NCBI RefSeq assembly: GCF_001509405.1
Contig: NZ_CP011502.1
Location: 1,612,001 to 1,676,000, forward strand
From: Aeromicrobium erythreum
Lineage (GTDB): Bacteria > Actinomycetota > Actinomycetes > Propionibacteriales > Nocardioidaceae
DNA length: 64,000 bases
Direction of reading: 5' to 3'
Shown: piece after piece, positions 1 through 64,000 of the stretch
How the letters are laid out: the number at the start of each line of letters is the position of its first letter
Numbering within the stretch: position 1 is the first letter of the stretch
Made by a program: the position numbers and the translations under genes
The notes under the pieces: model-generated
Databases searched by the model: none
What the model was told of the DNA's origin: nothing
What the model saw: the letters and a program-made list of their open reading frames with translations, nothing else

Positions 1-412
1 CCGCGAGCGACGCCAGCACGCGGGCCAGGTCGGGGGAGACCGCCGCGAGCGCGTCGGCCTGCCGGCGGCTGGCGGTCCGGTTGAGGTCGGCCACGACGGT
101 GGCGACGTCGGACGACGTGGTCGTCGGCGACGGGTCGACGTCCGGTGCACCGCCGAGCCCGTCGAGCTGGGTCCTCAGGACCGTCGCGAGGTCGTCGGTG
201 CGGACGCCGTCGAGACCCTCGACCGACACGGCGAGCGTGACCTGGTCGGCCGCGGCGCGCTCCAGCAGACGCGTGTCCGCGGCGTCCGGCATCGGGCGCG
301 GTCGCGCCCCGAGGGCACGCAGCACGTCGTCGTCGCGGCCCGCGACGTGCAGGGCCGCGCCGGCCGCCACGACGGCGACCCCGCCTCCCACGACGACGCG
401 ACGGCTGACCAT
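1..412 (-). CDS. Hypothetical protein with Tat-like N-terminus (partial)
   Basis: The reverse strand reads open from an ATG at 412 to the window edge, so about 137 N-terminal residues are present and the C-terminus lies outside. The protein begins MVSRRVVVGGG followed by a hydrophobic Ala/Val stretch to about residue 25, which resembles a twin-arginine or simple export signal. The rest is Ala/Asp/Leu-rich and mostly helical. It is divergent from rimP with about 100 bp between them. Exported, ferritin-like or otherwise uncharacterised proteins occur at this position in other actinobacteria, but nothing in the visible part proves a family. Confidence 0.55.
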   Translation of the reverse strand, partial: MVSRRVVVGGGVAVVAAGAALHVAGRDDDVLRALGARPRPMPDAADTRLLERAAADQVTLAVSVEGLDGVRTDDLATVLRTQLDGLGGAPDVDPSPTTTSSDVATVVADLNRTASRRQADALAAVSPDLARVLASLA

Positions 413-514
413 CCCGTCAGGCTAATGGGTGCCCGCTAGAGTGAGGGTCGCGCGGTCGCCCAGCGGCACCGCGCACCGGACGTGCCGACAACAGAACACA
501 GGAGGCTGCACGAC

Positions 515-1078
515 ATGGCGGACCCGCAGGCCGACACCGTGAGGGACGAGGTCGCCGGACCCCTCGCCGCCCTCGGACTCGACCTCGAGGCGGTCGAGCT
601 CTCCCGCTCCGGTTCCAGGCGCTTCCTGAGGATCGCGGTCGACGCCGACGGTGGCGTCCCGCTCGACCTCATCACCGACGCCACCCGCGTCGTCTCCGCC
701 GCGCTCGACGACGGCACGGCGATGGGGGAGCAGCCCTACACGCTCGAGGTGACTTCCCGCGGGCTCGACCGTCCGCTGACCGAGCCCCGGCACTGGCGGC
801 GCAACGTCGGCCGGCTCGTCGCCGTGACGCTGCACGACGGTCCCGCCGTCACCGGACGGGTCGTCGGCAGCGACGACACCGGTGTCGAGATCACCGTGAA
901 GGGTCAGCAGCGCCGGATCGCCTACGCCGACGTCGCTCGCGCCCTCGTCACCCCCGAGCTCGGCGCCCCCAAGGCGCCCACCACCGGCCGGCCCAAGCAG
1001 CAGAAGTCGTCGGCCAAGGGCCGCGGCTCCGCCCCGCGGCCCGGCCGCCCCGACCACCACCGCGAGAAGGACGCCTGA
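515..1078 (+). CDS. rimP: Ribosome maturation factor RimP
   Basis: RimP assists 30S subunit assembly. The 187-residue product has the family's N-terminal alpha/beta domain (about residues 10-85, with the [16 protein letters not shown] block written here as [12 protein letters not shown] near residue 80) and a C-terminal Sm-like domain (about 95-145), then a basic tail of about 40 residues. The ATG at 515 is chosen because AGGAGG lies at 500-505; a GTG at 482 in the same frame would add 11 residues without a ribosome binding site. It is the first gene of the nusA-infB operon, and its TGA overlaps the nusA ATG (TGATG). Confidence 0.95.
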
Positions 1079-2181
1079 TGGACATCGACATGAGCGCGCT
1101 GCGCGCCCTCGAGCGGGAGAAGGACATCTCCCTCGACGTCGTCGTGGAGGCCATCGAGACAGCGCTGCTGTCGGCCTACCAGAAGACGCCGTACTCCCAC
1201 CAGCACGCACGGGTCGTGCTCGACCGCCAGACGGGTCGCGTGACGGTCTGGGCTAAGGAGCGGCTCGCACCGGAGCCGGCCGCTCCCGCCGAGCCGGCCG
1301 AGACCGGGTCTGACGAGGCGGCCGACACGGCGTCCGACGAGGCGCAGTCGCCCGCCGCGCCGCCGGCCCCGCGGTTCTCGGAGGAGTTCGACGACACGCC
1401 GGAGGACTTCGGCCGCTTCGCCGCCACCGTCGCGCGGCAGCTGATCATGCAGCGCCTGCGCCAGGCGGAGGACGAGCAGAAGTTCGGCGAGTTCTCCGGC
1501 AAGGTCGGCGACATCGTCTCCGGCGTCATCCAGCAGGGCAGCCGCCCTGGCGACGTCATGATCGACCTCGGTCGCGTCGAGGCGCTGCTGCCGTCGGCCG
1601 AGCGCGTCGCCGAGGAGAAGTACGCCCACGGCGAGCGCATCAAGGCCTACGTGTACGAGGTCGAGAAGGGCATGCGTGGCCCGCGGGTCAAGGTCTCGCG
1701 CACCCACCCCAACCTCGTGCGCCTGCTGTTCGCCCTCGAGGTCCCGGAGATCGCCGACGGCTCCGTCGAGATCATGGCCGTGGCGCGGGAGGCCGGCCAC
1801 CGCACCAAGATCGCCGTGCGCGCCACGAAGCCCGGCGTCAACGCCAAGGGCGCCTGCATCGGGCCCATGGGCCAGCGCGTGCGCAACGTGATGCACGAGC
1901 TGCACGGCGAGAAGATCGACATCGTCGACCACAGCGACGACCCGCTGGAGTTCATCGGGCACGCGCTCTCGCCGTCGCGGGTCAAGAAGGTCACGATGGT
2001 CGACGAGCAGACCCGGGCCGCCCGCGTCGTCGTCCCCGACTTCCAGCTGTCGCTCGCCATCGGCAAGGAGGGCCAGAACGCCCGCCTCGCCGCCAAGCTC
2101 ACCGGCTGGCGCATCGACATCCGCTCCGACACCGAGGTGCCGCAGGACGGCGACGGCGCGCGGCCCGAGCGCAGGTCGTGA
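1078..2181 (+). CDS. nusA: Transcription termination/antitermination factor NusA
   Basis: NusA binds RNA polymerase and modulates pausing, termination and antitermination. The 367-residue protein has the N-terminal polymerase-binding domain (1-130), interrupted by an Ala/Pro/Glu-rich insert at about 65-100. An S1 domain follows at about 135-205 ([12 protein letters not shown]), then KH1 and KH2 domains at about 226-345 with GPMGQR and the [14 protein letters not shown] signature. It ends soon after KH2, as actinobacterial NusA does, and lacks the extra C-terminal repeats of enterobacterial NusA. Its start overlaps the rimP stop by 1 nt and its stop overlaps the ylxR GTG, so translation is probably coupled. 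Confidence 0.97.
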
Positions 2182-2465
2182 CCACGGACGGGGTAGACTC
2201 GACCACGGTCACTCGCACGTGCATCGGATGCCGGTCGCGCGACGACGTGACCGCTCTGGTCCGGCTCGTCGCGATGCCGGGGGAGGCGGGTACCACCGTG
2301 ACCCCCGACCCGCGGCGGACGATGCCGGGGCGAGGGGCGCACCTGCACCCCGACCCTCGGTGCCTGGAGCTGGCACGACGTCGACGGGCGTTCGGCCGGG
2401 CCCTCCGCGTGGAGGGACCGCTCGACCTGACGCTGCTCGACGACGTGACCGGCCCGCGGGACTGA
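2178..2465 (+). CDS. ylxR: YlxR family RNA-binding protein (DUF448)
   Basis: A 95-residue basic protein with the family's hallmark near the N-terminus (TCIGCRSR, residues 13-20), then LVRLV and the [17 protein letters not shown] motif that ends the nucleic-acid-binding fold. The family is found between nusA and infB in many Gram-positive bacteria and is thought to be an RNA-binding or RNase P-related factor. The GTG start overlaps the nusA TGA (GTGA). A 154-bp gap with a small GGGGCC-ACC-GGCCCC hairpin (2489-2503) separates it from infB. Confidence 0.93.
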
Positions 2466-2619
2466 CCAGGGCGCACCAACCCATCCACGGGGCCACCGGC
2501 CCCACGACCCGAAAACGGAGCAACCGCTCATGAGCTCTCGATGAGAACGTTCCGATGAGCCTGCACGTCAACTAGGGTCCTCACCTCCTTCGGGGTGCGG
2601 GCCCCCACGAAGGAGAACA

Positions 2620-5403
2620 GTGGCTGTCAGAGTCCACGAGCTCGCACGAGAGCTCGGAGTCCAGAGCAAGGACATCCTGTCCACGTTGAAGGACATGGGT
2701 GAGTACGTGAAGTCCGCGTCGTCCACCGTCGAGGCGCCGGTCGTCCGCCGCCTCAAGGAGGAGCACGGCGACGCGCTGCTCGCCAAGGGTGCCAAGAAGG
2801 GTGTCAAGAAGGCCGCCCCCGCGCCCGCCCCCAAGGCACCGGCCGCCGAGGCACCCGCCCCGGCTGCGCCTCAGGCCCCCGCCGCACCGCAGGCGCCCAG
2901 CGCACCTTCCCCGGCGTCCGCAGCGCCGAAGCCCGGTCCCGCCGCGCCCAAGGCCACGCCGACCCCCGGTCCGCGTCCCGGCCCGCGTCGTCCGGCCGAG
3001 CCCGAGGCACCGGCTGCCGCAGCGTCCGCGCCGGCCGCCCAGCCCGGCCCCAAGCCGGCTCCGGGCCCCCGTCCGGGTCCGCGCCCCGGTGGCGCCCGCC
3101 CCGGCAACAACCCGTACTCCTCGCGCCAGGGGATGCAGCAGGAGCGCGCTCCGCGTCCGCCGGCCGCCCGTGAGGGTGGCGCTGGCGGCGCCGGTACCGC
3201 GGCTCCCGCGCCCGGCGGCCGTCCCGGCATGCCGCGTCCCAACCCCGCGATGATGCCCAAGCAGTCCGGCCTCGCCAACGCGCGTCCCGGGCCCGGCCGC
3301 GGTGGTCCCGGTGGTCGTCCCGGCGGTGCCCGTCCCGGCGGAGGCGCCGGCGGCGGACGTCCCGGCGGTGGCGGCGGCTTCGCCGGTCGTCCCGGCGGCG
3401 GCGCCCCGGGCGGCGGAGGCGGCTTCGGCGGCCCCGGTGGTCGTCCCGGCGGCAACCGTCCCGGTGGTCGTGGTGGCACGCAGGGCGCCTTCGGCCGCCC
3501 CGGCGGTCCCGCGCGTCGCGGTCGCAAGAGCAAGCGCGCGAAGCGGCAGGAGTTCGACCAGATGCAGGCGCCCGCCATCGGCGGCGTCCGCGTCCGCAAG
3601 GGCGACGGCCAGACCGTCCGTCTGGCGCGCGGTGCCTCGCTGACCGACTTCGCGGAGAAGATCGGCGTCGACGCGGCGTCGCTCGTGCAGGTGCTGTTCC
3701 ACCTGGGCGAGATGGTCACCGCCACGCAGTCCGTCAACGACGAGACCCTGCAGCTGCTCGGCGAGGAGCTGAACTACGACGTCCAGGTCGTCTCGCCCGA
3801 GGACGAGGACCGCGAGCTGCTCGAGTCGTTCTCGCTGGAGTTCGGCGAGGACACCGGTGACGACTCCGACCTGGCGGCGCGTCCGCCGGTCGTGACCGTC
3901 ATGGGTCACGTCGACCACGGAAAGACGAAGCTGCTCGACGCGCTGCGCAACAGCAACGTGGTCGCCAAGGAGGCCGGTGGCATCACGCAGACCATCGGCG
4001 CCTACCAGGTGACCACCGAGGTCGACGGCAACGAGCGCGCCATCACCTTCATCGACACCCCGGGTCACGAGGCGTTCACGGCCATGCGTGCCCGTGGTGC
4101 GCAGGCGACCGACATCGCGATCCTCGTGGTCGCGGCCGACGACGGCGTCATGCCGCAGACGGTCGAGGCGCTCAACCACGCGAAGGCGGCCGGCGTGCCG
4201 ATCGTCGTCGCGGTCAACAAGGTCGACAAGCCCGACGCCGACCCGACCAAGGCCCGTGGCCAGCTCACCGAGTACGGCCTCGTCCCCGAGGAGTACGGCG
4301 GCGACTCGATGTTCGTCGACGTCTCCGCCAAGGCGGGCACCGGCCTGGACGACCTCCTCGAGGCGGTCATCCTGACGGCCGACGCGTCGCTGGACCTGCG
4401 CGCCAACCCGGAGCAGAACGCCGAGGGCCTCGCCATCGAGGCGCACCTGGACCGCGGTCGCGGCCCGGTCGCCACGGTGCTGGTCCAGCGCGGCACGCTG
4501 CGGGTGGGCGACACGCTCGTGGCGGGCTCGGCCTTCGGCCGCGTGCGCGCCATGCTCGACGAGTACGGCGAGAACATCGTCGAGGCGTCGCCGTCGCGTC
4601 CCGCCCTGGTGCTCGGCCTGACGGCCGTGCCCGGTGCCGGCGACAACTTCATGGTCGTCGACGACGACCGGATCGCGCGCCAGATCGCCGAGAAGCGTGA
4701 GGCTCGCGAGCGCAACGCCGCGCTGGCCAAGCGCACGGGTCGCCGGACCCTCGAGGACTTCATGTCCTCGATGGAGAAGGGCGAGACCGACGAGCTGTTG
4801 CTCATCCTCAAGGGTGACGGCTCCGGCTCGGTCGAGGCGCTCGAGGACTCGCTGGCCCAGATCGACGTGGGCGAGGAGGTCAACCTGCGGGTCATCGACC
4901 GTGGCGTGGGTGCGATCACCGAGACCGACGTCAACCTGGCGGCGGCCTCCAACGCGGTCATCATCGGCTTCAACGTCCGCCCGCAGGGCAAGGCGACGGA
5001 GCTGGCCGACCGCGAGGGTGTCGAGATCAAGTACTACTCGGTCATCTACCAGGCGATCGACGAGATCGAGGCGGCCCTCAAGGGCATGCTGAAGCCGGAG
5101 TTCGAGGAGCACCAGCTCGGTACGGCGGAGATCCGCGACATCTTCCGCTCGTCGAAGATCGGCAACATCGCCGGCTGCATGGTCACGAGCGGCACGCTGC
5201 GGCGCAACGCCAAGGCGCGGCTGCTCCGCGACGGCTCGGTCGTGGCCGACAACCTCGAGCTCGCGAGCCTGCGCCGCGAGAAGGACGACGTGTCCGAGGT
5301 CCGCGAGGGCTTCGAGTGCGGTCTCGTCCTCAAGGGGTACGGCGACATCAAGATCGACGACGTCGTCGAGATGTTCGAGCTGCGCGAGAAGCCGCGTAGC
5401 TGA
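2620..5403 (+). CDS. infB: Translation initiation factor IF-2
   Basis: IF-2 is the GTPase that places initiator fMet-tRNA on the 30S subunit. The 927-residue product starts with the IF2-N module ([18 protein letters not shown]), followed by a very low-complexity Pro/Ala then Gly/Arg-rich region (about residues 60-310). A second N module and the G domain follow: G1 GHVDHGKT at about 429, DTPGHE near 478 and NKVDKP near 532. The beta-barrel and C-terminal fMet-tRNA-binding domains complete it. The GTG at 2620 has AGGAG at 2611-2615. The Gly-rich stretch is translated from highly repetitive GGTCGTCCCGGCGG-like DNA (3290-3480), a site prone to length variation. Confidence 0.97.
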
Positions 5404-5412
5404 GTCAGCAGT

Positions 5413-5450
5413 CCGCCGCGGGCCCGGGAGCGATCCTGGGCCCGCGGCGG
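5413..5450 (+). terminator. Strong GC hairpin between infB and rbfA
   Basis: A perfect 13-bp inverted repeat (CCGCCGCGGGCCC at 5413-5425 and its complement at 5438-5450) can extend four more pairs into the 12-nt loop. No T-tract follows, and rbfA starts 19 nt downstream, so it is more likely a partial terminator or mRNA-processing/stability element inside the operon than a full stop. Confidence 0.6.
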
Positions 5451-5469
5451 CGACCCAGCAGGAGGAACC

Positions 5470-5922
5470 ATGGCCGGACAGCGCACCCAGCAGCTCGCCG
5501 ACCGCATCAAGGTGATCATCGCCCAGATGCTCGAGCGTCGGGTCAAGGACCCGCGCCTGGGCTTCGTGACGATCACCGACGTGCGACTCACGGGCGACCA
5601 CCAGAACGCCTCGGTGTTCTACACCGTCATGGGCGACGAGCGCGCCGCCACCGACACGGCCGCGGCCCTGCGCAGCGCCACCGGCCTGCTGCGCACCGAG
5701 GTCGGCAAGCAGCTCGGCACCCGGCACACCCCGTCGCTGGAGTTCTTCCTCGACGCGGTCCCGGAGTCGGCCCGCCAGATCGAGGACCTGCTCGCCAAGG
5801 CCCGTGAGAGCGACGAGCGTGTCGCCGCGGCCGCCGAGGGCAAGACGTACGCGGGCGACCCCGACCCGTACAAGCAGCCGCGTGCTGCCGAGGATGACGA
5901 CGAGGACGACGAGCAGGCATGA
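5470..5922 (+). CDS. rbfA: 30S ribosome-binding factor A
   Basis: RbfA is a cold-shock 30S maturation factor with a KH-like fold. The 150-residue protein carries the expected elements: [34 protein letters not shown] at residues 5-38 (only the family positions matter here), VFYTVMG near 52-58, [18 protein letters not shown] near 76-93, then an acidic tail of Asp/Glu. AGGAGG precedes the ATG by 6 nt. The stop overlaps truB (ATGA), implying coupling. Confidence 0.95.
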
Positions 5923-6809
5923 GCGAGACCCCCGTCGGGCTCGTCGTGGTCGACAAGCCCGCCGGGTGGACGTCGCACGACGTCGTCGCCCGCACCCGTC
6001 GCCTGGCCGGCACCCGCAAGGTCGGCCACGCCGGCACCCTCGACCCGATGGCCACGGGCGTGCTGCTGCTCGGCGTCGGACGGGCCACCCGGCTGCTCGG
6101 CCACCTGCAGCTGGCCGACAAGGAGTACCTCGCGACGATGCGGCTCGGCCAGACCACCGTCACCGACGACGCCGAGGGCGACCTGCTGGAGCGGGCCGAC
6201 GCCTCCGGCGTCACGGACGACACCGTCCGCTCCGCGGTGCTCCCGCTGACCGGCGACATCGAGCAGGTGCCGACGGCCGTGTCGGCGATCAAGGTCGACG
6301 GGAAGCGTTCGTACGCCCGCGTCCGCGCGGGCGAGGACGTCCAGCTCCCCGCCCGGCCCGTCACGGTGTCGACGTTCGAGGTCACCGACGTCCGGCACCT
6401 CGAGGTCGACGGGCTCGCCGTGGTCGACGTCGACGCCCGCGTGGTGTGCAGCAGCGGGACCTACGTGCGTGCCCTGGCCCGCGACCTCGGAGCCGCCCTC
6501 GGCGTCGGCGGCCACCTGACCATGCTGCGCCGCACCCGTGTCGGGGGGTTCGACCTCGACGTCGCCCGCACGCTCGAGGAGCTCGAGCGCTCCTGGCAGC
6601 ACGTCGCGCTCGACGACGCCGCCCGCGCGGCGTTCCCGTCGCTCGACCTCGACGACGCGGCAGCCGGCGAGGTGCGCTTCGGTCGTGCGCTCCCTGGGCG
6701 CGAGCTGGGCCACGCCGACCCCGTCGCCCTCTTCGCGCCCGACGGCACCTTCCTGGCGCTCTACGAGCAGCGCGGTCCCGACGCCCGGGCCGTCGCGGTC
6801 TTCGTCTGA
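5919..6809 (+). CDS. truB: tRNA pseudouridine(55) synthase TruB
   Basis: TruB forms the universal pseudouridine at position 55 of the tRNA T-loop. The 296-residue protein has the start [15 protein letters not shown], the catalytic block [15 protein letters not shown] with the nucleophilic Asp near residue 44, then [10 protein letters not shown] and the [12 protein letters not shown] motif around residue 185. A C-terminal domain of about 70 residues follows. It begins in the rbfA stop codon and is the last gene of the rimP operon here. In many actinobacteria ribF follows directly; here a 5.1-kb block intervenes. Confidence 0.96.
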
Positions 6810-6838
6810 CGCTGCCGCTCCGACGCGCGGCGGTGCCC

Positions 6839-6844
6839 TAGGGT
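6839..6844 (+). promoter_or_regulatory. -10 hexamer TAGGGT, leaderless-type
   Basis: TAGGGT ends 6 nt before the GTG of the PLD gene. No ribosome binding site is visible between, consistent with transcription starting at the start codon. No clear -35 is seen. Confidence 0.4.
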
Positions 6845-6850
6845 GACGAC

Positions 6851-8083
6851 GTGGCCCGACTCTCGACCCAGCGCCTGATCATGCGCCCCCTGCAGACGTG
6901 GTTCCTCTCCGTGGTCGGGATCGTCGCCGGGCTGATGATCACCACCAAGATCCGCAAGATCCTGCGCGGCGCGAACGACTCCACGTTCCCCACCGTCCCG
7001 CCCACCACGGTGCCGGTCGGGGAGGAGAACACGGCCACCACCTACACGTACGGCGAGGACCTGTACGACGACATGCTGGCGGCGATCCGGGGAGCCCGTA
7101 CCCGCGTGCTGTTCGAGACCTTCATCCTCAAGGGCGACGAGGTCGGCGAGGCGTTCAAGCGCGAGCTCGTCGCTGCCGCCGACCGCGGGGTCGACGTGCG
7201 GGTCATCTACGACGGGTTCGCGAACCTCGTCGTCCCGCGCTCGTTCCTGACGTTCCCGCCGGGCGTCCACGTGCTGCGCTTCCCGTTCCTCAAGACGGGC
7301 CTGCAGCCCTTCAACCCGCGACGTTGGGGTCGCGACCACCGCAAGATCCTCGTCGTCGACGACACGGTCGGCTTCGTGGGCGGGTACAACGTGGGCTCGC
7401 TGTACGCCACGCAGTGGCGCGACACGCACCTGCGCGTCGAGGGCTCGGCGGTCTGGGACCTCGACAACGCCTTCATCGACTTCTGGAACGACCTGCACCC
7501 GGTGCCCATCGAGCCGCTGGGGGAGGCCAGCTGGGAGCCGAGCGTCCGCGCCCACCGCAACGTGCCGCGCCAGCTCGTGTTCCCGATCCGCGGCATGTAC
7601 CTCGAGGCCATCGACCGCGCCCGGCACCACATCCACATCACGGCCGCCTACTTCATCCCCGACCACGACATCCTGCAGGCCCTCAAGGACGCCCGGTCGC
7701 GCGGCGTGGAGGTGACGATCATCGTCCCCGAGGTCAGCAACCACGTCGTCGCCGACTGGCTGTCGCGCGGCTTCTACGGCGAGCTGCTGCGCCACGGCGT
7801 GCGGATCCAGCTGTACCAGGACGCGATGGTGCACGCGAAGACCGCGACGATCGACGGCCAGTGGTCGACCGTCGGCACCGCCAACATCGACCGGCTCAGC
7901 CTGACCGGCAACTACGAGATCAACCTCGAGGTCGTCGACCCCGCCCTCGCCGAGCACCTCGAGACGGTGTTCGAGACCGACCTGGCGAACTGTCGCGAGC
8001 TGACCCTCGAGCACTGGCAGTCGCGGCCGATCGTCGCGCGCGCCTGCGAGCTGCTGCTGACGCCACTGCGTCCTCTGCTGTAG
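6851..8083 (+). CDS. Phospholipase D-like / cardiolipin synthase-type membrane protein
   Basis: A 410-residue member of the PLD superfamily, whose bacterial members make cardiolipin or other phospholipids by phosphatidyl transfer. An N-terminal hydrophobic segment (about residues 12-32) anchors it. Two HKD motifs are intact: HRKILVVDD with GGYN around 163-178 and HAKTATID with GTANIDRLS around 328-350. Between them lies the AAYFIPD region seen in cardiolipin synthases. It is shorter than the usual two-membrane-span Cls (about 480 residues) and has one anchor, so the exact substrate is uncertain. It stands alone after truB and ends just before a regulated promoter. Confidence 0.85.
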   Translation: MARLSTQRLIMRPLQTWFLSVVGIVAGLMITTKIRKILRGANDSTFPTVPPTTVPVGEENTATTYTYGEDLYDDMLAAIRGARTRVLFETFILKGDEVGEAFKRELVAAADRGVDVRVIYDGFANLVVPRSFLTFPPGVHVLRFPFLKTGLQPFNPRRWGRDHRKILVVDDTVGFVGGYNVGSLYATQWRDTHLRVEGSAVWDLDNAFIDFWNDLHPVPIEPLGEASWEPSVRAHRNVPRQLVFPIRGMYLEAIDRARHHIHITAAYFIPDHDILQALKDARSRGVEVTIIVPEVSNHVVADWLSRGFYGELLRHGVRIQLYQDAMVHAKTATIDGQWSTVGTANIDRLSLTGNYEINLEVVDPALAEHLETVFETDLANCRELTLEHWQSRPIVARACELLLTPLRPLL

Positions 8084-8091
8084 GCGCCCGG

Positions 8092-8125
8092 CGTCGATGA
8101 GAGGCCTCTCATCGACGTCTCACGG
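8092..8125 (+). promoter_or_regulatory. Operator with palindrome and 11-bp direct repeat (site 1)
   Basis: A perfect 26-bp palindrome (8092-8117) contains half-site CGATGAGA at 8095-8102 facing TCTCATCG at 8107-8114. A second same-direction copy, TCTCACGG, starts exactly 11 bp later (8118-8125). Direct repeats with an 11-bp period are how OmpR/PhoB regulators usually bind. A possible -10 (CAACCT, 8145-8150) lies 19 bp downstream and an AGGAGG at 8171. The same arrangement occurs at 11941-11971 in front of the two-component operon. Confidence 0.7.
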
Positions 8126-8180
8126 CGGGCTCACGACCCGCCAGCAACCTGGGGTCATCGCACCGACCTCAGGAGGATCC

Positions 8181-8546
8181 ATGAAGACCACCGCCCGTAC
8201 CGCCATCGCCGCCGTCGCCGGCACCCTCGCGCTCGGCACCGCCGGCTTCGCGCTCTCCAGCGCCCACGCCGACGCCGACCGTGACCCCATGCTCAAGCGC
8301 GACGACTCCACCACGTCATGGGTCGTCACCGCGGACGACAACGACGACGACGACCGCGACGACGAGCTGAGCACCAACGTCACGCGTCAGACGGCCAACA
8401 CCGCGAACACGACCCAGACCCGCAACACCGCCCCGACCCGCAACACGGCCCCGACCGCCAACACGGCCAAGACCGTCCAGTCGGCACCGACGAAGAACAC
8501 GGCCCCGACGGTGAACACCGCTCCGACGACCGGCACCGACCGCTGA
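8181..8546 (+). CDS. Small secreted Asn-Thr-Ala repeat protein
   Basis: A 121-residue exported protein of unknown function. The ATG at 8181 follows AGGAGG at 8171-8176. A classical signal peptide (MKTTARTAIAAVAGTLALG, cleavage probably after AHA near residue 31) is followed by an acidic patch rich in Asp (about residues 52-64). The C-terminal half consists of imperfect NTAPT/NTANT-type repeats (about 70-120). I do not recognise a family. The stop codon overlaps the start of the downstream kinase gene (TGATG), so the two are coupled. An operator shared with the nearby sensor-kinase operon sits 56-89 bp upstream. Confidence 0.8.
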   Translation: MKTTARTAIAAVAGTLALGTAGFALSSAHADADRDPMLKRDDSTTSWVVTADDNDDDDRDDELSTNVTRQTANTANTTQTRNTAPTRNTAPTANTAKTVQSAPTKNTAPTVNTAPTTGTDR

Positions 8547-9400
8547 TGTCCGACGACGCGTGGGGCCTGGCCGGGGGCGACGAGATCGCCCCCGGCCTCA
8601 CGGCCGTGAAGGACCTCGGCGGCGGCACCGTCTACGAGGCGTGGCTGGCCTTCGACGACCGGCTGCACGCACCGGTCGTCGTGAAGGTGCTGCGCCCCGG
8701 CCACGTCGACGACCCCGTCTCGCGGGTGGGACTCGACCGCGAGGTCGCGCTGCTCGCACGTCTGGCGCACCCCGGCCTCACGCGCGTCTTCTCCTACGAC
8801 GACGAGGGCGCCCGCCCCTACTTCGTCCTCGAGCACGTCGACGGGCCGAACCTGTCGCGGCTGGTCTCACGGCACGGTGCCGTGCCGGAGCACCAGCTGC
8901 TGCCCCTCGCGCTCGAGCTCGCGTCGGTGCTGCACTACCTGCACGGCGAGGGGGTCGTGCACCTCGACGTGAAGCCGAGCAACGTCATCATGGGTGCGCC
9001 CGCGCAGCTCGTCGACCTCTCCGTCGCGCTCGACGTCGACGAGGCCGCTGCCCTCGACCACGCAGTCGGCAGCGACGAGTACATGGCTCCCGAGCAGTGC
9101 GCGCCGGGGGAGCGCGGCACCGTCGGCCCCGCGGCCGACGTGTGGGGCCTCGGCGCGACCCTCTTCCGGGCCGCCGCCGGATTCCGCGCGTTCGACCGCG
9201 AGCCGCGCTGGTCACAGCTGCACGACGAGCCGAAGCCGCTGCCCGGCTTCGTCCACCGGGGAGCCGCCGACCTCATCAGGCGCTGCCTCGACGCCGACCC
9301 GGCGCAGCGCCCCACGCCGCGCGACGTCGCGGTCGAGCTCGAGCCGATGATCGCCGGGCTGCCGTCCGCGCGGCTGTCGGGCTTCACGCTGCGGCGGTGA
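8546..9400 (+). CDS. Serine/threonine protein kinase (soluble, Hanks type)
   Basis: A 284-residue single-domain Ser/Thr kinase without a membrane segment or PASTA repeats. Visible motifs are the glycine loop LGGGTVYEAW near residue 20, the ATP lysine in VVVKVL near 47, the catalytic loop HLDVKPSN near 139-146 (HLD instead of HRD) and the metal-binding Asp in DLS near 157 (DLS replaces DFG). MAPEQ at about 179 is followed by DVWGLGATLF. All catalytic residues seem present, so it is probably active. It starts inside the stop codon of the secreted repeat protein, which suggests a shared function or at least co-expression. Its substrate is unknown. Confidence 0.9.
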   Translation: MSDDAWGLAGGDEIAPGLTAVKDLGGGTVYEAWLAFDDRLHAPVVVKVLRPGHVDDPVSRVGLDREVALLARLAHPGLTRVFSYDDEGARPYFVLEHVDGPNLSRLVSRHGAVPEHQLLPLALELASVLHYLHGEGVVHLDVKPSNVIMGAPAQLVDLSVALDVDEAAALDHAVGSDEYMAPEQCAPGERGTVGPAADVWGLGATLFRAAAGFRAFDREPRWSQLHDEPKPLPGFVHRGAADLIRRCLDADPAQRPTPRDVAVELEPMIAGLPSARLSGFTLRR

Positions 9401-9407
9401 CCTCGCT

Positions 9408-9557
9408 TCAGTCCACCCGGTACCCGGCCGGGTCGAGGTCTGGCGTGTGGGCGGTAGGTGGCGCGCGCTTGCTGGGGCAGGGGTAGGCCACGCGCGGAAA
9501 CGAGCTCGCTTTCCGCGCGTGACCTACCTTCCGGCGCCTCAGTCCACGCGGTACCCG
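9408..9557. repeat. 131-bp segment bounded by direct repeats of the regulator 3' end
   Basis: The 19 bp at 9408-9426 match 9539-9557 at 18 of 19 positions; the second copy is the last codons of the response-regulator gene (GYRVD-stop on the minus strand). The period is 131 bp. Between the copies lies a 19-bp inverted repeat (9482-9500 and 9510-9528, one mismatch) around a 9-nt loop, plus a partial third copy of its arm near 9453. The gap holds no gene. Confidence 0.6.
9482..9528. terminator. Hairpin between convergent kinase and response-regulator genes
   Basis: Arms of 19 bp with one mismatch (GGTAGGCCACGCGCGGAAA and its near complement) flank CGAGCTCGC. It sits in the convergent gap and could act as a bidirectional terminator. 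The AAA/TTT pairs lie at the loop end of the stem, so no strong T-tract follows on either strand. Confidence 0.5.
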
Positions 9558-10198
9558 AGCCCCCGCACGGTGGTGACGAGGGAGGCGCCGAGCTTCCGGC
9601 GGAGGTAGCCGACGTACACGTCGACGACGTTGGAGCCGGGGTCGAAGTCGTAGCCCCACACGTGCGAGAGCAGCTGCTCGCGCGAGAGCACCTGCCCGCG
9701 GTGCGACATCAGCACCTCGGCGAGCGACAGCTCGCGGGCCGACAGCTCGACCTCGCGCTCGCCGACGTACGCGCGACGTCGGCGCAGGTCGAGGCGGACG
9801 TCGCCGGCGACCAGCTCGTCGTCGGGGGGAGGGGCGGCCGGGGCGCGCAGCCGCAGGCGGACGCGCGCCAGCAGCTCGGCGAAGCGGAAGGGCTTGCTCA
9901 TGTAGTCGGCCGCGCCTCCCTCGAGCGCCTGGACGGTGTCGGTCACCGAGTCGCGGGCCGTCAGCACGATCACGGGGAGCTCGGGTCGTTCGGCCTGCAC
10001 GCGCTCGAGGATCGTGAAGCCGTCGAGCCCGGGCAGCCCGATGTCGAGCACCATGAGGTCGAACGGGCCGGTCAGCGCGTAGTCCAGGCCGCTCACGCCG
10101 TCGGCGACGACCGTCGGCGTGAACCCCTCGGCCTTCAGGCCCTTCGCGACGAACGAGGCGATCCGCTCCTCGTCCTCGACCACGAGAATCCGGTTCAC
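9539..10198 (-). CDS. OmpR/PhoB-family response regulator
   Basis: A 219-residue regulator with a receiver domain (phospho-acceptor Asp about 52 in LMVLDIGLP, conserved Lys about 102 in SKPF). Its winged-helix DNA-binding domain runs from about 125 to 219 and ends VRGLGYRVD. The GTG at 10198 lies 6 nt after AGGAGG and overlaps the sensor-kinase stop codon (GTGA), so the pair is coupled. OmpR-type regulators bind direct repeats about 11 bp apart; two such sites occur in this block, one ahead of its own operon and one ahead of the secreted protein/kinase pair, making it the obvious candidate to bind both. Confidence 0.95.
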   Translation of the reverse strand: MNRILVVEDEERIASFVAKGLKAEGFTPTVVADGVSGLDYALTGPFDLMVLDIGLPGLDGFTILERVQAERPELPVIVLTARDSVTDTVQALEGGAADYMSKPFRFAELLARVRLRLRAPAAPPPDDELVAGDVRLDLRRRRAYVGEREVELSARELSLAEVLMSHRGQVLSREQLLSHVWGYDFDPGSNVVDVYVGYLRRKLGASLVTTVRGLGYRVD

Positions 10199-11616
10199 CA
10201 CAGTCCTCCTGTCGCGATGACGAGCCGGAACGTCGCACCTGACGTCGCCCCGGGCGGGTCGAGCACCACCCGACCCTCGTGCGCCTCCATGATCGCGGCC
10301 ACGATCGACAGGCCCAGCCCGAAGCCGGCCTGCTCCCCGTCGCCCTGCGTGAACCGCTCGAAGATCGTCCCACGCAGTGCCGACGGCACCCCGACGCCCG
10401 TGTCGCGCACCCACAGCTCGACGTGCCCGTCGTGCACCCGCGACCCGACACCGATCTCGGCGCCAGGCTGCGTGTGCCGGACGGCGTTGTCGGCGAGCTG
10501 GAGCAGCGCCTGCGTCAGCCGTTGCGGGTCGACGTCGACGTGGGTGCGGGCCACCGCGTCGAGCACCCACGCGCGGTCGGCGAGACCCCGTGCGCGCTCG
10601 AGGGCCCCGAGGGTGAGGGCCTCCACGTCGGTGCGCTCGAGGCGCACGAAGTCCGGACGCTCCGCCTTGGCGAGCAGCAGGAGGTCGTGGACGAGGCGGG
10701 TCATCCGGTCGATCTCGTCGAGCAGCAGCGTGCGCGTGGTGCGGACGTCGTCGGGGTCGGTCGGGTCGAGCACCTCCAGGTGCCCCTGCAGCACGGTGAG
10801 CGGGGTGCGCAGCTCGTGGGCGGCGTCGTCGAGCAGGCGACGCTGGCTCGCGAACGCCTCCTCGAGCCGGTCGAGCATGTCGTTGAAGGTGCGCTGCAGC
10901 TCGGTGAGGTCGTCGTTGCCGGTGACCTCGAGACGACCGCCGAGGTCGCCCTCGCTGATGCCCCGGGCGGTCTCACGCAGCCGTCGCACGGGGGAGAGCA
11001 GCCGCCCGGCGAGCCACGACGCGACGGCGGAGATGAGGATGACGGAGAGCGCGCTGAGCAGCGCGTACGTGACCATCAGCTCGCGGAGCTGGGCGCGCGA
11101 GCCGTCGACGTCGTGGGTGACGACGAAGGCAGCGCGCTGGTCGCCCTGCTGCACGGGCTGCACCGCGACCCGGAAGGTCCGCCCGTCGACGTCGAGGTCG
11201 GCGACGCCGCCGCGGCGCGTGAGTCGCTCCACCAGGGCGGGGAACCGGGGCGACGTGCGCAGCACGCGCTGCCCCTCGCCGACGAAGGTCGGGGTGCCCG
11301 ACACGGGGAAGTGCCACAGGTTCTCGTCGGTGTCGGGGACGTTGCGCGAGAGGAAGAACGCGATGAGGCGGTCGGGGCTGGTGAACGGCCGGCCCGTCTC
11401 GGGATCGACACCCTCCGCCTGGAGCCGACGCAGCTCGCCGACCTCCTGGCCCAGGCTCGCGTCGATCACCCGGTCGATGCGCTGGGACTCCAGCACGAAG
11501 AGCGTCGCCCCGACCGCGACGAGCGCCGCCGCCGTCAGCAGGGCGACGGCGGCGGTCAGACGCTGGCGGACGGAGAACCGGGGCGGCCCGTCCACGCGGG
11601 GGTCAGTCGTCGTCAT
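10195..11616 (-). CDS. Sensor histidine kinase (two-component)
   Basis: A 473-residue membrane sensor kinase. TM1 spans about residues 19-42, an extracytoplasmic sensor region 43-180, TM2 181-204 and a HAMP domain to about 257. The phospho-acceptor His is at about 267 in AAHELRTP. The ATPase has the N box ADNAVRHT and G boxes DTGVGV and GFGLGLSI. The ATG at 11616 is used; it lies within the last codons of the upstream acidic protein gene (14-nt overlap). The paired regulator follows with a 4-nt overlap. The external domain matches no ligand-binding family I recognise. Confidence 0.95.
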   Translation of the reverse strand: MTTTDPRVDGPPRFSVRQRLTAAVALLTAAALVAVGATLFVLESQRIDRVIDASLGQEVGELRRLQAEGVDPETGRPFTSPDRLIAFFLSRNVPDTDENLWHFPVSGTPTFVGEGQRVLRTSPRFPALVERLTRRGGVADLDVDGRTFRVAVQPVQQGDQRAAFVVTHDVDGSRAQLRELMVTYALLSALSVILISAVASWLAGRLLSPVRRLRETARGISEGDLGGRLEVTGNDDLTELQRTFNDMLDRLEEAFASQRRLLDDAAHELRTPLTVLQGHLEVLDPTDPDDVRTTRTLLLDEIDRMTRLVHDLLLLAKAERPDFVRLERTDVEALTLGALERARGLADRAWVLDAVARTHVDVDPQRLTQALLQLADNAVRHTQPGAEIGVGSRVHDGHVELWVRDTGVGVPSALRGTIFERFTQGDGEQAGFGLGLSIVAAIMEAHEGRVVLDPPGATSGATFRLVIATGGLW

Positions 11617-11908
11617 CGTCGTCCCGGTCGCCGTCGCGCTCGTCGATGGGTCGCGGCGTCTGCGGGACGCGCTCGTAGTCGTCATCGTCATCGTCATCGT
11701 CGTCGTCCCGGTCGTCCTCGCGGGATCCCGACGGGGTGGGCGTCGGCGAGAGCGTCGGCCGCGGCGTCTCGGTCGACGTGGGCACCGTCACCGGGGAGTA
11801 GTCGACCTGCGGTGCGTCCTCCTGCGCCACGACCCGCGCCACGACGATGCCGAGCAGCACGAGGCCGACGGCCACGACGATCGGCACGAGCAAGCGGGTT
11901 CGCGTCAT
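11603..11908 (-). CDS. Small acidic single-pass membrane protein
   Basis: A 101-residue protein starting MTRTRLLVPIVV, with one transmembrane or signal-anchor segment (about 5-27), a Thr/Pro/Ser linker and a strikingly acidic tail with a run of ten Asp near residues 68-77 and another Asp run at the very C-terminus. I do not recognise a family. It is the first gene of the operon with the sensor kinase and regulator, so it may be an accessory that binds cations or modulates the sensor. The Asp run is encoded by a GTC/ATC trinucleotide tract (11678-11708) that could change length by slippage. An upstream in-frame extension to 11941 is less likely because it would run toward the operator. Confidence 0.75.
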   Translation of the reverse strand: MTRTRLLVPIVVAVGLVLLGIVVARVVAQEDAPQVDYSPVTVPTSTETPRPTLSPTPTPSGSREDDRDDDDDDDDDDYERVPQTPRPIDERDGDRDDDDDD

Positions 11909-11914
11909 GGCGAC

Positions 11915-11920
11915 ACTGTG
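11915..11920 (-). promoter_or_regulatory. Possible -10 (CACAGT) of the two-component operon
   Basis: On the minus strand CACAGT lies 6 nt before the ATG at 11908 and 20 bp downstream of the operator at 11941-11971, nearly the same distance as between operator site 1 and its putative -10. This would give a leaderless transcript. Confidence 0.35.
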
Positions 11921-11940
11921 CCGCACGCCCGCGCACGCCA

Positions 11941-11971
11941 CGATGAGACGTCGATGAGAGTCCTCTCATCC
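11941..11971 (-). promoter_or_regulatory. Operator with palindrome and 11-bp direct repeat (site 2)
   Basis: CGATGAGA occurs at 11941-11948 and again at 11952-11959 (11-bp period), followed after 4 bp by inverted TCTCATCC at 11964-11971. Read on the minus strand this reproduces site 1 (8095-8125) half-site by half-site with the same spacings. It lies 33 bp upstream of the small acidic protein gene and also close upstream of ribF on the other strand. Confidence 0.7.
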
Positions 11972-12004
11972 GACGTTCCCGAGCGGGTGTGGCACAGTTC
12001 AGGG

Positions 12005-12961
12005 GTGGGCACCTGGACAGACCGCGGCGGCGCCTCGACGGCCCCGCTGGGCACCGCGACGGCGGTCACCATCGGCACCTTCGACGGGGTCCACCGAGGC
12101 CACCAGGCCCTGCTGCGGCGTACCCGCGAGGTCGCGGAGGGCCTGCCCGTCGTCGCCGTCACGTTCGACCCGCACCCGGTGGCGGTCTTCGCGCCCGACC
12201 GGGTCCCGCCGCGGCTGACGTCGCTGCAGCGCCGGATCGAGCTGCTGCACGAGCCCGCGCCCGGCGTGCGGGGGGCGGACCACGTGCGCGTGCTCGACTT
12301 CGACCGTGCGATGGCGGGCTGGTCGCCCGAGGAGTTCGTGGAGCGCGTGGTGGTCGAGGAGCTCGGGGCCCGGCACGTCGTCGTCGGCGAGAACTTCACC
12401 TTCGGCGCGAAGGCGGCGGGGACGACCGAGACGCTGCGCGACCTGTGCGACCGGCACGGCTGCGACGCCAGCGCCTTCACGCTCGTCGGCGACGGGCACG
12501 GGGCCGACGGCGTGCCGTGGTCGTCCACACGGGTCCGTGCGCTCGTCGCGGAGGCCCGCCTCGAGGAGGCCGCCGAGCTGCTCGGGCGTCCGCACGAGGT
12601 CGACGGCGTCGTGACCCCGGGCGACCAGCGCGGACGCGACCTTGGGTTCCCCACCGCGAACGTCCCCGTGCAGGCCGACTACTGCGTGCCGCCCGACGGC
12701 GTCTACGCCGGACGGCTGCTCACCGGCGACGCCGACTACCCCGCGGCGATCTCCGTGGGCACCAACCCCACCTTCGCCGGGACCGAGCGACGCGTGGAGT
12801 CCTACGTCATGGACCACGGCCACGACCTCGACCTCTACGGCCGGCCCGTGCGGGTACAGCTCGTCTCGCACCTGCGCCCGATGGTCGCGTACCGGGGCGT
12901 CGACGCGCTCGTGGAGCAGATGCACGCCGACGTCGAGCAGGCACGCGCGGCGCTCGCCTGA
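12005..12961 (+). CDS. ribF: Bifunctional riboflavin kinase / FAD synthetase
   Basis: RibF converts riboflavin to FMN and then FAD. The 318-residue protein has an N-terminal nucleotidyl transferase domain (TIGTFDGVHRGHQAL near residue 24, with the HxGH-like nucleotide site; later VVGENFTFGAKAAG and WSSTRVR). A C-terminal riboflavin kinase domain begins near 195 (GRDLGFPTANVP, then GVYAG and SVGTNPTF). The GTG at 12005 gives the usual family length; an in-frame ATG at 11954 would add 17 residues but lies inside the operator. It is normally next to truB; here it is separated from it by the kinase/two-component block. Confidence 0.95.
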   Translation: MGTWTDRGGASTAPLGTATAVTIGTFDGVHRGHQALLRRTREVAEGLPVVAVTFDPHPVAVFAPDRVPPRLTSLQRRIELLHEPAPGVRGADHVRVLDFDRAMAGWSPEEFVERVVVEELGARHVVVGENFTFGAKAAGTTETLRDLCDRHGCDASAFTLVGDGHGADGVPWSSTRVRALVAEARLEEAAELLGRPHEVDGVVTPGDQRGRDLGFPTANVPVQADYCVPPDGVYAGRLLTGDADYPAAISVGTNPTFAGTERRVESYVMDHGHDLDLYGRPVRVQLVSHLRPMVAYRGVDALVEQMHADVEQARAALA

Positions 12962-13014
12962 CGACGCGCGGTCCACGGCGGCGAGGCGATTCGTCGGAAT
13001 GACCGGCGCGCTGA

Positions 13015-13020
13015 TAACCT
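13015..13020 (+). promoter_or_regulatory. Possible -10 (TAACCT) of rpsO
   Basis: TAACCT lies 85 nt before the rpsO ATG, leaving an untranslated leader of about 80 nt, which is compatible with S15 autoregulation. The upstream -35 (TTCGTC near 12990) is weak, so this is tentative. Confidence 0.3.
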
Positions 13021-13105
13021 GGACGACGGCGTGCGAACGCCCACGGTCCGTAGAGCCCCGGTGGACATGCCCGGGAGCGCCGTGCAACGACCTCCCAGGA
13101 GAAGA

Positions 13106-13396
13106 ATGTCGAAGAAGACCGCTGCCCCCACCGTCGCCGGTACCCCGCGTGACGAGATCATCAGCCAGTACGCCCGCAGCGAGGGCGACACCGGCTCCCC
13201 GGAGGTCCAGGTCGCGCTGCTCACGCAGCGCATCTCGCACCTGACGGACCACCTCAAGGAGCACAAGCACGACCACCACAGCCGTCGTGGCCTGCTGCTG
13301 CTCGTCGGTCGCCGTCGTCGTCTGCTGAACTACCTGCAGAACACCGACATCGAGCGCTACCGCTCGCTGATCGAGCGTCTCGGTCTGCGTCGCTGA
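13106..13396 (+). CDS. rpsO: 30S ribosomal protein S15
   Basis: A primary 16S rRNA-binding protein of the 30S platform. The 96-residue product contains the family core [17 protein letters not shown] (residues 26-42), [15 protein letters not shown] and [13 protein letters not shown]. It is about 7 residues longer than typical S15 at the N-terminus ([14 protein letters not shown]). The ATG at 13106 follows AGGAG at 13097-13101; the upstream in-frame ATG is in the leader. It precedes pnp, the usual partner, with a hairpin between. Confidence 0.97.
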
Positions 13397-13400
13397 CCTC

Positions 13401-13435
13401 GTTCAGGCGGTCACCCTCCGGGTGGCCGCCTGAAC
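13401..13435 (+). terminator. rpsO-pnp intergenic hairpin
   Basis: GTTCAGGCGG at 13401-13410 pairs with CCGCCTGAAC at 13426-13435, with an inner CACCC/GGGTG stem. No T-tract follows. In many bacteria a structured rpsO-pnp junction is cut by RNases to control pnp, so it could be a terminator or a processing site. Confidence 0.65.
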
Positions 13436-13632
13436 TGCATCCGGGGCCGTGCGCCCCGACAACTGAACACGACACATCCACGGACGAGAGCCGCCACGTC
13501 GGGTCCGGTCCTCGGTAGTGGCCCTCGGGACGGCGTACGCCGGGCCGCGGGCCTCGATCGAAGACCGACCACCATCACGGCAGGTCCGGGTCTCGTCCCA
13601 CCGCGCGACACGCGTCGCGAGAAGGGACTCCC

Positions 13633-15873
13633 ATGTCCGACACCATCCACGCCATCGAGACCGTCATCGACAACGGTCGGTACGGCACCCGCACCATCCG
13701 CTTCGAGACGGGCCAGCTCGCCCGCCAGGCCGCCGGCTCCGTGTCCGCGTTCCTCGACGACGACACGATGCTGCTCTCGGCGACCACCGCCGGCAAGCAG
13801 CCCAAGGACCACTTCGACTTCTTCCCGCTGACGGTCGACGTCGAGGAGCGCATGTACGCCGCGGGTCGCATCCCCGGCTCGTTCTTCCGTCGCGAGGGCC
13901 GCCCGGGCGAGGACGCGATCCTCACCTGTCGCCTCATCGACCGTCCGCTGCGCCCGACCTTCAAGAAGGGCCTGCGCAACGAGGTCCAGGTCGTCATCAC
14001 GGTCCTGGCCCTCAACCCCGACACCCCCTACGACGTGCTCGCGATCAACGCCGCCTCGGCGTCGACGCAGATCTCCGGCCTGCCGTTCTCCGGCCCCATC
14101 GGTGCCACGCGCGTCGCGCTCATCGACGGCCAGTGGGTCGCGTTCCCGACGCACAGCCAGCTCGAGGACGCCGTGTTCGACATGGTCGTCGCCGGCCGCA
14201 TCGCCACGCAGGCCGACGGCTCCACCGACGTCGCGATCATGATGGTCGAGGCGGAGTCCACGGAGTCCACCTGGGACCTCGTGCAGTCCGGTGTCCAGGC
14301 GCCGACCGAGGAGGTCGTCGCCGGCGGCCTCGAGGCGTCGAAGACCTTCATCCGCCAGCTCTGCGAGGCCCAGCAGCAGCTCGCCGAGGCCGCCGCGAAG
14401 CCCGTCCAGGACTTCCCGGTCTTCCTCGACTTCCAGGACGACGTCTACGACGCCGTCGCCGCGGTCGCGTCCGGCCCGCTGTCCGAGGCCCTGACGATCG
14501 TCTCCAAGGCCGACCGCGAGGAGCGCGAGAGCGCGATCAAGGCCGACGTGCTCGACCAGCTCGGCGAGCAGTTCGCGGGCCGCGAGAAGGAGGTCGGTGC
14601 CGCACTGCGCGCCGTCACCAAGAGTCTCGTGCGCCAGCGCGTGCTGCGCGACAAGGTGCGCATCGACGGCCGTGGCCTCGCCGACATCCGCGAGCTGTCG
14701 GCCGAGGTCGGCGTGGTGCCGCGCGTGCACGGCTCGTCCCTGTTCCAGCGCGGTGAGACCCAGATCCTGGGCATCACGACGCTGAACATGCTCGACCTGG
14801 TCCAGAAGCTCGACACGCTGAGCCCCGAGACCACGCGTCGCTACATGCACAACTACAACTTCCCGCCGTTCTCGACGGGCGAGACGGGCCGCGTCGGCTC
14901 GCCGAAGCGTCGCGAGATCGGTCACGGCGCGCTCGCCGGCCGTGCGCTGCTGCCGGTGCTCCCGACCACCGAGGAGTTCCCGTACGCGATCCGCCAGGTC
15001 TCCGAGGCGCTGAGCTCCAACGGCTCGACGTCGATGGGCTCGGTCTGCGCCTCGACGCTCGGCCTGCTGAACGCCGGTGTGCCGCTGCGCGCCCCGGTCG
15101 CCGGCATCGCGATGGGCCTCATCTCCGGCGAGGTCGACGGCACTACCCAGTACGTCACTCTCACCGACATCCTCGGTGCGGAGGACGCCTACGGCGACAT
15201 GGACTTCAAGGTCGCCGGCACGCCGGACTTCATCACGGCCCTGCAGCTGGACACCAAGCTCGACGGCATCCCTGCCGACGTGCTGGCCGGTGCCCTCACG
15301 CAGGCCAAGGGTGCGCGCCTGACGATCCTCGACGTCATGTCCGAGGCCATCGACACGCCCGACGAGATGAGCCAGTTCGCGCCGCGGATCATCACGGTGA
15401 AGGTCCCGGTCGACAAGATCGGCGAGGTCATCGGCCCCAAGGGCAAGATGATCAACCAGATCCAGGCCGACACCGGCGCCAAGATCTCGATCGAGGACGA
15501 CGGCACGGTGTACATCGCGGGCGAGGGTGGCGGCTCGGCCGACGCTGCGCGCGACGCGATCAACGCGATCGCGAACCCGACGATGCCCGAGGTCGGCGAG
15601 CGCTACCTCGGTACCGTGGTCAAGACGGTCGACTTCGGCGCCTTCGTGGCCCTGTCGCCCGGCAAGGACGGCCTGCTGCACATCAGCAAGCTGCGCGACC
15701 TCAACGGTGGCCAGCGGGTCAGCAGCGTCGACGACGTGCTGACGGTCGGCCAGAAGGTCCAGGTCGAGATCGCCGAGCTCGGCGACCGCGGCAAGATCTC
15801 GCTGATCCCGGTCGTGGCCGACGCGGCCGCCGAGGAGGCCCCGGAGGCCGCCGAGGCCGGCGCCGACGCCTGA
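13633..15873 (+). CDS. pnp: Polyribonucleotide nucleotidyltransferase (PNPase)
   Basis: A 3'-5' phosphorolytic exoribonuclease, trimeric core of the RNA degradation machinery. The 746-residue protein has two RNase PH domains: the first begins [19 protein letters not shown] near residue 17, and the second has RGLADIREL near 345 and the [14 protein letters not shown] active-site stretch near 398. A KH domain ([13 protein letters not shown] near 597) and an S1 domain ([15 protein letters not shown] near 657) follow. AGAAGGGA precedes the ATG. A 197-bp gap after the rpsO hairpin may hold its own leader. Confidence 0.97.
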
Positions 15874-15886
15874 CCCACGCACGGCC

Positions 15887-15922
15887 GACGAGGCCCTCAC
15901 CCCTCGGGGTGGGGGCCTCGTC
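15887..15922 (+). terminator. Terminator-like hairpin after pnp
   Basis: GACGAGGCCC (15887-15896) pairs with GGGCCTCGTC (15913-15922), with an inner ACCCC/GGGGT stem. It is GC-rich without a U-tract, as is common in this GC range. Confidence 0.6.
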
Positions 15923-15960
15923 GCGTCCGGGGTCCGGGCGCACGTGAGACGATCCCGAGG

Positions 15961-17172
15961 GTGAGCGACTTCCGTGAACGTGCCGCGGCCCTCGACGCCG
16001 CCGACCCGCTGTCGGCGTGGCGTCAGCAGTTCCAGCTCGACGCCGACGTCGTCGCCTACCTCGACGGCAACTCGCTCGGACGTCTGCCGCTGCGCACCCG
16101 TGAGCGGCTCGCGACGTTCGTGCGTGAGGAGTGGGGCGCCCGCCTGATCCGCGGCTGGTCCGAGGGCTGGGTCGAGCTGCCGGTCGTCGTCGGCGACGAG
16201 GTCGGGGCGCTGCTCGGCGCCGCCCCGGGCCAGACGGTGGTCGGTGACTCGACGTCGATCGGCATCGCGAAGGCGCTGCACGCCGCGGCCTCCCTGGCGC
16301 CCGGACGCACCCGGCTCGTCGTCGACGCGAGCGACTTCCCGACCGACCGCTACCTCGCCGAGGAGGTCGCCCGCCAGCGCGGGCTCGAGCTCGTCGTCGT
16401 GCACCGCGACGCCGAGGGCGACGTCGCCGCCTCGCTGGCCGACGTGCTCGACGAGCGCACGGCCGTCGTGCTGCTGAGCCACGTCGACTACCGCACGGGC
16501 GTGCTGCTCGACCTCCCGTCGCTCACGGCGCAGGTGCACGCAGCGGGCGCGCTCGTGGTGTGGGACCTCTGCCACTCGGCCGGCGTCGTCCCGACGTCGC
16601 TCGACACCGCCGAGGTCGACCTCGCCGTCGGCTGCACCTACAAGTACCTCAACGGCGGTCCGGGGGCTCCGGCGTTCCTGTACGCCGCGGCGCGGCACCT
16701 GCCGCACCTCGAGCAGCCGCTGCCCGGCTGGTGGAGCGCCGACGACCTGTTCGCGATGGCCGAGGAGTACCGCCCGGCCACCGACGCGCGCCGGCTGCTC
16801 TCCGGGACCCCGAACGTGGCGGGCCTCGTCGCCGTCCGCGAGGGCGTGGCGATGGTCGCCGAGGCCGGGGTCGAGGCTGCGCGGGCCAAGTCCGAGCTGC
16901 TCACCGGCTTCACGGTCGACGCCCTCGACGCGCTCGGCGAGCGCGGGCTCGCGCTGCAGCTCGTCACGCCGCGCGAGCCCGACCGGCGGGGGAGCCACGT
17001 CACCGTCCGGGTGCCCGACGCGCGGGCGCTCACGGCACGGCTCACCGACCGTGGCGTCGTCCCCGACTTCCGCGAGCCCGACCTCCTGCGACTGGGCCTC
17101 GCGCCGCTCACGACCTCCTTCGCCGAGCTGCACGCCGGGCTCTCGGTGCTGGCCGAGGAGCTCGCTCACTAG
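15961..17172 (+). CDS. kynU: Kynureninase
   Basis: A PLP enzyme that cleaves kynurenine to anthranilate and alanine (or 3-hydroxykynurenine to 3-hydroxyanthranilate). The 403-residue protein shows the family's LDGNSLGRLP (about 34-43), the GDSTSIGIAKAL phosphate-binding region, VWDLCHSAGVVP and the PLP lysine about 228 in GCTYKYLNGGPGAP. A late block (LLSGTPNV) is also typical. The GTG start has no clear SD. No other kynurenine pathway gene is in the window, and the position between pnp and dapB is often taken by an M16 protease in other actinobacteria; here it is absent. Confidence 0.9.
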   Translation: MSDFRERAAALDAADPLSAWRQQFQLDADVVAYLDGNSLGRLPLRTRERLATFVREEWGARLIRGWSEGWVELPVVVGDEVGALLGAAPGQTVVGDSTSIGIAKALHAAASLAPGRTRLVVDASDFPTDRYLAEEVARQRGLELVVVHRDAEGDVAASLADVLDERTAVVLLSHVDYRTGVLLDLPSLTAQVHAAGALVVWDLCHSAGVVPTSLDTAEVDLAVGCTYKYLNGGPGAPAFLYAAARHLPHLEQPLPGWWSADDLFAMAEEYRPATDARRLLSGTPNVAGLVAVREGVAMVAEAGVEAARAKSELLTGFTVDALDALGERGLALQLVTPREPDRRGSHVTVRVPDARALTARLTDRGVVPDFREPDLLRLGLAPLTTSFAELHAGLSVLAEELAH

Positions 17173-17175
17173 GCT
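17170..17175 (+). promoter_or_regulatory. -10 hexamer TAGGCT, leaderless-type
   Basis: TAGGCT ends 6 nt before the dapB ATG and overlaps the kynU stop codon, consistent with a separate leaderless dapB transcript. Confidence 0.4.
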
Positions 17176-17181
17176 GGGCGC

Positions 17182-17934
17182 ATGACGACTCGCGTAGCCG
17201 TGCTGGGCGCCCAGGGGCGCATGGGATCGACGTCGGTGACGGCGCTGGAGGCGGCCGAGGGGCTCGAGGTCGTCGCCCAGGTCGACGTGGGTGACCCGAT
17301 CGAGCGGGTCACGGAGCAGGAGGCCGACGTCGCGCTCGTCTTCACCACGCCCGACGTCGCGCTCGAGCAGGTGCTGTGGTGCGTGGAGCAGGGCGTGCAC
17401 GTGGTCGTCGGCACCTCCGGCTTCGACGGCGACCGGCTGCGCGCGGTCCGCGAGGCGGTCGAGCAGCGCACCGACGTGAGCGTGCTCGTCGTCCCGAACT
17501 TCTCCATCGGGGCCGTGCTCCTCATGCGCTTCGCCGCGACCGCCGCACCGTTCTTCGAGTCGGTCGAGATCATCGAGATGCACCACCCGGCGAAGGTCGA
17601 CGCCCCGTCGGGCACGGCCGTGCGCACCGCCGAGCTCGTGGCCGCGGCCCGTGCCGAGGCCGGCTCGGACCCGGTGCCCGACGCCACGACCACCGATCCC
17701 GAGGGCGCCCGCGGCGCCAAGGTCGACGGCATCACCGTGCACGCCGTGCGCTCGCGCGGGTTCGTCGCGTCGCAGGAGGTGCTCCTGGGCGGCGAGGGGG
17801 AGATCCTCTCCCTGAGGCACGACTCCTCGACCCGTGAGTCCTTCATGCCCGGCGTGGTCACGGCCGTGCGGCACGTGGCGGACCGGCCGGGCGTCACGGT
17901 GGGGCTCGACGCGGTGCTCGGGCTCGACGCGTGA
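17182..17934 (+). CDS. dapB: 4-hydroxy-tetrahydrodipicolinate reductase
   Basis: Second committed step of the diaminopimelate/lysine pathway, NAD(P)H-dependent. The 250-residue protein starts with a Rossmann motif (VAVLGAQGRMGS) and has the VVGTSGFD and VVPNFSIGAVLLMRFAA blocks. The catalytic/substrate region EMHHPAKVDAPSGTA lies near 132-146, with HAVRSRGFVASQEV later. It fits the length of actinobacterial DapB (245-250). dapA and dapF are also in this window but in other operons. Confidence 0.96.
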   Translation: MTTRVAVLGAQGRMGSTSVTALEAAEGLEVVAQVDVGDPIERVTEQEADVALVFTTPDVALEQVLWCVEQGVHVVVGTSGFDGDRLRAVREAVEQRTDVSVLVVPNFSIGAVLLMRFAATAAPFFESVEIIEMHHPAKVDAPSGTAVRTAELVAAARAEAGSDPVPDATTTDPEGARGAKVDGITVHAVRSRGFVASQEVLLGGEGEILSLRHDSSTRESFMPGVVTAVRHVADRPGVTVGLDAVLGLDA

Positions 17935-18548
17935 GCTGGGAGTCGATCTTCAGCGCCGGGCTCACCGACGACGAGGCGCGGGCCTGGGGGGAGATGGCGT
18001 CGCAGCTGCGTGCCTTCCAGGACGCCCTGGCGGCGGCCCGGTTCGACGCCGACGTGGCCTCGGGGCTCGCCGACGACCTGCGGGCGTGGCGTGAGCGGCT
18101 CGCCCCGCTCGGGGGCGAGGAGCTCGAGCAGGTCAACGGACGCGTCCCGCAGCTGCCCGTCCGCGGGCACGCGATGCTGCCCGAGATCCGGATGCACACG
18201 CGCGACGCCTCGCGGGTGGCAGGGCACGTGACCTTCGGACGCTGGTCGATGGGCGGCGGCATGGCCGTGCACGGCGGTGTCGTCTCCTTGGTCTTCGACG
18301 AGGTGCTCGGCATGCTCGCCGCCGCGCAGGCCCAGGCCATCACGCGCACGGCGTTCCTGCACACCGACTACCGCGCCCTCACCCCGATCGACGTCGAGCT
18401 CGAGGTCGAGGCCTGGATCGAGCGCGTCGAGGGTCGCAAGATCACCGTCCGTGGGGAGATCCGGCACGGCGACGTCGTCTGTGCCGAGGGCGACGCCCTG
18501 TTCCTGCGGCTGCGTCCCGAGCAGGGGCTTGGCACGCGGACGACCTAG
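17931..18548 (+). CDS. Hotdog-fold thioesterase (PaaI/THEM4-like)
   Basis: A 205-residue protein whose C-terminal 110 residues form a hotdog thioesterase domain: GGGMAVHGGVVSLVFDEVLGMLAA (catalytic region near 108-131), then TDYRALTPIDVELEVEAWIERVEGRK. The N-terminal 80 residues are helical and acidic. Such proteins usually hydrolyse acyl-CoA thioesters; the specific substrate cannot be told. Its GTG overlaps the dapB TGA, so it is translated with dapB. Its TAG overlaps the convergent azlD stop. Confidence 0.85.
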   Translation: MSWESIFSAGLTDDEARAWGEMASQLRAFQDALAAARFDADVASGLADDLRAWRERLAPLGGEELEQVNGRVPQLPVRGHAMLPEIRMHTRDASRVAGHVTFGRWSMGGGMAVHGGVVSLVFDEVLGMLAAAQAQAITRTAFLHTDYRALTPIDVELEVEAWIERVEGRKITVRGEIRHGDVVCAEGDALFLRLRPEQGLGTRTT

Positions 18549-18853
18549 CCGCCCGCACGGAGCAGTGCCGCCGTGAGGGCCGCCGCGACGACCATCGGCA
18601 GGAACGGCACCCGCAGCGCCAGCAGGACGGCAGCCACGCCGAGGCCCGCCAGCCGCGCGTCGACGGTGAGTCGCTGCCCGTCGGCGAGGACCTGCACGGC
18701 GACCAGGGCGCCCAGCAGCGCCACCGGGATGAGGGCGACCGCGCGCTGCGTCGTGGCGTGCTCGAGCACGCGATCGGGCACGGACAGCCCCGCGAGCTTC
18801 AGCGCGTAGCAGCCGGCGCACGTGAGCACGATGCCGATCCAGAGAGCGCTCAC
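18545..18853 (-). CDS. azlD: AzlD-family branched-chain amino-acid transport subunit
   Basis: A 102-residue, very hydrophobic protein with about three to four membrane spans (CYALKLAG, VALIPVALLGALVAVQVLADG, then the paired C-terminal helices LAGLGVAAVLLALRVPFLPMVVAAALTAALL), characteristic of AzlD. It works with AzlC to export branched-chain amino acids or analogues. The GTG start overlaps the azlC stop (GTGA). Confidence 0.85.
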   Translation of the reverse strand: MSALWIGIVLTCAGCYALKLAGLSVPDRVLEHATTQRAVALIPVALLGALVAVQVLADGQRLTVDARLAGLGVAAVLLALRVPFLPMVVAAALTAALLRAGG

Positions 18854-19554
18854 GTCGGCGCCCCGCCTCGGGCACGACCGAGGAGCAGGCCCGCCGCAAC
18901 CGCCATGGCCCCACCGGCGATGATCGGCAGCCCGGCGGGGGTGAACGGCACCAGGCCGGCCGCCACGGCGGCGCCGCAGAGCGCGACGAGGCGGGGGAGC
19001 GGGCCGTCCAGACGCGGCCACAGCAGACCCAGGAACGCGGCGCCGACCGCGGCGTCGAGGCCGTAGGCGCGGGGGTCGCCGATCGCCGTCCCGGCCAGCG
19101 CGCCCAGCAGGGTCGACAGGTTCCAGAGCACCAGCACGGACATGCCCGTCCACCAGAACCCCAGCCGCCCGAGGGCCGGGTGGCGCTGGGCCAGGGCGAC
19201 GGCGGTCGACTCGTCGATCACGAGGTGCGCACCGAGCAGGCGCCGCACACCGTGCAATCGCAGCACCGACGCGATGCTCAGGCCGTAGAACAGGTTGCGC
19301 GAGCCGAGCAGGACCGACGTCACGGCGCCGGTGACCGGTGCTCCTCCGGCCGCGACCACGCCGACGAACGCGAACTGCGACGCACCCGTGAACGCGAGCA
19401 GGGAGAGCACGCAGGTCTGCAGGACGTCGAGCCCCGAGGTGGTGCCGAGCGCACCGAAGGAGACGCCGTACGCGCCGGTCGCCGCACCGACCCCCAGGGA
19501 GTCCACGACCACGCGACGTCGGGCCGCGCGGTCCGGGCCGGCTGCGTCGCTCAT
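18850..19554 (-). CDS. azlC: AzlC-family branched-chain amino-acid permease
   Basis: A 234-residue protein of about seven membrane helices with AzlC hallmarks: GVSFGAL near 28-34, LAFTGASQFAFVGV near 50-63, SVLLGSRNLFYGLS near 78-91 and DESTAVALAQR near 111. LIV-E family exporters excrete excess branched-chain amino acids. It overlaps both neighbours by 4 nt (GNAT upstream, azlD downstream), so four genes (SPFH, GNAT, azlC, azlD) form one unit. Confidence 0.92.
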   Translation of the reverse strand: MSDAAGPDRAARRRVVVDSLGVGAATGAYGVSFGALGTTSGLDVLQTCVLSLLAFTGASQFAFVGVVAAGGAPVTGAVTSVLLGSRNLFYGLSIASVLRLHGVRRLLGAHLVIDESTAVALAQRHPALGRLGFWWTGMSVLVLWNLSTLLGALAGTAIGDPRAYGLDAAVGAAFLGLLWPRLDGPLPRLVALCGAAVAAGLVPFTPAGLPIIAGGAMAVAAGLLLGRARGGAPT

Positions 19555-20069
19555 GCCTCGACGAGCGACGTGACGAGGCGGATCTGCTTGACCGTCCGCC
19601 CGCCGGCCTCGTCGGCGAGCTCGCGGTGCGCCCCGTCGGCCGTCCAGCCGGTGCCGACGACGAAGGCGCGCAGCCGGTCGTCGGTGGTCGGCACCCACCA
19701 GCGCGCGCGGACGAAGTGGTCGGCGCGCAGCGTGTCCACGGCGGCCTGGAGCAGGCGCGAGCCGTGTCCCGCGCCGCGGTGCTGGGGATCGACGAGCAGC
19801 TCGCCGACCTCGCCGTCGGCCACCCGGTCGGCGTCGGGGTCGTGGCACGGGTGCACGAAGGCCACGCCGCGCACCGTGGCCTGCTCGAGTGCCACGAGCA
19901 CGCGGGCCCTCGCGTCAGGTGGGGAGCCCAGCAGGCGTGCCCACGCCGGTGCCAGGTCGACGTCGGGGACCTCGCCGAGGGCAGCGCCCCACGCGGAGCG
20001 CTGCACCTCGGCGATGGCTGGGGCGTCGTCCGGCCAGGCGAGCCGGACGCTGACGTCGGCGTCGCTCAC
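19551..20069 (-). CDS. GNAT family N-acetyltransferase
   Basis: A 172-residue acetyltransferase. The core includes ARVLVALEQATVRGVAFVHP, the acetyl-CoA pyrophosphate-binding stretch VDPQHRGAGHGSRLL (motif A, Q/RxxGxG/A near 103-113), and WWVPTTDDRLRAFVVGTGW. Substrate unknown. It overlaps azlC at its end and the SPFH gene at its start by 4 nt. Confidence 0.88.
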   Translation of the reverse strand: MSDADVSVRLAWPDDAPAIAEVQRSAWGAALGEVPDVDLAPAWARLLGSPPDARARVLVALEQATVRGVAFVHPCHDPDADRVADGEVGELLVDPQHRGAGHGSRLLQAAVDTLRADHFVRARWWVPTTDDRLRAFVVGTGWTADGAHRELADEAGGRTVKQIRLVTSLVEA

Positions 20070-20719
20070 CGGGCAGCGCCGCTCGGGCGTTCGACGACGA
20101 CGCTGCCGCCGCCGGCCGCGGCCACCTCCGCCAGCCGCAGCGCGGCGAGGGCGGGGTGGTGGTCGAGCACGTCGGCGACGTTGGCGAGGTGTCGCACGGC
20201 CGCGCTCTGCCCCCGCGCCTCCTCCAGCGCCGCGACGGCGCGGTGGCGGGCCACCTCGGCGGCCTCGACCGCCCGGCGCACCTCCGCCGGCGGGAGCACG
20301 TCGGTGACGCGCAGCGACGTGGCCTCCACCCCGACAGCGCCCATGGCAGCCGCGAGGGCGGCCGGGACGTCGTCCTCGGGCACGCCCGACGCGAGGCCGG
20401 CCAGGTCCGACGCGGCCACCACGTCGCGCACCGCGCGTCGCGCCGCCTCGTAGACCACGGCCTTCGGGTCGAGCGCGACGGCGTGCCAGGCGACGGGGTC
20501 GACGACCCGCCAGGTCAGCGTGGCACCGACCTTGACCCGCAGGCCGTCGGAGGTTGGCACCTCCTGGGTGGCGAGGCCGAGCAGACGCTCACGCACGTCG
20601 ACGACGTGCCGCACGGTCCGTCGGCGGCGCAGCCGGTGACGGCCCGGTCCGAGGACGTCGACGAGGGCACCGTCGCGGTGCACCAGCACGCGCTCGTGGG
20701 GCTGGACGGTGATCTTCAC
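20066..20719 (-). CDS. SPFH/Band 7 (slipin-like) protein
   Basis: A 217-residue protein with a Band 7 domain (from about residue 10, GPGRHRLRRRRTVRHVVDVRERLL, LATQEVPTSDGLRVKVGATLTWRV, then YEAARRAVRDVVA and the SLRVTDVLPPAEVRRAV helix). Slipins form membrane-associated multimers, but no transmembrane segment is visible here. The GTG at 20719 is chosen because the domain starts immediately and a GAGAGGA-like ribosome site precedes it; a long upstream extension in the same frame looks non-coding. First gene of the SPFH-GNAT-azlCD unit. Confidence 0.8.
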   Translation of the reverse strand: MKITVQPHERVLVHRDGALVDVLGPGRHRLRRRRTVRHVVDVRERLLGLATQEVPTSDGLRVKVGATLTWRVVDPVAWHAVALDPKAVVYEAARRAVRDVVAASDLAGLASGVPEDDVPAALAAAMGAVGVEATSLRVTDVLPPAEVRRAVEAAEVARHRAVAALEEARGQSAAVRHLANVADVLDHHPALAALRLAEVAAAGGGSVVVERPSGAAR

Positions 20720-21019
20720 GATGGTCCTCTCGGGTGGTCGTCGGATGGTGGATCGGCGCGGGACGGCCCCGTGCAGGAGGCGGAGGACCCGGAGTCCTGC
20801 AGGGCCTCGCGTCCAGGTGCCCCGGGAGGTCCCGGGGCTGCCGGCCCGCGCCGACGAGGGGAGTTGAACCCCACCCGCCGTGGCGGGATCACCCGGAGTG
20901 TCCTGTGCGGGGACGTGAGCGAGGTACGACACGTGGGACCGGGGCGGTGACGACCGCCGGGCCACTGATCCCGCTCGGCACCCAGTATGGACCGGGCGTC
21001 GCGCGGGCTCCAAGCCCTT
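20720..21019 (-). other. Gene-free structured leader ahead of the SPFH operon
   Basis: About 300 bp without a convincing gene. It holds several inverted repeats: CCCCGGG-AGGT-CCCGGGG (20820-20837), TGCAGGA/TCCTGCA (about 20773-20803) and CCCGCC-GT-GGCGGG (20874-20887). On the minus strand there is also a T-arm-like GGGGTTCAACTCCCC (20857-20871). It could be a folded 5' leader; no known riboswitch is recognisable. Confidence 0.4.
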
Positions 21020-21520
21020 TCACCAGGACCGGAAACTCTCGACCAGCCTCGAGTCGGCGCCCTGGGCGTCGAGCATCGCCGCCGTCATCGACAGGTTCCG
21101 CAGTCCCGGCCAGGTCTCCCAGCCGAGGAGGAAGAGACCGGGGACGCCGACGAGCAGGATCGTCCACCCACCCCACGAGCCGACGAAGGCGACCAGGATC
21201 GAGACCAGCACCACGGCCTCGCAGAAGACGAGCTTGCGGACCGTCTGGGCCGCGAAGATGCCGACGGCACGCCGCTGGTTCTCGGCGGGGTCGGCCTCGG
21301 GGTCGAGCGGCGACGACTGCAGCCACACGCGCTCGGAGAGCACCGCGGCGGCCACGAGCCCGAGGCCGAGCACGCCGAGCAGCCACCACGGCGGGAGGTC
21401 GGCGTCGGTGCCGCCCAGCGCCAGGAAGATCAGCGTCATGAAGGCGGCGGTCAGGACGATCTGCAGGAGGGCGAAACGGCGGACCTCCTGGGGCGAGGCC
21501 TCGTACTCGGCGAGGGGCAC
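21020..21520 (-). CDS. Hypothetical four-helix membrane protein
   Basis: A 166-residue protein with four predicted membrane helices: two near residues 17-36 and 44-62, and two near 94-116 and 117-135, separated by a soluble [15 protein letters not shown] loop. The N-terminus [15 protein letters not shown] and C-terminus are cytoplasmic-looking. I do not recognise the family. It is divergent from thyA, 53 bp apart, and is not obviously linked to the SPFH operon. Confidence 0.75.
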
Positions 21521-21560
21521 GCCCAGAGTCTCGCACGACCGGGACGGTCGTGGGGGCGAG

Positions 21561-21566
21561 TATCCT
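21561..21566 (+). promoter_or_regulatory. -10 hexamer TATCCT, leaderless-type
   Basis: TATCCT ends 7 nt before the chosen thyA ATG (21574), with no SD between. This supports 21574 over the upstream in-frame GTG at 21550 as the start. Confidence 0.45.
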
Positions 21567-21573
21567 GCGAGTC

Positions 21574-22386
21574 ATGCAGGCCTACCTCGATCTCGTCCGC
21601 CGCGTCCTCGACGAGGGGGTCGAGAAGGGCGACCGCACCGGCACCGGCACGCTCAGCGTGTTCGGGCACCAGATGCGCTTCGACCTCTCCGAGGGGTTCC
21701 CGCTCGTCACCACCAAGAAGATCCACCTCAGGTCGGTCGTCGGGGAGCTGCTCTGGTTCGTCCGTGGCGACACCAACACCACGTGGCTGCGCGAGCACGG
21801 CATCACCATCTGGGACGAGTGGGCCGACGCCGACGGCGAGCTCGGTCCGGTCTACGGGCACCAGTGGCGCAGCTGGCCGACGCCGTCCGGCGAGACGGTC
21901 GACCAGCTCGCCCAGGTCGTCGAGGCGCTGAAGGCCGACCCCGACTCCCGGCGCCACATCGTCAGCGCCTGGAACGTCGCCGACCTGCCCGCCATGGCGC
22001 TCGCGCCGTGCCACGCGTTCTTCCAGTTCTACGTGGCGCCGGCCGACGACGGCGGACCCGGCCGGCTGTCGTGCCAGCTGTACCAGCGCTCCGCCGACGT
22101 CTTCCTCGGCGTGCCGTTCAACATCGCCTCCTACGCGCTGCTGACGCACATGGTGGCGCAGGTCGCCGGCCTGCGGGTGGGCGACTTCGTGCACACCTTC
22201 GGCGACGCGCACCTCTACCTCAACCACCTCGACCAGGCCCGGCTGCAGCTGCAGCGCGAGCCGCGTCCGCTGCCGGAGCTCTGGCTCGACCCGACGGTCA
22301 CCAGCATCGACGGCTTCGACTTCGACGCGATCAAGGTCACCGGCTACGACCCGCACCCGGGCATCAAGGCGCCGATCGCCGTATGA
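21574..22386 (+). CDS. thyA: Thymidylate synthase ThyA
   Basis: Methylates dUMP to dTMP using methylene-tetrahydrofolate. The 270-residue protein has the dUMP-binding [11 protein letters not shown] region, WRSWP, the [11 protein letters not shown] block, the nucleophile Cys about 146 in [10 protein letters not shown], and [20 protein letters not shown]. It ends with the usual IKAPIAV. folA starts within its stop codon (ATGA): the dihydrofolate made by ThyA is the substrate of FolA. Confidence 0.97.
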
Positions 22387-22892
22387 GCGTCACGCTCGTC
22401 GTCGCGATGGGCGCGAACCGGGTGATCGGGGTCGACGGGGCGCTGCCGTGGCGTCTGCCCGAGGACCTCGCGCACTTCAAGCGCCTCACCCTCGGGCACC
22501 CGATGGTGATGGGACGGACCACCTACGACTCCATCGGTCGGCCGCTCCCGGGTCGCACCACGATCGTCCTGACCCGCGACCCGGACTGGTCGGCGGGGCC
22601 CCAGGGCGACGGCGTGCTCGTCGCGGCGTCGCTGGAGGAGGCGCTGGCCACGGCCCACGAGCTCGACGACGACGTCTTCCTCGTCGGCGGCGCGCAGGTG
22701 TACGCGCAGGCGCTCGAGCAGGGACTCGTCGACGTCATGGTGGTGACCCGGGTGGCGGCGTCGCCGGACGGCGACGCCTTCTTCCCGCGGGTCGACTGGG
22801 AGGCGTGGCAGGAGGTGGGCCGCGTGCCCTCCGTAGGCCCCGAGCCCGACCGGGTGCCGTTCGACATCGTCACCTACGGCCGAGCATCTTGA
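22383..22892 (+). CDS. folA: Dihydrofolate reductase
   Basis: Reduces dihydrofolate to tetrahydrofolate with NADPH. The 169-residue protein shows [29 protein letters not shown] (conserved W and D near 22-27), [24 protein letters not shown] and [13 protein letters not shown]. The start overlaps thyA by 4 nt. The stop codon overlaps the -35 of the downstream marR promoter. Confidence 0.96.
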
Positions 22893-22918
22893 CGCTGTTA
22901 AGTTAACCGCGTCATGAT
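22889..22918 (+). promoter_or_regulatory. marR promoter with palindromic operator
   Basis: TTGACG (22889-22894) and CATGAT (22913-22918) are 18 bp apart, and CATGAT ends 6 nt before the GTG start, giving a leaderless transcript. Between them is the perfect 11-bp palindrome GTTAAGTTAAC (22897-22907), AT-rich in a GC-rich setting, a natural operator for the encoded MarR protein. Confidence 0.6.
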
Positions 22919-22924
22919 GGTCGG

Positions 22925-23359
22925 GTGACCTACGACCCCCGGCAGCCGGCCTACCGCCTGCACACGCTCGTCGCCGCGCTCGACGCGGCCGCCGACGAGA
23001 TGCTGCGTGCCGCCCACGGCACGAGCTACGCGCGCTTCCTCACGCTCGTCACGGTGCAGGCGCTGGGCACGCCGACCCAGGCCGAGCTCGCCGCCGCCCA
23101 GGAGGTCTCGGCCCCCGCCGCGAGCCGCATGGTCCGCACCCTCTCCGAGGCCGGGCTGCTGACCGCGGCGCGCACGCCGGGCACGGGCAACCGCAGCGCG
23201 CTCACCCTGACGCCGGCGGGGGAGCGGCTCGTGGCCGACGGCGGGGCGTTGCTCGAGGACGCGTTCGGGCGGCTGCTGGAGGCCGGCGGCGTCACGGTCG
23301 ACCAGGTCCGCGCCGTGACCGACCCCCTCCTCCAGGTCCTGCGACCGGAGACGGCATGA
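22925..23359 (+). CDS. MarR family transcriptional regulator
   Basis: A 144-residue winged-helix regulator. The DNA-binding core is TLVTVQALGTPTQAELAAAQEVSAPAASRMVRTLSEAGLL (helix-turn-helix around residues 40-80), followed by the wing (ARTPGTGNRSALTLTPAGERL). It overlaps the downstream DUF2306 gene by 4 nt, and a palindrome lies inside its own promoter, so autoregulation of the two-gene unit is likely. The ligand is unknown. Confidence 0.9.
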   Translation: MTYDPRQPAYRLHTLVAALDAAADEMLRAAHGTSYARFLTLVTVQALGTPTQAELAAAQEVSAPAASRMVRTLSEAGLLTAARTPGTGNRSALTLTPAGERLVADGGALLEDAFGRLLEAGGVTVDQVRAVTDPLLQVLRPETA

Positions 23360-23850
23360 CGCCGCTCGTCGCGACCCACGCCTTCGCGGCCCTGGTCGCG
23401 CTCGTCGTCGGCTTCTGGCAGCTCTTCGTCGGACCGCGCGGCACGCGGGGCCATCGCCTGGCGGGACGGGTGTGGGTGGTCGCGATCCTCTACGTCGCCG
23501 TCACGTCGTTCTGGATCCAGGAGATCCGACCGGGGCACTTCAGCGCGCTGCACGCCCTGTCGGTCGTCACGCTCGTCACCTTGCCGCTGGGCGTGGTCAG
23601 GGCCCGTCAGGGCCGGATCCCCGAGCACCGCGCCGCGATGACCGGCAACTGGATCGGCCTGGTGGGCGCCGGCGCAGCGGCGTCGCTCGTGCCGCAGCGG
23701 GCCATCCCGCAGCTGGTCCTCGACGACCCCCTCGCGGCCGTCGTCGCCGGTGCGCTCGTGCTGCTCACCGCCGTCGCGGTGGTCGGCGCAGGTCGCGCGC
23801 TCGACGTCGCGGTCGGGCAGGCGCGCCCTCAGGACAGCACGGCCAGCTGA
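23356..23850 (+). CDS. DUF2306 family membrane protein
   Basis: A 164-residue protein with four to five membrane helices (THAFAALVALVVGFWQLF, WVVAILYVAVTSFW, ALHALSVVTLVTLPLGVV, WIGLVGAGAAASLV, a C-terminal helix near 132-150). The GTRGHRLAGRVWV and RIPEHRAAMTG motifs are typical of DUF2306 proteins. Function unknown. Translationally coupled to the MarR gene. Its 3' end overlaps the convergent thioesterase gene by 22 bp. Confidence 0.85.
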   Translation: MTPLVATHAFAALVALVVGFWQLFVGPRGTRGHRLAGRVWVVAILYVAVTSFWIQEIRPGHFSALHALSVVTLVTLPLGVVRARQGRIPEHRAAMTGNWIGLVGAGAAASLVPQRAIPQLVLDDPLAAVVAGALVLLTAVAVVGAGRALDVAVGQARPQDSTAS

Positions 23851-24635
23851 CGGCTCTGCGCGACGAGCCGACCCTGCTCGTCCCACAGCTCGACGTCCTC
23901 GTCGTGGTAGCCCTGCTGGACGTGGCGGGTCGTGACGTGCAGCAGCGCCCAGGCGCTGTCGGGGCGTCGGCGCAGGTGGACCGTGAGCTGGACGGTGGCG
24001 GACGCGAGGTGGCCGAGCTCGGCCGTGACCGGCGGGTACCCGTCGACGATGGCGGCCGCTGCCAGGGCGTCGACCCGACGGCCGTCCTTCGGCCGGACCC
24101 AGACGGTCGCCTCGGCGGAGCCCGACGGCTCGCCGCGCAGCCAGCCGGGCACCTCGGGCGAGCGGGACTCGTAGCGCTCCACGATGGGCACGGCGCCGGT
24201 CGGGATGAACGGCGACAGGTCGGAGCTGTCGTCGGGCCCGGGCACCGCCGGCGCGGCGTGCGGGAGGTGCTCGACGGTGCCGGCCGCGTCCCAGTCGTGC
24301 AGGGAGATCACGGCGTGCGCGACGGTGCGGCCACCCTGCTGCAGGGCGGCCTGGTGCACCGAGACGCGCCGGCCGACGCGCAGGGTGGTGACCTCGACCG
24401 ACGCCGGTCCGGGGGTCGGCGGCTTGAAGTAGCTGACCGAGACGGTGAGCAGGTCCGGGTGGTCCGGTGCGCTCGTGCGGGCCTCGTCGAGCACCGCTCG
24501 GGCGAGGATCGCGAGCACGTAGCCGCCGTTGGCCGTCCCGTTGGGCGTGTTCCAGTCCGCGGTGAGGGTCAGGTGGCGGTGCCCGTCGTCGCCCGCGGTG
24601 GAGGCGACGGCGCGGTCGAGCTCGTACGACGTCAT
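23829..24635 (-). CDS. Acyl-CoA thioesterase family protein (double hotdog)
   Basis: A 268-residue protein with two consecutive hotdog domains: the first has LTADWNTPNGTANGGYVLAILARAVLDEA (about 23-51) and the second ELGHLASATVQLTVHLRRRP with LWDEQGRLVAQSRQLAVL at the end, as in TesB-like acyl-CoA thioesterases. It probably hydrolyses acyl-CoA; chain-length preference is unknown. Monocistronic, divergent from dapA by 112 bp. Confidence 0.88.
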   Translation of the reverse strand: MTSYELDRAVASTAGDDGHRHLTLTADWNTPNGTANGGYVLAILARAVLDEARTSAPDHPDLLTVSVSYFKPPTPGPASVEVTTLRVGRRVSVHQAALQQGGRTVAHAVISLHDWDAAGTVEHLPHAAPAVPGPDDSSDLSPFIPTGAVPIVERYESRSPEVPGWLRGEPSGSAEATVWVRPKDGRRVDALAAAAIVDGYPPVTAELGHLASATVQLTVHLRRRPDSAWALLHVTTRHVQQGYHDEDVELWDEQGRLVAQSRQLAVLS

Positions 24636-24735
24636 GCGCCGACGGTAGCGGCCCCAGCAGAGGACACAGCGGGGGTGCCGGGCTGTGGGCGGCAGACGAC
24701 ACAGGTGCGGCGGGGATGCCGACGGCGGTCAGCGG

Positions 24736-24741
24736 TAACCT
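24736..24741 (+). promoter_or_regulatory. -10 hexamer TAACCT, leaderless-type
   Basis: TAACCT ends 6 nt before the dapA ATG, with no ribosome binding site between them. Confidence 0.4.
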
Positions 24742-24747
24742 CGGTCC

Positions 24748-25659
24748 ATGACCTCCCCGCTCGCCAGCGAGGCCGCACCGTTCGGCCGCGTCCTGACCGC
24801 CATGGTCACGCCGTTCACCCCTGAGGGGGACCTCGACCTCGACGCGGCGCAGAGGCTCGCGACGCACCTGGTCGACCACGGCAACGACGGCATCGTGGTG
24901 AGTGGCACGACCGGTGAGTCGCCGACGACGACGGGGGAGGAGGACGCGCGTCTGCTGGCGGCGGTCCTCGAGGCGGTCGGCGACCGCGCCACGATCGTGG
25001 CGGGGGTCGGCACGAACGACACGCGGCACAGCGTCGAGCTCGCCCAGAGTGCTGCGAAGACCGGCGCGCACGGCCTGCTCGTCGTCACGCCCTACTACAG
25101 CAAGCCGCCCCAGGCTGGCATCGTCAGGCACGTGCACGAGGTCGCCGCTGCGGGCGGCGACGTGCCCGTCATGTTCTACGACCACCCCGGACGTTCGGGC
25201 ACGACCATCGCCGAGTCCACCTATGTGGAGCTGCGCCGCAACCCCCTGGTGGTCGCGGTCAAGGACGCGGTCGGTGACCTCGAGCGCGGTGCCTACCTCA
25301 TGCGCGAGACCGGTATCCGCCTGTACTCCGGTGACGACGCTCTGACCCTGGGCTGGATGGCCTACGGGGCCAGTGGTGTCGTCAGCACGTGCGGCAACAT
25401 CACGGCGCAGCCATGGGCCGACATGTTCGCTGCGCTCGACGCGGGTGACCTCGGCGAGGCCCGCCGGATCAACGACCGCATGATCCCGCTCGTCCGCGCG
25501 ATCATGACCCTGACGCAAGGCGTCATCGCCGCGAAGGCCGCTCTGCAGCTGCTCGGCGTCCTCGACAACCGCACGACCCGTGCACCACTGGTCGACGCCA
25601 CCGAGGACGAGGTCGCGCTGGTGCGCGACGCCCTCCATGGTGTCGGCCTCCTCGACTGA
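24748..25659 (+). CDS. dapA: 4-hydroxy-tetrahydrodipicolinate synthase
   Basis: Condenses pyruvate with aspartate semialdehyde, first step of the DAP/lysine branch. The 303-residue TIM barrel has GIVVSGTTGESPTTTGEE (substrate loop near 49-66), the proton-relay tyrosines in TPYYSKPP, FYDHPGRSGTT and the Schiff-base lysine about 172 in VVAVKDAVGD. RNase J follows 11 bp downstream, so dapA-rnj form an operon, an order conserved in many actinobacteria. Confidence 0.96.
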   Translation: MTSPLASEAAPFGRVLTAMVTPFTPEGDLDLDAAQRLATHLVDHGNDGIVVSGTTGESPTTTGEEDARLLAAVLEAVGDRATIVAGVGTNDTRHSVELAQSAAKTGAHGLLVVTPYYSKPPQAGIVRHVHEVAAAGGDVPVMFYDHPGRSGTTIAESTYVELRRNPLVVAVKDAVGDLERGAYLMRETGIRLYSGDDALTLGWMAYGASGVVSTCGNITAQPWADMFAALDAGDLGEARRINDRMIPLVRAIMTLTQGVIAAKAALQLLGVLDNRTTRAPLVDATEDEVALVRDALHGVGLLD

Positions 25660-25670
25660 ACGGACACTCC

Positions 25671-27350
25671 TTGAGCCACATGCACACGGAGCTGGGGACG
25701 CCCCCGGCACTCGGCACGAACACCCTGCGCGTCATCCCCCTGGGGGGCCTCGGAGAGATCGGTCGCAACATGACCGTCTTCGAGTTCGGCGGCAAGCTCT
25801 TGATCGTCGACTGCGGGGTGCTGTTCCCCGAGGAGCACCACCCGGGCGTCGACCTGATCCTCCCCGACTTCGGTCCCATCCGTGACCGGCTCGACGACGT
25901 CGTGGCCGTCGTGCTGACGCACGGGCACGAGGACCACATCGGCGGCGTGCCGTACCTGCTGCGCGAGCGTGGCAACATCCCGGTGGTCGGCTCGAAGCTG
26001 ACCCTCGCCCTCGTCGAGCCGAAGCTGCGCGAGCACCGCCTGCGCGACGTCCCGCAGCACGTCGTGGCAGAGAACGACGTCCTGCACCTCGGCCCGTTCG
26101 AGCTGGAGTTCGTCGCGGTCAACCACTCCATCCCCGACGCGCTCGCCGTCGCGGTCAAGACGCCCGCCGGCGTCGCGCTGCACACGGGCGACTTCAAGAT
26201 GGACCAGCTGCCGCTCGACGGCCGCATCACCGACCTGCGGGCCTTCGCCCGCCTCGGCGAGGCGGGGGTCGACCTCTTCCTCACCGACTCCACGAACGCC
26301 GACGTGCCCGGGTTCACGGTCGCGGAGCGCAACATCACCCCGGCGATCGACGCCGTGTTCGCGTCGAGCAGCCAGCGGATCATCGTCGCCTCGTTCGCCT
26401 CGCACGTGCACCGCGTGCAGCAGGTGCTCGACGCCGCGGCGAAGCACGGCCGCAAGGTCGCGTACGTGGGTCGCTCGATGGTGCGCAACATGCAGATCGC
26501 GCGCGACCTCGGCTACCTGCACGTGCCCGATGGCGTCGTCGTCGACAAGATCGACGCCGCACCGCCGGAGAAGATGGTGCTCATGTCCACCGGCTCGCAG
26601 GGCGAGCCGATGGCGGCGCTGTCGCGGATCGCGAACCGCAGCCACCAGCAGGTGAGCCTGGAGCCGGGCGACACCGTGCTGCTGGCGTCGTCGCTGATCC
26701 CCGGCAACGAGAACGCGGTCTACCGCGTGATCGACGGCCTGACGAAGCTGGGGGCCCGCGTGGTGCACAAGGGCAACGCCCTCGTGCACGTGTCCGGTCA
26801 CGCGTCGGCCGGCGAGCTCCTCTACTGCTACAACATCGTCAAGCCGTCGAACGTGCTGCCGGTGCACGGCGAGATCCGTCACCTGCACGCCAACGGCGCC
26901 CTGGCCACCCAGACCGGCGTGCCGAACGTCCTCCTCGCCGAGGACGGCTACGTGATCGACCTCGTCGACGGGCACGCCTCGATCGTCGGCGCCGTCGAGT
27001 GCGGCTACGTGTACGTCGACGGCTCCTCGGTCGGCGAGATCACCGACAGCGAGCTGAAGGACCGCCGGATCCTGCGCGACGAGGGCTTCATCTCCGTCGT
27101 CGTCGTGGTCGACTCGACCAACGGCAAGATCGTCAGCGGCCCGGAGATCCAGGCACGTGGACTCGCCGAGGATCCGTCGGTCTTCGACGAGGTCACGCCG
27201 CGCATCGTCGACGCCATCGAGCAGTCGCTGCGTGACGGCACTCACGACACCAAGCAGCTTCAGCAGGTCGTCCGGCGCGTGCTCGGCTCCTTCGCGGGCC
27301 GCAAGCTGCGGCGTCGTCCGATGATCATCCCCATCGTCCTGGAGGCGTGA
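25671..27350 (+). CDS. rnj: Ribonuclease J
   Basis: A metallo-beta-lactamase/beta-CASP RNase with endo- and 5'-3' exonuclease activity. The 559-residue protein has the zinc motif HGHEDHIGGVPYLL near residues 84-97, LHTGDFKMDQ, TDSTNAD, the beta-CASP region with RIIVASFASHVHRVQQ and GRSMVRNM, STGSQGEPMAAL, VHVSGHASAGEL and LPVHGEIRHL. A TTG at 25671 gives full length; an ATG at 25680 (MHTELG) would shorten it by three residues, and neither has a strong SD. Proposed substrates include mRNA and rRNA precursors. Confidence 0.96.
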   Translation: MSHMHTELGTPPALGTNTLRVIPLGGLGEIGRNMTVFEFGGKLLIVDCGVLFPEEHHPGVDLILPDFGPIRDRLDDVVAVVLTHGHEDHIGGVPYLLRERGNIPVVGSKLTLALVEPKLREHRLRDVPQHVVAENDVLHLGPFELEFVAVNHSIPDALAVAVKTPAGVALHTGDFKMDQLPLDGRITDLRAFARLGEAGVDLFLTDSTNADVPGFTVAERNITPAIDAVFASSSQRIIVASFASHVHRVQQVLDAAAKHGRKVAYVGRSMVRNMQIARDLGYLHVPDGVVVDKIDAAPPEKMVLMSTGSQGEPMAALSRIANRSHQQVSLEPGDTVLLASSLIPGNENAVYRVIDGLTKLGARVVHKGNALVHVSGHASAGELLYCYNIVKPSNVLPVHGEIRHLHANGALATQTGVPNVLLAEDGYVIDLVDGHASIVGAVECGYVYVDGSSVGEITDSELKDRRILRDEGFISVVVVVDSTNGKIVSGPEIQARGLAEDPSVFDEVTPRIVDAIEQSLRDGTHDTKQLQQVVRRVLGSFAGRKLRRRPMIIPIVLEA

Positions 27351-27367
27351 CGAAGGTCCCGCGGACT

Positions 27368-27405
27368 GTTACGCGCCCGAAACGCGCGGGCGCAGGGCGC
27401 GAAAC
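27368..27405 (+). promoter_or_regulatory. GlnR-type binding box
   Basis: The sequence reads GTTAC-N6-GAAAC-N6-GCGCA-N6-GAAAC. Actinobacterial GlnR, the global nitrogen regulator, binds gTnAC-N6-GaAAC repeated at this exact spacing; three of the four blocks match and the third is degenerate. A possible -10 (TAACGT, 27416-27421) lies 10 bp downstream. The next gene encodes a sirohydrochlorin-chelatase-like protein, which fits nitrite/sulfite assimilation control. Confidence 0.7.
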
Positions 27406-27462
27406 ACAGGCTGCCTAACGTCGTGGTCAAGAGTTCGGCGCGGGGCCGAACCGTGGTGGGAC

Positions 27463-27515
27463 ACCGGTTGCGGCCGGCGGCGACGTTACGCACGTCGCTG
27501 CCGGCCGTGCACCGG
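27463..27515 (+). promoter_or_regulatory. Long hairpin in the leader of the chelatase-like gene
   Basis: GGCCGGC-G-GCGACGT pairs with ACGTCGC-T-GCCGGCC across a 5-nt loop (about 15 pairs with one G-T), and both ends are flanked by self-complementary ACCGGT. It ends about 25 bp before the GTG start. It may be an attenuator or stability element; no known riboswitch is seen. Confidence 0.5.
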
Positions 27516-27540
27516 TTCCGGCAGCGAGGGGGAGTCGCCC

Positions 27541-28239
27541 GTGGTGATCCGACGTTCCGACGAGGCGCTCCTGGCCTGTTCCTCCGGCCACGCGGGAGTC
27601 GCCGAGCGCGCGGCCCTGCAGGCGCTCATCAGCGCCGTGCGTCGCGACGCCCCGTCGGTGGACGTGCGCGACACGCCCGTGGAGATCATGAGCCACGACG
27701 AGACCTACCCGCCCGTGCGCGTCGCGGTGCCGCTGACCCTCGTGCCGCACAGCGAGGTGGCCACGGCGCTCGAGGTGGCCCGTGGCCACGACCCCGACCT
27801 GGTGGTCGCCCCGGCCCTCGGCCCGGACTGGACCCTGGCCGAGCTGGCCGTGCAGCGACTCATCGAGGCGGGCGCCCGCAAGGACGACACGATCGTGCTG
27901 GGCGTCTCCGGCTCGGAGAACGACGGGGCGATCAGCGGCTACTCGCGCATGGCGCGGCTCGTGAGCGCGGTCTGGGGCGGTCCGGTGCACGTCGGCTCGA
28001 TCGGCGGCAAGGACACACCGCTCTCGGACGCCGTCGACATCGCCCGCGCCTACGGCCGCCGGGTCGTGGTGGCCTCCTACGTGCTCACGCCCGGGCGCGA
28101 CGCCGACCAGCTGCGCCAGAGCGGCGCCGACCTGGTGACGGCTCCCGTGCTCGACGGCGGCATCCCGGACCGTCGGGTCGTCGACCTCGTCCTCACGCGG
28201 TTCCACCAGGCCCTCGGCCTGGGCGTCCCGGCGCTCTGA
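27541..28239 (+). CDS. Sirohydrochlorin chelatase-like protein (CbiX/SirB family)
   Basis: A 232-residue protein with the two-fold repeated chelatase fold: LLACSSGHAGVAERAALQALISAVR near the N-terminus, VAVPLTLVPHSEVATALEVARGHDPD (His near 68), PALGPDWTLAELAVQRLIEAG, then a second half ending VDLVLTRFHQAL. Relatives insert Fe2+ or Co2+ into sirohydrochlorin. The usual N-terminal HGS is replaced by SSGH, so the catalytic His is displaced and activity is uncertain. A GlnR-type box upstream supports a role in siroheme supply for nitrite reductase. GTG at 27541 or 27544; GAGGGGGA precedes it. Confidence 0.65.
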   Translation: MVIRRSDEALLACSSGHAGVAERAALQALISAVRRDAPSVDVRDTPVEIMSHDETYPPVRVAVPLTLVPHSEVATALEVARGHDPDLVVAPALGPDWTLAELAVQRLIEAGARKDDTIVLGVSGSENDGAISGYSRMARLVSAVWGGPVHVGSIGGKDTPLSDAVDIARAYGRRVVVASYVLTPGRDADQLRQSGADLVTAPVLDGGIPDRRVVDLVLTRFHQALGLGVPAL

Positions 28240-28312
28240 GTCCCGCACCGCGCAACAGGGGCATCCACCCGCGCCCACGGCGTGGGAACCGCCCGAGTCT
28301 CGACCTGTGGTT

Positions 28313-28318
28313 TAGGCT
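28313..28318 (+). promoter_or_regulatory. -10 hexamer TAGGCT, leaderless-type
   Basis: TAGGCT ends 6 nt before the ftsK ATG; no SD is visible. Confidence 0.4.
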
Positions 28319-28324
28319 CACGCC

Positions 28325-30820
28325 ATGGCGACCCGCACGTCCTCCCCGCCGCGCAAGCGGCCGTCCGGCAGCCAGGCCCGCAAGAAGCCTGCCTCCAGCA
28401 CCGCGAAGCGCAAGCCCGCGGCACGCAAGCCTGCCCCGCGCACGGGCCCCGGTCCGGTCGCGGTCGTCGTCGGGGGCGTCGCGCGCGCCCTGACGGCGAT
28501 CTGGCTCGGCATCGCCGGCGCGGTCGGTGCGGTGGCCCGCAGCATCGGGCACTCCGCAGCCGAGCTCGAGCCCGAGCAGCGCCGCGACGGCGTCGGGTTC
28601 GGCATCGTCGCCCTGGCGATCGTCGTGGCCGCGTCGGTCTGGTGGCAGGTGCCCGGCGCCGTCGCCGACGGCGTCCGTGCCGCGACCACCGGCTCGGTCG
28701 GCCTGCTCGCCTGGGCCGTGCCCATCGTGCTCGCCGTCATCGCCTGGCGCACGCTGCGCCACCCCGACCGCAACGGTCCCGTCGGACGCCAGGTCATCGG
28801 CTGGTCCGCCATGAGCGGCGGCGTGCTCGGCCTGGTGCACCTGGCGCACGGCGTGCCCCGTCCCGACGACATGCCTGCCGTCCGTGACGCCGGGGGAGCG
28901 GTCGGCTTCCTCTTCTCCGCCATCCCCGTCGACCTCCTGCGCTCGCCGTTCGCGGTCGCGCCGATCCTCGTGCTCCTGGTCGTCTTCGGGCTGCTCGTCG
29001 TGACGGCCACCCCGCTGCACGCGGTGCCGACCCGGCTCCGCGAGACCCGCGACAAGGCCCTCGGCCGCTCGGCCGAGCCCGAGGAGCAGCTCGACACCCC
29101 TCGCAAGCGCCACCCGCGCACGGTGCCGGACGAGCCCTACGAGAACCCGCTCGTCGACGGACCCGACGAGGACCGCCAGGTCTCGGCGCGTCAGCGACGC
29201 AAGGCCGAGAAGGCCGCGGAGGCCGAAGCAGCCGCAGCCGCAGCCGCGTCGGCGCCCGAGCCGCCGGCCGCCGAGGTCGACGACCCGGCCGACGTCGTGC
29301 TCCCGCCGCTGGAGCCGCTGCCGGCCCGCGCCGAGCAGCTCTCGCTGTCCGGCGACGTCGTGTACGCGCTCCCCGACTCCACCGTCCTGCGCGAGGGCAG
29401 TCCGCACAAGGCCCGGTCGGCCGCCTCCGACGAGGTCGTCGACAGGCTCACCGAGGTGCTCGAGCAGTTCCAGATCGACGCGCAGGTCACGGGCTACACG
29501 CGCGGCCCGACGGTCACGCGCTACGAGGTCGAGCTCGGCCCGGCCGTCAAGGTCGAGAAGGTCACCGCGCTCAGCAAGAACATCTCCTACGCCGTCGCGT
29601 CCAACGAGGTGCGCATCCTCAGCCCGATCCCCGGCAAGTCGGCGATCGGCGTCGAGATCCCGAACGTCGACAAGGAGATGGTCTCCCTCGGCGACGTGCT
29701 GCGCTCCGGCAAGGCGCGCGGCGACCACCACCCGATGGTCATCGGCCTGGGCAAGGACGTCGAGGGCGGCTTCGTCGTCGCGAACCTGGCGAAGATGCCG
29801 CACCTGCTCGTCGCCGGCGCCACCGGCTCGGGCAAGTCGAGCTTCGTGAACTCCATGATCGCGTCGCTGCTCATGCGCTCCACGCCCGACGAGGTGCGCA
29901 TGATCATGGTCGACCCCAAGCGCGTCGAGCTGACCGCCTACGAGGGCATCCCGCACCTCATCACGCCGATCATCACCAACCCGAAGAAGGCGGCCGAGGC
30001 GCTGCAGTGGGTCGTGCGCGAGATGGACATGCGCTACGACGACCTCGCCAACTTCGGCTTCCGGCACGTCGACGACTTCAACAAGGCGGTCCGGGCGGGC
30101 TCGTTGCAGGCGCCGCCCGGCAGCGAGCGCGTCCTCACGCCCTACCCGTACCTGCTGGTCGTGGTCGACGAGCTCGCCGACCTCATGATGGTCGCCCCCC
30201 GCGACGTCGAGGACTCGGTCGTGCGCATCACGCAGCTGGCACGTGCCGCGGGCATCCACCTGGTGCTCGCCACGCAGCGACCCAGCGTCGACGTCGTCAC
30301 CGGACTCATCAAGGCCAACGTGCCGAGCCGCCTGGCGTTCGCCACGAGCTCGCTCGCCGACAGCCGCGTCATCCTCGACCAGCCCGGCGCGGAGAAGCTG
30401 GTCGGCCAAGGTGACGGGCTCTTCCTGCCGATGGGCGCGAACAAGGCCATGCGCATGCAGGGTGCCTGGATCACCGAGGCGGAGATCGCGGAGGTGGTCA
30501 AGCACTGCAAGGAGCAGCTGCAGCCCAGCTACCGCGAGGACGTCACCGCCCCGGCCCAGGCCGCGCGCGACCTCGACGACGACATCGGCGACGACCTCGA
30601 CCTCGTGCTCCAGGCCGTCGAGCTCGTCGTCACGACGCAGTTCGGCTCGACGTCGATGCTGCAGCGCAAGCTGCGCGTCGGCTTCGCCAAGGCCGGACGC
30701 CTCATGGACATCATGGAGAGCCGTGGCGTCGTCGGGCCCAGCGAGGGCTCGAAGGCGCGCGACGTGCTCGTCAAGCCCGACGACCTCGACGACGTCCTGG
30801 CGTCGATCAGCGCAGGATGA
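28325..30820 (+). CDS. ftsK: DNA translocase FtsK/SpoIIIE
   Basis: Septal ATP-driven DNA pump for chromosome segregation. The 831-residue protein has a basic N-terminus (1-43), four or five membrane helices up to about residue 235, a charged linker to about 340 and the motor domain. The motor carries Walker A GATGSGKSSFVNSMI near 498-512, VDPKRVEL, Walker B LLVVVDELADLMM near 608-620 and ATQRPSVDVVTGLIKANVPSR. A winged-helix gamma domain (about 765-831, QFGSTSMLQRKLRVGFAKAGRLMD) reads KOPS sites. Linker and N-terminus are short compared with E. coli FtsK. A small membrane protein gene follows 4 bp later. Confidence 0.97.
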   Translation: MATRTSSPPRKRPSGSQARKKPASSTAKRKPAARKPAPRTGPGPVAVVVGGVARALTAIWLGIAGAVGAVARSIGHSAAELEPEQRRDGVGFGIVALAIVVAASVWWQVPGAVADGVRAATTGSVGLLAWAVPIVLAVIAWRTLRHPDRNGPVGRQVIGWSAMSGGVLGLVHLAHGVPRPDDMPAVRDAGGAVGFLFSAIPVDLLRSPFAVAPILVLLVVFGLLVVTATPLHAVPTRLRETRDKALGRSAEPEEQLDTPRKRHPRTVPDEPYENPLVDGPDEDRQVSARQRRKAEKAAEAEAAAAAAASAPEPPAAEVDDPADVVLPPLEPLPARAEQLSLSGDVVYALPDSTVLREGSPHKARSAASDEVVDRLTEVLEQFQIDAQVTGYTRGPTVTRYEVELGPAVKVEKVTALSKNISYAVASNEVRILSPIPGKSAIGVEIPNVDKEMVSLGDVLRSGKARGDHHPMVIGLGKDVEGGFVVANLAKMPHLLVAGATGSGKSSFVNSMIASLLMRSTPDEVRMIMVDPKRVELTAYEGIPHLITPIITNPKKAAEALQWVVREMDMRYDDLANFGFRHVDDFNKAVRAGSLQAPPGSERVLTPYPYLLVVVDELADLMMVAPRDVEDSVVRITQLARAAGIHLVLATQRPSVDVVTGLIKANVPSRLAFATSSLADSRVILDQPGAEKLVGQGDGLFLPMGANKAMRMQGAWITEAEIAEVVKHCKEQLQPSYREDVTAPAQAARDLDDDIGDDLDLVLQAVELVVTTQFGSTSMLQRKLRVGFAKAGRLMDIMESRGVVGPSEGSKARDVLVKPDDLDDVLASISAG

Positions 30821-30824
30821 GGTG

Positions 30825-31304
30825 ATGGCCGTGAGCACCGAGCGTCTCGAGTCGCTCCAGGACGACGGCGTCGAGGACCAGCCGTTCGAGATCCGCCGGC
30901 GCGCGCTGCTCTACCTCGTGGTCGGGCTCGCCGCGCTGGCCGTCGGTGCCGGGTTCGGCTTCCTCGCCTGGGAGCGCGACGACACCGCCCTCTGGGTCCC
31001 GGGGGGCGTGCTGCTGTTCCTCGCGCTGACGGTGCTGCAGGGCGTGCGTGACGCCCGCACGCCGCTGTTCGTGGCCGACTCGCACGGCGTGCGCATGCGC
31101 GACGGCGACGGCTGGGTAGGTCTGCTCTGGAGCGAGATGGCCGACATCCGGGTCGAGTCGCGCGACGGCCTGCTCGACCCCCGGGTGAAGGTGATCAGCC
31201 CCGACGGGCGCCGCATCCACACCGCGCCCCTCGGCCTCGGGACCACCGTGTCGGTCGAGGAGGCTCGCGAGGAGATCGCCCGTCGACGCGGTGGGGCATA
31301 CTGA
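30825..31304 (+). CDS. Hypothetical membrane protein downstream of ftsK
   Basis: A 159-residue protein with two membrane helices (about 28-48 and 54-72: LLYLVVGLAALAVGAGFGFLAW and VPGGVLLFLALTVLQGV). A C-terminal soluble part with a PH-like strand pattern follows (LFVADSHGVRMRDGDGWVGLLWSEMADIRVE). The family is not recognised. ATG at 30825 with GAGG just upstream; a GTG at 30831 is also possible. It sits 4 bp after ftsK and 29 bp before pgsA, so it is probably co-transcribed with them. Confidence 0.75.
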   Translation: MAVSTERLESLQDDGVEDQPFEIRRRALLYLVVGLAALAVGAGFGFLAWERDDTALWVPGGVLLFLALTVLQGVRDARTPLFVADSHGVRMRDGDGWVGLLWSEMADIRVESRDGLLDPRVKVISPDGRRIHTAPLGLGTTVSVEEAREEIARRRGGAY

Positions 31305-31333
31305 ACCGTCCGTCCCGCGAGCGAGAGGCACCC

Positions 31334-31957
31334 ATGGAGCCGGCCCACGCCAGCCACCAGCAGGACCCCCAGCACGTCCCGAGCAACCTGAACATCGCCA
31401 ACGCCCTCACGGTGGTGCGCATCCTCGGCGTGCCGCTGTTCGGCTGGCTGCTGCTCACCCAGGACGGCGAGGACGTCTCGACGCGCGTGTGGGCCTGGGT
31501 CGCGTTCGCCCTGCTGATGATCACCGACCGGATCGACGGCGACCTCGCCCGCAAGCACAACTTGGTCACCAACTTCGGCAAGCTGGCCGACCCGATCGCC
31601 GACAAGGCGCTCACCGGCATGGCGTTCGTCGGCCTGTCGATCATCGGCGTGCTGTGGTGGTGGGTCACCATCGTCCTGCTCGTGCGCGAGTGGGGCATCA
31701 CCCTCATGCGGTTCGTCGTGAAGAAGTACGGCGTCATGCCCGCGAGCCAGGGCGGCAAGATCAAGACGACGCTGCAGGCCCTCGCGATCGGCGGCTACGT
31801 CCTGCCGTTCGAGCTGTGGGACAACACCGCGAGCGACGTGCTGCGCTGGGTCACCCACGTGCTCATGGCCGCCGCCCTCGTCATCACGGTGGTCACGGCC
31901 GTCCAGTACGTCCGTGACGCGATCGCCCTGCGACGGGACGCGAAGAGCGCGGCGTGA
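31334..31957 (+). CDS. pgsA: CDP-diacylglycerol-glycerol-3-phosphate 3-phosphatidyltransferase
   Basis: Makes phosphatidylglycerophosphate, precursor of phosphatidylglycerol and cardiolipin. The 207-residue membrane protein has the CDP-alcohol phosphotransferase signature DGDLARKHNLVTNFGKLADPIADK (Asp/Gly/Arg/Asp pattern near 67-90, preceded by TDRI) and about five helices. GAGAGG precedes the ATG. cinA begins in its stop codon. The PLD/Cls-like gene at 6.85 kb could use its product. Confidence 0.93.
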   Translation: MEPAHASHQQDPQHVPSNLNIANALTVVRILGVPLFGWLLLTQDGEDVSTRVWAWVAFALLMITDRIDGDLARKHNLVTNFGKLADPIADKALTGMAFVGLSIIGVLWWWVTIVLLVREWGITLMRFVVKKYGVMPASQGGKIKTTLQALAIGGYVLPFELWDNTASDVLRWVTHVLMAAALVITVVTAVQYVRDAIALRRDAKSAA

Positions 31958-32433
31958 CACCCCTGCCGGCCGCGGTCGAGGCCGTCCGGCTCCTGCGGGA
32001 GCGGGGCGAGACGATCGCGTGCGCGGAGTCCCTCACGGGCGGCCTGCTGTGCGCGGCGCTCGTCGACGTGCCCGGCGCGTCCGACGTCGTCGTGGGCGGC
32101 GTCGTGTCGTACGCGACGCGGGTCAAGGAGTCGGTGCTCGGCGTCGACGGCGAGCACCTGGCGCAGCGAGGGGCCGTCGACCCCGGCACGGCAGCACAGA
32201 TGGCCGACGGCGTGCGACGTCTGCTCGACGCCGACTGGGGCATCGCGACGACGGGCGTGGCCGGCCCGGGGCCGAACGAGGCCAAGCCGGCCGGCACCGT
32301 CTTCGTCGGCCTCGACGGACCCGACCACCGCCTGCGGTCGGAGCCGCTGCACCTCGACGGCGACCGCGACGCCGTCCGTCGGGGGACGGTCGGTGCTGCG
32401 CTGTCGTCCCTGGTCGCTACGCTCTGTGAGTAG
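31954..32433 (+). CDS. cinA: CinA-family protein (nicotinamide-nucleotide amidase domain)
   Basis: A 159-residue protein consisting only of the CinA C-terminal domain: ACAESLTGGLLCAALVDVPGAS (residues 22-43), VVGGVVSYATRVKESVLGV, and the ATTGVAGPGPNEAKPAGTVFVGL motif. This domain deamidates NMN in pyridine-nucleotide recycling. The N-terminal MoaB-like domain of full-length CinA is missing, as usual for this PncC-type form. The GTG overlaps pgsA by 4 nt; clgR follows after 78 bp. Confidence 0.93.
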   Translation: MTPLPAAVEAVRLLRERGETIACAESLTGGLLCAALVDVPGASDVVVGGVVSYATRVKESVLGVDGEHLAQRGAVDPGTAAQMADGVRRLLDADWGIATTGVAGPGPNEAKPAGTVFVGLDGPDHRLRSEPLHLDGDRDAVRRGTVGAALSSLVATLCE

Positions 32434-32511
32434 GACCTGTCACGAGACCGGGGAATCACCTCCGGTCGAGCGACGTTGATCCCGACGTGACCCACGCGGA
32501 GGAGGTGGACC

Positions 32512-32808
32512 ATGACCGCCATGAGGCAGCTGGTCGGTGAGGTGCTGCGCGCCCGCCGGGTCGCGCAGGGACTCACGCTCCGCGACGTGTCCGCCAAGGC
32601 GCGGGTGTCGCTCGGCTACATCTCCGAGGTCGAGCGCGGGCAGAAGGAGCCGAGCTCGGAGCTGCTCGCGGCTCTCGCCGCCGCGCTCGACGTCCCGCTC
32701 AGCAAGGTCCTGCTCGACGTCAGCACGCTGCTGGCCATCGAGGAGGCCACCGACCTCGCGAGCGTCTCGACCATCACCCCGGGCGAGGTCTCGGCCTCCG
32801 CGGCCTGA
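32512..32808 (+). CDS. clgR: ClgR-type XRE transcriptional regulator
   Basis: A 98-residue helix-turn-helix protein: [53 protein letters not shown] covers the DNA-binding domain (about 7-58), identical in layout to ClgR of Streptomyces, Corynebacterium and Mycobacterium, which activates clp protease and DNA-repair genes. GGAGGAGGT precedes the ATG. The position between cinA and DUF3046/recA is conserved. Confidence 0.92.
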
Positions 32809-32900
32809 CGCACGCGGTCCGAGCCTGACGTCCGTCCGTCGGGGCGCGCCTGCCATGCTGACGCCATGGTGGCGACGACGGGACCCGTAGTGGTGTCGCG

Positions 32901-33422
32901 ATGAACCCGTCGGACTGGGGCCTGCGTCCGCTCGTGCTCGACGACGTCGACGCCGTGCACGCCGTCTACTCCGATCCTGAGACCTGGCGACACTTCCCCG
33001 AGGGCGTGTTCGTCGAGCGCGAGCGCAGCGTCGCGCTGGCCGAGCGTGCCGAGCGCGACTGGCGCGAGAGCGGCCTGGGGGAGTGGGCCGTCACCGTGCG
33101 CGGCGACGTCGTCGGGACCGGTGGGGTGTCGCCCCGCGGCGGCTGGTGGAACCTGGGCTTCCGGCTCGCGCCGAGCGTCTGGGGCCACGGCCTCGGCACG
33201 TGGGTCGCGAGCGTCGCCCTCGGGGCCGCGCATCGCACGCAGCCCGACTGGCCCGTCGTCGCGCGATCGATGGAGACGAACCCGGCCTCGGGCCGCGTGA
33301 GCGAGCAGGCCGGTCTCGAGCGGGTCCACGTCGAGCCGTGGGCCGACGGCCCGGCCGGGATCATCCACGCCGACCGTCCGCTCGACCGCCGGCTGCTCGC
33401 CGAGATCGTCGCGCTGGGTTGA
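32901..33422 (+). CDS. GNAT family N-acetyltransferase (RimJ/RimL-like)
   Basis: A 173-residue acetyltransferase: LRPLVLDDVDAVHAVYSDPETWRHFPEG at the N-terminus, VVGTGGVSPRGGWWNLGFRLAPSVWGHGLGTWVASVAL containing the acetyl-CoA-binding loop (WGHGLG near 92-97), then RSMETNPASGRVSEQAGLERV. The layout resembles RimJ/RimL-type ribosomal protein acetyltransferases. Substrate unknown. It interrupts the usual clgR-DUF3046 neighbourhood. Confidence 0.88.
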   Translation: MNPSDWGLRPLVLDDVDAVHAVYSDPETWRHFPEGVFVERERSVALAERAERDWRESGLGEWAVTVRGDVVGTGGVSPRGGWWNLGFRLAPSVWGHGLGTWVASVALGAAHRTQPDWPVVARSMETNPASGRVSEQAGLERVHVEPWADGPAGIIHADRPLDRRLLAEIVALG

Positions 33423-33467
33423 CGGCCGGCCCGCCGACGCCGGGTGTCGCGTGGCATGCTGGCCGCG

Positions 33468-33662
33468 ATGAGGCACAGCGAGTTCTGGGAGCGGATGACC
33501 CTCCACCTCGGCCCGGGGTACGCGCGGGTCTGGGCCGCGACGCAGGTCATGGCCGAGCTCGACGGCCGGACGGCCAGCGAGGCCCTCGAGGCGGGTGTCG
33601 ACCCCAAGGTCGTGTGGCGCGCCGTCCACGCCAGCCTGGAGCTTCCCGCGCGCGAGCGCTGA
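33468..33662 (+). CDS. DUF3046 family protein
   Basis: A 64-residue protein starting MRHSEFWERMTLHLGPGYARVWA, with VMAELDGRTASEALEAGVDPKVVWRAVHASLELP, which is the full DUF3046 domain. These small actinobacterial proteins are found just upstream of recA. Function unknown. The ATG at 33468 fits the family length; an upstream in-frame start at 33444 would add eight residues. Confidence 0.88.
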   Translation: MRHSEFWERMTLHLGPGYARVWAATQVMAELDGRTASEALEAGVDPKVVWRAVHASLELPARER

Positions 33663-33766
33663 GGCCTGCCCCTCATGGGCGACGCACAGGGAGGGCACGG
33701 CGATCGCTGAAGGTGCCCGACCATCGTGGAGGTCGACGGGCCGAGTGGTCCGACGAAGGAGCCACG

Positions 33767-34210
33767 ATGAGCACCACGGACACCATCCGCCCCCACGACG
33801 TCGACGACACCGTCGAGCACCCGACCGCTCCGCAGACGGTCGTGCTCGCGCGGCCCGACGACGAGCCGGTCGAGCCGAGCTCCGAGCGCCCACGCCGGAC
33901 CGCTGCCGTCGCCGCCGGCGCGGTGGTGCTCGCCCTCGCCCTCTTCGGCGGCGGCTTCGCCACCGGCCACGCCGTCGCCGGCCAGGGCCCCGCGTCGTCG
34001 CCGGGCACGACCTCGCAGGGCGGTCCGACGGGACAGACCGGCCCGGGCGGCGCCGGCGGCCCGATGGGCCAGGACGGTCAGCTCCCCACTCCGCCCGACG
34101 GCCAGCTCGCACCCCCGTCGCAGGACGGCACGGGCACCGACGGCCTCGACCAGGCCCCGTCCGGCAGCACCACCCAGGACGAGGCCTCCTCGTCCGGGTC
34201 CTCCGTGTAG
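33767..34210 (+). CDS. Hypothetical single-pass membrane protein with Gly/Pro/Gln tail
   Basis: A 147-residue protein: an acidic Thr/Pro-rich cytoplasmic part (1-42), one transmembrane helix (about 44-68, TAAVAAGAVVLALALFGGGFATGHAV), and an extracytoplasmic low-complexity tail of Gly, Pro, Gln, Ser and Thr (70-147). AAGGAG precedes the ATG. No family recognised; the tail resembles disordered wall-spanning segments. Confidence 0.65.
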   Translation: MSTTDTIRPHDVDDTVEHPTAPQTVVLARPDDEPVEPSSERPRRTAAVAAGAVVLALALFGGGFATGHAVAGQGPASSPGTTSQGGPTGQTGPGGAGGPMGQDGQLPTPPDGQLAPPSQDGTGTDGLDQAPSGSTTQDEASSSGSSV

Positions 34211-34508
34211 GTCGAGTGACCCTCCGCCACCATCGGTGGACCTGCACCCTCAGGAACCGTCCTGCGGTTGAAGATCCACCGATAGGGGTGTCGTGGCCGA
34301 AGGATGATGCGTTCACGACGGGATCCCGTAGCCAACGCAGAATCCTGCGGCGACCCCGAGCGCGAGCCACAGCCCGAGACCCCGGACCAGCGCCGATGCC
34401 AGCCGCCCGGTCGAGGCCCTTTCGGTGACCAGCCCCAGCGAAGGCCGAGGCAGCGCAGCGGCGACCCCGGAAACGCCACACACGCACGTCCCGGCGTGTC
34501 GCACCCAC

Positions 34509-34524
34509 TCGAACAGGTGTTCGT
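34509..34524 (+). promoter_or_regulatory. SOS box of recA
   Basis: TCGAAC-AGGT-GTTCGT matches the actinobacterial LexA site (TCGAAC-N4-GTTCGA) at all but the last position. It lies 133 bp upstream of the recA ATG, and lexA itself is in this window. Confidence 0.85.
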
Positions 34525-34592
34525 ACTACGGTTGTGCACACGGTTGACGCGAAGGGTGTCGCTGTCCACAGGCGGGGTCGACGAGGCTCCAG

Positions 34593-34615
34593 ATGTCTGA
34601 GGTGGCCCCTAGCGT
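34593..34615 (+). promoter_or_regulatory. Possible LexA-independent (RecNDp/PafBC-type) recA promoter
   Basis: ATGTCTGAG, then 8 nt, then TAGCGT. This matches the spacing of the mycobacterial damage-induced motif TTGTCRNTG-N8-TANNNT and six of the nine upstream bases. It is 41 nt before the recA ATG. Confidence 0.45.
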
Positions 34616-34656
34616 CGTAGACGACCGGCCACCCACCGAGCAGAACGGACCAGCGC

Positions 34657-35736
34657 ATGCCTCCCAAGTCCCCCCTCGCGCCCGTCACCGCCGTGACGAG
34701 CGACCAGCGCGAGAAGGCGATCGACAACGCGATCGCCCAGATCGACCGCAACTACGGCAAGGGCGCCGTCATGCGCCTCGGTGAGAAGGGCCGCGTCCCG
34801 GTCAGCGTCATCCCCACCGGCGCCACCGCCCTCGACATCGCGCTCGGCATCGGCGGCCTGCCGCGTGGGCGCATCGTCGAGATCTACGGCCCGGAGTCTT
34901 CCGGCAAGACGACGGTCGCGCTGCACGCCGTGGCCAATGCCCAGAAGGCCGGTGGCGTCGCGGCCTTCATCGACGCCGAGCACGCGCTCGACCCCGACTA
35001 CGCCCGCAAGCTGGGCGTCGACACCGACGCGCTGCTGGTCTCCCAGCCCGACTCCGGTGAGCAGGCGCTCGAGATCGCCGACATGCTCATCCGCTCCGGC
35101 GCGCTCGACATCATCGTCATCGACTCCGTCGCCGCCCTCGTGCCCCGGGCCGAGATCGACGGCGAGATGGGCGACAGCCACGTCGGTCTGCAGGCCCGTC
35201 TCATGAGCCAGGCGCTGCGCAAGATGACCGGTGCCATCAACGGCTCCGGCACCACCGCCATCTTCATCAACCAGCTGCGCGAGAAGATCGGCGTCATGTT
35301 CGGCTCGCCCGAGACCACCACGGGCGGCAAGGCGCTCAAGTTCTACGCCTCGGTCCGTCTCGACGTCCGCCGCATCGAGACGCTCAAGGACGGCACCGAC
35401 ATGGTCGGCAACCGCACCCGCGTCAAGGTCGTCAAGAACAAGCTCGCGCCGCCCTTCAAGCAGGCCGAGTTCGACATCATGTACGGCCAGGGCATCAGCC
35501 GCGAGGGCAGCCTGATCGACGTCGGCGTCGAGACGGGCATGGTCCGCAAGGCCGGCGCCTGGTACACGTACGAGGGCGACCAGCTCGGCCAGGGCAAGGA
35601 GAACGCACGCCAGTTCCTCAAGGACAACCCCGACCTCGCCGAGGAGCTCGAGAAGCGCGTCAAGGAGCACCTCGGTGTCGGTGCACAGCTCGACGAGGAG
35701 GTCGACGACGTCGACCTGCCGGCCACGGAGTTCTGA
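34657..35736 (+). CDS. recA: Recombinase RecA
   Basis: Strand exchange and LexA/UmuD coprotease. The 359-residue protein has the Walker [20 protein letters not shown] near 77-95, [24 protein letters not shown] (Walker B), the [11 protein letters not shown]1 and [23 protein letters not shown]2 regions, and a typical acidic C-terminus ([13 protein letters not shown]). No intein is present, unlike RecA of some mycobacteria. recX follows after 2 bp. Confidence 0.98.
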
Positions 35737-35738
35737 GC

Positions 35739-36305
35739 GTGGCCGGGGGACACGAGCCGCCGGCGCCGACCGACGCGCCACGTGACGTCCAGCAGGACCC
35801 GGACGCCGACGTCGAGTCGGTCGCCCGGACCATCCTGCTGAACAAGCTGACCGACTCGCCGCGCAGCCGCGCCGAGCTCGCCGAGGCACTGGCCCGCAAG
35901 CACGTGCCCGACGACGTCGCGGCCCGCCTGCTCGACCGGTTCGAGGAGGTCGGCCTCGTCGACGACGCCGCGTTCGCGCGGGCCTGGGTCGAGTCACGCT
36001 CGCGCAGCAAGGGGCTCGCCACCAAGGTGCTCGCCCTCGAGCTGCGCCGCAAGGGCATCGCCGACGACCTCGCCCGCGACGTGCTCGCCGACGTCGACCC
36101 CGACGCCGAACGTCAGGCGGCCCACCGGCTGGTGCAGAAGAAGCTGCGCTCCCTGCGCGGTCTCGACGACACCACCCGCATCCGCAGGCTCACCGGCATG
36201 CTCGCCCGCAAGGGGTACTCACCGCAGGTCGCCTTCGACGTCGTCCGCGAGGAGCTCGACGCCGACGACTCCGGCGTCACGTGGGACCCGCTGGTCTCCA
36301 CCTGA
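35739..36305 (+). CDS. recX: Regulatory protein RecX
   Basis: RecX restrains RecA filament growth. The 188-residue protein has an acidic N-terminal extension (1-30), then LNKLTDSPRSRAELAEALARKHVPDDVAARLLDRFEEVGLVDDAAFARAWVE and RRKGIADDLARDVLADV, and the C-terminal ARKGYSPQVAFDVVREEL repeat, i.e. the three-helix repeats of the family. Operon with recA. A perfect hairpin follows the stop. Confidence 0.95.
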   Translation: MAGGHEPPAPTDAPRDVQQDPDADVESVARTILLNKLTDSPRSRAELAEALARKHVPDDVAARLLDRFEEVGLVDDAAFARAWVESRSRSKGLATKVLALELRRKGIADDLARDVLADVDPDAERQAAHRLVQKKLRSLRGLDDTTRIRRLTGMLARKGYSPQVAFDVVREELDADDSGVTWDPLVST

Positions 36306-36312
36306 GCGACCC

Positions 36313-36345
36313 GTCGAGGAGCGCGGTTCAGCCGCGCTCCTCGAC
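36313..36345. terminator. Bidirectional terminator between recX and padR
   Basis: A perfect 14-bp stem (GTCGAGGAGCGCGG at 36313-36326 and its complement at 36332-36345) with a 5-nt loop. The right arm is also the last codons of the convergent PadR gene, whose stop codon lies in the loop. Confidence 0.75.
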
Positions 36346-36885
36346 GTCGCGCCGGATCCGCTCGACGATCTCGCGCTCGCTGTCGTAGTACGACAACCCC
36401 CACTCGGCCACGCGCGCGGCGTACCGCACCTCCTCGACGTCGCCCAGCAGCTCACGGACGGTCTCGAGCTCACGCCGCCGGTCTGCGAGGCGGATCAGGT
36501 AGTCCTCGAGCATCTCCTGCACGTGCTCGGCCGACGTCAGATGGCCCATCAGCAGGCGCAACGCCACCGGGTGCTTGAGCACCGGGAACGGGTCGTCGAC
36601 GGGCGCTGACAACCAGCGCTCGACCTGGCTGCGACCCTCGTCGCTGATCCGGAACCGGCGGGTCGTGCGACGGCCCTCGACGTGCTCCACGGCGTGCACG
36701 AGGTCACGCTCCAGCAGCTTGTCGAGCTCGGTGTAGATCTGGCTCATCGCCGGCGACGTCCAGTAGAACTTGAGCGTGCGGTCCGCCCGCTGCTTCAGCT
36801 CGTAGCCCGTCAGACCCGTCGTCTGCGACATGTCGTCGAACGCGAGCAGACCGAGCAGCGCGTACGACGTCATCGACAGGTTCAC
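36328..36885 (-). CDS. PadR family transcriptional regulator
   Basis: A 185-residue regulator. The N-terminal winged helix has LLGLLAFDDMSQTTGLTGYELKQRADRTLKFYWTSPAMSQIYTELDKLLERDLV (about 10-63) and the wing RRTTRRFRISDEGR. The C-terminal part is a long helical dimerisation region (Vir_act_alpha_C type). Divergent from the DUF4442 gene by about 80 bp, so it may regulate that gene or itself. The final codons fold into the shared terminator hairpin. Confidence 0.92.
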   Translation of the reverse strand: MNLSMTSYALLGLLAFDDMSQTTGLTGYELKQRADRTLKFYWTSPAMSQIYTELDKLLERDLVHAVEHVEGRRTTRRFRISDEGRSQVERWLSAPVDDPFPVLKHPVALRLLMGHLTSAEHVQEMLEDYLIRLADRRRELETVRELLGDVEEVRYAARVAEWGLSYYDSEREIVERIRRDVEERG

Positions 36886-36953
36886 GGCCTCACCCTACTG
36901 AGCGGTTCGCCACACTCGGCCCGGCGACGCAGACAGCGTCGCTGTCAGCGTCC

Positions 36954-36959
36954 TAGACT
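36954..36959 (+). promoter_or_regulatory. -10 hexamer TAGACT, leaderless-type
   Basis: TAGACT ends 7 nt before the ATG of the DUF4442 gene, with no SD. Confidence 0.4.
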
Positions 36960-36966
36960 CGCGCGC

Positions 36967-37428
36967 ATGCCCAGCACCCTCGACGTGTACCAGAAGATGT
37001 CAGCGCTCCCGCAGGGCAAGCGCCTGTTCTCGATCTTCTACGGACAAAAGGCGCCCTACTTCGCCTCGATCCACCTCCGCGTGGAGGAGATGAAGCCGCA
37101 CTTCGCGCAGATCACCATCCCCAAGCGGCGCAGCGTGCAGAACCACATCGGCACCGTGCACGCGATCGCAGCGTGCAACGGTCTCGAGGCCGCCATGGGA
37201 CTGCTCGCCGAGGCGACCTGCCCGAGCGACCACCGCTGGCTGCCCAAGGGCATGGACGTGCAGTACCTGGCGAAGTCCGACGGCGACCTCGTCTGCACCG
37301 CCGAGTCCGACCCCGAGGCCTGGGCCGACGGCCCCGACGTCCCGGTCCGCGTCACGGCCGCCCTGAAGGACGGCACGGTCACCGTGGCCGGCACCATCCA
37401 CCTCTGGGTCACGCCCAAGAAGCGCTGA
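36967..37428 (+). CDS. DUF4442 / hotdog-fold protein
   Basis: A 153-residue protein with a hotdog fold: KAPYFASIHLRVEEMKPHFAQITIPKRRSVQNHIGTVHAIAACNGLEAAMGLLAEATCP (the central hotdog helix near 62-80), then WLPKGMDVQYLAKSDGDL and TVTVAGTIHLWVT. DUF4442 proteins are thioesterase relatives of unknown substrate. Divergent from the PadR gene and convergent with gluD (3-bp gap). Confidence 0.85.
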   Translation: MPSTLDVYQKMSALPQGKRLFSIFYGQKAPYFASIHLRVEEMKPHFAQITIPKRRSVQNHIGTVHAIAACNGLEAAMGLLAEATCPSDHRWLPKGMDVQYLAKSDGDLVCTAESDPEAWADGPDVPVRVTAALKDGTVTVAGTIHLWVTPKKR

Positions 37429-37431
37429 GGC

Positions 37432-38304
37432 TCACGCGCCGGTGGTGGCGCCGGTGCCGCTGCCGCCGCCGTCGGGCTGCCCCTGCACGATGCCTCCGAC
37501 CAGCTCGGTGCGCTTTCCGCCGACGTAACGCCGTTGCACCACGCCACCCAGCCAGGTCAGCAGCAGGTTCAGCACGATGTAGATCGCCGCGAGCACGAGC
37601 GCGGTGGCCAGACGGTTGTCGAACGTCCGGAAGATGTCCCGACCGGCCACGGTGAGTCCCGGCGCGAGGATCGCGTACCCGAGGCTGGTGTCCTTGAGGA
37701 CGACGATGCACTGGCTGATGATCGACGGGAACATGATCTTCACCGCCTGCGGCAGCAGGACGATCCGCGTGACGGTCGACTTCGTGAGCCCGAGCGCGTA
37801 CCCGGCCTCGGCCTGCCCGCGCGGCACCGCGTTGATGCCGGCGCGGAACACCTCGGCGAGGACGGAGCCGTTGTAGAGCACCAGCCCGACCACCAGCGGG
37901 AAGATGACGCCGTTCGGGTTCCCGGCCAGCCCCCACACGAAGATGATGAGCAGCAAGAGCGGGACGGCGCGGAAGAACTCGACCACGAGCCACGACGGCC
38001 ACCGCACCACGGCGCGGTCGCTGAGCTTGCCGACGCCCAGCAGGACACCCAGCACGACCGCGCCGACGATGGCGAGTCCGGCGGCACGCAGCGTGTCCAG
38101 CAGACCCTGCAGCAGCAGGTCGACGAGGCGTGGCGTGACGAACGGCTCCCACTGCTGCGCTGTCAGCTGGTCCTCCGACCAGAGCTTCCAGACGACGAGC
38201 GCGAGCAGGGCGAGGATGCCGACGACGGTGACGACGCCGGCGATGCGGTGGCGACGTGCGGCCCGCGGGCCGGGCACGTCGAACAGGACCGAGGCGTTGC
38301 TCAT
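37432..38304 (-). CDS. gluD: Glutamate/amino-acid ABC transporter permease GluD
   Basis: Second membrane subunit of a polar amino-acid importer. The 290-residue protein has an extra N-terminal helix (residues 22-43), then the core with LRAAGLAIVGAVVLGVLLG, FFRAVPLLLLIIFVWGLAG, EVFRAGINAVPRGQAEAGYALGL (the EAA loop near 172-195) and IISQCIVVLKDTSLGYAI. The C-terminus is Gly/Thr-rich (GGGSGTGATTGA). It starts in the gluC stop codon (ATGA). The gluABCD-recX-recA neighbourhood is also seen in Corynebacterium. Confidence 0.92.
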   Translation of the reverse strand: MSNASVLFDVPGPRAARRHRIAGVVTVVGILALLALVVWKLWSEDQLTAQQWEPFVTPRLVDLLLQGLLDTLRAAGLAIVGAVVLGVLLGVGKLSDRAVVRWPSWLVVEFFRAVPLLLLIIFVWGLAGNPNGVIFPLVVGLVLYNGSVLAEVFRAGINAVPRGQAEAGYALGLTKSTVTRIVLLPQAVKIMFPSIISQCIVVLKDTSLGYAILAPGLTVAGRDIFRTFDNRLATALVLAAIYIVLNLLLTWLGGVVQRRYVGGKRTELVGGIVQGQPDGGGSGTGATTGA

Positions 38305-38945
38305 GCGACCCTCCAGGCCTTCTCGAAGCGGTTGGCGCCGAAGGAGATCAGCTCGACGATGAGGATGTAGCCGAGCGCGATCCCGGCGAAGATGACCACC
38401 CGTTCGCTGGCGTAGTCGTTGCTCAGCCCCTTCATGCGGAAGGTCGCCTCGGCGATGCCGAAGACGGCCGCGAGCGACGTGTTCTTCGTCAGCGCGATCA
38501 TCACGCTCGCCAGCGGCGGCACGGTGAGCCGGAACGCCTGCGGCAGGACCACCTGCGTCATCGTCAGGGAGAACGGCATGCCGAGCGAGCGGGCCGCCTC
38601 GGCCTGGCCGAGGCCGATGCCGTTGATGCCCGACCGGATCGCCTCGGTGACGAAGGCGGCCGTGTACAGGCCCATCGCCATCGTGACCATGACGAAGAAG
38701 CCGAAGTCGATGCCGAGCTCGGGCAGCCCGTAGTAGGTCAGCAGGATGAGCACGAGCAGCGGCGTGTTGCGGAAGATCGTCACGTAGCCGATGCCGACAC
38801 CACGCAGGACGGGCACGGGGGAGACGCGCGCGACCGCGACGAGCGTGCCGACGACGAGGGCGATGAGCCCTGACACGACGAGCAGCTTCAGCGTCTCGCC
38901 GAAGCCGGAGAGCACCAGGTCGAAGTTCTCGGTGAACGCGTCCAC
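38301..38945 (-). CDS. gluC: Glutamate/amino-acid ABC transporter permease GluC
   Basis: A 214-residue permease with about five helices: GFGETLKLLVVSGLIALVVGTLVAV, FRNTPLLVLILLTYYGLPELG and FVTEAIRSGINGIGLGQAEAARSLGMPFSLTMTQVVLPQAFRLTVPPL (EAA loop near 98-145). It pairs with GluD in the membrane. GTG start. A strong hairpin separates it from gluB. Confidence 0.93.
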   Translation of the reverse strand: MDAFTENFDLVLSGFGETLKLLVVSGLIALVVGTLVAVARVSPVPVLRGVGIGYVTIFRNTPLLVLILLTYYGLPELGIDFGFFVMVTMAMGLYTAAFVTEAIRSGINGIGLGQAEAARSLGMPFSLTMTQVVLPQAFRLTVPPLASVMIALTKNTSLAAVFGIAEATFRMKGLSNDYASERVVIFAGIALGYILIVELISFGANRFEKAWRVA

Positions 38946-38979
38946 GTCACCTCCGTGGGGGATCGCAGGGTGGAGCGAC

Positions 38980-39010
38980 GGTCGCCGGGCCTGTCGTGGG
39001 CCCGGCGACC
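38980..39010 (-). repeat. Hairpin between gluB and gluC
   Basis: A 12-bp perfect inverted repeat (GGTCGCCGGGCC at 38980-38991 and its complement at 38999-39010) with a 7-nt loop. Such hairpins between a binding-protein gene and its permease genes typically raise the binding-protein mRNA level relative to downstream genes. Confidence 0.6.
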
Positions 39011-39020
39011 GCCGCGGGGA

Positions 39021-39914
39021 TCAGGCGCAGGCGTCGAGCGTCGGCTTCGCCGGGACGTCGTTGCCCGACTTGCCGAGCGTCGCGTCGAAGGCCTTCTCGA
39101 AGTCTCCGTCGTCGTACGCCTTCTCGATGCTGTCGTTCAGGAACTGGCACAGCTCCGGGGCGTCCTTGCTGTAGCCGACGCCGTAGCGCTCCTCCGAGAA
39201 CGGCTCGCCGACGACCTTCAGCTCGTCGGGCGCCTGGGCCGCGTAGCCCAGCAGGATCGCACCGTCGGTGGTGACCGCGTCGACCGAGCCGTTCTTCAGC
39301 TGGTCGACGCACTCGGAGTAGGTGTCGAAGCCGGCAGGCGTGGCCCCGTACTCCTCCTCGACGGTCTTGATCGACGTCGAGCCAGTGACGGAGCAGACCT
39401 TCTTGCCCGACAGGTCGTCCGGGCCGTTGATGGAGTCGTCGTCCTTCGCGACGAGCAGGCTCTGCCCCGTCACGTAGTACGGGCCGGCCTGGCCGACGAC
39501 CTTGCGACGCTCGTCGGTGATCGAGTACGACGCGATGACGAAGTCGACCGTGCCGTTCTGCAGGAACGGCTCGCGGTTGTCGGAGATGGTCTCGACCCAC
39601 TCGATCTTGTCAGGCTCGATGCCGAGCTGGCCGGCGATGATCTTGCCGAGCTCCGGGTCGATGCCGGTCGGCGTGTCCGACCCGGCGGCGCGGAAGCCGA
39701 CACCGGGCTGGTCGAACTTCACGCCGATCTTGACCGTGCCGGCCTCGGCCAGGTCGGCCATGCGCGTGCCAGCCTCGAAGTCCGGGCTGTCGACGACCTC
39801 GTACTCGTTGCCGGACGCGGTCGTGCCGTCGTCCTCGCCTGCGTTGCCGCAGGCCGACGCGGCCAGTACGACCGCCGCCGCGACCGCGGCCAGCTTGATG
39901 GTGCGCACCTTCAT
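39021..39914 (-). CDS. gluB: Glutamate/amino-acid ABC transporter binding lipoprotein GluB
   Basis: A 297-residue substrate-binding lipoprotein. The signal ends at the lipobox LAASAC (Cys near 22). The type-2 periplasmic-binding fold shows TVKIGVKFDQPGVGFRAAG, GIDPELGKIIAGQLGI, DFVIASYSITDERRK and CSVTGSTSIKTVEEEYG. Substrate is probably glutamate or another acidic/polar amino acid. The ATG at 39914 is used, because upstream frame lies in the gap to gluA. Start is 43 bp after gluA. Confidence 0.94.
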   Translation of the reverse strand: MKVRTIKLAAVAAAVVLAASACGNAGEDDGTTASGNEYEVVDSPDFEAGTRMADLAEAGTVKIGVKFDQPGVGFRAAGSDTPTGIDPELGKIIAGQLGIEPDKIEWVETISDNREPFLQNGTVDFVIASYSITDERRKVVGQAGPYYVTGQSLLVAKDDDSINGPDDLSGKKVCSVTGSTSIKTVEEEYGATPAGFDTYSECVDQLKNGSVDAVTTDGAILLGYAAQAPDELKVVGEPFSEERYGVGYSKDAPELCQFLNDSIEKAYDDGDFEKAFDATLGKSGNDVPAKPTLDACA

Positions 39915-39957
39915 GGTGTGTTCCCCTCGATCGGTTGGTTGGGTACTTCCAGGAGGC

Positions 39958-40701
39958 TCAGTGGTTGAGGATCTTGCCGAGGAAGTCCTTCGCACGGTCG
40001 GAGCGCGGAGCGCTGAAGAATTCGTGCGGGGTGTTCTGCTCGACGATCCGGCCGTCGGCCATGAACACGACGCGGTCGGCGGCCGTACGGGCGAAGCCCA
40101 TCTCGTGGGTGACGACGATCATCGTCATGCCGCCCTGGGCGAGGTCGACCATCGTGTCGAGGACCTCCTTGATCATCTCCGGGTCCAGGGCCGACGTCGG
40201 CTCGTCGAAGAGCATGACCTTCGGCTCCATGGCCAGCGACCGCGCGATCGCGACCCGCTGCTGCTGGCCTCCGGAGAGCTGGGCCGGCAGCTTCTGCGCC
40301 TGCGAGTCGACGCCGACCCGGCGCAGCAGCTCCATGGCGCGCGCCTCGGCGTCGGACTTCGACTGTCCGCGCACCTTGATCGGGCCAAGGGTCACGTTCT
40401 CGAGCACCGTCTTGTGGGCGAAGAGGTTGAAGGACTGGAACACCATCCCGACGTCGGCGCGCAGCTGGGCGAGGGCCTTGCCCTCGGCCGGCAACGGCTC
40501 GCCGTCGACGGTGATCTCGCCCGCGTCGATCGTCTCGAGGCGGTTGATCGTCCGGCAGAGCGTCGACTTGCCCGAGCCCGACGGCCCGATCACGACGACG
40601 ACCTCGCCGCGTGCGACGTCGAGCTCGATGTCCTGCAGCACATGCAGGGACCCGAAGTGCTTCTGGACCCCCCGCATGGCCACCATGGGTGTGTCAGCCA
40701 T
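39958..40701 (-). CDS. gluA: Glutamate/amino-acid ABC transporter ATPase GluA
   Basis: A 247-residue ABC ATPase of the polar amino-acid importer class: Walker [13 protein letters not shown] near 38-49, [20 protein letters not shown] with the Q-loop, signature [16 protein letters not shown] near 140-153, Walker [15 protein letters not shown] and H-loop [10 protein letters not shown]. The ATG at 40701 is preferred; a TTG at 40710 would add three residues. First gene of gluABCD. Confidence 0.96.
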
Positions 40702-40801
40702 GGCCGACAACCTATCCGCGACACCGCCCCGTCCTGCAAGTCCGCAATCGAATCGTCACCTGACGCGACGGCCGGCGGGACGTCGGCAACCGTCCGGACA
40801 C

Positions 40802-40845
40802 ACGTCGGCCGCCGTCGCAGGGGAGCTGCGCACGGCGGCCGACGT
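40802..40845. terminator. Hairpin downstream of the LVIVD-repeat gene
   Basis: A perfect 14-bp inverted repeat (802-815 and 832-845 of the 40-kb block, ACGTCGGCCGCCGT and its complement) with a 16-nt loop. It lies 25 bp after the stop of the minus-strand gene and has no T-tract. Confidence 0.55.
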
Positions 40846-40869
40846 CTCAGGACCGCGAGGGTGGGAGAC

Positions 40870-42423
40870 CTACTCGCGGTAGCGCGGCTGGCTCTGCGGG
40901 TTGAGCTCCTTGAACCTCACCCGCTCGGCTCCCTTGATGCGACGGTCGTCGACGCGGAACACCTCGAAACCTCGCTGGATCTCGTTGGAGTAGATGTGGC
41001 CGTTGTAGTAGTACGTCGACCACGGACCGCCGACCACGAGACGCTCGGCGTCGTTCGGGCCACGGTCGTGCCACGCGATCTCCTTCGGGTTGGCCGAGTC
41101 GGTGAAGTCGTACATCGACCAGCCACCCTGGTACCAGGCCTGGACCATGATGTCCTTGCCCTTCACCGGGACCAGCGAGCCGTTGTGGGCGACGCAGTTC
41201 TCGGTGTTGGCCTGGGTCCGGGGGATCTTGTAGTAGCTCTTGAACTCCAGGTCGCCGGAGCGGGTGATGTCGTAGATCCCGTTGGCGCCCTTGGTGTCGC
41301 CGACCGTCGGGTTGCAGGTGGGCGCGCCACCGCCGCCCAGCTCGTCGGTGAACACGACCTTCGTGCCGTCGTTGTTGAAGGTCGCCGAGTGCCAGAACGC
41401 GAAGTTCTCGGTGTCGCGGACGTTCTCGGTGACCTTCGGCTTCTCCCGGTCCTCGATGTCGAGCAGGATGCCGTCGCCCATGCAGGCGCCCGCCATGATG
41501 TCCTTGCTCGGGTAGGCCGTGAGGTCGTGGCAGCCGCTCGTCTCCCGCGAGTACCCGCCGGCCGGGTTGCCGCCGTCGGGGAACAGCACGGGCTGGGAGA
41601 TCATGCGCGCCGTGGACGGCTTCTTCAGCGGCACCTTGACGACGCTGATGGAGTCCAGCGGCGGCTGGCAGTCCGGGAACGCCGCGTTCGGCGCGTACGA
41701 GGACACGTAGACGTAGAGGTCGTCGACCTTGCCCTTGCCCTTCGCGCCCTTGCTCTTGCCGGGCGCGAGCGTGTGCGTGTGCGAGCCGCACGGCGTCTCG
41801 ACCGCGGCCACGTACTCCGGACGGCGCGGGTCGGAGATGTCGAAGACCTTGATGCCCTCCCACGAGTCCTTGATGGTCGCCGACTGGGCGGTGCTCTCGC
41901 ACGAGGAGTCGCTGCGCGAGGAGTCGGTGCTGAGGATGAGCACGTCGTCGTACACGGAGACGTCGTTCTGGGCCCCGGCGCACACGACCTGCGCGACGGT
42001 CTTCGGCTTCGCCGGCTTGGAGATGTCGTACACCGTGAAGCCGTTGTAGTTGCCCGCGAAGGCGTACTTACCCTGGAACGCGAGGTCGCTGTTGAGGGCA
42101 TCCTCCGAGGCGAAGGCGCCCTGCTTGGCGATGGTGGCGAGGCGCTTGACGTTGGCGCTGCTGGCCTCCTCGCCGGGTGCGAGGTCGACGCCGCTGGCGT
42201 TCATCCGTGCCGTGTCGTTGCCGGGCAGGCAGTTGCCGGCGAGGCGGTCGGCCTCCGACAACGTGCGCTCGCCCTTGCACTCCTTCGAGGGGCGGGTCTC
42301 GACCCGTTCCTCGGTCCTCTCCTCGGCCACGGCGGCCAAGGGCGAGAGCAGTGCGGTGGTGAGCGCGCCGGTGGCGGCGGCTCCGAGCAGGGCCGTCGTG
42401 GCCCGTCTGCGTGCATGACGCAT
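40870..42423 (-). CDS. Secreted LVIVD-repeat beta-propeller-like protein
   Basis: A 517-residue exported protein. A signal peptide (MRHARRRATTALLGAAATGALTTALLSPLAAVA) is followed by repeats of the form FTVYDISKPAKPKTVAQV, IKVFDISDPRRPEYVAAV, ILLDIEDREKPKVTENV and SMYDFTDSANPKEIAW, which are the LVIVD repeats that form beta-propellers. Several paired Cys suggest disulfides. Function unknown. It is divergent from a DUF305 lipoprotein with a 123-bp shared upstream region. Confidence 0.85.
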   Translation of the reverse strand: MRHARRRATTALLGAAATGALTTALLSPLAAVAEERTEERVETRPSKECKGERTLSEADRLAGNCLPGNDTARMNASGVDLAPGEEASSANVKRLATIAKQGAFASEDALNSDLAFQGKYAFAGNYNGFTVYDISKPAKPKTVAQVVCAGAQNDVSVYDDVLILSTDSSRSDSSCESTAQSATIKDSWEGIKVFDISDPRRPEYVAAVETPCGSHTHTLAPGKSKGAKGKGKVDDLYVYVSSYAPNAAFPDCQPPLDSISVVKVPLKKPSTARMISQPVLFPDGGNPAGGYSRETSGCHDLTAYPSKDIMAGACMGDGILLDIEDREKPKVTENVRDTENFAFWHSATFNNDGTKVVFTDELGGGGAPTCNPTVGDTKGANGIYDITRSGDLEFKSYYKIPRTQANTENCVAHNGSLVPVKGKDIMVQAWYQGGWSMYDFTDSANPKEIAWHDRGPNDAERLVVGGPWSTYYYNGHIYSNEIQRGFEVFRVDDRRIKGAERVRFKELNPQSQPRYRE

Positions 42424-42546
42424 GTGGTGTGTCCTTCCCCCGATGTCCGGCTATCCTCACCCGAAAGCCGTCACGGCGACAAGGGCCCGCGCGGGTCCGT
42501 CGATGACGATCTGATGACGGCTCCACTTCGGGGGAAGGGGACTCGG

Positions 42547-43230
42547 ATGCGACGACCTCTGCGGGGCGTCACGGTGGCGCTGGCCGCGTCGGCGGTGCTG
42601 CTCTCGGGCTGCTCGGGTGACGACCGGTCACGGCAGGTCGACGGTGCCGTGATCCAGCCGGGCAAGCCGGGCGAGAAGGCCGAGGTGCTCGACGAGGCGC
42701 CGGAGATCGAGCGGGCGCGGGCGAACGATGCCGACGTCGAGTTCGTGCAGATGATGATCCCGCACCACGCGCAGGCGTTGCAGATGGCGCAGCTCGCCCC
42801 CGACGCTCGGGGGAGCAGGGCCGTGCGCACCATGGCCGACCGCATCGACGGGGCCCAGCGCCCCGAGATCGTCTTCATGGCCGGGTGGCTCACCGACCAG
42901 GGTCTCGACGCGCCGACAAAGGAGCAGATCGAAGGTGGCAACATCCCGATGGGCCGCCACGGTGGCCACGGCTCGCACGGCGGCGACGTCCACGACATGG
43001 CCGGGATGGCGAGCGAGGCGCAGCTGGAGGAGCTCGAGGCCTCGCGCGGGAAGGACTTCGACCGGCTGTTCCTGGAGCTGATGATCATGCACCACCAGGG
43101 CGCCATCGAGATGGTCGACACGGTGGTGCGCGAGGGTGCGGACCTGCAGGTCAACGAGCTGGCGACCAGCATCGCGGCGGACCAGACGGCCGAGATCGAC
43201 CGCATGCGTCAGCTGCTCGCCGACCTCTGA
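42547..43230 (+). CDS. DUF305 lipoprotein
   Basis: A 227-residue lipoprotein: MRRPLRGVTVALAASAVLLSGCSG contains the lipobox (Cys near 22). The DUF305 domain has two His-rich helical segments, FVQMMIPHHAQALQMAQLA and FLELMIMHHQGAIEMVDTV, and a His/Gly loop (RHGGHGSHGGDVHDMAGM) that could bind metal. DUF305 proteins are often found with copper-handling genes, but none is adjacent here. It faces the LVIVD gene. Confidence 0.9.
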   Translation: MRRPLRGVTVALAASAVLLSGCSGDDRSRQVDGAVIQPGKPGEKAEVLDEAPEIERARANDADVEFVQMMIPHHAQALQMAQLAPDARGSRAVRTMADRIDGAQRPEIVFMAGWLTDQGLDAPTKEQIEGGNIPMGRHGGHGSHGGDVHDMAGMASEAQLEELEASRGKDFDRLFLELMIMHHQGAIEMVDTVVREGADLQVNELATSIAADQTAEIDRMRQLLADL

Positions 43231-43306
43231 GGCCGGCGTTCGCGTCGCGGTCGGGCCCGACCCGTGTGAGCGTGGAGGCACGTCCCGCCCACTCCAAGGA
43301 GCCCTC

Positions 43307-43729
43307 GTGCCCATCGCCGCCACCGACTTCGCCCACGTCCGCCTCACCGTCCGCGACATCGACGTCTCGCGCCGCTTCTACGACGATGTCTTCGGCTTCG
43401 ACGTCGCGTTCGAGCTGCCGGAGGACCCCGACGAGCAGACGCGGGAGCAGCTCTCCTTCCTCTTCGGTGGCGTCATCTACCGGTTCCCCGGAGGGCTGCT
43501 CGGCCTGCGCCCGGTCGCTCCAGGCGACGACTCCTTCGACGAGGACCGGATCGGGCTCGACCACCTCAGCCTCGCCGTCGCCGACCGCGCTGCGCTCGAC
43601 CACGCCGTCGCGGTGCTCGACGACCTCGGCATCCTGCACGAGGACGTCAAGGACGTCGGCGGGCAGGCGATCCTGGAGTTCCGAGACCCCGACGGGATCG
43701 CGCTGGAGATCGCCGCTCCGACGTCCTGA
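43307..43729 (+). CDS. VOC (glyoxalase/dioxygenase superfamily) protein
   Basis: A 140-residue single VOC domain: DFAHVRLTVRDIDVSRRFYDDVFGFDVAFEL at the N-terminus and DHLSLAVADRAALDHAVAVLDDLGILHEDVKDVGGQAILEFRDPDGIALEI at the C-terminus, with metal-binding His/Glu candidates (H9, H86, E135). Substrate unknown. GTG at 43307 with AAGGA upstream. Confidence 0.9.
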   Translation: MPIAATDFAHVRLTVRDIDVSRRFYDDVFGFDVAFELPEDPDEQTREQLSFLFGGVIYRFPGGLLGLRPVAPGDDSFDEDRIGLDHLSLAVADRAALDHAVAVLDDLGILHEDVKDVGGQAILEFRDPDGIALEIAAPTS

Positions 43730-43744
43730 CCGTGCCGGTGACGG

Positions 43745-43761
43745 TCGTGAAGTTTTCACGA
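43745..43761 (+). promoter_or_regulatory. Palindromic operator upstream of the hydrolase gene
   Basis: TCGTGAA-GTT-TTCACGA is a perfect 7-3-7 inverted repeat about 100 bp before the hydrolase ATG. No regulator gene is adjacent, so the cognate factor is unknown. Confidence 0.5.
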
Positions 43762-43858
43762 TCGTGACCTTCGGGTGGTTGCGCCCCGCATCCACCGCGT
43801 GTGACGGTGTCCGACGGTCCTCCATCGGGGAGGAACCTCTCACGGTGGAGGATGTCGG

Positions 43859-45484
43859 ATGAAGAAGTGGATGTCCGGTGCGCTCGCGATCGTCTCGGTC
43901 GGCGCGCTCACGCTCGCGCTGCCCGCGACGGCGGAGGCAGCACCGCCGAGCGCTGCGGCCCAGGCGCCGTCGGTCAGCTGGGGCTCGTGTGCGTCGTTCG
44001 GTGACAGCGGCCCTGGGCTCGTGCGCGCCGGTGCCCAGTGCGCCCGCGTCAAGGTGCCGCTCGACTACGCGAAGCCGCGCGGCACGAAGATCACCATCGC
44101 GATCTCGCGCGTGAAGCACACGGTGGCCCGCAGCAAGTACCAGGGTGGCGTGCTCGTGAACCCGGGCGGACCGGGCGGCTCTGGCCTCGGCCTGTCGCGC
44201 CTGGGCGGCGCGATCCCGAAGAACGCCGGTGCAGCCTACGACTGGATCGGCTTCGACCCGCGAGGCGTCGGCCAGAGCGCTCCGGCCGTCTCGTGCGACC
44301 CGAGCTACGGCGGGTACGACCGTCCCCGCTACGAGCCGAGCACCACCGAGATCCGCGACGCGTGGTTCGCGCGCACGAACGCCTACACGACGGCGTGCGC
44401 CGAGAAGAACGGGCCGATCCTCGACCACCTCACGACCCGTGACGTGGCGAAGGACCTCGACCAGATCCGCATCGCGCTCGGCCAGAAGCGGATCAACTAC
44501 TACGGCTTCTCCTACGGCACCTACCTCGGCCAGGTGTACTCCTCGCTGTTCCCGTCGCACGTGCGCCGCATGATCTTCGACGGCACGGTCGACCCGCGCG
44601 ACGTCTGGTACCAGGGCAACCTGAACCAGAACGAGCCGTTCGACAAGAACGTGAACCGCTGGTTCGCCTGGATCGCCCGCTACGACGACGTCTACCACCT
44701 CGGCACGACCACCCGCGCCGTCCGCAACCTCTTCTACGACACGCAGGAGAAGCTCTACGACGAGCCCGTCGCGGACGCCGACGGCAACCGTCTGGGTGGC
44801 AGCGAGTGGAACGACTCCTTCCTGTACGCCGGCTACTACCAGTCGACGTGGACCGACCTGGCGCAGGTCTTCTCCGACTTCGTCAACCAGGGCGACGTCG
44901 CGTCGCTGAAGGCCGCGTACCTCGACGCGAGCGGCTACGGCGACGACAACGGCTATGCGGTGTACCTGGGCGTCCAGTGCACGGACGCCGCCTGGCCGAC
45001 GAGCTGGGAGAAGTGGGCGCGCGACAACTGGGCGCTCGACGCGATCGCGCCGTTCGAGACGTGGGCGAACGCCTGGTACAACGAGCCGTGCCGCCACTGG
45101 CCGGCCAAGGCGCACCAGCCCGTCCGGGTGAAGGGTGCGAAGTCGACGAGCGTGCTGATGATCAACGAGACGTACGACGCCGCCACGCCGTACCCGGGCA
45201 GCATCGAGGTCCGCAAGCGCTACCCCGGCGCGCGCCTGGTGGCGGTCTCCGGCGGCACGACCCACTCGGGGTCGCTCGGCGGCAACGCGTGCACCGACAA
45301 CCGCATCGCCGACTACCTGCTCACCGGCAAGCTGCCGCGACGGGTGTCGGGCAACCGCGCCGACGTCGTGTGCCAGCCGCTCCCGCAGCCGGTGCCCGAG
45401 CAGGCGACCGCCCGCACGCAGAGCGCCACCCCGGCGCCGAGCGAGCTGCGCCAGCAGATGCAGCGGGACGCCATCCGTCCCTGA
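43859..45484 (+). CDS. Secreted alpha/beta hydrolase (tripeptidyl aminopeptidase-like)
   Basis: A 541-residue exported hydrolase of the Streptomyces tripeptidyl-aminopeptidase/SlpD type. After a signal peptide (about 1-28) come VLVNPGGPGGSGLGL (oxyanion hole near 95-110), FDPRGVGQSAP, the nucleophile Ser about 218 in GFSYGTYLG, the acid YDAATPYPG near 440 and the His in GGTTHSGSLG near 463. A TAP-like C-terminal domain is present. It probably removes peptides from the N-terminus of extracellular proteins. ATG with GGAGG upstream. Confidence 0.9.
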   Translation: MKKWMSGALAIVSVGALTLALPATAEAAPPSAAAQAPSVSWGSCASFGDSGPGLVRAGAQCARVKVPLDYAKPRGTKITIAISRVKHTVARSKYQGGVLVNPGGPGGSGLGLSRLGGAIPKNAGAAYDWIGFDPRGVGQSAPAVSCDPSYGGYDRPRYEPSTTEIRDAWFARTNAYTTACAEKNGPILDHLTTRDVAKDLDQIRIALGQKRINYYGFSYGTYLGQVYSSLFPSHVRRMIFDGTVDPRDVWYQGNLNQNEPFDKNVNRWFAWIARYDDVYHLGTTTRAVRNLFYDTQEKLYDEPVADADGNRLGGSEWNDSFLYAGYYQSTWTDLAQVFSDFVNQGDVASLKAAYLDASGYGDDNGYAVYLGVQCTDAAWPTSWEKWARDNWALDAIAPFETWANAWYNEPCRHWPAKAHQPVRVKGAKSTSVLMINETYDAATPYPGSIEVRKRYPGARLVAVSGGTTHSGSLGGNACTDNRIADYLLTGKLPRRVSGNRADVVCQPLPQPVPEQATARTQSATPAPSELRQQMQRDAIRP

Positions 45485-45575
45485 CCTGCGACCCACGACG
45501 GGCGTCGGCGTGCAGTGACCTCACGGTCGCTGAGCGTCGACGCCCGCCGTCGTCCAAGGGGTGTCGCCCGGCACG

Positions 45576-45581
45576 TACGAT
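45576..45581 (+). promoter_or_regulatory. Possible -10 (TACGAT) of miaB
   Basis: TACGAT ends 9 nt before the miaB ATG; no SD is clear. Confidence 0.3.
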
Positions 45582-45590
45582 TGAGCGGTC

Positions 45591-47108
45591 ATGACTGCTG
45601 CAGCGACGCCGACGGCGAAGACCTACGAGGTGCGCACCTACGGGTGCCAGATGAACGTCCACGACAGCGAGCGGCTGTCGGGGCTCCTGGAGACCGCGGG
45701 GTACGCCAAGCACACGTCGGACGCCGACGAGGGCGCCGCGATCCCCGACCTCGTCGTGTTCAACACGTGCGCCGTGCGGGAGAACGCCGACAACAAGCTG
45801 TACGGGAACCTCGGGCACGTCGCGAGTCTCAAGGCCCAGCACCCCGGCATGCAGGTGGCCGTCGGGGGCTGCCTTGCGCAGAAGGACCGCGACACCATCA
45901 CGAAGCGTGCCCCCTGGGTCGACGTCGTCTTCGGCACGCACAACATCGGCTCGCTGCCGGTCCTGCTCGAGCGGGCGCGGGTGCAGGAGGAGTCGCAGGT
46001 CGAGATCCTCGAGTCGCTCGAGGTCTTCCCGTCGACGCTGCCCACCAAGCGCGACTCCGTGTTCGCCGCCTGGGTCTCCATCAGCGTCGGCTGCAACAAC
46101 ACGTGCACCTTCTGCATCGTCCCCGCCCTGCGCGGCAAGGAGAAGGACCGCCGACCCGGCGACGTGCTCGCGGAGGTCGAGGCGCTCGTCGCCGACGGCG
46201 TCGTCGAGGTGACGCTGCTCGGCCAGAACGTCAACGCCTACGGCGTGGAGCTGGGCGACCGGTTCGCGTTCGGCAAGCTCCTGCGCGCGTGCGGGGAGAT
46301 CGAGGGCCTGGAGCGGGTGCGCTTCACGAGCCCGCACCCGAAGGACTTCACCGACGACGTCATCGCTGCGATGGCCGAGACGCCCAACGTCATGCCGCAG
46401 CTGCACATGCCGCTGCAGTCCGGCTCCGACCGGGTGCTGAAGGCGATGCGGCGCTCCTACCGCAAGGAGAAGTACCTCGGCATCCTCGACCGCGTGCGCC
46501 AGGCGATGCCCGACGCCGCGATCACCACCGACATCATCGTCGGGTTCCCCGGCGAGACCGAGGAGGACTTCGCCGAGACGCTCGACGTCGTCCGGCAGGC
46601 GCGGTTCGCGAGCGCGTTCACCTTCCAGTACTCGCGCCGGCCGGGCACGCCAGCCGCCGACCTGCCCGAGCTGCCCAAGGAAGTCGTGCAGGAGCGCTAC
46701 ATGCGCCTCGCGGCAGCCGTCGAGGAGACCGCCTGGGCCGAGAACCAGCGGCTCGAGGGCCGCACCGTCGAGCTGCTCGTCTCCGACCACAGCGCCGCCG
46801 GCGGCCGCAAGGACCACGAGACCCAGCGCCTCACCGGCCGCGCGCGCGACAACCGGCTCGTTCACTTCGCCCCCGGCGGGCACGACGTGCGCCCCGGCGA
46901 CCTCGTCGAGGTCACCGTCACGCACGCCGCACCGCACCACCTCGTCAGCGACGCCGAGGTCGTCTCCTACCGCCGCACACGGGCCGGCGACGCGTGGGAG
47001 GCCCGCCAGGGTCGCACCGAGGTGCGCCCCGCGGTCTCCCTCGGCATGCCGTCGCTCGGCGTCCCGGCCCCGCTGCCGGTCGTCGACGCCCCCGCCTGCG
47101 CCCGCTGA
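45591..47108 (+). CDS. miaB: tRNA-2-methylthio-N6-dimethylallyladenosine synthase
   Basis: Radical-SAM methylthiotransferase acting on i6A37 of tRNA, the base made by MiaA, whose gene is 9.6 kb away here. The 505-residue protein has the UPF0004 domain ([37 protein letters not shown] with three Fe-S Cys), the radical-SAM cluster CNNTCTFC near 168-175 and a TRAM domain ([10 protein letters not shown] to near 460). In many actinobacteria miaB and miaA are close; here an 8-kb block intervenes. Confidence 0.96.
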
Positions 47109-47153
47109 CCCCTCGTCGAGCTCGGCGAGACCGCAGGTGGCAGGGCAGGCAGC

Positions 47154-48521
47154 TCAGAACGTCGAGTACAGCTCCTCGCCCGCCCGTCGCGACGGCGGCG
47201 CGGACAGCTGCTCGCCCGGCACCTGCAGGGGGATCCCCGGCGGGTAGGCGATGATGTACCGCTCGTCGCCGCAGGAGCACTCCGGGGCATCGAGGCAGCA
47301 CACGCTCTCCAGCGCCTCGACCAGCAGGTCGACCTGCTCGGGGGTCACGCCGACGTGCATCGTGAACAGCAGCGTCGAGCCGTCCTGCCGCGAGACGAAG
47401 ATGCCGTACTCGTCGAACAGGGCCGCGCGCACCTCCTGGGCGCGCTCGGGCGTCCCGAGGTCGAGGTGCACCTTCATCGGGTCCGCGAGGTACGCGCTCG
47501 TGGTGGCCACCGGCCGGTGCTCGGCCAGCCACGGGACCCGGCGCGCGAGCTCCCTGAGCCGGTCGGCCTGCGCGAGGGCTCTCTCGACGAGGGCGGTCCC
47601 CTCGGCGACGGCGTGGGCGCGCGCGATGTCGAGGCTCGCGAGCACCGGCAGCGACGGGCTCGTGGTGTGGACGCGGTACAGCGCCGCGCGCACGGTGGCC
47701 TTGAGCGTGTCCGGCCCGATGACGTGCAGGTACGAGCCCTGCCTCAGCGCGAGCATCGACTTGTGGGTCGAGTGCGTCACGAGGAACGACGCCGGCCAGT
47801 CGGGGTGCTCCGCGAGCGTCTCGCGGATCGCGTGGATGGCGGTGAGCCGCCGCAGCCACGGGTGGAACGCGTGGATCGCCGTCCAGGCCTCGTCGACGAG
47901 CACCCGGCAGCCCGACTCGGCGGTCAGCTCCTGCAGCGCGCCCAGGAAGCGACGCATCTGCACCAGGGACCCGTCGTAGGCGGACACCCCGACGACCACG
48001 ACGTCGACCTCCACCCCGGCGGCCTTCGCCTCGCGCAGCGCGGTGATGACGCCGTGCTCGGTGTCCGTCGGCGACGTCGGTGCGTACAGGACGTCGGCGC
48101 CGAGGCGGTCGAGGGCGAAGTGGATGGACTGGTGCACCGAGCGGTCGACGAGCACCCGGGCGCCGGCGACGCGCAGCGCCTCCAGCGCCACCTGGTTGGC
48201 GCCCGTCGTGCCCGTGGTGACGTACTGGGTGTCGTCGGCGCCGAAGGCCTCCGCCGTCAGCCGCCGCGACCGCGCGAGCTGGCGGTGGGCGCGGAAGAAG
48301 GAGTCGAGCTCGGGCGAGCCGAGGGTCAGCTCGGTCGCCAGGTAGCTCCCGAAGAGCCGACGGGTGCGCTCAGCGAGTGCGGAGTCGTCGCCATCGGGCG
48401 CGTGGGCGAGCGAACCGATGGGCAGCGCGTGGAACGAGGCGATGCCGGCCCCGGCATGTCGGTCGAGGGCATCGGCGTACGGGGTCTCGGTCAGGCGACG
48501 GCGCTGCGCAGTGGTCCACAT
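47154..48521 (-). CDS. Orn/Lys/Arg decarboxylase family PLP protein
   Basis: A 455-residue fold-type I PLP protein of the Orn/Lys/Arg decarboxylase group. Motifs: TGTTGANQVALEAL (cofactor phosphate loop near 103-116), VDRSVHQSIHFALDRLGADVLYAPT, VLVDEAWTAIHAFHPWL, the Schiff-base Lys about 254 in THSTHKSMLALRQGSYLH, and the end YIIAYPPGIPLQVPGE. It is shorter than classical inducible decarboxylases and lacks the N-terminal wing domain. A Cys cluster (VCCLDAPECSCGD near 413-425) is unusual. Amino-acid specificity cannot be told. Confidence 0.85.
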   Translation of the reverse strand: MWTTAQRRRLTETPYADALDRHAGAGIASFHALPIGSLAHAPDGDDSALAERTRRLFGSYLATELTLGSPELDSFFRAHRQLARSRRLTAEAFGADDTQYVTTGTTGANQVALEALRVAGARVLVDRSVHQSIHFALDRLGADVLYAPTSPTDTEHGVITALREAKAAGVEVDVVVVGVSAYDGSLVQMRRFLGALQELTAESGCRVLVDEAWTAIHAFHPWLRRLTAIHAIRETLAEHPDWPASFLVTHSTHKSMLALRQGSYLHVIGPDTLKATVRAALYRVHTTSPSLPVLASLDIARAHAVAEGTALVERALAQADRLRELARRVPWLAEHRPVATTSAYLADPMKVHLDLGTPERAQEVRAALFDEYGIFVSRQDGSTLLFTMHVGVTPEQVDLLVEALESVCCLDAPECSCGDERYIIAYPPGIPLQVPGEQLSAPPSRRAGEELYSTF

Positions 48522-48698
48522 GGCATTCCTCCACGGTGATGGCCCCCCGATGGGGCTGCCCTTTCAGGGTGCGCCCGCATCGAGGTGAACGCCGTTCAGG
48601 ACGTCACAGAAGAGCATCAAGATTGTGTGAGGATCTCGTGAGAGGACCGTGAGTGCCCTCGTCGCGCGGGTGCTGCCACGATCTGGTCGGGCGACCTG

Positions 48699-50777
48699 TC
48701 AGACCTGGAGCGTCGGGTGCAGGGCGGTCATCGTCACGCGCTCGCGACGCTTCGCCGCCAACGCGGTGAGGGCGAGCGCACCCACGGCGAACACGACCAG
48801 CACGAAGACGTCGAACGCGACACCCGTGGTGCCACCTGCCGTCGCCGCGCGCAGCCCGTGCACCGCGTAGGTCATGGGCAGCAGCGCGTGCAGGAAGCCG
48901 AAGAACGACGGTGAGGTCTCGATCGGGTAGGTCCCGCCCGCAGCGGTCAGCTGCAGGCAGACGAACACGATCGCCAGGAAGCGTCCGGCCCCGCCGAACC
49001 AGGCGATGAAGGTCTGGTTGATGGCGGTGAACACCAGCCCGGTGAGCAATGCCAGACCGAGGAGCAGGCCTGGCTGCGAGGCGTCGACGCCGACGATCCC
49101 GAGCAGCACGCCGACCAGCAGCACGGCCTGCACGACCGACAGCGCGGCCCCTGGCACGAACCCGGCCAGCGCCGTGCGTACAGCGCTCGTCGTCGAGGCG
49201 ATCGCGCGCGCGGAGACCGGGCGCAGCAGGAGGTAGATCGACATGGCGCCCACCCACAGCGCGAGCGCCATGAAGTACGGCGCGAGGCCCTCGCCGTACG
49301 ACGCGACGGCGTTGAGCCGGTCGGCGGCGTCGGTGACCGGGGTGGCCGCGGTCTTGGCGAGCTTCTCGCGCTGGTCCTTCGTGTAGTCGGGCACCTGCTC
49401 GCTGCCGTCGGTCAGACCGTCCTGCAGTCGCAGTGCGCCGTCGCGCAACGCGCCTGCGCCGTCGCTGAGCTGGTCGGCACCGTCGGTCAGACGGCTGGCC
49501 CCGCTCGCGAGCCGATCTGCACCACCGGCCGCCTCGCGGGCGCCGGTGGCCAGCTGAGACGTGCCGGACTGCAGCTGGTCGGCGCCGTCGGAGGCCTGGC
49601 CGATCGCCCCGACGAGGGTCGGGACGTTGTCGGCGAGCTGACGGTTGCCCGCCGCGACGCGCTGCGCTCCATCGTTCAGGCGCGCCGACTGCCGCCCGAT
49701 CTCGTCGGCGCGCCCGGTCACGGTGCCGACCTGCGTGCGGGCCGCCGCGGCGGCGTCGGCGCCGGCGTCGAGGTTCGCGCACGTGGCCGCAGGGACGCCG
49801 TCGGCGCGGCACCGCTGCGCGGCGTCGCGCAGCGACGTCTCCAGGGTCTGCAGCTGCTCTCGGACCTGGCCGGTGCTGCCGTTGATGCCGCCCACCACGC
49901 GTTGGACGACGGCGTCGAGCTGCGCCACGCCTCCCGCGACCTGCTCCGCCCCGTCGGCGAGCTGGCGGGTCTGCCCGGGCAGGGGAGCGGTGCGCTCCTG
50001 CAGCTGGTCGAGACCGTTCGCGAGCTGTCCGGCGCCGGCGTCGAGCCGCTCCGCACCGCCCGCGAGCTGCCGGTTCCCGTCGGCGAGCGTCGCCGCACCG
50101 CTGCTGAGCTGACGGGTGCCGTCGGCCAGCTGGTCGGCTCCGGTGCCGAGCCGGCCGGCGCCGTCGGCGAGCGTGCCCGCGCCGTCGGCCGCCTCCTCCA
50201 GGGAGCTCTTGATGTCGGTGAAGCCGAGGTAGAGGTTGTCGAGGTAGGTGCGCGTGACCTGGGCGTTCAGCGACGACTTCGCGGCCTCGAGGATGCGGTC
50301 GGCGATCTGGCCGTTCACGAAGTTGACGGCGTCGTTCGTCTTCAGGTCGAGCCGGCCCTGGACCGCCGCGTCGGGGTCGCCGCTCGTCGACGTCGCCGCC
50401 TTCGACAGGTCGCGCGGGATCGTGAGGACCGCCTTGTAGCGACCGTCGGCCAGACCGCTGCGGGCGTCGGAGGGGTCGGTGAGGACCCAGTCGTAGTTGT
50501 TGCGGTCGTCGTTGCCGACGAGGTTCGCGGCGAGCTGACGGCCGACGGCCACGGGCTGCTTCTCGCCGTCACGGCCGGCGACCTCGACCATCTGGTCCTC
50601 GTTGACGACGGCGGCCTTCACGTGGTCGAGCCGACCGGTCGGGTCGATGTTGGCCCAGATGTACAGCGCGCCGTAGAAGAGCGGGACGATCGCGACGGCG
50701 AGCACGGCCAGGCGGGTGAGCCGGCTGCGACGGAACCGCGCGAGCTCGAACCAGGGGAGGGAGGGGGTGGGCAGCAT
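48699..50777 (-). CDS. YhgE/Pip-type membrane protein (ABC-2-like)
   Basis: A 692-residue protein: N-terminal helix (about 20-42, AVLAVAIVPLFYGALYIWAN), a large extracytoplasmic region rich in heptad-like LADGA/LASGA/LDAGA repeats (about 190-480), then five or six membrane helices (about 495-685) like ABC-2 permeases. YhgE/Pip proteins are relatives of phage receptors and EsaA/Yuk-type components; many actinobacterial ones sit beside ABC ATPases. Its ATG overlaps the MMPL-ABC gene stop (TGATG), so the two are translated together. Function: probably export of an unknown lipid, polymer or drug. Confidence 0.88.
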   Translation of the reverse strand: MLPTPSLPWFELARFRRSRLTRLAVLAVAIVPLFYGALYIWANIDPTGRLDHVKAAVVNEDQMVEVAGRDGEKQPVAVGRQLAANLVGNDDRNNYDWVLTDPSDARSGLADGRYKAVLTIPRDLSKAATSTSGDPDAAVQGRLDLKTNDAVNFVNGQIADRILEAAKSSLNAQVTRTYLDNLYLGFTDIKSSLEEAADGAGTLADGAGRLGTGADQLADGTRQLSSGAATLADGNRQLAGGAERLDAGAGQLANGLDQLQERTAPLPGQTRQLADGAEQVAGGVAQLDAVVQRVVGGINGSTGQVREQLQTLETSLRDAAQRCRADGVPAATCANLDAGADAAAAARTQVGTVTGRADEIGRQSARLNDGAQRVAAGNRQLADNVPTLVGAIGQASDGADQLQSGTSQLATGAREAAGGADRLASGASRLTDGADQLSDGAGALRDGALRLQDGLTDGSEQVPDYTKDQREKLAKTAATPVTDAADRLNAVASYGEGLAPYFMALALWVGAMSIYLLLRPVSARAIASTTSAVRTALAGFVPGAALSVVQAVLLVGVLLGIVGVDASQPGLLLGLALLTGLVFTAINQTFIAWFGGAGRFLAIVFVCLQLTAAGGTYPIETSPSFFGFLHALLPMTYAVHGLRAATAGGTTGVAFDVFVLVVFAVGALALTALAAKRRERVTMTALHPTLQV

Positions 50778-53668
50778 CAGATCATCAGCTCATCGAGAGT
50801 GCGTCGGGTGTCGAGCTCCAGCAGGTGGAGCCGCGGGGACGGGGCGGGGGCAGAGGTGGCCGACTGCACGCTCGCGACGAGCGCGGTCGGCCGGTCCTCC
50901 AGCAGGTGCGCGAGGGTCGACCAGAGCAGGTCGACGTGCTCGGTGGCGCGCAGGTCGTCGGCGTCGTCGACGACGAGCACCTCCGGCCGGGCCAGCAGGG
51001 CGAGGACGATGCCTAGGGTCTTGCGCTCCAGGCGCGAGAGGTCGGAGACGAGCGTCGAGCCGTCGACGTCGGTGAACGGCAGCCCGTGCTCGACGTGGGC
51101 CGCCTCCAGGGCCTCGTTCATCAGCCCGCGCACGGGCGCGACCTTCGACCGCGAGACCCACAGGCCGAGGGTGCGGATCGACAGCCGCTCGGCGACGTGC
51201 TGGTCGACGGTGAGGTTCGGGTCGAGGTCGTTGACGTCGCGGAACTCCGCGAGCGAGACCTTGCGGCGGACGTCGCGCGCCTCCTGCGGGAGGAGGTGGC
51301 CGGTCACGCGCAGCCGTCCCTCGTCGAAGGCCATGCGTCCGGCGAATGTGAGCAGCAGCGCGGTCTTGCCGCTGCCGCTCGGCCCGTGGACCACGAGCCA
51401 CTCACCGGCCGGGAGCTCCACGGTGACGTCGTTGTAGACGATGCCCTCCGGCGTCGCGAGCGTGAGCCCGGCGGCGGAGACGGCCGCGGTCGAGTGCGGA
51501 CGCGGCCAGGTCTCGAGCTCCACCCGGCGGTGCAGCGCCTCGCCCTCGACGTCGACATGGGGCAGGCGCGTGGCCAGCCAGCGGGGGAGCCACCACGATC
51601 GGTGACCGGCGAACCGCATGACCGACGGCACGAACAGCATCCGCACGAGGAACGCGTCGGCGAACACCCCCACGGCGAGCGCGAAGGCGATCGGCTTGAT
51701 GTTCTCGTCGCCCTCGGGGACGAACGCCGCGAAGACCGCGAGCATGATCACCGCCGCTGCGGTGACGACCCGCGAGCTGCCGACGAAGCCCTCGACGATC
51801 GCCTCGTCGGGGTCGCCGGTGCGCACGTACTCCTCCTTCATGCGCGAGACCAGGAACACCTCGTAGTCCATCGACAGGCCGAACAGCACGGCCATGAGCA
51901 GGATCGGCAGGAAGGAGATGAGCGGTCCGGTGTCCTGCAGGTGCACGAGGTCGGCGAGCCAGCCCCACTGGAACACCGCGACGACGGCACCGAACGCAGC
52001 ACCCGTGGAGAGCAGGAACCCGAGCGTCGCCTTGAGGGGGATGAGCAGGGAGCGGAAGACCACCATGAGCAGCAGCACCGACAGGCCCACGACGAGCAGG
52101 CCGAAGGGCAGGAGGGCGTCCTGGAGGCGCTCGGACACGTCGATGCCGACGGCGGTCAGCCCCGTGACCGACACGTCCACGCCGTGCTCCTGCTCCCAGC
52201 GGGGCGCCTCGGCCCGGATCCGCTGCACGAGGTCGGCGGTCTGGGGCGACGCGGGACCCGTCGTCGGGATCACCTGGATGACGGCGGTGTCGGCGGAGCG
52301 GTTCGGGGTGGCGAGACCGATGGTCTCCACGCCCTTCGTCGCCCGCAGGTCGCGCTCGACGTCGTCGACGACGCCGAGCGGGTCGTTGGAGGTGATCACG
52401 TCGAGCTTGACGAGCAGCGGTCCGTTGTAGCCGGGGCCGAGGTGCTGGTCGACGAGGTCGTAGGCCTCGCGCTGCGTGCTGCCGGTCGGCGCGCTGCCGT
52501 TGTCGGGGAGGGCGAGCTGCAGGTCCTTCACCGGCAGGGTCCCGACGGCGAGCACGCCGACCACGACGACCATCGCGACCGCCGGGAAGCGGGTGGTCAG
52601 GCGCACCCAACGTCGCGAGAAGCCGCCCGCGGGCTTCTCCTTCGCCGTGGGCTGCAGGCGGTCGCCGGCCCGGCCGAGCAGGGCCGGCAGCAGGGTCAGC
52701 GCCACGGCGACGGCCACGGCCACCGAGACGGCGCCGCTGATGCCCATGACGGTGAGGAAGGGGATGCCGGCGACGAACAGGCCGACCAGCGCGATCATCA
52801 CCGTGACGCCCGCGAAGACCACGGCGGATCCGGCCGTCGCGACGGCGCGCCCGACGGCCTCGTCGGCCGGGATGCCGTCGGCCATGAGCTCGCGGTGCCG
52901 CGAGACGATGAACAGCGCGTAGTCGATCCCCACCGCCAGCCCGATCATGAGGGCCAGGAGCGGGGCGGTCGAGCTGATCGTCAGGAAGCCGGTGGCGGTC
53001 CACAGCAGCTCCATCGTCACCACCACGCCGACGAGGGCGGTGATGATGGGCAGGAAGGCCGCACGCCACGACCGGAACATCCGGTAGAGCACGACGAGCG
53101 CCACGACGACACCGATCACCTCGATGATCGAGAGCTTCGGCCCCGTGTTGGAGAAGGCGTCACCGCCGAACGCGACCGTGTAGCCGGCGTCGTCGAGGCT
53201 GGTGCCGGTCTGCTGGAGGTCGCTCTTCAGACGCTCGGTCACCCCGCCGAGGTCGCCGGCGAGGGAGACCTGGATCTGGGCGGCGCGGTCGTCGCGCGAG
53301 ATCGAGGCGGCTCGTGCCAGCTCGTCGTAGGGGGAGGTCACGGAGGTGACGCCGTCGACCCGCTCGAGGGCGGCGACCGTGCGACCGACGAGTGCCTTCG
53401 ACGTGGGCGACTCGATCGACGTGCCGTCGGGGGCCACCACCACGGCGTAGGCGGTGAGGCCCGACAGCTCCGGGAAGGTGCGGCCGAGGTCGACGAAGGC
53501 GTCGTTGGCCTCGGTGCCGGGGACGTCGAACTCGTCGCGCGTCCCGTCGCCGAGCGCGAGCGCGGCACCGGCGCCGATCAGCGCGACCAGGAACCAGGCG
53601 AGGAGGACGCGACCGGGCCGCAGGAAGCACCGGCGTCCGAGCTCGTACAGGGAGGACGACATGTCCAT
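50777..53668 (-). CDS. MMPL/RND transporter fused to an ABC-type ATPase domain
   Basis: A roughly 963-residue two-part protein. Residues 1 to about 735 form an MMPL (RND) permease with 12 helices, two SSD-like bundles, and motifs such as GLAVGIDYALFIVSRHRELMADG and GLSMDYEVFLVSRMKEEYV. From about 745 a C-terminal ABC ATPase-like domain follows (GPSGSGKTALLL Walker A near 762). Its signature is degenerate (LSRLERK for LSGGQ), Walker B is LVVDDADD, and the H-loop His is missing. The ATG at 53668 is assumed; 53662 and an upstream TTG are possible. Coupled to the YhgE/Pip gene and divergent from a TetR gene. Confidence 0.85.
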   Translation of the reverse strand: MDMSSSLYELGRRCFLRPGRVLLAWFLVALIGAGAALALGDGTRDEFDVPGTEANDAFVDLGRTFPELSGLTAYAVVVAPDGTSIESPTSKALVGRTVAALERVDGVTSVTSPYDELARAASISRDDRAAQIQVSLAGDLGGVTERLKSDLQQTGTSLDDAGYTVAFGGDAFSNTGPKLSIIEVIGVVVALVVLYRMFRSWRAAFLPIITALVGVVVTMELLWTATGFLTISSTAPLLALMIGLAVGIDYALFIVSRHRELMADGIPADEAVGRAVATAGSAVVFAGVTVMIALVGLFVAGIPFLTVMGISGAVSVAVAVAVALTLLPALLGRAGDRLQPTAKEKPAGGFSRRWVRLTTRFPAVAMVVVVGVLAVGTLPVKDLQLALPDNGSAPTGSTQREAYDLVDQHLGPGYNGPLLVKLDVITSNDPLGVVDDVERDLRATKGVETIGLATPNRSADTAVIQVIPTTGPASPQTADLVQRIRAEAPRWEQEHGVDVSVTGLTAVGIDVSERLQDALLPFGLLVVGLSVLLLMVVFRSLLIPLKATLGFLLSTGAAFGAVVAVFQWGWLADLVHLQDTGPLISFLPILLMAVLFGLSMDYEVFLVSRMKEEYVRTGDPDEAIVEGFVGSSRVVTAAAVIMLAVFAAFVPEGDENIKPIAFALAVGVFADAFLVRMLFVPSVMRFAGHRSWWLPRWLATRLPHVDVEGEALHRRVELETWPRPHSTAAVSAAGLTLATPEGIVYNDVTVELPAGEWLVVHGPSGSGKTALLLTFAGRMAFDEGRLRVTGHLLPQEARDVRRKVSLAEFRDVNDLDPNLTVDQHVAERLSIRTLGLWVSRSKVAPVRGLMNEALEAAHVEHGLPFTDVDGSTLVSDLSRLERKTLGIVLALLARPEVLVVDDADDLRATEHVDLLWSTLAHLLEDRPTALVASVQSATSAPAPSPRLHLLELDTRRTLDELMI

Positions 53669-53684
53669 CACGATACGGTTCTGT

Positions 53685-53699
53685 ATTGAATACATCAAT
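53685..53699. promoter_or_regulatory. TetR operator candidate between the divergent genes
   Basis: ATTGA-ATACA-TCAAT is a perfect 5-5-5 inverted repeat in an AT-rich pocket of a GC-rich genome, overlapped by a wider GATAC/GTATC repeat (53672-53704). It lies at the start of the TetR gene and just upstream of the MMPL gene. Confidence 0.55.
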
Positions 53700-54378
53700 G
53701 TATCCTGATGTCGTGTCCACCACGCCTGACGCCGTCGCCGGCCGCCCCGACGAGTCCGCGCCCGCCGACGCGGTCTCGCGCCGCCGGGCCGCCACCCGCG
53801 AGCGCCTGCTCGACGCTGCCCGGTCCCTGCTGGTGCGCGAGGGGCTGCAGGGGGTGTCCGTCGAGCGGCTGTGCGAGGAGGCCGGCTTCACGCGCGGCGC
53901 CTTCTACTCCAACTTCACGTCGAAGGACGAGCTCGTGGTGGCCCTGACGGAGCGGGAGCGGGAGCGCGTCCTGGCCATGCTGAAGGAGGCGGCCGACCTC
54001 ACCACCCTCGACGGCCTCGGGGCGGAGGAGGCCGCCGGCGTCATCCTCGAACGGTTCCTGCTGCTGCAGCCCCCGGACCGCGACGACTTCCAGCTCCACC
54101 TCGAGATGCAGCTGAGGGGCCTGCGCGGAGACGTGGGCGGCGACGTGTTCGTCGGCTGGTGGAACGCCGTGCTCGATGGCATCGGCGAGGTGCTCACCTC
54201 CGCCCTGGCCGCGTTCGACCTGCGGCTCACCCTCGACGTCCGTGAGGTGTGCACGATCCTCATGGGCACGTGGGACGCCCTGGTCCTCGGTTCCCTCGTC
54301 GACGACCGTCCTGTCGACGTCGAGGCCATGCGCGTCGCCCTGCCGCGGATGCTGCTCTCCTTCACCCAGCCCGCCTGA
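53698..54378 (+). CDS. TetR family transcriptional regulator
   Basis: A 226-residue regulator. The helix-turn-helix is ATRERLLDAARSLLVREGLQGVSVERLCEEAGFTRGAFYSNFTSKDELV (about 33-81). The C-terminal ligand domain is helical. Divergent from the MMPL-ABC/YhgE operon with an inverted repeat at the start, so it probably represses that operon and itself. The start is ambiguous: TTG 53686, ATG 53698 or GTG 53713; the last two would avoid the operator only partly. Confidence 0.92.
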   Translation: MYPDVVSTTPDAVAGRPDESAPADAVSRRRAATRERLLDAARSLLVREGLQGVSVERLCEEAGFTRGAFYSNFTSKDELVVALTERERERVLAMLKEAADLTTLDGLGAEEAAGVILERFLLLQPPDRDDFQLHLEMQLRGLRGDVGGDVFVGWWNAVLDGIGEVLTSALAAFDLRLTLDVREVCTILMGTWDALVLGSLVDDRPVDVEAMRVALPRMLLSFTQPA

Positions 54379-54432
54379 GTCGCGCGGCGCGCTCGACGAC
54401 CCTGCCCCGCGCCGGTGCGGCAGGATGGTTCC

Positions 54433-55008
54433 ATGGCCATCCAGATCGCCCAGGACCCCGCCGCCGACCAGGTGCTCAGCGCCGACCCGTTCGCCCTCCT
54501 CGTCGGCATGCTGCTCGACCAGCAGTACCCGATGGAGCACGCGTTCCGCGGCCCGGCGAAGATCCTCGACCGGTTCGGCACGCTCGACCCGGCCGCGATC
54601 GCGACGGCCGAGCCCGACGCCTTCGCCGACCTCTGTGCGACCCCGCCGGCGATCCACCGGTACGGACGGTCCATGGCCGGACGGGTGCAGGCCCTCGCGC
54701 AGGTCGTGGTGGAGGAGTACGACGGCGACGCCTCCCGCATCTGGACGGACGCGAAGTCCGGCGAGGCGCTGTTCGCGCGGCTCACCGCACTGCCCGGGTA
54801 CGGCGAGCAGAAGGCCAAGATCTTCGTCGCCCTGCTCGCCAAGCAGCTCGACGTGAAGCCGCGCGGCTGGACCACCGTCTCCGGCGACTACAGCAAGAAG
54901 GGCTACCGGTCGGTCGCCGACGTCGTCGACGCCGACTCGCTCAAGAAGGTCCGCGACTTCAAGAAGGCGGCGAAAGCGAAGGCGAAGGCCGAGTCCGGTC
55001 GGTCCTGA
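54433..55008 (+). CDS. HhH-GPD family DNA glycosylase-like protein
   Basis: A 191-residue protein annotated in relatives as a HhH-GPD-type base-excision repair protein: FALLVGMLLDQQYPMEHAFRGPAKILDRFG (about 25-54), then the helix-hairpin-helix LTALPGYGEQKAKIFVALLAKQL near 119-141, and a basic Lys/Ala tail. The catalytic Asp of classical members is not clearly aligned, so activity is uncertain. Follows the TetR gene by 54 bp; convergent with a hypothetical gene. Confidence 0.8.
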   Translation: MAIQIAQDPAADQVLSADPFALLVGMLLDQQYPMEHAFRGPAKILDRFGTLDPAAIATAEPDAFADLCATPPAIHRYGRSMAGRVQALAQVVVEEYDGDASRIWTDAKSGEALFARLTALPGYGEQKAKIFVALLAKQLDVKPRGWTTVSGDYSKKGYRSVADVVDADSLKKVRDFKKAAKAKAKAESGRS

Positions 55009-55023
55009 CGTACGTCGGGCGCG

Positions 55024-55593
55024 TCAGACGCTGACGTCCTGGTACGCGAACGGGTCGACGAGCGTCGCCGGCACCTGGCAGGTGCCCTGGGCCGCGCGGT
55101 CCATGCGCTGCTCCAGCCCGCTGCCGTCGGGCGCCGTCGGGGGTCGGAAGTCGCCGCGGAAGCCGCCCGAGACCTGACGGGCGTACTGCTCGCGGGCGGC
55201 GAGGAGCGTCTCCCAGTCGGCGAGCCAGGCCTCCAGCGGACGGTCGGCTCGGCGCACGGCCGGCGACAGCGTCCGCACGCGGTCGATCATCCGCCGTACC
55301 TCGAGGTTCTGGTCGGCCAGCTGGGCGCCGCGCAGCCGCGCCGGACCGTCGACCCGTACCTGCGCCACGGCCGACGTCATGATGCCGCAGGCCTGCGCGA
55401 CCATGCGGGTCACGCGCGGGTCGTCCAACGTGCCGCGCGTGTCCTGGGACCTCGCCTGCAGCGCCACCCCCACCGCCCCGGCCGCGACGAGCACCGCCAC
55501 GAGCGGACCGACGACGGCCAGACGCCGCCACCCCCGCCCCACGGGCGCCGGTGCGTAGCGCCAGACGTCCTCGTCTGGGAGGTAGGAAGGCAC
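55024..55593 (-). CDS. Hypothetical single-pass membrane protein
   Basis: A 189-residue protein: short acidic cytoplasmic N-terminus (MPSYLPDEDVWRYAPAPVG), one helix (about 26-46), and an extracytoplasmic helical domain of about 140 residues with a Cys pair (Cys near 69 and 173). No family recognised. GTG start. Convergent with the HhH gene (15-bp gap) and divergent from the LigB-like gene. Confidence 0.7.
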   Translation of the reverse strand: MPSYLPDEDVWRYAPAPVGRGWRRLAVVGPLVAVLVAAGAVGVALQARSQDTRGTLDDPRVTRMVAQACGIMTSAVAQVRVDGPARLRGAQLADQNLEVRRMIDRVRTLSPAVRRADRPLEAWLADWETLLAAREQYARQVSGGFRGDFRPPTAPDGSGLEQRMDRAAQGTCQVPATLVDPFAYQDVSV

Positions 55594-55702
55594 GTCGTCA
55601 TCGTGCCACGCGACGACCGGCGCGGCGGCTCGAGCGAGGGCCGTGGCGTCAGTCCTCGCCGAGCGCCGAAGGGCTCGACCAGCGGGCCCGCGAGGTCCCG
55701 CC

Positions 55703-55708
55703 TACGCT
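55703..55708 (+). promoter_or_regulatory. -10 hexamer TACGCT, leaderless-type
   Basis: TACGCT ends 6 nt before the GTG of the LigB-like gene; no SD. Confidence 0.4.
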
Positions 55709-55714
55709 CGCCCC

Positions 55715-56383
55715 GTGACGCGTCTGGCCTTCTGCCCCCACCCGCCTGTGCTGCCGGCCGGGTCCCTCGTCGGCGACGTCGAGGAGGCGGGGGCGTTGCG
55801 CGACGCCTCGCTCGACGCGGTGCGCGACCTCGTCGCGATTGCTCCGCGCGTCGTCGTCGTGCTCGGCCCCGACGGCGACGACCTGCCCGCGGACGAGACG
55901 GTCGGCGGCTCGCTGGAGCCGCACGGCATCGCTCTCGGCGCCGGCGCAGCGGGTGCCGCCACGCTGGGGCTCGCCCACACCGTCGGCGCCTGGCTGCTCG
56001 ACAGCGTCGGCTGGGACGGACCGCGACGCTACGCGGCGACCCTCGACGCGGCAGACCTCGACGACGACGTCGCCGTGCTCGTCATGGCCGACGGCAGCGC
56101 CACCCGCACCGAGAAGGCGCCCGGGCATCTCGACGCCCGTGCCGAGGCGTTCGACGCCGCGATCGCCTCGGCGCTCGCCGACGGCGACCCCGACGCGCTC
56201 GGTGGCATCGACCTCGCCCTCGCCGCCGAGCTCTGGTGCCAGGGTGCGACGACCCTGCGGGTCGCGGGCGACGCCGTCGCCGCACGGGTGCACCGCGACC
56301 ACGCACGCGTCAGCGCGCAGTTGTCGCTCGACGAGGCGCCGTTCGGCGTCGGCTGGTTCGTGGCGTCCTGGCAGGTGGGCTGA
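55715..56383 (+). CDS. Class III extradiol dioxygenase-like (LigB fold) protein
   Basis: A 222-residue protein starting VTRLAFCPHPPVLPAGSLVGDVEEAGALRDASLDAV, the N-terminus of the conserved actinobacterial protein found just upstream of miaA (Rv2728c-like). The LigB fold is suggested by FCPHPPVL (metal His near 9), VVLGPDGDD and VLVMADGSATRTEKAPGHLDARAEAFD. No substrate is known for this group and a true dioxygenase role is unproven. GTG at 55715 fits the domain start; upstream extension to 55643 looks non-coding. Confidence 0.82.
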   Translation: MTRLAFCPHPPVLPAGSLVGDVEEAGALRDASLDAVRDLVAIAPRVVVVLGPDGDDLPADETVGGSLEPHGIALGAGAAGAATLGLAHTVGAWLLDSVGWDGPRRYAATLDAADLDDDVAVLVMADGSATRTEKAPGHLDARAEAFDAAIASALADGDPDALGGIDLALAAELWCQGATTLRVAGDAVAARVHRDHARVSAQLSLDEAPFGVGWFVASWQVG

Positions 56384-56401
56384 GCGCCACCGCCCCCTGG
56401 G

Positions 56402-56653
56402 TCAGGGGCGCGCAGGACCCGCGGTGCCGCCCGGGCCGCGACGGTCGTCCTCGGCGAGCTTGTCGGCGGCGTCCTTCGCCTTGCCCGCGGCACCGTCGAT
56501 CTTCTGCGTGTACTTGCCCTTCGTGGCCTTGTCGGCCAGCCCGGCGGCCTTGTCGATGCCCTGGTCGATCTTCGCGTTCTGCGTGCGCGCCAACTCGGAG
56601 GCCTTCGCCTTCAGCTCGGGTGCGTTCTTCTTCAGCTTGTCCAGGAAGCCCAT
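56402..56653 (-). CDS. Rv0909/MT0933-type antitoxin-like small protein
   Basis: An 83-residue Lys/Ala/Asp-rich protein: MGFLDKLKKNAPELKAKASELAR, then IDQGIDKAAGLADKATKGKYTQKIDGAAGKAKDAADKL, closely following the MT0933 antitoxin pattern; the C-terminus is Gly/Pro/Arg. In M. tuberculosis the partner toxin (SRPBCC type, Rv0910) is adjacent; no toxin-like gene is next to it here. It may instead be a CsbD-like stress protein. Opposite strand to its neighbours. Confidence 0.75.
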   Translation of the reverse strand: MGFLDKLKKNAPELKAKASELARTQNAKIDQGIDKAAGLADKATKGKYTQKIDGAAGKAKDAADKLAEDDRRGPGGTAGPARP

Positions 56654-56717
56654 CGAATCTCTCCTCGGTCGCGGGGGAGCGGTCGTGTGTGCCTCGAGCG
56701 TACGAGAGACTCCCCAG

Positions 56718-57659
56718 GTGAGCAGTGCCGAACGCCTCGTGGTCGTCGTCGGCCCGACCGCGTCGGGCAAGTCGGCGCTCGCCGTCGACCTCGCCCTCGC
56801 GCTGGGCGGAGAGGTCGTCAACGCCGACGCCGTGCAGCTGTTCCGCGGGATGGACGTCGGCAGCGCGAAGGTCACGCCCGAGGAACGGCGTGGCGTGCCG
56901 CACCACCTGCTCGACGTGCTCGACGTCGACCAGGCCACGTCGGTGGCCGCCTTCCAGCGCGACGCCCGCGCCGCCGTCGAGGACTGCCTGCGTCGCGGCG
57001 TCACGCCGATCCTCGTCGGCGGGTCGTCGCTCTACGTGCGGGCCGTCGTCGACGACTTCGTGTTCCCGGGCACCGTGCCGCAGGTACGCGAGAAGTACCA
57101 GCGCCGGCTCGAGACGGAGGGGCCGGACGCCCTGCACGCGGAGCTGCGGCGGGTCGCGCCCGACGCCGCCGAGCATGTGCTGCCCAGCAACGGCCGTCGC
57201 CTCGTCCGGGCGCTGGAAGTCACGGAGATCACGGGGGAGCCGTTCGTCGCCACGCTCCCGCCTTACCGGTCGATCTACCCCGACGTGGTCCTGCTCGGCC
57301 TCGACGTCCCGCGTCCCGTGCTCGACGAACGCATCGTCCGACGCGTCGACGCCATGTGGGACGCGGGCCTGGTCCAAGAGGTGCGAGACCTGCTCGACCA
57401 CGGACTGGCCGACTCGCCCACCGCGTCGCGCTCCATCGGCTACCAGCAGGTGCTCGCGCTGCTCGACGGCGACCTGAGCGACGCCGAGGCGCGCGCCGAG
57501 ACCGTGCGCGGCACGCGTGCGTTCGCCCGGCGTCAGGACCGGATGTTCCACCAGGACCCGCGGGTCGTGTGGCTGCCGCACGACGCCGACGACGTCCTCG
57601 AGCAGGCGCTCCGCGCGGTGCGCGGCGACGACCCGGTTCCGTCGGGCCCTCGGACGTAG
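56718..57659 (+). CDS. miaA: tRNA dimethylallyltransferase
   Basis: Prenylates A37 of tRNAs reading UNN codons; MiaB then methylthiolates it. The 313-residue protein has the P-loop VVVGPTASGKSALAVDLA near 8-25, NADAVQLFRGMDVGSAKVT, VPHHLLDVLDVDQATSVAAFQRDA, LVGGSSLYVRAVVDDF and FARRQDRMFHQDPRVVW. GTG at 56718. dapF follows after 10 bp, with a promoter-like hexamer overlapping the miaA stop. Confidence 0.96.
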   Translation: MSSAERLVVVVGPTASGKSALAVDLALALGGEVVNADAVQLFRGMDVGSAKVTPEERRGVPHHLLDVLDVDQATSVAAFQRDARAAVEDCLRRGVTPILVGGSSLYVRAVVDDFVFPGTVPQVREKYQRRLETEGPDALHAELRRVAPDAAEHVLPSNGRRLVRALEVTEITGEPFVATLPPYRSIYPDVVLLGLDVPRPVLDERIVRRVDAMWDAGLVQEVRDLLDHGLADSPTASRSIGYQQVLALLDGDLSDAEARAETVRGTRAFARRQDRMFHQDPRVVWLPHDADDVLEQALRAVRGDDPVPSGPRT

Positions 57660-57662
57660 ACT
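57657..57662 (+). promoter_or_regulatory. -10 hexamer TAGACT, leaderless-type
   Basis: TAGACT ends 7 nt before the dapF ATG and includes the miaA stop codon. Confidence 0.35.
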
Positions 57663-57669
57663 GGAACGT

Positions 57670-58506
57670 ATGACTTTCCCCTGGCTCAAGGGGCACGGCA
57701 CCGAGAACGACTTCGTCCTGCTCCCCGACCACGACGGCACGGTGCACGGCGACCTCGACCCTGCGTTCGTGGCGGCGCTCTGCGCCCGACGCACGGGCCT
57801 CGGTGCCGACGGCGTGCTCCGCGTGGTGCGCTCGGCCGCGCTCGACGTGCCCGAGGCGGCCGCCAGCGCCGGGGAGTGGTTCATGGACTACCGCAACGCC
57901 GACGGCTCCGTCAGCGAGATGTGCGGCAACGGCGTCCGCGTGTTCGCCCGACACCTGATCGACGCCGGCCTCGTGCCGGCCGACGCGCCCGTGGTCGTCG
58001 GCACCCGCGACGGCGACAAGGTGGTCACCGTCGACGGCGACCAGCTCAGCGTCGACATGGGCGGCTACGACGTGCGCGGCACGTCGAAGGTCGAGGTCGA
58101 CGGTCGCGTGTGGGAGGCGCAGGACGTGCGCACGGGCAACCCCCACGCCGTCACCTTCGTCGACACCCTCGCCGACGCAGGCACCCTGCTGCGGGCGCCC
58201 AGCTACGACACCGCGACCTACCCCGACGGCGTCAACGTCGAGTTCGTCGAGCGGGTCGCCGACCACCACGTCGCCATGCGCGTCCACGAGCGTGGCTCCG
58301 GCGAGACCCGGTCGTGCGGCACCGGCGCGTGCGCCGTCGGGATCGCTACCGCGCTCGCCGACCACGCCCTCGACGCCGCCGGCTCCACGACGTACCGTGT
58401 CGACGTCCCCGGCGGCACCCTGAACATCACGGTCGAGCCCACCCGGGTCGTCCTCGCGGGACCGGCCCGCATCGTCGCCACCGGAGAGATGGAGTGGATC
58501 GCGTGA
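57670..58506 (+). CDS. dapF: Diaminopimelate epimerase
   Basis: Interconverts LL- and meso-diaminopimelate, for lysine and peptidoglycan. The 278-residue protein has KGHGTENDFVLLPD, GADGVLRV, the first catalytic Cys in MCGNGVRVFARHL (about 83), GNPHAVTFVD and the second catalytic Cys in ERGSGETRSCGTGACAVGIA (about 217). hflX starts in its stop codon (GTGA). Confidence 0.97.
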   Translation: MTFPWLKGHGTENDFVLLPDHDGTVHGDLDPAFVAALCARRTGLGADGVLRVVRSAALDVPEAAASAGEWFMDYRNADGSVSEMCGNGVRVFARHLIDAGLVPADAPVVVGTRDGDKVVTVDGDQLSVDMGGYDVRGTSKVEVDGRVWEAQDVRTGNPHAVTFVDTLADAGTLLRAPSYDTATYPDGVNVEFVERVADHHVAMRVHERGSGETRSCGTGACAVGIATALADHALDAAGSTTYRVDVPGGTLNITVEPTRVVLAGPARIVATGEMEWIA

Positions 58507-59930
58507 GCGAGTCCGACACGAACGTCGCCAGCAGGCTGGGCATCGACCCCGCGGTCGACCGCGACCTGGAGGGCGCGCACGACGGACTCGAGCTCGCCGA
58601 GCGTCAGTCGCTGCGGCGCGTCGCCGGGCTGCGCACCGAGCTCGAGGACATCACCGAGGTCGAGTACCGCCAGCTGCGGCTCGAGCGGGTCGTGCTGGTC
58701 GGCGTGTGGACCGAGGGCAGTGCGGAGGACGCCGAGAACTCCCTCGCCGAGCTGAAGCTGCTCGCCGAGACCGCGGGCTCCGACGTCCTCGACGCGCTGC
58801 TGCAGCGTCGTCAGCGGCCCGACCCCGCCACCTTCATCGGCAGCGGCAAGGTCGAGGAGCTCACCGCCGCCGTGCAGGCCACCGGCGCCGACACGATCAT
58901 CTGCGACGGCGAGCTCGCGCCCAGCCAGCTGCGCAACCTCGAGGACCGCACCAAGGTCAAGGTCGTCGACCGGACGGCGCTGATCCTCGACATCTTCGCG
59001 CAGCACGCGAAGTCGGCGGAGGGCAAGGCGCAGGTCGAGCTCGCCCAGCTGCAGTACCAGACCCAGCGTCTGCGCGGATGGGGCGGCAACCTCTCGCGCC
59101 AGGCCGGCGGACGCGCTGCCGGCGGTGAGGGCATCGGTGGTCGTGGTCCCGGTGAGACGAAGCTCGAGACCGATCGGCGTCGCATCCAGTCCCGCATGGC
59201 GAAGCTGCGTCGAGAGCTCACGGCGCTGCGCACCACCCGCGACATCAAGAAGGCGCGGCGTCGGCGCAACGAGGTCCCGGCCGTCGTCATCGCCGGCTAC
59301 ACCAATGCCGGCAAGTCGAGCCTGCTCAACCGGCTGACCGGCGCGGGCGTGCTGGTGGAGGACGCGCTGTTCGCGACCCTCGACCCCACGACGCGCAAGA
59401 CGCAGACGAGCGACGGACGCGTGTTCACGATGTCCGACACCGTCGGCTTCGTGCGACACCTGCCGCACCAGCTGGTCGAGGCGTTCCGCTCCACGCTGGA
59501 GGAGGTGGCCGAGGCCGACCTCGTGCTCCACGTCGTGGACGCCTCGCACCCCGACCCCGCCGGCCAGATCGCGGCCGTGCGCGAGGTGTTCGCCGAGATC
59601 GAGGCGCTGCACGTGCCGGAGATCATCGTCCTCAACAAGGCCGACGCCGCCGACCCGCTCGAGGTCAAGCAGCTGCTCGCCCGCGAGCCGCACGCCGTCG
59701 TCGTCAGCGCGCGTACGGGCGAGGGCGTCGACGAGCTGCTCGCCGCCATCGAGGCCGACCTGCCCCGACCCGCGGTGCGCGTCGAGGTCGTGGTGCCCTA
59801 CGAGCGCGGTGACCTCCTCAACCAGGTGCACGAGACCGGCGAGATCGAGGAGCTGGCGCACGAGTCCGACGGCACCCACCTCGTCGCCCGCGTCTCCGAC
59901 GACCTCGCCCACCAGCTCAACGCCCTCTGA
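58503..59930 (+). CDS. hflX: Ribosome-associated GTPase HflX
   Basis: HflX splits stalled ribosomes. The 475-residue protein has the N-terminal HflX domain (about 55-195: LAELKLLAETAGSDVLDALLQRRQRPDPATFIGSGKVEEL, then RTALILDIFAQHAKSAEGKAQVELAQLQY), the glycine-rich linker GGEGIGGRGPGETKLETDRRRI and the G domain. G-domain motifs are AGYTNAGKSSLLNRL near 264, DTVGFVRHLPHQLVEAFRSTLEE (G3) and LNKADAAD (G4). Last gene of the miaA-dapF-hflX group; a 1.1-kb repeat region follows. Confidence 0.96.
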   Translation: MSESDTNVASRLGIDPAVDRDLEGAHDGLELAERQSLRRVAGLRTELEDITEVEYRQLRLERVVLVGVWTEGSAEDAENSLAELKLLAETAGSDVLDALLQRRQRPDPATFIGSGKVEELTAAVQATGADTIICDGELAPSQLRNLEDRTKVKVVDRTALILDIFAQHAKSAEGKAQVELAQLQYQTQRLRGWGGNLSRQAGGRAAGGEGIGGRGPGETKLETDRRRIQSRMAKLRRELTALRTTRDIKKARRRRNEVPAVVIAGYTNAGKSSLLNRLTGAGVLVEDALFATLDPTTRKTQTSDGRVFTMSDTVGFVRHLPHQLVEAFRSTLEEVAEADLVLHVVDASHPDPAGQIAAVREVFAEIEALHVPEIIVLNKADAADPLEVKQLLAREPHAVVVSARTGEGVDELLAAIEADLPRPAVRVEVVVPYERGDLLNQVHETGEIEELAHESDGTHLVARVSDDLAHQLNAL

Positions 59931-59951
59931 TCACGCGCCCAGCGGTGCGTC

Positions 59952-60917
59952 CGCTGGTCGAGTAGCGGAGGGTTTTGCTGGTCGAGTGCCTCCACGAGCG
60001 CTAGCGAGGGGAGGTGTATCGAGACCACTCGGAGCGGTCGCTGGGGGTTGGTCCGCGCGGAGCCGTTGCCGCGTGGTCTCGATACGCGGGACTTCGCAAG
60101 CTCGTCCCTGCTACTCGACCAGCGAACCCACCGCTGGTCGAGTGCCTCCACGAGCGCCAGCGAGGGGAGGTGTATCGAGACCACTCTGAGCCGTCGCTGG
60201 GAGCCGGCTCGCGCTGGGCCGTTGCCGGGTGGTCTCGATACGCGGGACCTCGCAAGCTCGTCCCCGCTACTCGACCAGCGAAACCCTCCGCTGGTCGAGT
60301 GCCTCCACGAGCGCCAGCGAGGGGAGGTGTATCGAGACCACTCCAAGCCGTCGCCGGGGGGTTGGTCCGCGCTGAGCTGTTGCCGGGTGGTCTCGATACG
60401 CATCGCAAGCTCGTCCCTGCTACTCGACCAGCGAACCCACCGCTGGTCGAGTAGTCGGGCTTGGCGAGGAACGAGCCTGAGCCCGACGTATCGAGACCAC
60501 TCTGGGCTTTCGCTGGGGGTCGGCTCGCGCTGGGCCGTCGCGGGGTGGTCTCGATACGCATCGCAAGCTCGTCCCTGCTACTCGACCAGCGAACCCACCG
60601 CTGGTCGAGTAGTCGGGCTTGGCGAGGAACGAGCCTGAGCCCGACGTATCGAGACCACTCTGGGCCGTCGCTGGGGGTTGGTCCGCGCGGAGCTGTTGCC
60701 GGGTGGTCTCGATACGCAGGGACTTCGCAAGCTCGTCCCTGCTACTCGACCAGCGAACCCACCGCTGGTCGAGTGCCTCCACGAGCGTTAGCGAGGGGAG
60801 GTGTATCGAGACCACTCTGGGCTTTCGCTGGGAGCCGGCTCGCGCTGGGCCGTTGCCGGGTGGTCTCGATACGCAGCACGACGCTCGTTCCTCGCGCGTG
60901 CTGCTACTCGACCAGCG
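59952..60917. repeat. Six tandem ~150-bp palindromic repeat units
   Basis: Units at 59978-60124, 60134-60280, 60291-60433, 60443-60591, 60601-60755 and 60765-60917, separated by an AACCCACC-like linker (period 152-164 bp). Each has an outer inverted repeat CGCTGGTCGAGT/ACTCGACCAGCG and an inner one GTATCGAGACCAC/GTGGTCTCGATAC around a ~44-bp divergent centre. Two arm inserts lie between outer and inner stems; most can fold on themselves, giving a cloverleaf-like shape. A stray half-arm is at 59952-59964. The array sits between hflX and dinG. Open frames across it are artefacts of the repeat. Confidence 0.85.
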
Positions 60918-61015
60918 GGAGGTCTCGCCGCTTGACCACGAAAACTCTTCGCAGCGCTCGGGGCGGGCCGACGGCGTCCTGTGGACACCCGACCGACGGT
61001 GCGGAGGGGGCCGTC

Positions 61016-61021
61016 TAGGCT
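61016..61021 (+). promoter_or_regulatory. -10 hexamer TAGGCT, leaderless-type
   Basis: TAGGCT ends 7 nt before the dinG ATG. No SOS box is seen nearby. Confidence 0.4.
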
Positions 61022-61028
61022 CGCTGGC

Positions 61029-62960
61029 ATGCCTGACAGCCCGAGTGTCCGCGACGTCCTCCACGCCGCGGTCGGGGCGGTCGGGGGCACGGAGCGACCC
61101 GGGCAGGTGGCGATGGCGGAGGCGGTCGCGAAGTCGCTGGAGTCCGGGCGCCACCTCCTCGTGCAGGCCGGGACCGGCACCGGCAAGTCGCTCGGGTACC
61201 TCGTGCCGTCGCTGCTGCACCGCAAGCGTGTCGTGGTCTCCACGGCCACGCTGGGCCTGCAGCACCAGCTCGTCCAGCGCGACCTCCCCGCCCTGGTGAA
61301 GGGTGCGCACGAGGTGCTCGGCACCACACCCAGCTACGCCGTCGTCAAGGGACGCTCGAACTACGCGTGCCTGCACCGTGTGCGCGAGGGGGTGCCCGAC
61401 GACCAGGGCACGCTCGTCGACGTCCCGGAGGGGACGCTCGGTGCCGAGGTGCTCGAGCTGCGCGAGTGGGCCGAGGAGCTCGCCACCCAGCGCGGGAACG
61501 GCGACGGGTCGCACGGCGACCGCGAGTCCGCACCCTCGCACACCGACCGTGCGTGGCGGCAGGTCAGCGTCACGCACCGCGAGTGCCTCGGTGCCACGCG
61601 GTGCCCGCACGCTGCCGAGTGCTTCGTCGAGCTCGCGCGGGAGGCCGCATCGACGGCCGACGTCGTCGTCACCAACCATGCGCTCCTCGCCATCGACGCC
61701 ATCGACGGCGTGCCCATGCTCCCGGAGTACGACGCGGTCGTCGTCGACGAGGCGCACGAGCTGGCCGCCCGGGTCACCCAGGCAGCGACCGCCGACCTCG
61801 ACCCGGCCATCGTCGAACGTGCCGCGCGGCGCGGACGGCCCTACACCGACGGCGAGACCGACGACCTCAGCGACGCGGGCGACGCGCTCGCGGCCGCGCT
61901 GGCCGGCGTCCAGCCAGGGCGGATCGACCACGTCGTCGACGAGCTGCACGAGGCGCTGTCGCGCGTGCGCGACGCCGCACGCTCCTGCCTGTCGGCGTTC
62001 CCTCGCGAGAAGGCGGAGGTCGAGGGTGATGCCGCACGGCAGCAGGCCAAGGCCGGACTGGAGGAGATCCGCCTGGTCGCCGACCGGATGGCGTCCCTGC
62101 GCGAGACCGAGGTGCTGTGGATGTCGGACGCTCGCGGACCGGTGCTGCACGTGGCACCCATCGACGTCTCGGGCAGCCTGCGCGACAAGCTGTTCGAGGA
62201 GAAGACCGTCGTCCTCACCAGCGCCACGCTGACCGTCGGCGGCGGGTTCGAGCCCGTGGCCGCGTCTGTCGGCCTGTGGCGCGACGATGCCGACCGGTGG
62301 ACCGGGCTCGACGTCGGCTCGCCGTTCGACTACCGACGTCAGGGCATCCTCTACGTCGCGAAGCACCTGCCTCCGCCGGGACGCGACGGCATCACCGACG
62401 CGCAGCTCGACGAGATCGCCGACCTCCTCGAGGCCGCCGGTGGCCGGACCCTCGGGCTGTTCTCCTCACGTCGCGCCGCGGAGGCCGCGGCCGAGGGCGT
62501 CCGCACGCGCCTGCCGGGGCGGGAGATCCTCTGCCAGGGCGATGCGCATCTGTCGGAGCTGACGCGCCGGTTCGCCGCCGAGGAGGAGACCAGCCTGTTC
62601 GGCACGTTGTCGCTGTGGCAGGGCATCGACCTGCCGGGCGACACCTGTCGGCTGGTTGTCATCGACCGGGTGCCGTTCCCTCGCCCCGACGACCCGCTGA
62701 TGAGCGCCCGTCAGCGACTGGTCGAGAAGCGGGGCGGCAACGGGTTCATGAGCGTCGCCGCGTCGCATGCAGCGCTGCTCCTCGCCCAGGGTGCGGGACG
62801 GCTGATCCGGCGCACCGACGACCGCGGCGTGGTCGCGATCCTCGACCCACGCATCGTCACCGCCAGGTACGGCAGCTTCCTGGCTGCGTCGCTGCCGCCG
62901 CTGTGGCGCACGACCGACCGTGCTGCCGTGCTCGGCGCGCTGCAGCGGCTCGACACCTGA
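61029..62960 (+). CDS. dinG: DinG-family ATP-dependent DNA helicase
   Basis: An XPD/DinG-like 5'-3' Fe-S helicase. The 643-residue protein has Walker A LLVQAGTGTGKSLGYLVPSLLH near 40-61, TATLGLQHQLVQRDL, the four Fe-S Cys (YACLHR near 101 and ECLGATRCPHAAECF near 180-195), the DEAH box VVVDEAHELAAR near 240, TSATL near 396 and the motif VI region LAQGAGRLIRRTDDRGVV. ATG at 61029 matches the promoter; the upstream frame is non-coding. Convergent with lexA. Confidence 0.94.
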   Translation: MPDSPSVRDVLHAAVGAVGGTERPGQVAMAEAVAKSLESGRHLLVQAGTGTGKSLGYLVPSLLHRKRVVVSTATLGLQHQLVQRDLPALVKGAHEVLGTTPSYAVVKGRSNYACLHRVREGVPDDQGTLVDVPEGTLGAEVLELREWAEELATQRGNGDGSHGDRESAPSHTDRAWRQVSVTHRECLGATRCPHAAECFVELAREAASTADVVVTNHALLAIDAIDGVPMLPEYDAVVVDEAHELAARVTQAATADLDPAIVERAARRGRPYTDGETDDLSDAGDALAAALAGVQPGRIDHVVDELHEALSRVRDAARSCLSAFPREKAEVEGDAARQQAKAGLEEIRLVADRMASLRETEVLWMSDARGPVLHVAPIDVSGSLRDKLFEEKTVVLTSATLTVGGGFEPVAASVGLWRDDADRWTGLDVGSPFDYRRQGILYVAKHLPPPGRDGITDAQLDEIADLLEAAGGRTLGLFSSRRAAEAAAEGVRTRLPGREILCQGDAHLSELTRRFAAEEETSLFGTLSLWQGIDLPGDTCRLVVIDRVPFPRPDDPLMSARQRLVEKRGGNGFMSVAASHAALLLAQGAGRLIRRTDDRGVVAILDPRIVTARYGSFLAASLPPLWRTTDRAAVLGALQRLDT

Positions 62961-62974
62961 GGGCCCCGAGAGCA

Positions 62975-63008
62975 CGCAGACCCCGCACCTCACGGCGCGG
63001 GGTCTGCG
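62975..63008. terminator. Terminator between convergent dinG and lexA
   Basis: CGCAGACCCCGC (62975-62986) pairs with GCGGGGTCTGCG (62997-63008), 12 bp, 10-nt loop. No T-tract on either strand; bidirectional use is likely. Confidence 0.65.
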
Positions 63009-63038
63009 GGTCGGGCGACGGCGACCAAAGGACAGGGT

Positions 63039-63839
63039 TCAGAGACGACGCAGGACCGTCGTGACCTTGCCCAGGATCGTGGCGTGGGTGCCGTCGATGG
63101 GGGAGTAGTCGTCGTTGTGCGGGAGCAGCCAGACCTGGCCGTCCTTGCGCTGGAACGTCTTGACAGTGGCCTCGCCGTCGAGCATGGCGGCCACGATCTC
63201 GCCGTTCTCGGCGACCGGCTGCTGTCGGACGACCACGTAGTCGCCGTCGCAGATCGCGGCGTCGACCATCGAGTCGCCGCGCACCTCGAGCAGGAACAGC
63301 GTGCCGTCACCGACGAGCGTGCGGGGGAGCGGGAAGATCTCCTCGACCTGCTCCTCGGCGAGGATCGGCCCGCCGGCGGCGATCCGCCCGACCATGGGCA
63401 CGTACGTGGCCTCGGGGCGCTGGTCGCCGAATCCCGTCTCGTCGACGAGGGAGTCGTCGGCCGAGCTGAGCGTCCGTCGGGCCTTGACGACCTCGGGCAG
63501 GAAGATCTCGATCGCGCGGGGACGGTTGGGGTCGCGCTTGACGTAGCCGAGGCGCTCCAGCACCCGCAGCTGGTGCGCCACGGACGACGTGCTGGCCAGT
63601 CCGACGGCGCCGCCGATCTCACGCATGCTCGGCGGGTAGCCGCGCTGCTCGATCTGGTCGCGCATGAAGTGAAGGATCTTCTGCTGGCGTCCGGTGAGAC
63701 CGGTCATCTCGTCGACCGGTCCGTCGGGGAGCTCGCGCACGGAGTTGCGTGAGCCCTTCGGGCGGCCGCGGCGCGGGGCCTCGCTGGACGGGTCGACAGC
63801 GTCGTCGGCTGGGTCGTCGGCTGGGGTGTCGTCGCTCAT
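63039..63839 (-). CDS. lexA: SOS repressor LexA
   Basis: LexA represses damage genes and self-cleaves when RecA is active. The 266-residue protein has an acidic N-terminal extension (about 1-45), the winged helix ([55 protein letters not shown]), a long linker, and the peptidase S24 domain with the cleavage site in [10 protein letters not shown] near 150. The catalytic Ser is in GDSMVDA near 190 and the Lys in GEATVKTF near 227. ATG at 63839. A SOS box at 63872-63887 gives autoregulation. Confidence 0.97.
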
Positions 63840-63871
63840 GGGGACCACGCTAGACCTCGGGAAGGACGTTT

Positions 63872-63887
63872 ACAAACACATGTTCGA
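63872..63887 (-). promoter_or_regulatory. SOS box of lexA
   Basis: On the minus strand TCGAAC-ATGT-GTTTGT matches the actinobacterial LexA site at 10 of 12 outer positions, 33 bp upstream of the lexA ATG. Confidence 0.8.
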
Positions 63888-63983
63888 CAGCGTGTCGCCG
63901 TTCGAACACGACCCTCCACGGGGCTCCTCGCGGGTGCGCTCGAGCTTGAAAACGGTGGCAGGGACGGGTGTCATCGGTCACGA

Positions 63984-63999
63984 TCGAACATTTCTTCGG
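63984..63999 (+). promoter_or_regulatory. SOS-box-like site at the window edge
   Basis: TCGAAC-ATTT-CTTCGG fits the left half of a LexA site fully, and the right half is poor. It would serve a gene beyond the window, where actinobacteria often have nrdR or nrdJ divergent from lexA. Confidence 0.3.
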
Positions 64000-64000
64000 A

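Follow-up and report, generated by a model that had tools for sequence, protein, structure and literature searches.

Do two matching sites, one ahead of genes for a predicted exported protein and a Ser/Thr kinase and the other ahead of an operon for an acidic protein, a sensor and a regulator, place both transcription units under that same regulator? The locus lies in the window (the whole 64,000-nt stretch of DNA that was analysed) and contains the following features.

8096..8134, plus strand: operator 1, inverted half-site GATGAGA followed by TCTCATC, TCTCACG and GCTCACG at 11-bp steps
8145..8150, plus strand: putative -10 of the SecP promoter, CAACCT, from the alignment of relatives
8181..8546, plus strand: SecP, predicted exported protein with a signal-like N-terminus, a KR[DE]D motif, an Asp stretch and a Thr-rich triplet-repeat tail (NTAPTKNT)
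8546..9400, plus strand: STK, Hanks-type Ser/Thr kinase domain protein (Pkinase 118.7 bits), apparently soluble
9539..10201, minus strand: RR, OmpR/PhoB-family response regulator (Response_reg and Trans_reg_C above cut-off)
10195..11619, minus strand: HK, membrane histidine kinase (HAMP, HisKA, HATPase_c; start codon uncertain)
11603..11908, minus strand: AcP, small protein whose N-terminus has a hydrophobic segment and whose tail is poly-Asp
11915..11920, minus strand: putative -10 of the AcP-HK-RR operon, CACAGT, from the alignment of relatives
11942..11969, minus strand: operator 2, inverted ATGAGA half-site and two direct half-sites 11 bp apart

From comparison of sequences we consider it very probable that these genes form an autoregulated two-component regulon, in which RR is predicted to bind both operators and likely activates both units.

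Layout of the operators and their occurrence in the genome

Reading of both sequences bears out the initial annotation in the common layout and 11-bp half-site spacing of the two sites, and in their placement before the secreted-protein/kinase genes (site 1) and the acidic-protein/sensor/regulator operon (site 2). In operator 1 (plus strand) GATGAGA (8096-8102) is followed by GGCC, TCTCATC (8107-8113) and TCTCA (8118-8122). The arms and repeats shared by the sites stand as described, but the direct repeats of operator 1 number three where two had been claimed, the third being GCTCAC (8129-8134, plus strand). Operator 2 (minus strand) consists of ATGAGA (11969-11964), TCTCATC (11959-11953) and TCTCA (11948-11944), and no third direct repeat was found on reading this strand. 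The general form is an inverted ATGAGA arm with TCTCAT-type direct repeats at an 11-bp period, in which the left arm and first repeat together make an 18-bp palindrome that is perfect in operator 1 and carries a central mismatch in operator 2. Operator 2 occupies a 96-bp gap with AcP on one side and the divergent ribF on the other; the ribF assignment rests on the domains of that gene.

The 16-mer TCTCATCGACGTCTCA has two exact matches in the 3.63-Mb genome, which are the two operators, and the two next best matches carry 2 mismatches each. With up to 3 mismatches the full operator ATGAGANNNCTCTCATNNNNNTCTCA gives four matches genome-wide (operators 1 and 2, an opposite-strand overlap at operator 2 and one distal site) and none in the reversed control. 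Within the 64,000 nt of the window two places match TCTCATCGNNNTCTCA exactly and a third matches it with 1 mismatch, a loose test that is weak on its own because 19 of 100 shuffles also reach three matches at ≤2 mismatches. A third, weaker site stands elsewhere in the same genome (G000:C1:687572) before a lipoprotein gene; the two sites therefore define only part of the regulon, and the earlier claim that they define it was too narrow. The lipoprotein is termed PepSY-like because it scores 16.9 bits against PF03413, under the cut-off of 24, which the operator-linked protein of locus L168 exceeds with 39.7 bits.

Conservation of the operators and co-occurrence with the regulator

The sites are kept upstream of both units in relatives, as the original proposal would have it. 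In alignments of 20 site-1 and 17 site-2 sequences, chosen by eye among relatives, the half-sites are conserved and the spacers variable; the left arm reads CTAAGA rather than ATGAGA in 10 of the 17 site-2 sequences, with the direct repeats kept. Within the genus a site with ≤1 mismatch anywhere in the genome is found in 20/22 genomes with an RR orthologue and 0/15 without, and one with ≤2 mismatches in 21/22 and 3/15, respectively (hand counts, Fisher test, kinship ignored, some of the 15 RR-less assemblies being incomplete). Genus-wide matches at ≤2 mismatches number 67, against 5 in the reversed control. Most zero-mismatch sites in the genus (25/30) lie within 4.5 kb of the RR gene and the remaining 5 each stand before a gene encoding an RTX, bactofilin or PepSY protein of exported type, so that the sites are not widespread near unrelated genes. 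Among genus members, G009 (locus L105) has an RR orthologue and no site at ≤2 mismatches, G016 (82% complete) has a single 2-mismatch site only, and the sole zero-mismatch site of G047 is distant from RR, the near site having 2 mismatches.

The family sample comprises 101 of the 105 family genomes with RR (G078, G185, G188 and G199 were left out). Of these loci, 90 have a site with ≤2 mismatches in the 2.8 kb upstream of RR and 88 have one on the opposite strand downstream of RR, with a reversed control of 0 in both cases. Two of the 11 loci with no such upstream site in the 2.8 kb (L100, L263) are shortened by contig ends. In L098, L099, L102, L264, L265 and L266 site 1 is kept and a site upstream of RR was not found, which may mean that these loci have lost autoregulation or changed it. 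Some contigs bear two labels (L179/L265, L182/L289, L184/L278, L194/L319, L196/L285); the two locus sets were kept apart in the family, wider-actinobacterial, Ser/Thr and APH-kinase counts, and one SecP comparison set mixed genus loci with six named loci.

The operator also precedes acidic-protein/sensor operons of several other actinobacterial families. In wider actinobacteria 78 of 80 loci could be evaluated over the 900 nt upstream of the HK match; in 65 of them the best site found there has 0-4 mismatches, and the reversed-region control never falls below 5 mismatches; Streptomyces loci mostly show 3-4. Outside the genus the 2-mismatch pattern gives 37 matches against 11 in the reversed control, which makes single distant matches insecure.

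The regulator, its sensor and the putative promoters

RR scores 91.7 bits against PF00072 (receiver) and 88.3 bits against PF00486 (C-terminal winged helix), both above cut-off, as do the HAMP, HisKA and HATPase_c domains of HK, in which the phospho-acceptor H268 is invariant across 56 aligned sequences. AlphaFold2 models and fold matches predict a PAS/PDC-like outer domain for HK. The acidic tail and the start-codon distance of AcP are seen again in relatives, and its mRNA is likely leaderless. The first direct half-site begins 38 bp (site 1) or 39 bp (site 2) from the putative -10, preserving the one-bp difference first reported as distances of 19 and 20 bp. Across the 20 site-1 and 17 site-2 sequences the -10 hexamers are well conserved at their second position (A) and their last (T). 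A sigma-70 consensus scan of 8000-12100 yielded no two-hexamer promoter. At the SecP promoter the repeats stand where a -35 would be and a -35-like hexamer was not found; the third repeat of operator 1 ends about 9-10 bp ahead of the putative -10. PhoB-type activators bind repeats in place of the -35 and recruit RNA polymerase, with a similar gap between repeats and -10.

Control of both units and of itself by RR, as first proposed, is supported as a prediction by the OmpR-family domains, adjacency, conservation and the 20/22 versus 0/15 co-occurrence. That the operators are artefacts of chance or composition can practically be discounted: the window test at ≤2 mismatches is indeed not unusual, but the near-uniqueness of the operator in the genome and its conservation against reversed controls already contradict this explanation. 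It is also very unlikely, although the operators would then be real, that another dimeric regulator binds the palindrome GATGAGAGNNCTCTCATC with RR a bystander. The 18-bp palindrome, with its perfect copy in site 1, and the several relatives that match it on the opposite strand too would suit such a protein, yet sites with ≤1 mismatch accompany the RR gene within the genus, several further actinobacterial families likewise have sites with their HK/RR operons, 11-bp direct repeats suit an OmpR-family protein, and it is the left arm, not the direct repeats, that is altered in the majority of the aligned site-2 sequences.

A further alternative, that RR binds both sites but represses both units until a signal relieves repression, we hold to be unlikely, if less so than the bystander. 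As the repeats lie near the putative -10 hexamers, a protein occupying them could equally stand in the way of polymerase; against this, the failure to find a promoter with a -35-like hexamer suits an activator-dependent one, and the gap between the third repeat of site 1 and the -10 is as in PhoB-type activation. Activation over repression is inferred from site position.

In the autoregulated regulon that we favour, HK would sense an envelope signal through its PAS/PDC-like outer domain and phosphorylate RR; RR dimers would fill the repeats and, as PhoB-type activators do, recruit RNA polymerase where the -35 would be. The products would be the anchored poly-Asp AcP, additional HK and RR (feedback), the exported triplet-repeat SecP and the kinase STK, with the PepSY-like lipoprotein added from the more distant site. 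The output is likely an altered cell surface, more anionic or cation-binding.

The exported protein and its adjoining kinase

SecP matches no Pfam family above cut-off and no NCBIfam family at E 0.01, and a named function was found for none of its 21 listed homologues. Its stop codon shares one base with the ATG of STK, a 284-residue protein whose kinase domain spans residues 21-261. K47, E66, HLD141, K143, N146 and D157 are invariant in 21 aligned sequences, in which the glycine-rich loop is GGG and the DFG position DLS, DFS or DLG, with the Asp retained. Of 58 relatives, 15 carry an STK orthologue (E ≤1e-45), and every one of these also has an RR orthologue. The coupling to a kinase, which the initial annotation thought would be an unusual design, is not confined to this genome, the arrangement being present in 85 of the 101 family loci examined.

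An operator-linked exported-type ORF was found in 82 of 84 untruncated kinase-bearing loci. The protein in this slot is Ser/Thr-rich where the kinase is present (median 23%, 82 loci) and Ser/Thr-poor (0-13%), mostly Asp/His-rich, in the six scorable kinase-less loci. The count left out truncated L278, L282, L300 and L324, and loci in which the operator-linked ORF was not found (kinase-positive L288 and L304; kinase-negative L090, L105, L295, L303, L305, L333 and L335). Where two ORFs were operator-linked the kinase-nearest was taken, dropping the Asp-rich ORF of L093 and the second ORFs of L275 and L293; ORFs were picked heuristically, by a hydrophobic segment together with a ribosome-site score, and the choice may be wrong at individual loci, for example L336 and L270. 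A similar Ser/Thr trend accompanies an APH-fold kinase, unrelated to STK, in other actinobacteria.

Comparison with relatives suggests that STK may modify SecP, its favoured candidate substrate. We see an even chance, however, that SecP is an exported protein of the ordinary mucin-like kind, which may carry O-mannose on its Ser/Thr triplets, and that STK has unrelated cytoplasmic targets and shares only the promoter, which would be compatible with the regulon. Ala-Pro-Thr/Ser arrays, as in SecP, look like glycosylated linkers; an export signal is seen in SecP and none in STK; and Lys or Arg at -3 or -2 of Ser/Thr, a common kinase preference, occurs only at background (0.16 and 0.17, taken singly, against 0.17). 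What counts against it is the tracking of Ser/Thr richness with the kinase in the slot (82 versus 6 loci), and with the unrelated APH-fold kinase elsewhere, since glycosylation alone does not predict this link.

Modification of SecP by STK would also fit a broader and speculative proposal, which we think more likely wrong than right, that an anionic surface is reached by two interchangeable routes. Where the kinase gene is lacking, an Asp/His-rich exported protein would be placed under the operator; where it is present, the co-translated kinase would phosphorylate the Ser/Thr triplet-repeat protein in the cytoplasm before export, and the two-component system would switch on a secreted phosphoprotein scaffold plus its dedicated writer. 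In other actinobacteria the second, unrelated APH-fold kinase would have taken on this same role.

Relation to known systems

The predicted regulon resembles autoregulated PhoB/OmpR regulons in its receiver/winged-helix regulator, HAMP-HisKA sensor, 11-bp direct repeats replacing the -35 and (as predicted here) autoregulation; it differs in the inverted arm of the operator and in its outputs, which are a Ser/Thr kinase and exported proteins of acidic or triplet-repeat type. The top NCBIfam matches of RR and HK are those of the CzcRS/CopRS/SilRS heavy-metal systems, and the predicted outer domain of HK distantly resembles those of CusS and CzcS. Assignment to these subfamilies was rejected, RR scoring 202.2 bits against TIGR01387 and HK 196.4 bits against TIGR01386, well below the curated cut-offs of 279.2 and 292.55; of the operator-linked genes that were examined in the genome, none is an efflux gene. 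STK shares the Hanks-type catalytic core with PknB-type PASTA kinases, and was rejected as a member, since it scores 103.5 bits where the cut-off of NF033483 is 450 and has no PASTA match in the domain search.

The best PDB match of the PepSY member at L168 is 2kgy/2lra, a 'possible exported protein' that we take to be Rv0603 of M. tuberculosis. Through this match the regulon bears a likeness to TcrA (Rv0602c)/Rv0603, TcrA itself being compared by description only; one paper mentions an Rv0600c-Rv0603c sensor system in M. tuberculosis (PMC10743970). In Microbacterium the uranyl-binding UipA is a PepSY protein with a single membrane pass, and the review consulted does not show that UipRS takes part in sensing (PMC8963506). 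As described there, UipRS-UipA is alike in that a two-component system lies near an envelope protein that binds metal and bears negative charge on one face (PMC8963506) and in that PepSY-type proteins belong to the predicted regulon here too, and unlike in that here poly-Asp and Ser/Thr-repeat proteins adjoin the system, with PepSY genes elsewhere.

Implications

No description of the operator or of the pairing was found among the open-licence papers searched. It is usual to treat signalling by two-component systems and signalling by Hanks-type kinases as unconnected fields. In the present case a histidine-kinase system is linked with a dedicated Ser/Thr kinase and with an exported repeat protein through a single family of operators, which is conserved throughout Nocardioidaceae and can also be recognised in several further families of actinobacteria. 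Exported proteins without a named function are now grouped as one predicted regulon, and the arrangement raises the question of whether a cytoplasmic kinase may phosphorylate a protein that is later exported.

Gene organization and operator layout

Reading frames set from the sequence and verified with Pfam place genes for a predicted exported protein (SecP) and a Hanks-type Ser/Thr kinase (STK) convergent with those for a small poly-Asp-tailed protein (AcP), a membrane histidine kinase (HK) and an OmpR/PhoB-family response regulator (RR).

8181-8546, plus strand: SecP
8546-9400, plus strand: STK (284 residues; protein kinase domain above the curated cut-off)
9539-10201, minus strand: RR (receiver and winged-helix domains above curated cut-offs)
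10195-11619, minus strand: HK (HAMP, HisKA and HATPase_c, all above curated cut-offs)
11603-11908, minus strand: AcP
11909-12004: 96 bp gap between the divergent AcP and ribF genes, containing operator 2 (ribF start taken as 12005)
11993-11998: ribF's own CACAGT hexamer

The SecP stop codon and the STK start codon share 1 base. Neither SecP nor AcP matches a Pfam model above its cut-off or an NCBIfam model at E 0.01, and the named SecP homologues come from Aeromicrobium. The closest RR in the named collection, among the matches listed, is from an A. choanae bin (78%), and the contig bearing it matches one of the same-genus genome G184 identically over 8.7 kb; both this and the SecP homologues point to Aeromicrobium as the genus.

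Operators 1 and 2, preceding SecP-STK and AcP-HK-RR respectively, share the common layout that the initial annotation had described. Numbered from the T of the first TCTCATC (position 0), both have an inverted ATGAGA arm at -10 and direct half-sites at 0 and 11, with a third direct half-site at 22 only in site 1. A -10-like hexamer lies at 38 in site 1 and at 39 in site 2, and a consensus scan of 8000-12100 yielded no promoter having both hexamers. The AcP start codon is 6 nt past its -10-like hexamer (window 11906-11920) and a like spacing recurs in relatives, suggesting that the AcP message is leaderless. RR might also affect ribF, whose product has FAD_syn and Flavokinase domains.

The whole genome contains two exact matches to the 16-mer core and two more at 2 mismatches. 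The full operator at up to 3 mismatches gives four matches (reversed control 0): site 1, site 2, a match that overlaps site 2 on the opposite strand, and one distal, weaker operator with 11-bp repeats outside the window (G000:C1:687572-687598; L159:3573-3599), ~85 bp before a gene for a PepSY-like lipoprotein (PepSY 16.9 bits, under the cut-off of 24). This distal site is also present in the related genome G042, and a related operator-linked protein in G023 matches PepSY above cut-off (39.7 bits).

Conservation of the operators with the response regulator

RR orthologues (at least 71% identity) occur in 22 of the 37 same-genus genomes searched, with G016 matching in part. When 58 genomes were scanned with the pattern RTGAGANNNCTCTCAYNNNNNNYTCAY and matches at any genomic position counted, one or more sites with 0 or 1 mismatch turned up in 20/22 genus genomes with RR versus 0/15 without it (hand counts; Fisher p 1.5e-8, kinship ignored), four of the latter (G001, G002, G014, G044) being <85% complete. 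Allowing up to 2 mismatches changes these figures to 21/22 versus 3/15, with 67 genus matches versus 5 from the reversed control. Beyond the genus (21 genomes) the counts are 37 versus 11, so that single distant matches there are less secure. Most zero-mismatch genus sites (25/30) lie within 4.5 kb of RR; the exceptions include G047, whose zero-mismatch site is distant from RR, and G009, which has RR and no site. Alignments of 20 site-1 and 17 site-2 sequences show conserved half-sites and, in the -10-like hexamer, a conserved A and final T, with variable spacers. The left arm of site 2 reads CTAAGA rather than ATGAGA in 10 of the 17 (L088-L097), with the direct repeats kept. At L095 and L104 another HK-RR pair, diverged from the first, lies in tandem with it; its RR shares 57% and 53% identity, respectively, with that of the window.

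Of 197 family genomes, 105 carry RR at E at most 1e-82. In a 101-locus set (80 of 84 further family genomes, 20 genus loci and the window), sites with at most 2 mismatches lie upstream of RR in 90 loci and downstream on the opposite strand in 88, with reversed controls of 0; an STK orthologue is present in 85, convergent to RR in all. As further exceptions, six genus loci (L098, L099, L102, L264, L265, L266) keep site 1, but the 2.8 kb preceding their RR holds no site with up to 2 mismatches.

Among named actinobacterial loci (best 80 RR matches, 78 examined over the 900 nt preceding the HK match), the best operator had 0 mismatches in 13, 1 in 6, 2 in 8, 3 in 12, 4 in 26 and at least 5 in 13, and the reversed regions never had <5. 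Of the 27 loci with two or fewer mismatches, 24 have a small acidic-tailed ORF after the operator, and in 16 this ORF begins 60-62 nt from the motif start; this distance and the -10 position again suggest a leaderless message.

Pairing of the kinase with the exported protein

The STK orthologue (E at most 1e-45) occurs in 15/58 relatives, all among the RR-bearing genomes; its catalytic residues are invariant in 21 aligned sequences and its glycine loop is atypical. Among the first 26 site-1 slots, the exported protein is Ser/Thr-rich (20-35%) in the 21 with a kinase, whereas the 5 without have 7-14% Ser/Thr and 26-43% Asp/Glu. Locus L093 has a slot of each kind, with tandem operators on the minus strand (L093:8857 and L093:9471), one before an Asp-rich exported protein and one before a Thr-rich one with kinase, and hence both forms in one genome.

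A single scripted rule applied to the 101-locus set, which includes 20 of the 26 slots that prompted the idea, gave 14-39% Ser/Thr (median 23%) for 82 kinase-positive ORFs versus 0-13% for 6 kinase-negative ones (Mann-Whitney p 2.4e-5), only L270 and L298 being new among the latter. The L270 ORF, behind a site with 2 mismatches, is not clearly acidic (23% Asp/Glu/His, close to the positives' median of 22%). Nocardioides-type kinase-positive ORFs are themselves ~20-30% Asp/Glu, so the contrast between Ser/Thr-rich and acidic forms is sharpest in Aeromicrobium. A TNDRSRNDTR-like C-terminal signature is found in 47/82 positives versus 0/6 negatives, and Ser/Thr show a three-residue period (0.42 at lag 3 and 0.43 at lag 6, against a background of 0.27).

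An APH-fold kinase-like gene follows some of the operators in other actinobacterial families, with such a gene in the fetched flank of 15/80 loci (best 80 named). Two exceed the Pfam cut-off (L193:7852-9045, L227:3268-4461) and L197:7249-8478, L239:1381-2604 and L252:7208-8533 are related to these in sequence. Seven operator-linked exported-type ORFs at 6 such loci have 18-38% Ser/Thr, versus 7-17% for 5 at loci with neither kinase (p 0.003); the tails of the L193 and L237 ORFs, both among the seven, are Asp-rich as well.

This co-occurrence suggests that the kinase may act on the exported protein. It is a bold reading and not our main claim, since no kinase consensus stands out in the exported ORFs of the 101-locus set and the two proteins would occupy different compartments.

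Further predicted regulon members and the candidate signal

All five distal zero-mismatch genus sites precede genes for exported-type products: RTX-repeat proteins in G047 and G007, bactofilin-domain proteins in G005 and G006, and PepSY-domain protein in G023. The outer part of HK is predicted with high confidence to adopt a PAS/PDC-like fold (pLDDT 95); its nearest solved folds, the outer domains of chemoreceptors, WalK/YycG, CusS, CpxA and PhoQ, are all distant and name no ligand. The poly-Asp, PepSY and RTX outputs hint at cations or cationic peptides as the signal.

Among the open-licence full texts searched, none appears to describe the operator or the kinase/secreted-protein pairing. The nearest described case in spirit is that of Microbacterium, where, according to a review (PMC8963506), the uranyl-binding PepSY protein UipA has the two-component system UipRS upstream of it, with no role in sensing reported for that system so far.

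Conservation of the sites and their co-occurrence with RR favour the initial proposal of an RR-controlled regulon, and the comparative data support one spanning both operators, with binding and the direction of control predicted from sequence. The pairing of a kinase with a secreted protein within it is unusual.
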